Shown here: one piece after another, positions 1 to 9,304 of the stretch
How the letters are laid out: each line of letters opens with the position of its first letter
Numbering within the stretch: the stretch's first letter is position 1
From: Alphaproteobacteria bacterium
GTDB lineage: Bacteria; Pseudomonadota; Alphaproteobacteria; UBA8366
Direction: 5' to 3'
Length of the DNA: 9,304 nucleotides
Assembly (NCBI GenBank): GCA_029861675.1
Contig: JAOTYV010000188.1
Span: 1-9,304, forward strand
Made by a program: the position numbers and the translations under genes
The notes under the pieces: model-generated
What the model saw: the letters and a program-made list of their open reading frames with translations, nothing else
The model's database searches: none
Told to the model about the DNA's origin: nothing

Positions 1-2
1 TC

Positions 3-122
3 CAAAAACGGCGCGACGAAATCCGGAACGGCGACGAAACCGATCCGCTGCCGATCCCGGAAATCACGTTCGAACCGGAAAGCGAACCCAAGCCAGTCTC
101 GCAACAATCGAGCGGCCGCTAG
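3..122 (+). CDS. C-terminal fragment of an unidentified protein (5' end outside window)
   Basis: An open frame enters from the left edge and ends at a TAG at 120-122, giving 39 residues with no start in the window. The fragment is hydrophilic and rich in Pro and Glu, with the stretch PLPIPEITFEPESEPKPV near its end, as in a disordered C-terminal tail. Most third codon positions are G or C, which fits real coding sequence in this genome. The other two plus frames stay open here but give Arg/Ser-rich or less natural sequence. The gene converges on ettA, with 27 bp between the two stop codons. No domain is visible, so no function is assigned. It could still be a chance open frame because only about 120 bases are seen. 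Confidence 0.5.
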   Translation, partial: QKRRDEIRNGDETDPLPIPEITFEPESEPKPVSQQSSGR

Positions 123-142
123 CGGGGCGGCGTATCCCTTGC

Positions 143-164
143 CAGCGGGTCAGCGGGTCAGCGG
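143..164. repeat. 8-bp tandem repeat across the ettA stop codon
   Basis: CAGCGGGT occurs at 143-150 and 151-158, and a partial CAGCGG follows at 159-164. The array covers the last codons and TGA of ettA and the start of the intergenic spacer. The EttA C-terminus still ends in the expected Leu-Thr-Arg, so the duplicated unit lies downstream of, or silently at, the normal end. It is probably a small slippage repeat with no specific function. Confidence 0.7.
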
Positions 165-1829
165 CTTATACTTAATCCGATGCGGCTGCTCGGCGGCGGC
201 GCCGAGCCGGCGTTTGCGGTCCGCCTCGTAGTCGTCATAGTTGCCCTCGAACCAAACCACCCGGCTGTCGCCTTCGAAGGCGAGGATGTGGGTGGCGATG
301 CGATCGAGAAACCACCGATCATGGCTGGTCACCAGCGCGCATCCGGCAAAATCGAGCAGCGCCTCTTCGAGCGCGCGTAAGGTATCCACGTCGAGATCAT
401 TGGTCGGCTCGTCGAGGATAAGAACGTTGGCGCCGGTGCGCAGCAGCTTGGCCAGATGGACGCGGTTGCGTTCTCCACCCGAGAGCTGTCCGACCTTCTT
501 TTGCTGATCGGGCCCGCGAAAGTTGAACGCACCGACATAGGCGCGGCTCGGCATCTTGCGCTTGCCGAGATCGATCTCCGCCTCGCCCTGGCTGATTTCC
601 TCCCAGACGTTCTTATCGGCCGCAAGCGAATCGCGGGACTGGTCGACATAGCCAAGCTCCACGGTGTCGCCGATCCGCAAGGTGCCCTGGTCCGGCGTTT
701 CGTCACCGACGATCATGCGCAGCAAGGTGGTCTTTCCGGCGCCGTTCGGGCCAATAATCCCGACAATGCCGCCGGGCGGCAGTTTGAAGCTGAGGTCCTC
801 GAACAACAACCGGTCGCCATATCCTTTCGCAAGGTCGGTCGCCTCGATCACCAGGTCGCCCAGCCGCTCGCCGGCCGGAATGATGATTTGCGCCGTATCG
901 GGCGCGCGATCGGCGCTCTCGGCGAGAAGCTTCTCATAGGCCGTGATGCGCGCGCGCGACTTGGCCTGCCGCGCCCGAGGGCTTGCGCTGATCCATTCGC
1001 GTTCGCGGGCAATGGTGCGCATCCGCGCCGATTCCGTCCGCTGTTCATGCTCGAGGCGTTTCTGCTTCTGTTCCAGCCAGGCGGAATAATTCCCCTCATA
1101 GGGAATGCCCTGGCCGCGATCGAGCTCCAGAATCCATCCGGTAACATTGTCCAGGAAATAGCGGTCATGGGTGACCATCACCACGGTGCCCTCGTATTCC
1201 CGCATATGACGTTCCAGCCAGGCGACCGATTCCGCATCCAGATGGTTGGTCGGTTCGTCCAACAGCAGCAGGTCCGGCTTGCTCAACAGCAGCCGGCACA
1301 GAGCCACCCGGCGGCGCTCGCCGCCCGAGAGCGTCGCCACGTCGCGATCGCCCGGCGGACAACGCAGCGCATCCATGGCGATTTCGACGGTCCGGCTGAG
1401 ATCCCAGGCGCCGGCGGCATCGATTTTTTCCTGCAGCGCGGCCTGTTCCTCGATCAGCGCGGTCATCTCGTCCGGGTCGGTGACCTCGGCGAATTTCGCG
1501 CTGACCTCTTCGAAACGATCGACCAGGGCCTTCTGCTCGCCCAGTCCTTCCAGGACATTTTCCTCGACCGTCTTGTCGGAGTCGAGCGTGGGCTCCTGTT
1601 CCAGCATGCCGACGGTCGCACCCTCGGCGGCCCATGCTTCGCCGTTAAATTCCTGATCGATACCGGCCATGATGCGCAGCAGGGTCGACTTACCCGCGCC
1701 GTTCTGACCAAGCACACCGATTTTTGCGCCAGGGAAAAATGCCAGCGTGACATCCTTCAGGACTTCCCGATTGCCGGGATAGACCTTGGTCATATTTTTC
1801 ATTACGTAGACATATTGGTACGAAGCCAT
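150..1829 (-). CDS. ettA: Energy-dependent translational throttle protein EttA (ABC-F ATPase)
   Basis: This is a soluble ABC-F protein with two ATPase domains and no membrane domain. In E. coli, EttA binds the ribosomal E site and gates entry into elongation according to the ATP/ADP ratio. Domain 1 has Walker [10 protein letters not shown] (41-49), an arm insertion of about residues 95-140, signature LSGGE (167-171) and Walker B ending in D191-E192. The charged linker that contacts P-site tRNA spans about 240-320. Domain 2 has Walker [10 protein letters not shown] (360-368), signature LSGGE (449-453) and D473-E474. The length of 559 aa and the C-terminal IKYKPLTR are normal for the family. 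The ATG is supported by GAGGAA (1839-1844) with a 9-nt spacer and by the N-terminal alignment with known EttA. A 98-bp gap separates it from the upstream exonuclease gene, so it may have its own promoter, but none is convincing. Confidence 0.96.
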
Positions 1830-1927
1830 CGTCGGTCGTTCCTCGATCTATAAAGAATTCAGAAGTTGCCGGCGGCGCTGCGTCGGCTGGCCAGGCGCGG
1901 GTTACATAGCCAATGTGGCGACCGCAA

Positions 1928-3304
1928 TCAATCGTCGCGCGCGATCCACCAACCCGATTCCCGCTGCAGCTTTACAATATCCTTGCGGCGGCGGCTAAAG
2001 ATCATTGCGTCGCCGAATGTCCGGACGCCCTGATCCTCGAGGACCGGCAGCAGCCGCGCGAACAAATCAGCGGTCACCAGGCTGTCGCCCAACGCCGTAT
2101 GCCGCCCGCGCGCGGTGACGCCGAATTCGGCGGCAAGCCTTTCCAGCTCGAGGCTGGGTACGCGCGGCCGCAGGGCGCCCGCCAATCGATAGGTGCAGAG
2201 ATAGGGCGGCGGGTCCCAGACAATTCCGGCCTCCCGCGTACTGCGCAGCAAATGGGCGATATCGAATCCGATGTTGTGCCCCACCAGGACATTCGCCTCC
2301 AGATGCACCGCCAATTCCGGCCACAATTGGGAGAACACCGGCGCCGCGGCCACCATTTCGTCCGTGATCCCGTGAATTGCGGTCGACCGCGGCGGGATCG
2401 GCCGATCCGGGTTGACCAGGTGATCGATCGTCCGGCCAGGGTAAATCGTCCCGCCCGCCATGCGCACACCGCCCACCGAGACGATCGCATCGCGCGCGAC
2501 ATTGAGTCCCGTGGTCTCCAAATCAAGGACGAAAATCGGCAACTCGGCGAGCGGCGTCGATGGCGTTATGGCAATCGGCGGCGGCGGCTCGGCAAGCAGG
2601 CTCAGATCGTGCTGGAGCGCCCGGTCCGCAGTCGATAGGCCCGCCCGGAACACGAGGACAGCCCCCTGCCCCGACCCGATGAGAGCGAGCCGCACGGGCA
2701 GCTCGCGCCCGTCCACCGCGGCGACCGTGGTATCGACGGATCCGCCGGCGCGGGACGCCGCGTCGAGCGCCCCGTCAAGGGCGGGCCGGGTAATCGCATC
2801 GAACACGCTGGTGCCGGCCTCAAGCGCCGTAACACCGAGCAGGTCCTGCGCCGCGGCGTTCACTAGGCCGATTTGTCCGGCGGTGTTGATGACGATGATG
2901 GCTTCCGGGATTGCGCCGATCACCGTCTCGAGCTGCCGCGCCGGCGCGTTTTGGCGCGCAAGCCGGCCGGTCAAGAGTGCATCGATGGCGTCGGGAATAT
3001 CCTGGACTTCCCCGGGCAGCGTTGCCGACAGCCCCGTCGGCAGTTCTTCGACGTGATCGGTCTGCAGCATGACAATGAAGCCACGCAGCCGGTTAAAGGC
3101 GGTAAAAATGCGGTCGATCCGTATTGCCGTCCAAATAAAGACGGGAACGCCAATCGCCAGTAACGCAATCGCCCAGCCGTTCCGCAGCGCAGCCGGCACA
3201 GAGACGGTATCGTCGCCGAATTCGCCAAGCAGCACCAATCCGGCAAGCAGGGCCGCCGACGCGCCGAATGCCAGGAGAATTGCATGCCGTAGTCGCTGTC
3301 GCAT
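1928..3304 (-). CDS. Membrane-anchored PAS-domain DnaQ-like 3'-5' exonuclease
   Basis: The 458-aa protein has three parts. Two hydrophobic helices (about 7-27 and 44-62) form an N-terminal membrane hairpin. A PAS-like domain follows at about 126-222, in which the stretch AIPEAIIVINTAGQIGLVN is typical. A DEDDh exonuclease domain occupies about 256-425. Its motifs are complete: Exo I D261-L-E263-T-T-G, Exo II with D348 in GHNIGFD, and Exo III H402 and D407. It is therefore predicted to hydrolyse single-stranded DNA, RNA or short oligonucleotides with two metal ions. The membrane anchor and sensor domain make a replication proofreading role (DnaQ) unlikely. An in-frame TAA four codons before the ATG makes 3304 the earliest usual start; GAGGG lies 3 nt before it, a rather short spacing. 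It follows the DUF294 gene by 58 bp and is probably the last gene of the signalling operon. The natural substrate is unknown. Confidence 0.88.
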   Translation of the reverse strand: MRQRLRHAILLAFGASAALLAGLVLLGEFGDDTVSVPAALRNGWAIALLAIGVPVFIWTAIRIDRIFTAFNRLRGFIVMLQTDHVEELPTGLSATLPGEVQDIPDAIDALLTGRLARQNAPARQLETVIGAIPEAIIVINTAGQIGLVNAAAQDLLGVTALEAGTSVFDAITRPALDGALDAASRAGGSVDTTVAAVDGRELPVRLALIGSGQGAVLVFRAGLSTADRALQHDLSLLAEPPPPIAITPSTPLAELPIFVLDLETTGLNVARDAIVSVGGVRMAGGTIYPGRTIDHLVNPDRPIPPRSTAIHGITDEMVAAAPVFSQLWPELAVHLEANVLVGHNIGFDIAHLLRSTREAGIVWDPPPYLCTYRLAGALRPRVPSLELERLAAEFGVTARGRHTALGDSLVTADLFARLLPVLEDQGVRTFGDAMIFSRRRKDIVKLQRESGWWIARDD

Positions 3305-3362
3305 GGTCCCTCGCCGTTACGGCATCTATCGGTGAAAGTTGCGGCGCGGCATCATCGGCACG

Positions 3363-4820
3363 TCAAAACACGTCGCCGGTGAAGTCGCTTTTCAATCGCT
3401 CGCGCAACGCCTCGATCGCCCTGAAGGAATCGACCAGCACATCGCGCTCGCGCTCCCTCAGCGTGTCCGGATGAACATAGTTGCTGACCGGCTTACCCGC
3501 CTTGTAATCGGCGATTTGCTGGCGCAACAGCAAGCCCGTGAGATGGCCGAACGCCGCCGTCAAATGGTCATGGACATCCGAATTGATGACGCCGGATTCG
3601 TGCAACTTCCCAAGTCGCAGGGTTGTGGAAATTTCCGGCAGGCCCGTCCGCAGCGCAAGAAGGCGCGTCGCCTGAACCAAGGGGAGTGTGCCCGTGTGTT
3701 TCAAATTGATCTTACCGAGATGGTCGGGATTGGTTTTCTCGGTGACGAACCGCCCGAACCAGCCAAGCGCCACGCCATATTCCTCGCCATCGAGATAGAG
3801 CGCCTCGAGAAAGGCAGGGCTGGACTTCAGCGCATCGGTGACATACGCGCGCAAATCCGCGGCGAGATCGGGCGCGCCATAACAGGCGCGAAAATCGAAG
3901 AAGATATCGGCAAGCCGCAGGGCAACGGTACTGCGCCGGCGCAACCAGCCAGACAGCTGCGCCCGCCATTGAGTGGCGGTCTTGCGCCACAGCGGATTGG
4001 TCGCCATGACATGGCCCTTGCACAAAGGAAATCCCACCGCGTCGAGATCCCGCGTCACCCGGGCGCCCAATTCGATAAACCATGGATCGATCGTGCCATG
4101 CGCCGCATCCGGGTAGTCGTCGAGAATGATGCCGTTGTCCTGATCGGGATACAGGAAACTTTCCCCGCGCCCGCCGGATCCCATAATGATGAAGGAGAAC
4201 GCCGCCGGCGCGGGTCCCCAACGCTCCCCGGTCATGGCCGTGCAGTGATTTTCCAGGATACGCCGGTGGATATCCCGGTTGATATGGGTCAGCAGGCCCT
4301 GAATTTCCGGTGCCGGGACGTTGTCCGCAAACAGTTCGTCGGCCAGATCGATCTGCGCCGATTTCACCTCGCGGATACCGTGCAGGGTTCCTTCCTGGGT
4401 CAACCGGTCAATTTGCCCGAGCAATCGTTCGGACGCCGCCGCAAGCGCCTGGTCCAGATGCAGCATGCCCACCGGCTTTCCGGACCCGTCGACCACCGGG
4501 AAATGATGCAGCTTAAATCGCCGCATCCGGGCGATCGCGTGATACAGGAAGTCATCCGCCGCCACCGTCATCACCGGCCGCGACATGACGTCGGCGACCG
4601 GCGTTTCGGCAGCGGTCCGGAATGTGAGGCGGCGAACCACATCATGTTCGGTGAGAATGCCGCAGATGCGCCCATCCGGTCCGGTCACCGCCGCGGCGGT
4701 GGTCTCGGCCTCGACCATGCGGGCGACCACGTCGCCGCACCTGTCGCCGCCGGCGACAACAATGGGCGCCGGCGCCATATGCCGGCACACGAGTTCCCGA
4801 AATACTGCCGTCCAGGGCAT
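3363..4820 (-). CDS. CBS-pair / DUF294 putative nucleotidyltransferase
   Basis: From the chosen ATG the protein has 485 residues. Two CBS motifs lie at about 13-72 and 77-134, a pair that usually binds adenine nucleotides and acts as an energy or ligand sensor. A DUF294 putative nucleotidyltransferase domain follows at about 145-285, with GSGGRGE (214-220) and DQDN (226-229). These resemble the G-S and D-x-D metal-binding motifs of GlnD-type and polymerase-beta-like transferases. The C-terminal part, about 340-480, fits the DUF294_C substrate-binding domain. The pattern suggests transfer of a nucleotide to a protein or small molecule, but no target is known. The start at 4820 is preferred because GGGAGA (4826-4831) lies 5 nt upstream; an in-frame ATG at 4958 would overlap the kinase gene by 109 bp. 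The gene follows the kinase by 29 bp and was probably co-transcribed with it. Confidence 0.9.
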   Translation of the reverse strand: MPWTAVFRELVCRHMAPAPIVVAGGDRCGDVVARMVEAETTAAAVTGPDGRICGILTEHDVVRRLTFRTAAETPVADVMSRPVMTVAADDFLYHAIARMRRFKLHHFPVVDGSGKPVGMLHLDQALAAASERLLGQIDRLTQEGTLHGIREVKSAQIDLADELFADNVPAPEIQGLLTHINRDIHRRILENHCTAMTGERWGPAPAAFSFIIMGSGGRGESFLYPDQDNGIILDDYPDAAHGTIDPWFIELGARVTRDLDAVGFPLCKGHVMATNPLWRKTATQWRAQLSGWLRRRSTVALRLADIFFDFRACYGAPDLAADLRAYVTDALKSSPAFLEALYLDGEEYGVALGWFGRFVTEKTNPDHLGKINLKHTGTLPLVQATRLLALRTGLPEISTTLRLGKLHESGVINSDVHDHLTAAFGHLTGLLLRQQIADYKAGKPVSNYVHPDTLRERERDVLVDSFRAIEALRERLKSDFTGDVF

Positions 4821-4831
4821 TATCGTCTCCC
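4821..4831 (-). promoter_or_regulatory. Ribosome binding site deciding the DUF294 start
   Basis: On the minus strand GGGAGA (4831-4826) precedes the ATG at 4820 with a 5-nt spacer. It favours this start over the upstream in-frame ATG at 4958, whose extra 46 residues are Arg-rich and lie inside the kinase coding region. Confidence 0.7.
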
Positions 4832-4849
4832 GGAAATGGCAACCATGCG

Positions 4850-7588
4850 CTAGCTCACGGCCGCGGAGAAGGGAACGGTGAAGACGAAGCGCGCGCCGGC
4901 ACCACGCGTCCGTTCCACCCAGATACGCCCACCGAAATATTCGACGATTTGACGGCAAATCGGCAGGCCAAGCCCGGTGCTGACCGGCTTGCTGGTCGCG
5001 GTCGGATCGACCTGTTCAAACTTCTCGAATATCCGTTGTTCGGCGCCCTGCGGGATTCCGGGGCCGTTGTCTTCGACGCTGACCAAAAGACCTTCCAGCG
5101 TTTCCTCGACATCAATGATCACCTTTGGTTCGGTCCCGTCGCAGAATTTGACCGCGTTGGACAGCAGATTTACCATCACCTGAATAAACCGGTCGCGATC
5201 GGCGCGCACGCGGCGCAAAGCGTCCGGAACCCGAATCTGCAGGTCCATGTGGCTTTCCGAGAGAAGGCTGCCGGTCGCCGCAACGGACTCTTCGATCACT
5301 TCCTTGGGATCGATATCCGATATCTGCCATTCGCCACGGCCGGCTTCGAGTTTCGCGAGATCCAGCAATTGGTTGATGAGCCGGGTCAGGCGCTGGCTTT
5401 CCTTGATGATGATGCCAAGGAACTCCTTCCGCTGTTTGGTGCCGAGTTCCGAGCGGTCGTACAGAATTTCGCTGAACGACCGTATCGACGTCAGCGGCGT
5501 GCGCAGTTCATGGCTGACCGTCGACAGAAAATCGTCTTTCAGCCGATCGAGTTCCTTCAGCCTTTCGTTCGCCGCCTGCAGCTCCGCGGACGCAATTTCG
5601 AGCTCCTGCGATTTTTCTTCCAGCTGATGGCTGTATTCGATCACCTGCGAGGTCTCGTCGAGTACCCGCATGACCTCGTCCATACTGGCGGTCTCCCCCT
5701 TGACCACCGTACCCACCATGACCCGCGCGGACGCGGCGCCGATCGCGCCGGCCAAAAGGCTCTCGGTGAAATGCACCAGGCCGGGGTCGGCCTCGCTGAC
5801 CATTTTGAGGCTGATTCCCGTGCGCTTCCTGTACTGCTCATACGCCTGATCGGCGCGCCGGCGCCCGACGAACCGCATCACGAGATTGTATAGGTCGGAG
5901 AACGTTGCGGAGCCGTGCCATACCCGCGACCGGCTTGCCGTTCTTCGCGTCCGGTACACATCGACAAAAAGGGTTGCCTGAATCCGTTCCAAGGCGGTTT
6001 GCCGGCTCGCCAGCGACACCAGGACATACCCGCCCACATTCAACAACATGCTCCAGAACAAGGCATGCGACAGGTTGTCGAAGCCTTTGAGCCCCATTAG
6101 CTCATAGGGCTTCAGCAAGGTGATGTCGAACGGGCCGGAATCGATGAAGCTGATCGGGAGCCAGCCGGAGATGGCGAGCGACGGCAGCAGCAGCGTATGG
6201 ATCCAGACGCCGAAACCGAGCGACAGCCCCACCAGCGCGCCCTTCCGCGTGCCGCCTTTCCAAAAGATCCCGCCGATAATCGACGGGCCGAATTGCGCCG
6301 CCGCGGCGAACGACAGGAGCCCGACCGTCACCAATGTGTAGGATTCGCCGATATACCGGAAATAGCCGTACCCGAACAACAGGATGAAGATGATGCTGCC
6401 ACGCCGGATCGCCAGCAGCAAGCCGCTCAAATCACCTTTTTCGGTCAAGCGAAGCCATCGCAGGCGAAGCAGAACCGGCATCACCAGGTCATTGCAGACC
6501 ATCGTGCTGAGCGCGATCGTGGCCACGATCACCATCCCGGTCGCCGCCGAAAGTCCGCCGATGAAGGCAAACAACGTCAATGCCTCCTGATGGTCCGCCA
6601 TCGGAACGGTGAGCACGAACGTGTCCGCATCGACCACACCGCCGGAAAACATCAACAGGCCCCCCAACGCAATCGGCAGGACGAAGATATTGATCGTCAG
6701 CAGGTAGAGCGGGAACAGCCAAACAGCTTTATCGAGATGGCTTTCGTCGAGATTTTCCACCGCACTTACCTGAAACTGGCGCGGCAGGCATATTATGGCC
6801 GCCATGGACAGCACGGTCATGGTGACCCACTGGCCATAACTGCTGGCGGTGCCGATGGTCGTCAGCGACGAATACTCGGGCAGCGCCCGCGCCCGCTCGA
6901 AGAGGTCGGCAAACCCGTCATAGAGGCCGAAGGTGACGAACAGGCCGACCGACAGAAACGCCAGCAACTTGACCACGGATTCGAAGGCGACCGCCACCAC
7001 CATGCCCTCGTGATGTTCGCTGGCGTCGATATGGCGGGTACCGAACAAGATCGTGAACCCGGCCAGTACGGCGGCAACGTAAAAGGCGGTGTCGTGGGTG
7101 ACCGGCAGATTGCCGAGGCCGGACGGCATAACGATTTCGGGATAGTTGAGCAGCACGTTGAAACTGGTCGAAACCGCCTTTAGCTGCAGCGAGATATACG
7201 GCATGATTCCAACCACCGCGATGATCGTCACCAATCCGCTCAACAGTGTGCTCTTGCCGTAGCGCGAAGAGATGAAATCAGCGATCGACGTGATGCGGTT
7301 GACCCGGGTGATCCGGATGATCTTGCCGAGCACGAACCACCAGAGCATGAAGACCAGCGTCGGCCCCAGATAGATCGGCAGGAAATCGAGCCCGCTCGAC
7401 GCCGCCCGCCCGACACTGCCGTAATATGTCCAGGAAGTGCAATACACCGCGATCGACAGGGCATAGATGTAGGGGTTGTTCGCAATGCTGCGGCCTTCGT
7501 CGGCGCGCTTGTCGGCGAAATAGGCGATCGCGAACAGGAGACACAAATAGCCGAACGAAACCAGCAGGACGACCCAGTTTTGGAGCAT
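4850..7588 (-). CDS. Sodium:solute symporter-like sensor histidine kinase (SSS-STAC-HisKA-HATPase)
   Basis: This 912-aa protein fuses a transporter-like sensor to a kinase. Residues 1 to about 530 form about 13 hydrophobic helices of the SLC5/PutP type. Residues about 550-630 resemble the STAC linker found between SLC5 domains and two-component modules. A coiled coil (about 640-690) leads into HisKA with phosphoacceptor H693 in SHELRTP. The ATPase domain has an N box with N807 and N811, G1 DNGPGIP (840-846), F box FEKFEQ (854-859) and G2 GLGLP (872-876). No PAS domain and no C-terminal receiver are seen, unlike some CbrA/CrbS relatives. Known relatives sense or import histidine (CbrA) or control acetate use (CrbS); the ligand here is unknown. 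The ATG lies 2 bp after the stop of the small membrane protein and has no strong Shine-Dalgarno of its own, which suggests translational coupling. The adjacent receiver protein is the likely partner. Confidence 0.93.
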   Translation of the reverse strand: MLQNWVVLLVSFGYLCLLFAIAYFADKRADEGRSIANNPYIYALSIAVYCTSWTYYGSVGRAASSGLDFLPIYLGPTLVFMLWWFVLGKIIRITRVNRITSIADFISSRYGKSTLLSGLVTIIAVVGIMPYISLQLKAVSTSFNVLLNYPEIVMPSGLGNLPVTHDTAFYVAAVLAGFTILFGTRHIDASEHHEGMVVAVAFESVVKLLAFLSVGLFVTFGLYDGFADLFERARALPEYSSLTTIGTASSYGQWVTMTVLSMAAIICLPRQFQVSAVENLDESHLDKAVWLFPLYLLTINIFVLPIALGGLLMFSGGVVDADTFVLTVPMADHQEALTLFAFIGGLSAATGMVIVATIALSTMVCNDLVMPVLLRLRWLRLTEKGDLSGLLLAIRRGSIIFILLFGYGYFRYIGESYTLVTVGLLSFAAAAQFGPSIIGGIFWKGGTRKGALVGLSLGFGVWIHTLLLPSLAISGWLPISFIDSGPFDITLLKPYELMGLKGFDNLSHALFWSMLLNVGGYVLVSLASRQTALERIQATLFVDVYRTRRTASRSRVWHGSATFSDLYNLVMRFVGRRRADQAYEQYRKRTGISLKMVSEADPGLVHFTESLLAGAIGAASARVMVGTVVKGETASMDEVMRVLDETSQVIEYSHQLEEKSQELEIASAELQAANERLKELDRLKDDFLSTVSHELRTPLTSIRSFSEILYDRSELGTKQRKEFLGIIIKESQRLTRLINQLLDLAKLEAGRGEWQISDIDPKEVIEESVAATGSLLSESHMDLQIRVPDALRRVRADRDRFIQVMVNLLSNAVKFCDGTEPKVIIDVEETLEGLLVSVEDNGPGIPQGAEQRIFEKFEQVDPTATSKPVSTGLGLPICRQIVEYFGGRIWVERTRGAGARFVFTVPFSAAVS

Positions 7589-7590
7589 CG

Positions 7591-7833
7591 TTAGCCGCCG
7601 TCCCGGCCGCGCGACGCTCCATCTCCGCGACTCGCCGCCTTGCGCCGGTTCACCAGGTAGGCGACCAGAGCGATCGCGACGCCCCAGCTCGCAAAGACAT
7701 AGACATAGAGTGCCGGAACACCGAACAGCGACACATTCACGCTAAACAAGGACAACAATGGCGGATTGAACAACAACACCCCCACGGCGAAAAGCGCGAG
7801 GACCGTTTCCTCCATTGCGCCAGGGTTGTTCAT
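7591..7833 (-). CDS. Small two-helix membrane protein preceding the symporter-kinase
   Basis: The 80-aa product has two hydrophobic helices, about residues 10-29 and 40-61, separated by a short loop with FGVP. A basic, Gly-rich tail follows. I recall similar small proteins just upstream of SSS-type kinases, but I cannot name a characterised family. The ATG at 7833 is chosen because AAGGAA (7842-7847) lies 8 nt upstream. A longer reading from 7899 adds 22 charged residues and has no comparable ribosome site. Its stop is followed after 2 bp by the kinase ATG. The coupling suggests equimolar synthesis, so it may be an accessory subunit of the transporter-like domain, as small partners are for some solute symporters. 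That role is inference. Confidence 0.75.
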   Translation of the reverse strand: MNNPGAMEETVLALFAVGVLLFNPPLLSLFSVNVSLFGVPALYVYVFASWGVAIALVAYLVNRRKAASRGDGASRGRDGG

Positions 7834-7847
7834 AACCGATCTTCCTT
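7834..7847 (-). promoter_or_regulatory. Ribosome binding site of the small membrane protein
   Basis: AAGGAA (7847-7842, minus strand) sits within a purine-rich run 8 nt before the ATG at 7833. It supports this start over the in-frame ATG at 7899. Confidence 0.65.
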
Positions 7848-7927
7848 CTTCCCGCTCCCAAGGTGTCCGCCGGTTTCCGACCGCGGCCCGATCCGGCAAG
7901 ACCCGTTATGCGTCGCCGTCAGAAGCT

Positions 7928-8296
7928 CTACAGCGCCAGCAAACTCTTAACCTGCGCCGTCACCTCCCGTGTCGAGAAGGGCTTTATGATATACCCATCC
8001 GCTCCCGCTTCGAGGCCTTTTTGGCGTTCCTCTTCGCGTCCCTTCGCGGTCAGCATAACGATTTTCATGTCGCCCCAGGCCGCATTGGCGCGGATGGCGC
8101 GGCAAACGCTGTAACCGTCCCGTTTCGGCATCATGACGTCCAACAGCACGAGATCCGGCATCGCCTTGCCGATTTCATCCAACGCCTCCTCGCCGTTCCG
8201 GGCGACCCGCACGTCGAGCTTCAACTGTTTCATGAGGAATTCAAGGGACAGGACGATATTGGGTTCGTCATCGACAACGAGCACCGACCGGCTCAT
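7928..8296 (-). CDS. Single-domain CheY-like response regulator
   Basis: The 122-aa protein is a receiver domain and nothing else. The acidic pocket is D9 and D10, the phosphoacceptor is D53 in LLDVMMP, and the switch residues T83 and K105 (in KPF) are present. It should be active in phosphotransfer and is presumably phosphorylated by the SSS-type kinase encoded 94 bp beyond the end of this gene, after the small membrane protein. There is no DNA-binding or enzymatic output domain, so it must act by protein contact or pass phosphate to another protein. The ATG is preceded by GGGGAGG (8305-8311) with an 8-nt spacer. It is the first gene of the proposed operon. Confidence 0.93.
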   Translation of the reverse strand: MSRSVLVVDDEPNIVLSLEFLMKQLKLDVRVARNGEEALDEIGKAMPDLVLLDVMMPKRDGYSVCRAIRANAAWGDMKIVMLTAKGREEERQKGLEAGADGYIIKPFSTREVTAQVKSLLAL

Positions 8297-8319
8297 GACC
8301 TTTGCCTCCCCTAATCTCC

Positions 8320-8361
8320 TAGACCATTTCTTGTATAAATTGCCTCAAGTGAAATGGTCTA
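8320..8361. repeat. Perfect 11-bp inverted repeat with 20-nt spacer
   Basis: TAGACCATTTC (8320-8330) is matched exactly by its reverse complement GAAATGGTCTA (8351-8361). The arm centres are 31 bp apart, close to three helical turns, so both arms face the same side of the DNA. The predicted promoter lies between and within the arms. This fits an operator bound by a dimer or by two cooperating dimers. As RNA it could form a stem with a 20-nt loop, but no U-run follows, so it is not a terminator. Confidence 0.8.
8332..8361 (-). promoter_or_regulatory. Candidate sigma70-type promoter of the response regulator operon
   Basis: On the minus strand, TAGACC (8361-8356, four of six matches to TTGACA) and TATACA (8337-8332, close to TATAAT) are separated by 18 bp. 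Transcription would begin near 8325, giving a leader of about 28 nt that contains GGGGAGG 8 nt before the ATG. One arm of the inverted repeat covers the -35 box and the other covers the expected start point. The call rests on motif matching only. Confidence 0.42.
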
Positions 8362-8365
8362 TCTC

Positions 8366-8381
8366 TTTGCTTTTACGCAAA
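8366..8381. promoter_or_regulatory. TTTGC-N6-GCAAA dyad, possible ScfR-type operator
   Basis: TTTGC (8366-8370) and GCAAA (8377-8381) form an inverted repeat with a 6-nt centre. It lies 4 bp upstream of the candidate -35 box and is centred about 48 bp before the expected transcription start, a position used by activators. ScfR-family regulators such as PccR and RamB are reported to bind TTTGCAAA-like sequences, and a gene of that family is immediately upstream. The half-site match is only partial. Confidence 0.35.
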
Positions 8382-8390
8382 TACGCCGCC

Positions 8391-8409
8391 GCGAACCGTT
8401 CCGGTTCGC
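8391..8409. repeat. Perfect 8-bp inverted repeat, 3-nt centre
   Basis: GCGAACCG (8391-8398) and CGGTTCGC (8402-8409) flank TTC. The element could be a hairpin or a protein-binding dyad. No T-run follows on either strand, so an intrinsic terminator is not supported. Confidence 0.6.
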
Positions 8410-8473
8410 TCGGGATTTGCTCCAGGCGCGCGTTGGCCCGCACTCACTGTGCTTGAATTTGCCGACGCGCACC

Positions 8474-8489
8474 ATTGCCCACGGGCAAT
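8474..8489. repeat. 16-bp palindrome ATTGCCC-AC-GGGCAAT
   Basis: Two perfect 7-bp arms surround a 2-bp centre. The compact two-fold symmetry is typical of an operator for a dimeric regulator. The binding protein is unknown. Confidence 0.6.
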
Positions 8490-8519
8490 TCGATCTTGGT
8501 CAATTGTGCGCAGAGTTGG

Positions 8520-8549
8520 GGCGCCGCGCAACATGGCAGGCGCCGCGCA
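8520..8549. repeat. 11-bp direct repeat GGCGCCGCGCA
   Basis: The unit occurs at 8520-8530 and 8539-8549, a 19-bp period with an 8-bp spacer. It may be an iterated binding site or a small duplication in GC-rich spacer DNA. Confidence 0.55.
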
Positions 8550-8603
8550 CCCTGCGACGCCAATTCGCGCGGGCGGCGACCATTGTGTAATCGGCGCCAT
8601 GAT

Positions 8604-8650
8604 AAAAAAAGCATTTTAGACGGGCGCGGTATTGTCTGCCTCGGCGCCCG
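8604..8650 (-). terminator. Weak candidate terminator at the end of the ScfR-type gene
   Basis: In the minus-strand transcript a 7-bp stem (8650-8644 with 8627-8621, CGGGCGC/GCGCCCG) with a 16-nt loop precedes a run of seven T (8610-8604). The run begins 10 nt after the stem, farther than in a classical intrinsic terminator, and the stem lies inside the coding end. Read-through into the response regulator therefore remains possible. Confidence 0.28.
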
Positions 8651-9304
8651 CTGGCCGCAGGATCGGCGGATGGGCCCGCTGATTGCAATCCAAACGGTCG
8701 CACAACCGGCATGTAACGCCAGCCGGCATGACGATCGATTGCGCCTCCAGGTCAATGCCATCGCTATACGAAAATTGATTCGCCTGGGTCACGTCGCAGC
8801 CGATCGCGACGACATAATGGCCGATCGCATCATGCGGTCCGAAGCCCGGTTTCGATACCGACCGCGCCACCGTAAAAAACGTCGCGCCATCCGGCATCCG
8901 GGCGACCTGCCGGCTGACCTGTCCCGGCGTCATGAACGCCGTATGAACGTTCAGCCGGGGACAGAGGCCGCCATAGCGTGGCATGCGCATCCCGGACAGT
9001 GAAAAACGTTTGGAAATATTGCCGGCAATATCCACGCGGATGAGATGTATCGGCACGCCACTCGCGTCCGGCTGCTGCAATGTCGTCATGCGGTGACAGA
9101 CCTGTTCGAAACTGACCTGAAACCGGTGCTGCAGCGAATCGATGTTATAGCGCGTAGCCAATACCGCTTCGTGAAATGCCTCGTAAGGCATCAGCAGCGC
9201 GCCGGCGAAATACCCCGCCAAGACGTCGCGGCACAGCGCCCGTCCGGTTTCTCCTACGATCAAACGGTCGGGGATCGCGCGCTCGATCACCGTCGCGTAG
9301 TCGC
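8616..9304 (-). CDS. ScfR-family (PccR/RamB-like) short-chain acyl-CoA transcriptional regulator, C-terminal part
   Basis: The frame is open to the right edge, so this is the last 228 or so residues of a longer protein; family members are usually about 470 aa. The first visible residues (DVLAGYFAGALLMPYEAF) match the end of an ImmA/IrrE-like domain after its usual HE-x-x-H region, which lies outside the window. The rest fits the DUF2083 C-terminal domain, including the cysteine cluster CRLCDRLDCNQRAHPP near the end. Family members have an N-terminal XRE-type helix-turn-helix and control propionyl-CoA carboxylase, methylcitrate or glyoxylate-cycle genes in response to acyl-CoA. The HTH is not visible here. 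The GTG at 9290 is not the start, because the frame continues upstream with plausible residues. It ends 319 bp before the response regulator and reads in the same direction. Confidence 0.85.
   Translation of the reverse strand, partial: DYATVIERAIPDRLIVGETGRALCRDVLAGYFAGALLMPYEAFHEAVLATRYNIDSLQHRFQVSFEQVCHRMTTLQQPDASGVPIHLIRVDIAGNISKRFSLSGMRMPRYGGLCPRLNVHTAFMTPGQVSRQVARMPDGATFFTVARSVSKPGFGPHDAIGHYVVAIGCDVTQANQFSYSDGIDLEAQSIVMPAGVTCRLCDRLDCNQRAHPPILRPAGAEADNTAPV

Follow-up and report, generated by a model that had tools for sequence, protein, structure and literature searches.

The ScfR/RamB-type transcription factors linked to one class of SLC5 (SSS)-type sensor histidine kinase contain an inserted DHp domain which, judged from sequence, is a copy resembling the DHp of that same kinase class. 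We regard this as the main discovery of the present analysis. The locus lies in a window of 9,304 nucleotides (the whole stretch of DNA that was analysed), and all of its genes are on the minus strand. The ScfR gene (8616-9302) is partial at the window edge and encodes the C-terminal 228 aa. It lies 319 bp from the gene of a single-domain response regulator without output domain (RR; 7928-8296, 122 aa). The RR gene is followed by those of a small two-helix membrane protein (SM; 7591-7833, 80 aa from the ATG at 7833), directly before the kinase, and of the non-hybrid kinase itself (4850-7588, 912 aa). The last two genes encode a CBS-DUF294 protein (3363-4820, 485 aa from the ATG at 4820) and a membrane-anchored PAS-DEDDh 3'-5' exonuclease (1928-3304, 458 aa). 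The frames of SM and CBS-DUF294 extend further upstream of these starts. The initial annotation had described five genes, from RR to the exonuclease, running in one direction with gaps of 94, 2, 29 and 58 bp. With the starts given here the coordinates agree and all five genes are present, but the unit was one gene short, as the ScfR gene on the same strand had been omitted.

The six genes form two modules, a sensor module (ScfR, RR, SM and kinase) and a second module (CBS-DUF294 and exonuclease). The next gene on the same strand, 98 bp beyond the exonuclease gene, encodes the ABC-F translational throttle EttA (150-1829; NCBIfam TIGR03719, 961 bits). It stands in the same order in the nearest related locus (L001) and is probably a neighbour outside the pathway. 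A consensus scan of positions 1700-9304 found two promoter-like sites (2.6 expected) and nine terminator-like sites (8.0 expected), neither above chance, so these counts give no sign for or against a single transcript. The acs gene was absent from the window and was not found in the L001 stretch.

The window ScfR matched PF09856 (181 bits) and PF06114 (45 bits), and scored 216 bits with the NCBIfam RamB model, whose cut-off is 700. The fragment comprises the end of the IrrE-like domain and the ScfRs domain, whose CX2CX4C motif reads CRLCDRLDC. The window does not reach the HTH at the N-terminus or a possible DHp-like insert. Its nearest relative, the ScfR of L001 (62% identical), is available at full length and has the DHp insert (HisKA 37.4 bits, cut-off 26.9), in which Tyr replaces the His; the ScfR of L114 has Phe at this position. 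We infer that the insert is present in the window's ScfR, too.

Among 96 Alphaproteobacteria genomes we found 32 ScfR genes, 12 of which hold an inserted DHp of ~60 residues. The kinase was encoded near nine of these 12 and near none of the 20 ScfRs without DHp (Fisher p = 7.8e-6). With one locus extended, and none of the 20 loci without DHp extended, the count rose to 10/12 (p = 1.0e-6). Per genome, the kinase occurred in 11 of the 12 with a DHp-ScfR, the centre genome G001 being counted among the 11, versus 3 of the 84 without (p = 4.8e-11). These three (G060, G091 and G055) belong to the 14 genomes with a non-hybrid kinase, and in G091 and G055 a DHp-bearing long exonuclease adjoins the regulator. 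Pfam HisKA scored above its cut-off in all five ScfRs tested. The protein database searches with SM, a fused protein and ScfR scored 7995-7998 candidates and listed the best 120 of each; HisKA and ScfRs occurred together in 117 of the best 120 listed ScfR homologues. Aligning eight DHp-ScfRs with 14 canonical ones placed the insertion in a clean block of 60 columns, and in the predicted ScfR structure the DHp forms a helical hairpin (135-160/166-202). The model of a relative (P0241) matched the M. tuberculosis regulator 6cyy with a TMt of 0.86. None of the 50 Foldseek matches listed for the ScfR model was a kinase; among them were PrpR-type, IrrE and HTH proteins.

In 15 of 17 loci (two of them on the same contig) the ScfR DHp was nearer to the kinase of its own locus than to every other kinase compared; these were 25 in number, pooled from two genomes with DHps of 20 bits or less left out. 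At chosen contact positions the ScfR DHp fully matched that of the cognate kinase in 8/17 loci. The match was 2-3 of 6 in L119, L120, L121, L122 and L144; four of these five matched no better than the best other kinase, and L144 was level or nearly so. When DHps were ranked by profile in G001 (30 of 31 HisKA matches used) and G083, the ScfR came second after the kinase in both, with a lead over the next DHp of only 1.3 bits in G001 and 20.9 bits in G083. A DHp tree, built without exonuclease rows and without the nine ScfRs of the kinase loci, grouped 10 ScfR DHps in one clade (97/98); its position beside the window's kinase was weak (56/85, 75 columns).

The putative docking partner of this insert is the RR. 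Pfam Response_reg covers its residues 5-116, and the protein is a receiver only, with D9, D10, D53, T83 and K105. D10, D53, K105 and P106 are present in all 52 clustered regulators shorter than 180 aa, the window's own counted, and position 9 is acidic throughout (D in 32, E in 20). A RR was found in 72 of 80 kinase loci; L121 gave no match, and the regulator of L115 is of OmpR type. Since the regulator has no output domain, we propose that it acts through DHp-bearing partners. By eye, the Pro of HELRTP is lost in the ScfR DHps and the Glu in many of them, which makes a phosphate-accepting role doubtful and fits better with docking alone. We infer that signalling by the regulator proceeds through docking on the ScfR DHp. 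ScfR is the likeliest transcriptional output of the sensor module.

The kinase has HisKA and HATPase_c domains (Pfam), and motif positions identify the DHp His693 and the ATP-binding motifs. This His is kept in all 80 aligned sequences. Pfam SSF did not match the transporter part, but residues 7-473 match PDB chain 10ed_A ('histidine kinase', 606 aa; E 1.7e-74), so the transporter-like assignment of the initial annotation stands. Pfam matched neither a PAS nor a C-terminal REC domain in the 912 aa, which end with HATPase_c, and no STAC model was among the Pfam and NCBIfam matches listed. Many relatives keep a separate SSS symporter nearby, so the kinase does not stand in for a transporter.

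At E 0.1, neither Pfam nor NCBIfam matched the SM of the window. By tblastn it was matched in 78 of 80 kinase loci, and in the class-wide sample it accompanied 13/14 non-hybrid versus 0/11 hybrid kinases. The protein has invariant residues, and of 7995 candidates scored at least 6690 are homologues at E<=0.01. Its dN/dS was 0.05-0.42 across 31 pairs drawn from only 12 chosen genes, after nearly saturated pairs and those differing in length had been left out. DUF3311 weakly matched 3 of 20 SM members (best E 0.0016), the SM model reached 5.8 bits at best against loci bearing DUF3311, and DUF3311 genes occurred in 2/96 genomes, too few for a profile; the resemblance of SM to a DUF3311-type small subunit is only suggestive. 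Homology to DUF4212 was unsupported (probability 0.4 in comparison with a DUF4212-like cluster).

These features bear on the reading of the locus as an ordinary CrbS/CrbR acetate system, in which the kinase signals to a LuxR-type CrbR encoded elsewhere, RR is a phosphate sink, and the DUF294 and exonuclease genes are merely co-regulated metabolic genes. In Pseudomonas, acs and actP are controlled by CrbS/R, and so is the CBS/exonuclease pair, a CrbR/ErdR target (PMC9927547, PMC8402216 and PMC5715377). Moreover, genes labelled acs and symporter adjoin many of these kinase loci (neighbour labels in 81 loci: acs 29, SSS symporter 30, DUF4212 26). Nevertheless, we consider this reading improbable, as the kinase class is without a fused REC and is paired with SM. 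It also accompanies DHp-ScfRs, which occurred in 0/10 genomes with hybrid kinases only, a count not significant alone (p = 0.35). Likewise, the proposal that RR is the detached REC of a hybrid CrbS was unsupported, as REC was matched in only two of the hybrid frames tested (24 and 13 bits). Regulators of 222-232 aa convergent to the Burkholderiales loci were set aside as CrbR candidates; by eye they appear to be of OmpR type.

In the second module, CBS-DUF294 consists of two CBS domains, DUF294 and the helical DUF294_C domain (Pfam), with the motif GSGGRGE..DQDN at residues 214-229. The GS motif and the DxD site are invariant in 22/22 sequences; we take them to be nucleotidyltransferase motifs, with DxD as the metal site. 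The predicted fold matches the adenylyltransferases GlnE and DrrA, including the helical substrate domain, at 9-14% identity, and so agrees with the earlier proposal of a nucleotide-modifying enzyme. The exonuclease matched RNase_T (111.5 bits) and PAS_8 (26.5 bits, cut-off 21.8), and hydropathy indicates two hydrophobic helices at its N-terminus. Its motifs DLETTGL (261), GHNIGFD (342) and GRHTALGD (400) presumably provide the D-E, D, H and D of DEDDh exonucleases, and these residues are intact in the window protein and in an alignment of 44 relatives that includes it. Together the two enzymes probably tag proteins with nucleotides.

The association of the two genes was supported. Strong DUF294 and exonuclease occurred together in 16 of the 18 genomes with strong DUF294 and were fused in two; 33 weak DUF294 rows (29 bits or less, mostly frames of ~900-1200 aa), presumably GlnE/GlnD, had been dropped before counting. 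In the kinase locus L002, too, the two are fused; the exonuclease-CBS-DUF294 gene there stands immediately before that of the regulator. Long relatives of the exonuclease are pseudokinases, and 22 of 40 directly adjoin a clustered regulator. The idea that the window exonuclease had 'lost' a pseudokinase part was dropped, as DHp-free forms are common beside DUF294 and symporters (13/16 exonuclease frames). The three frames with DHp (L116, L265 and L277) are all in kinase loci. The L117 exonuclease is in a kinase locus yet without DHp, and the long exonuclease of L116 adjoins DUF294, so the long and short classes are not cleanly split by the neighbouring gene. The intact DEDDh motifs and the pseudokinases beside regulators would also suit an output through RNA decay, on which PMC9927547 speculates; phosphorylation in the sensor module would then alter the decay of acid-metabolism mRNAs, and DUF294 would tail or tag RNA rather than protein. 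We find such an output quite unlikely.

Conservation of the two modules as a single unit of five genes was not supported. Strong DUF294 lay within 10 kb of this kinase type in 4 of the 14 kinase-bearing genomes among the 96, and DUF294/exonuclease stood more often beside an SSS symporter without the kinase. The Kiloniella loci L010, L013 and L014 contain the sensor module and ScfR without DUF294/exonuclease, which makes the second module optional. The count of 4/14 and the frequent place of the pair beside a symporter would fit a loose neighbourhood, in which the modules adjoin as both serve organic-acid uptake, with no functional contact between the sensor and the pair. We judge this somewhat unlikely, as the modules are linked repeatedly, in differing gene orders, in loci that bear Alphaproteobacteria or Betaproteobacteria in their titles, the fused gene of L002 directly precedes the regulator, and CrbR/ErdR controls the pair in Pseudomonas. 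The earlier remark on such genes beside actP/yjcH was borne out for P. aeruginosa PAO1, with a CBS (DUF294 type) and an RNase_T gene (PMC9927547). The label 'uncharacterised' was too strong, as both genes have been deleted in P. putida: the exonuclease mutant is slow on pyruvate, and the CBS-gene mutants of P. putida and P. fluorescens have no clear growth phenotype (PMC9927547, PMC5715377).

Taken together, we see about an even chance that this is a two-module response locus for a short-chain acid, most likely of acetate type, joining a sensor to a nucleotidyltransferase/exonuclease pair. The link to acids, and the presumed short-chain-acid ligand, follow from the acs, SSS symporter and DUF4212 neighbours, the ScfRs domain and the CrbS/R precedent. 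That acs is absent from the window and was not found in the L001 stretch, and that the CBS-gene mutants grow without a clear defect, counts against this reading. The SLC5-type domain would sense the acid or its passage and set the kinase, with SM as its probable small membrane partner, and phosphate would pass from His693 to Asp53 of the regulator. The regulator would then bind partners bearing a DHp-like domain, namely a CoA-ester-responsive ScfR in Alphaproteobacteria and, in other loci, the exonuclease in its long, pseudokinase form. CBS-DUF294 would be a nucleotidyltransferase of the GlnE kind. Its CBS pair would probably sense adenine nucleotides, and the protein that it nucleotidylates may be one that takes up or activates the acid; the exonuclease would act at this step as well, perhaps by taking the nucleotide off. 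The broader scheme, to which we assign slightly less than an even chance, is that the signal of this kinase class runs by way of a receiver-only regulator, which would dock on, or phosphorylate, the copy of the kinase DHp in ScfR, and the pseudokinase-exonuclease in other lineages, with ScfR integrating outside acid and inside acyl-CoA. Receiver-only regulators often leave their output obscure; here the genomes point to a specific partner and domain, so the output is directly testable. If true, a transcription factor gained two-component input by capturing a kinase DHp, and carbon-acid sensing is tied to a probable protein-nucleotidylation pair whose halves are found fused in nature.

Among known systems, CrbS/CrbR (MxtR/ErdR) shares the SLC5-type kinase and the links to acs, symporter and CBS/exonuclease by neighbourhood or control. 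CrbS, however, is a hybrid with REC and PAS that acts with the LuxR-type CrbR, whereas here a non-hybrid kinase occurs with SM and a receiver-only regulator, and with a DHp-bearing ScfR in relatives. SM resembles CbrX of CbrX-CbrA in size and position, as a small two-helix ORF directly upstream of an SLC5-type kinase. CbrX was judged important only for translational coupling (PMC6591292), whereas SM has invariant residues and the dN/dS values given above. The ScfR family (RamB, PccR and PrpR) shares the HTH, IrrE-like and ScfRs domains and the CX2CX4C motif, to which the kinase-linked ScfRs add 60 columns that form a hairpin resembling the DHp of this class of kinases. In Paracoccus denitrificans Pd1222, the ScfR Pden_1785 is reported to adjoin a two-component system. 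CBS-DUF294 shares its predicted fold with the glutamine synthetase adenylyltransferase GlnE and with DrrA but, apart from the low identity, has a CBS pair in front. Finally, P. putida pp_0354/pp_0353 likewise encode a CBS protein and an RNase_T exonuclease in one operon that is an ErdR target (PMC9927547, PMC8402216); this operon lies near glcB and is not reported beside the kinase.

The five genes of the initial annotation all lie on the minus strand, and its gaps of 94, 2, 29 and 58 bp are exact for the starts used. They encode a receiver-only response regulator (7928-8296), a two-helix protein without a family (SM, 7591-7833), a transporter-like kinase (4850-7588), a CBS-DUF294-DUF294_C protein (3363-4820) and a PAS-RNase_T exonuclease (EXO, 1928-3304), in agreement with the earlier domain reading. 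Pfam SSF gave no match to the transporter part of the window kinase; residues 7-473 matched PDB 10ed_A, named a histidine kinase (E 1.7e-74). The 10ed entry is a solved SLC5-type histidine kinase structure that could serve as a template for the window sensor. EttA (150-1829) continues on the same strand 98 bp beyond EXO, and a ScfR-type regulator (8616-9302), only the last 228 residues of which are inside the window, precedes the receiver by 319 bp. Two long plus-strand open frames, 456-1853 (465 aa) and 3339-4853 (504 aa), lie antisense to EttA and DUF294; the GC-rich coding DNA probably accounts for both as shadow frames.

The order ScfR-regulator-SM-kinase-DUF294-EXO-EttA is common to the window and its nearest relative, L001; the Kiloniella loci carry ScfR-regulator-SM-kinase-EttA, without DUF294 or EXO. 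Among 80 kinase loci (58-82% identity, the best 80 of 583, and biased to the window's kinase class by selection on the kinase), tblastn found SM in at least 78, the regulator in at least 72, EXO in at least 44, DUF294 in at least 38 and ScfR in at least 9, all lower bounds because many contigs are short. EttA recurred as a neighbour, with strong matches (> 450 bits) near the kinase in 11 of the 80. Clustering of open frames over 81 loci, window included, gave acetyl-CoA synthetase in 29, an SSS symporter in 30 and a DUF4212 small subunit in 26; the first and last labels were assigned by eye, and the symporter label had Pfam SSF support in two examples. Zoogloea loci, among them L034, L036, L059 and L064, run acs, SM, kinase, regulator (uncalled as a gene in some), EXO, CBS-DUF294, DUF4212 and symporter. 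Several Burkholderiales-type loci (L046:13159-13830, L065, L066, L070 and others) carry a convergently oriented regulator of OmpR-like appearance between the cluster and the DUF4212-like and symporter genes. A recurring four-gene set adjoins ScfR in L001 (3172-6947), L004, L007 and L008; it encodes a second SSS symporter, a conserved protein of 68-80 aa and two further proteins of 153-231 and 201-270 aa, the last TPR-looking.

The non-hybrid kinase was present in 14 of 96 genomes sampled evenly from the class to which L001 belongs (Alphaproteobacteria according to its record title; centre G001 included). Hybrid CrbS-like kinases were present in 11, as 12 genes with reading frames 1103-1284 aa long, and one genome had both; kinases were assigned to a class from the length of the frame and the span that matched. 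Strong DUF294 matches (> 100 bits) comprised 19 genes in 18 genomes, and lay within 10 kb of the kinase only in G001, G011, G083 and G091. The five genes are thus not conserved as one unit, and the refuting condition that the initial annotation set for itself holds in part.

The association that emerged was with ScfR. All nine ScfRs clustered in kinase loci carry a domain resembling the His-bearing dimerisation domain (DHp), and Pfam HisKA scored above its cut-off in 5/5 tested. For a kinase-independent check, every ScfR match in the 96 genomes was taken (32 genes, 26 genomes); DHp was present in 12 and absent from 20. A kinase lay in the fetched stretch for 9/12 ScfRs with DHp versus 0/20 without (Fisher p = 7.8e-6), or 10/12 (1.0e-6) counting L114, the sole locus widened, with kinship ignored in both. 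The other two were L118, whose genome has the kinase on another contig, and L115, whose contig is 3.6 kb long and encodes an OmpR-type regulator; the sampled L117, on a contig as long as that of L007, is the same locus as L007. Per genome, co-occurrence was 11/12 versus 3/84 (p = 4.8e-11, kinship ignored, G001 included). In two of these three genomes (G091, G055) a long DHp-bearing EXO adjoins the regulator; the fetched stretch of G060 showed neither a DHp-ScfR nor such an EXO. A tblastn match to the regulator accompanied 11/12 DHp-ScfRs (one OmpR-type; none at L121) and 2/20 without DHp (27% and 33% identity). Asp10, Asp53 and Lys105 are kept in 52/52 clustered regulators shorter than 180 aa, and the window regulator has nothing beyond the receiver.

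Aligned against 14 canonical ScfRs, 8/8 DHp-ScfRs carry the DHp as a clean insertion of 60 columns, and this region of the modelled relative P0241 folds as a hairpin (pLDDT 56-84). The ScfR DHp was the second-best match to the kinase DHp profile in two genomes, and in 15/17 loci was nearer to the cognate kinase than to any of 25 others (two genomes pooled), with an aligning profile that was built from kinases and favours them. On the basis of studies of HK853-type kinases, we took six positions to contact the regulator. ScfR and cognate kinase agree at all six in 8/17 loci, one counted twice and three being close Kiloniella relatives; in five loci of another group, two or three of the six agree. 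The DHp histidine is kept in 10/12 sampled ScfRs (Phe in L114, Tyr in L001). The literature search found no paper joining a short-chain fatty acyl-CoA regulator with a histidine kinase, nor DUF294 with an exonuclease, though papers that use other terms, or that lie beyond the collection searched, may exist. Passages of PMC10370305 report Pden_1785, a ScfR of Paracoccus, as the neighbour of a two-component system and do not describe its domains.

SM is directly upstream of 13/14 non-hybrid kinases (exception G026) and absent from all 11 hybrid loci inspected (the hybrid genes number 12). Pro25, Phe30, Pro40, Phe47 and Trp50, among others, are invariant in 20/20 sequences, and dN/dS of 0.05-0.42 (31 pairs, 12 genes, two groups) indicates purifying selection; together these argue for a function of the SM peptide itself. 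For CbrX, the excerpt of PMC6591292 concludes translational coupling only, whereas SM conservation points elsewhere.

In the kinase loci, 40/44 EXO relatives have a DHp-like segment before the exonuclease, and part of them an ATPase-like segment too; those without DHp are from the window (short form: two helices-PAS-exonuclease), L001, L007 and L009, a contig-end fragment. The phospho-His position of the 40 is never His (29 Glu, 4 Arg, 3 Asp, 2 Gln, 1 Thr, 1 gap), and a clustered regulator is the next listed gene for 22. In the class sample, too, EXO next to DUF294 generally lacks DHp (13/16 frames), and the long and short forms are less cleanly split than first read. Pseudokinase-exonucleases, with a degenerate histidine-kinase module, include L033:13190-15355 and L043:13166-15340. 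One-protein fusions of EXO, a CBS pair and DUF294 occur at L263:4726-6981, L268:5473-7731 and L002:6808-9108, with homologues named, for example, DNA polymerase III epsilon or DUF294 protein; L002 is itself a kinase locus.

The gene cluster is real, its parts are partly known, and it presents the SLC5-kinase theme in a new form. Our confidence in the overall mechanism is moderate, and the proposal for how the receiver-only regulator reaches an output is unusually testable. According to PMC9927547, PMC8402216 and PMC5715377, CrbS/R (MxtR/ErdR) controls acs, actP and the CBS gene; these papers also cover the pp_0354/pp_0353 operon, the pyruvate defect of the exonuclease mutant and the absence of a phenotype in CBS mutants. 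The window system probably serves the same purpose as CrbS/R. We keep the two apart because the tested features differ: in contrast to CrbS/R, the window system lacks REC and PAS, its neighbouring regulator is receiver-only, and it is accompanied by SM and ScfR.
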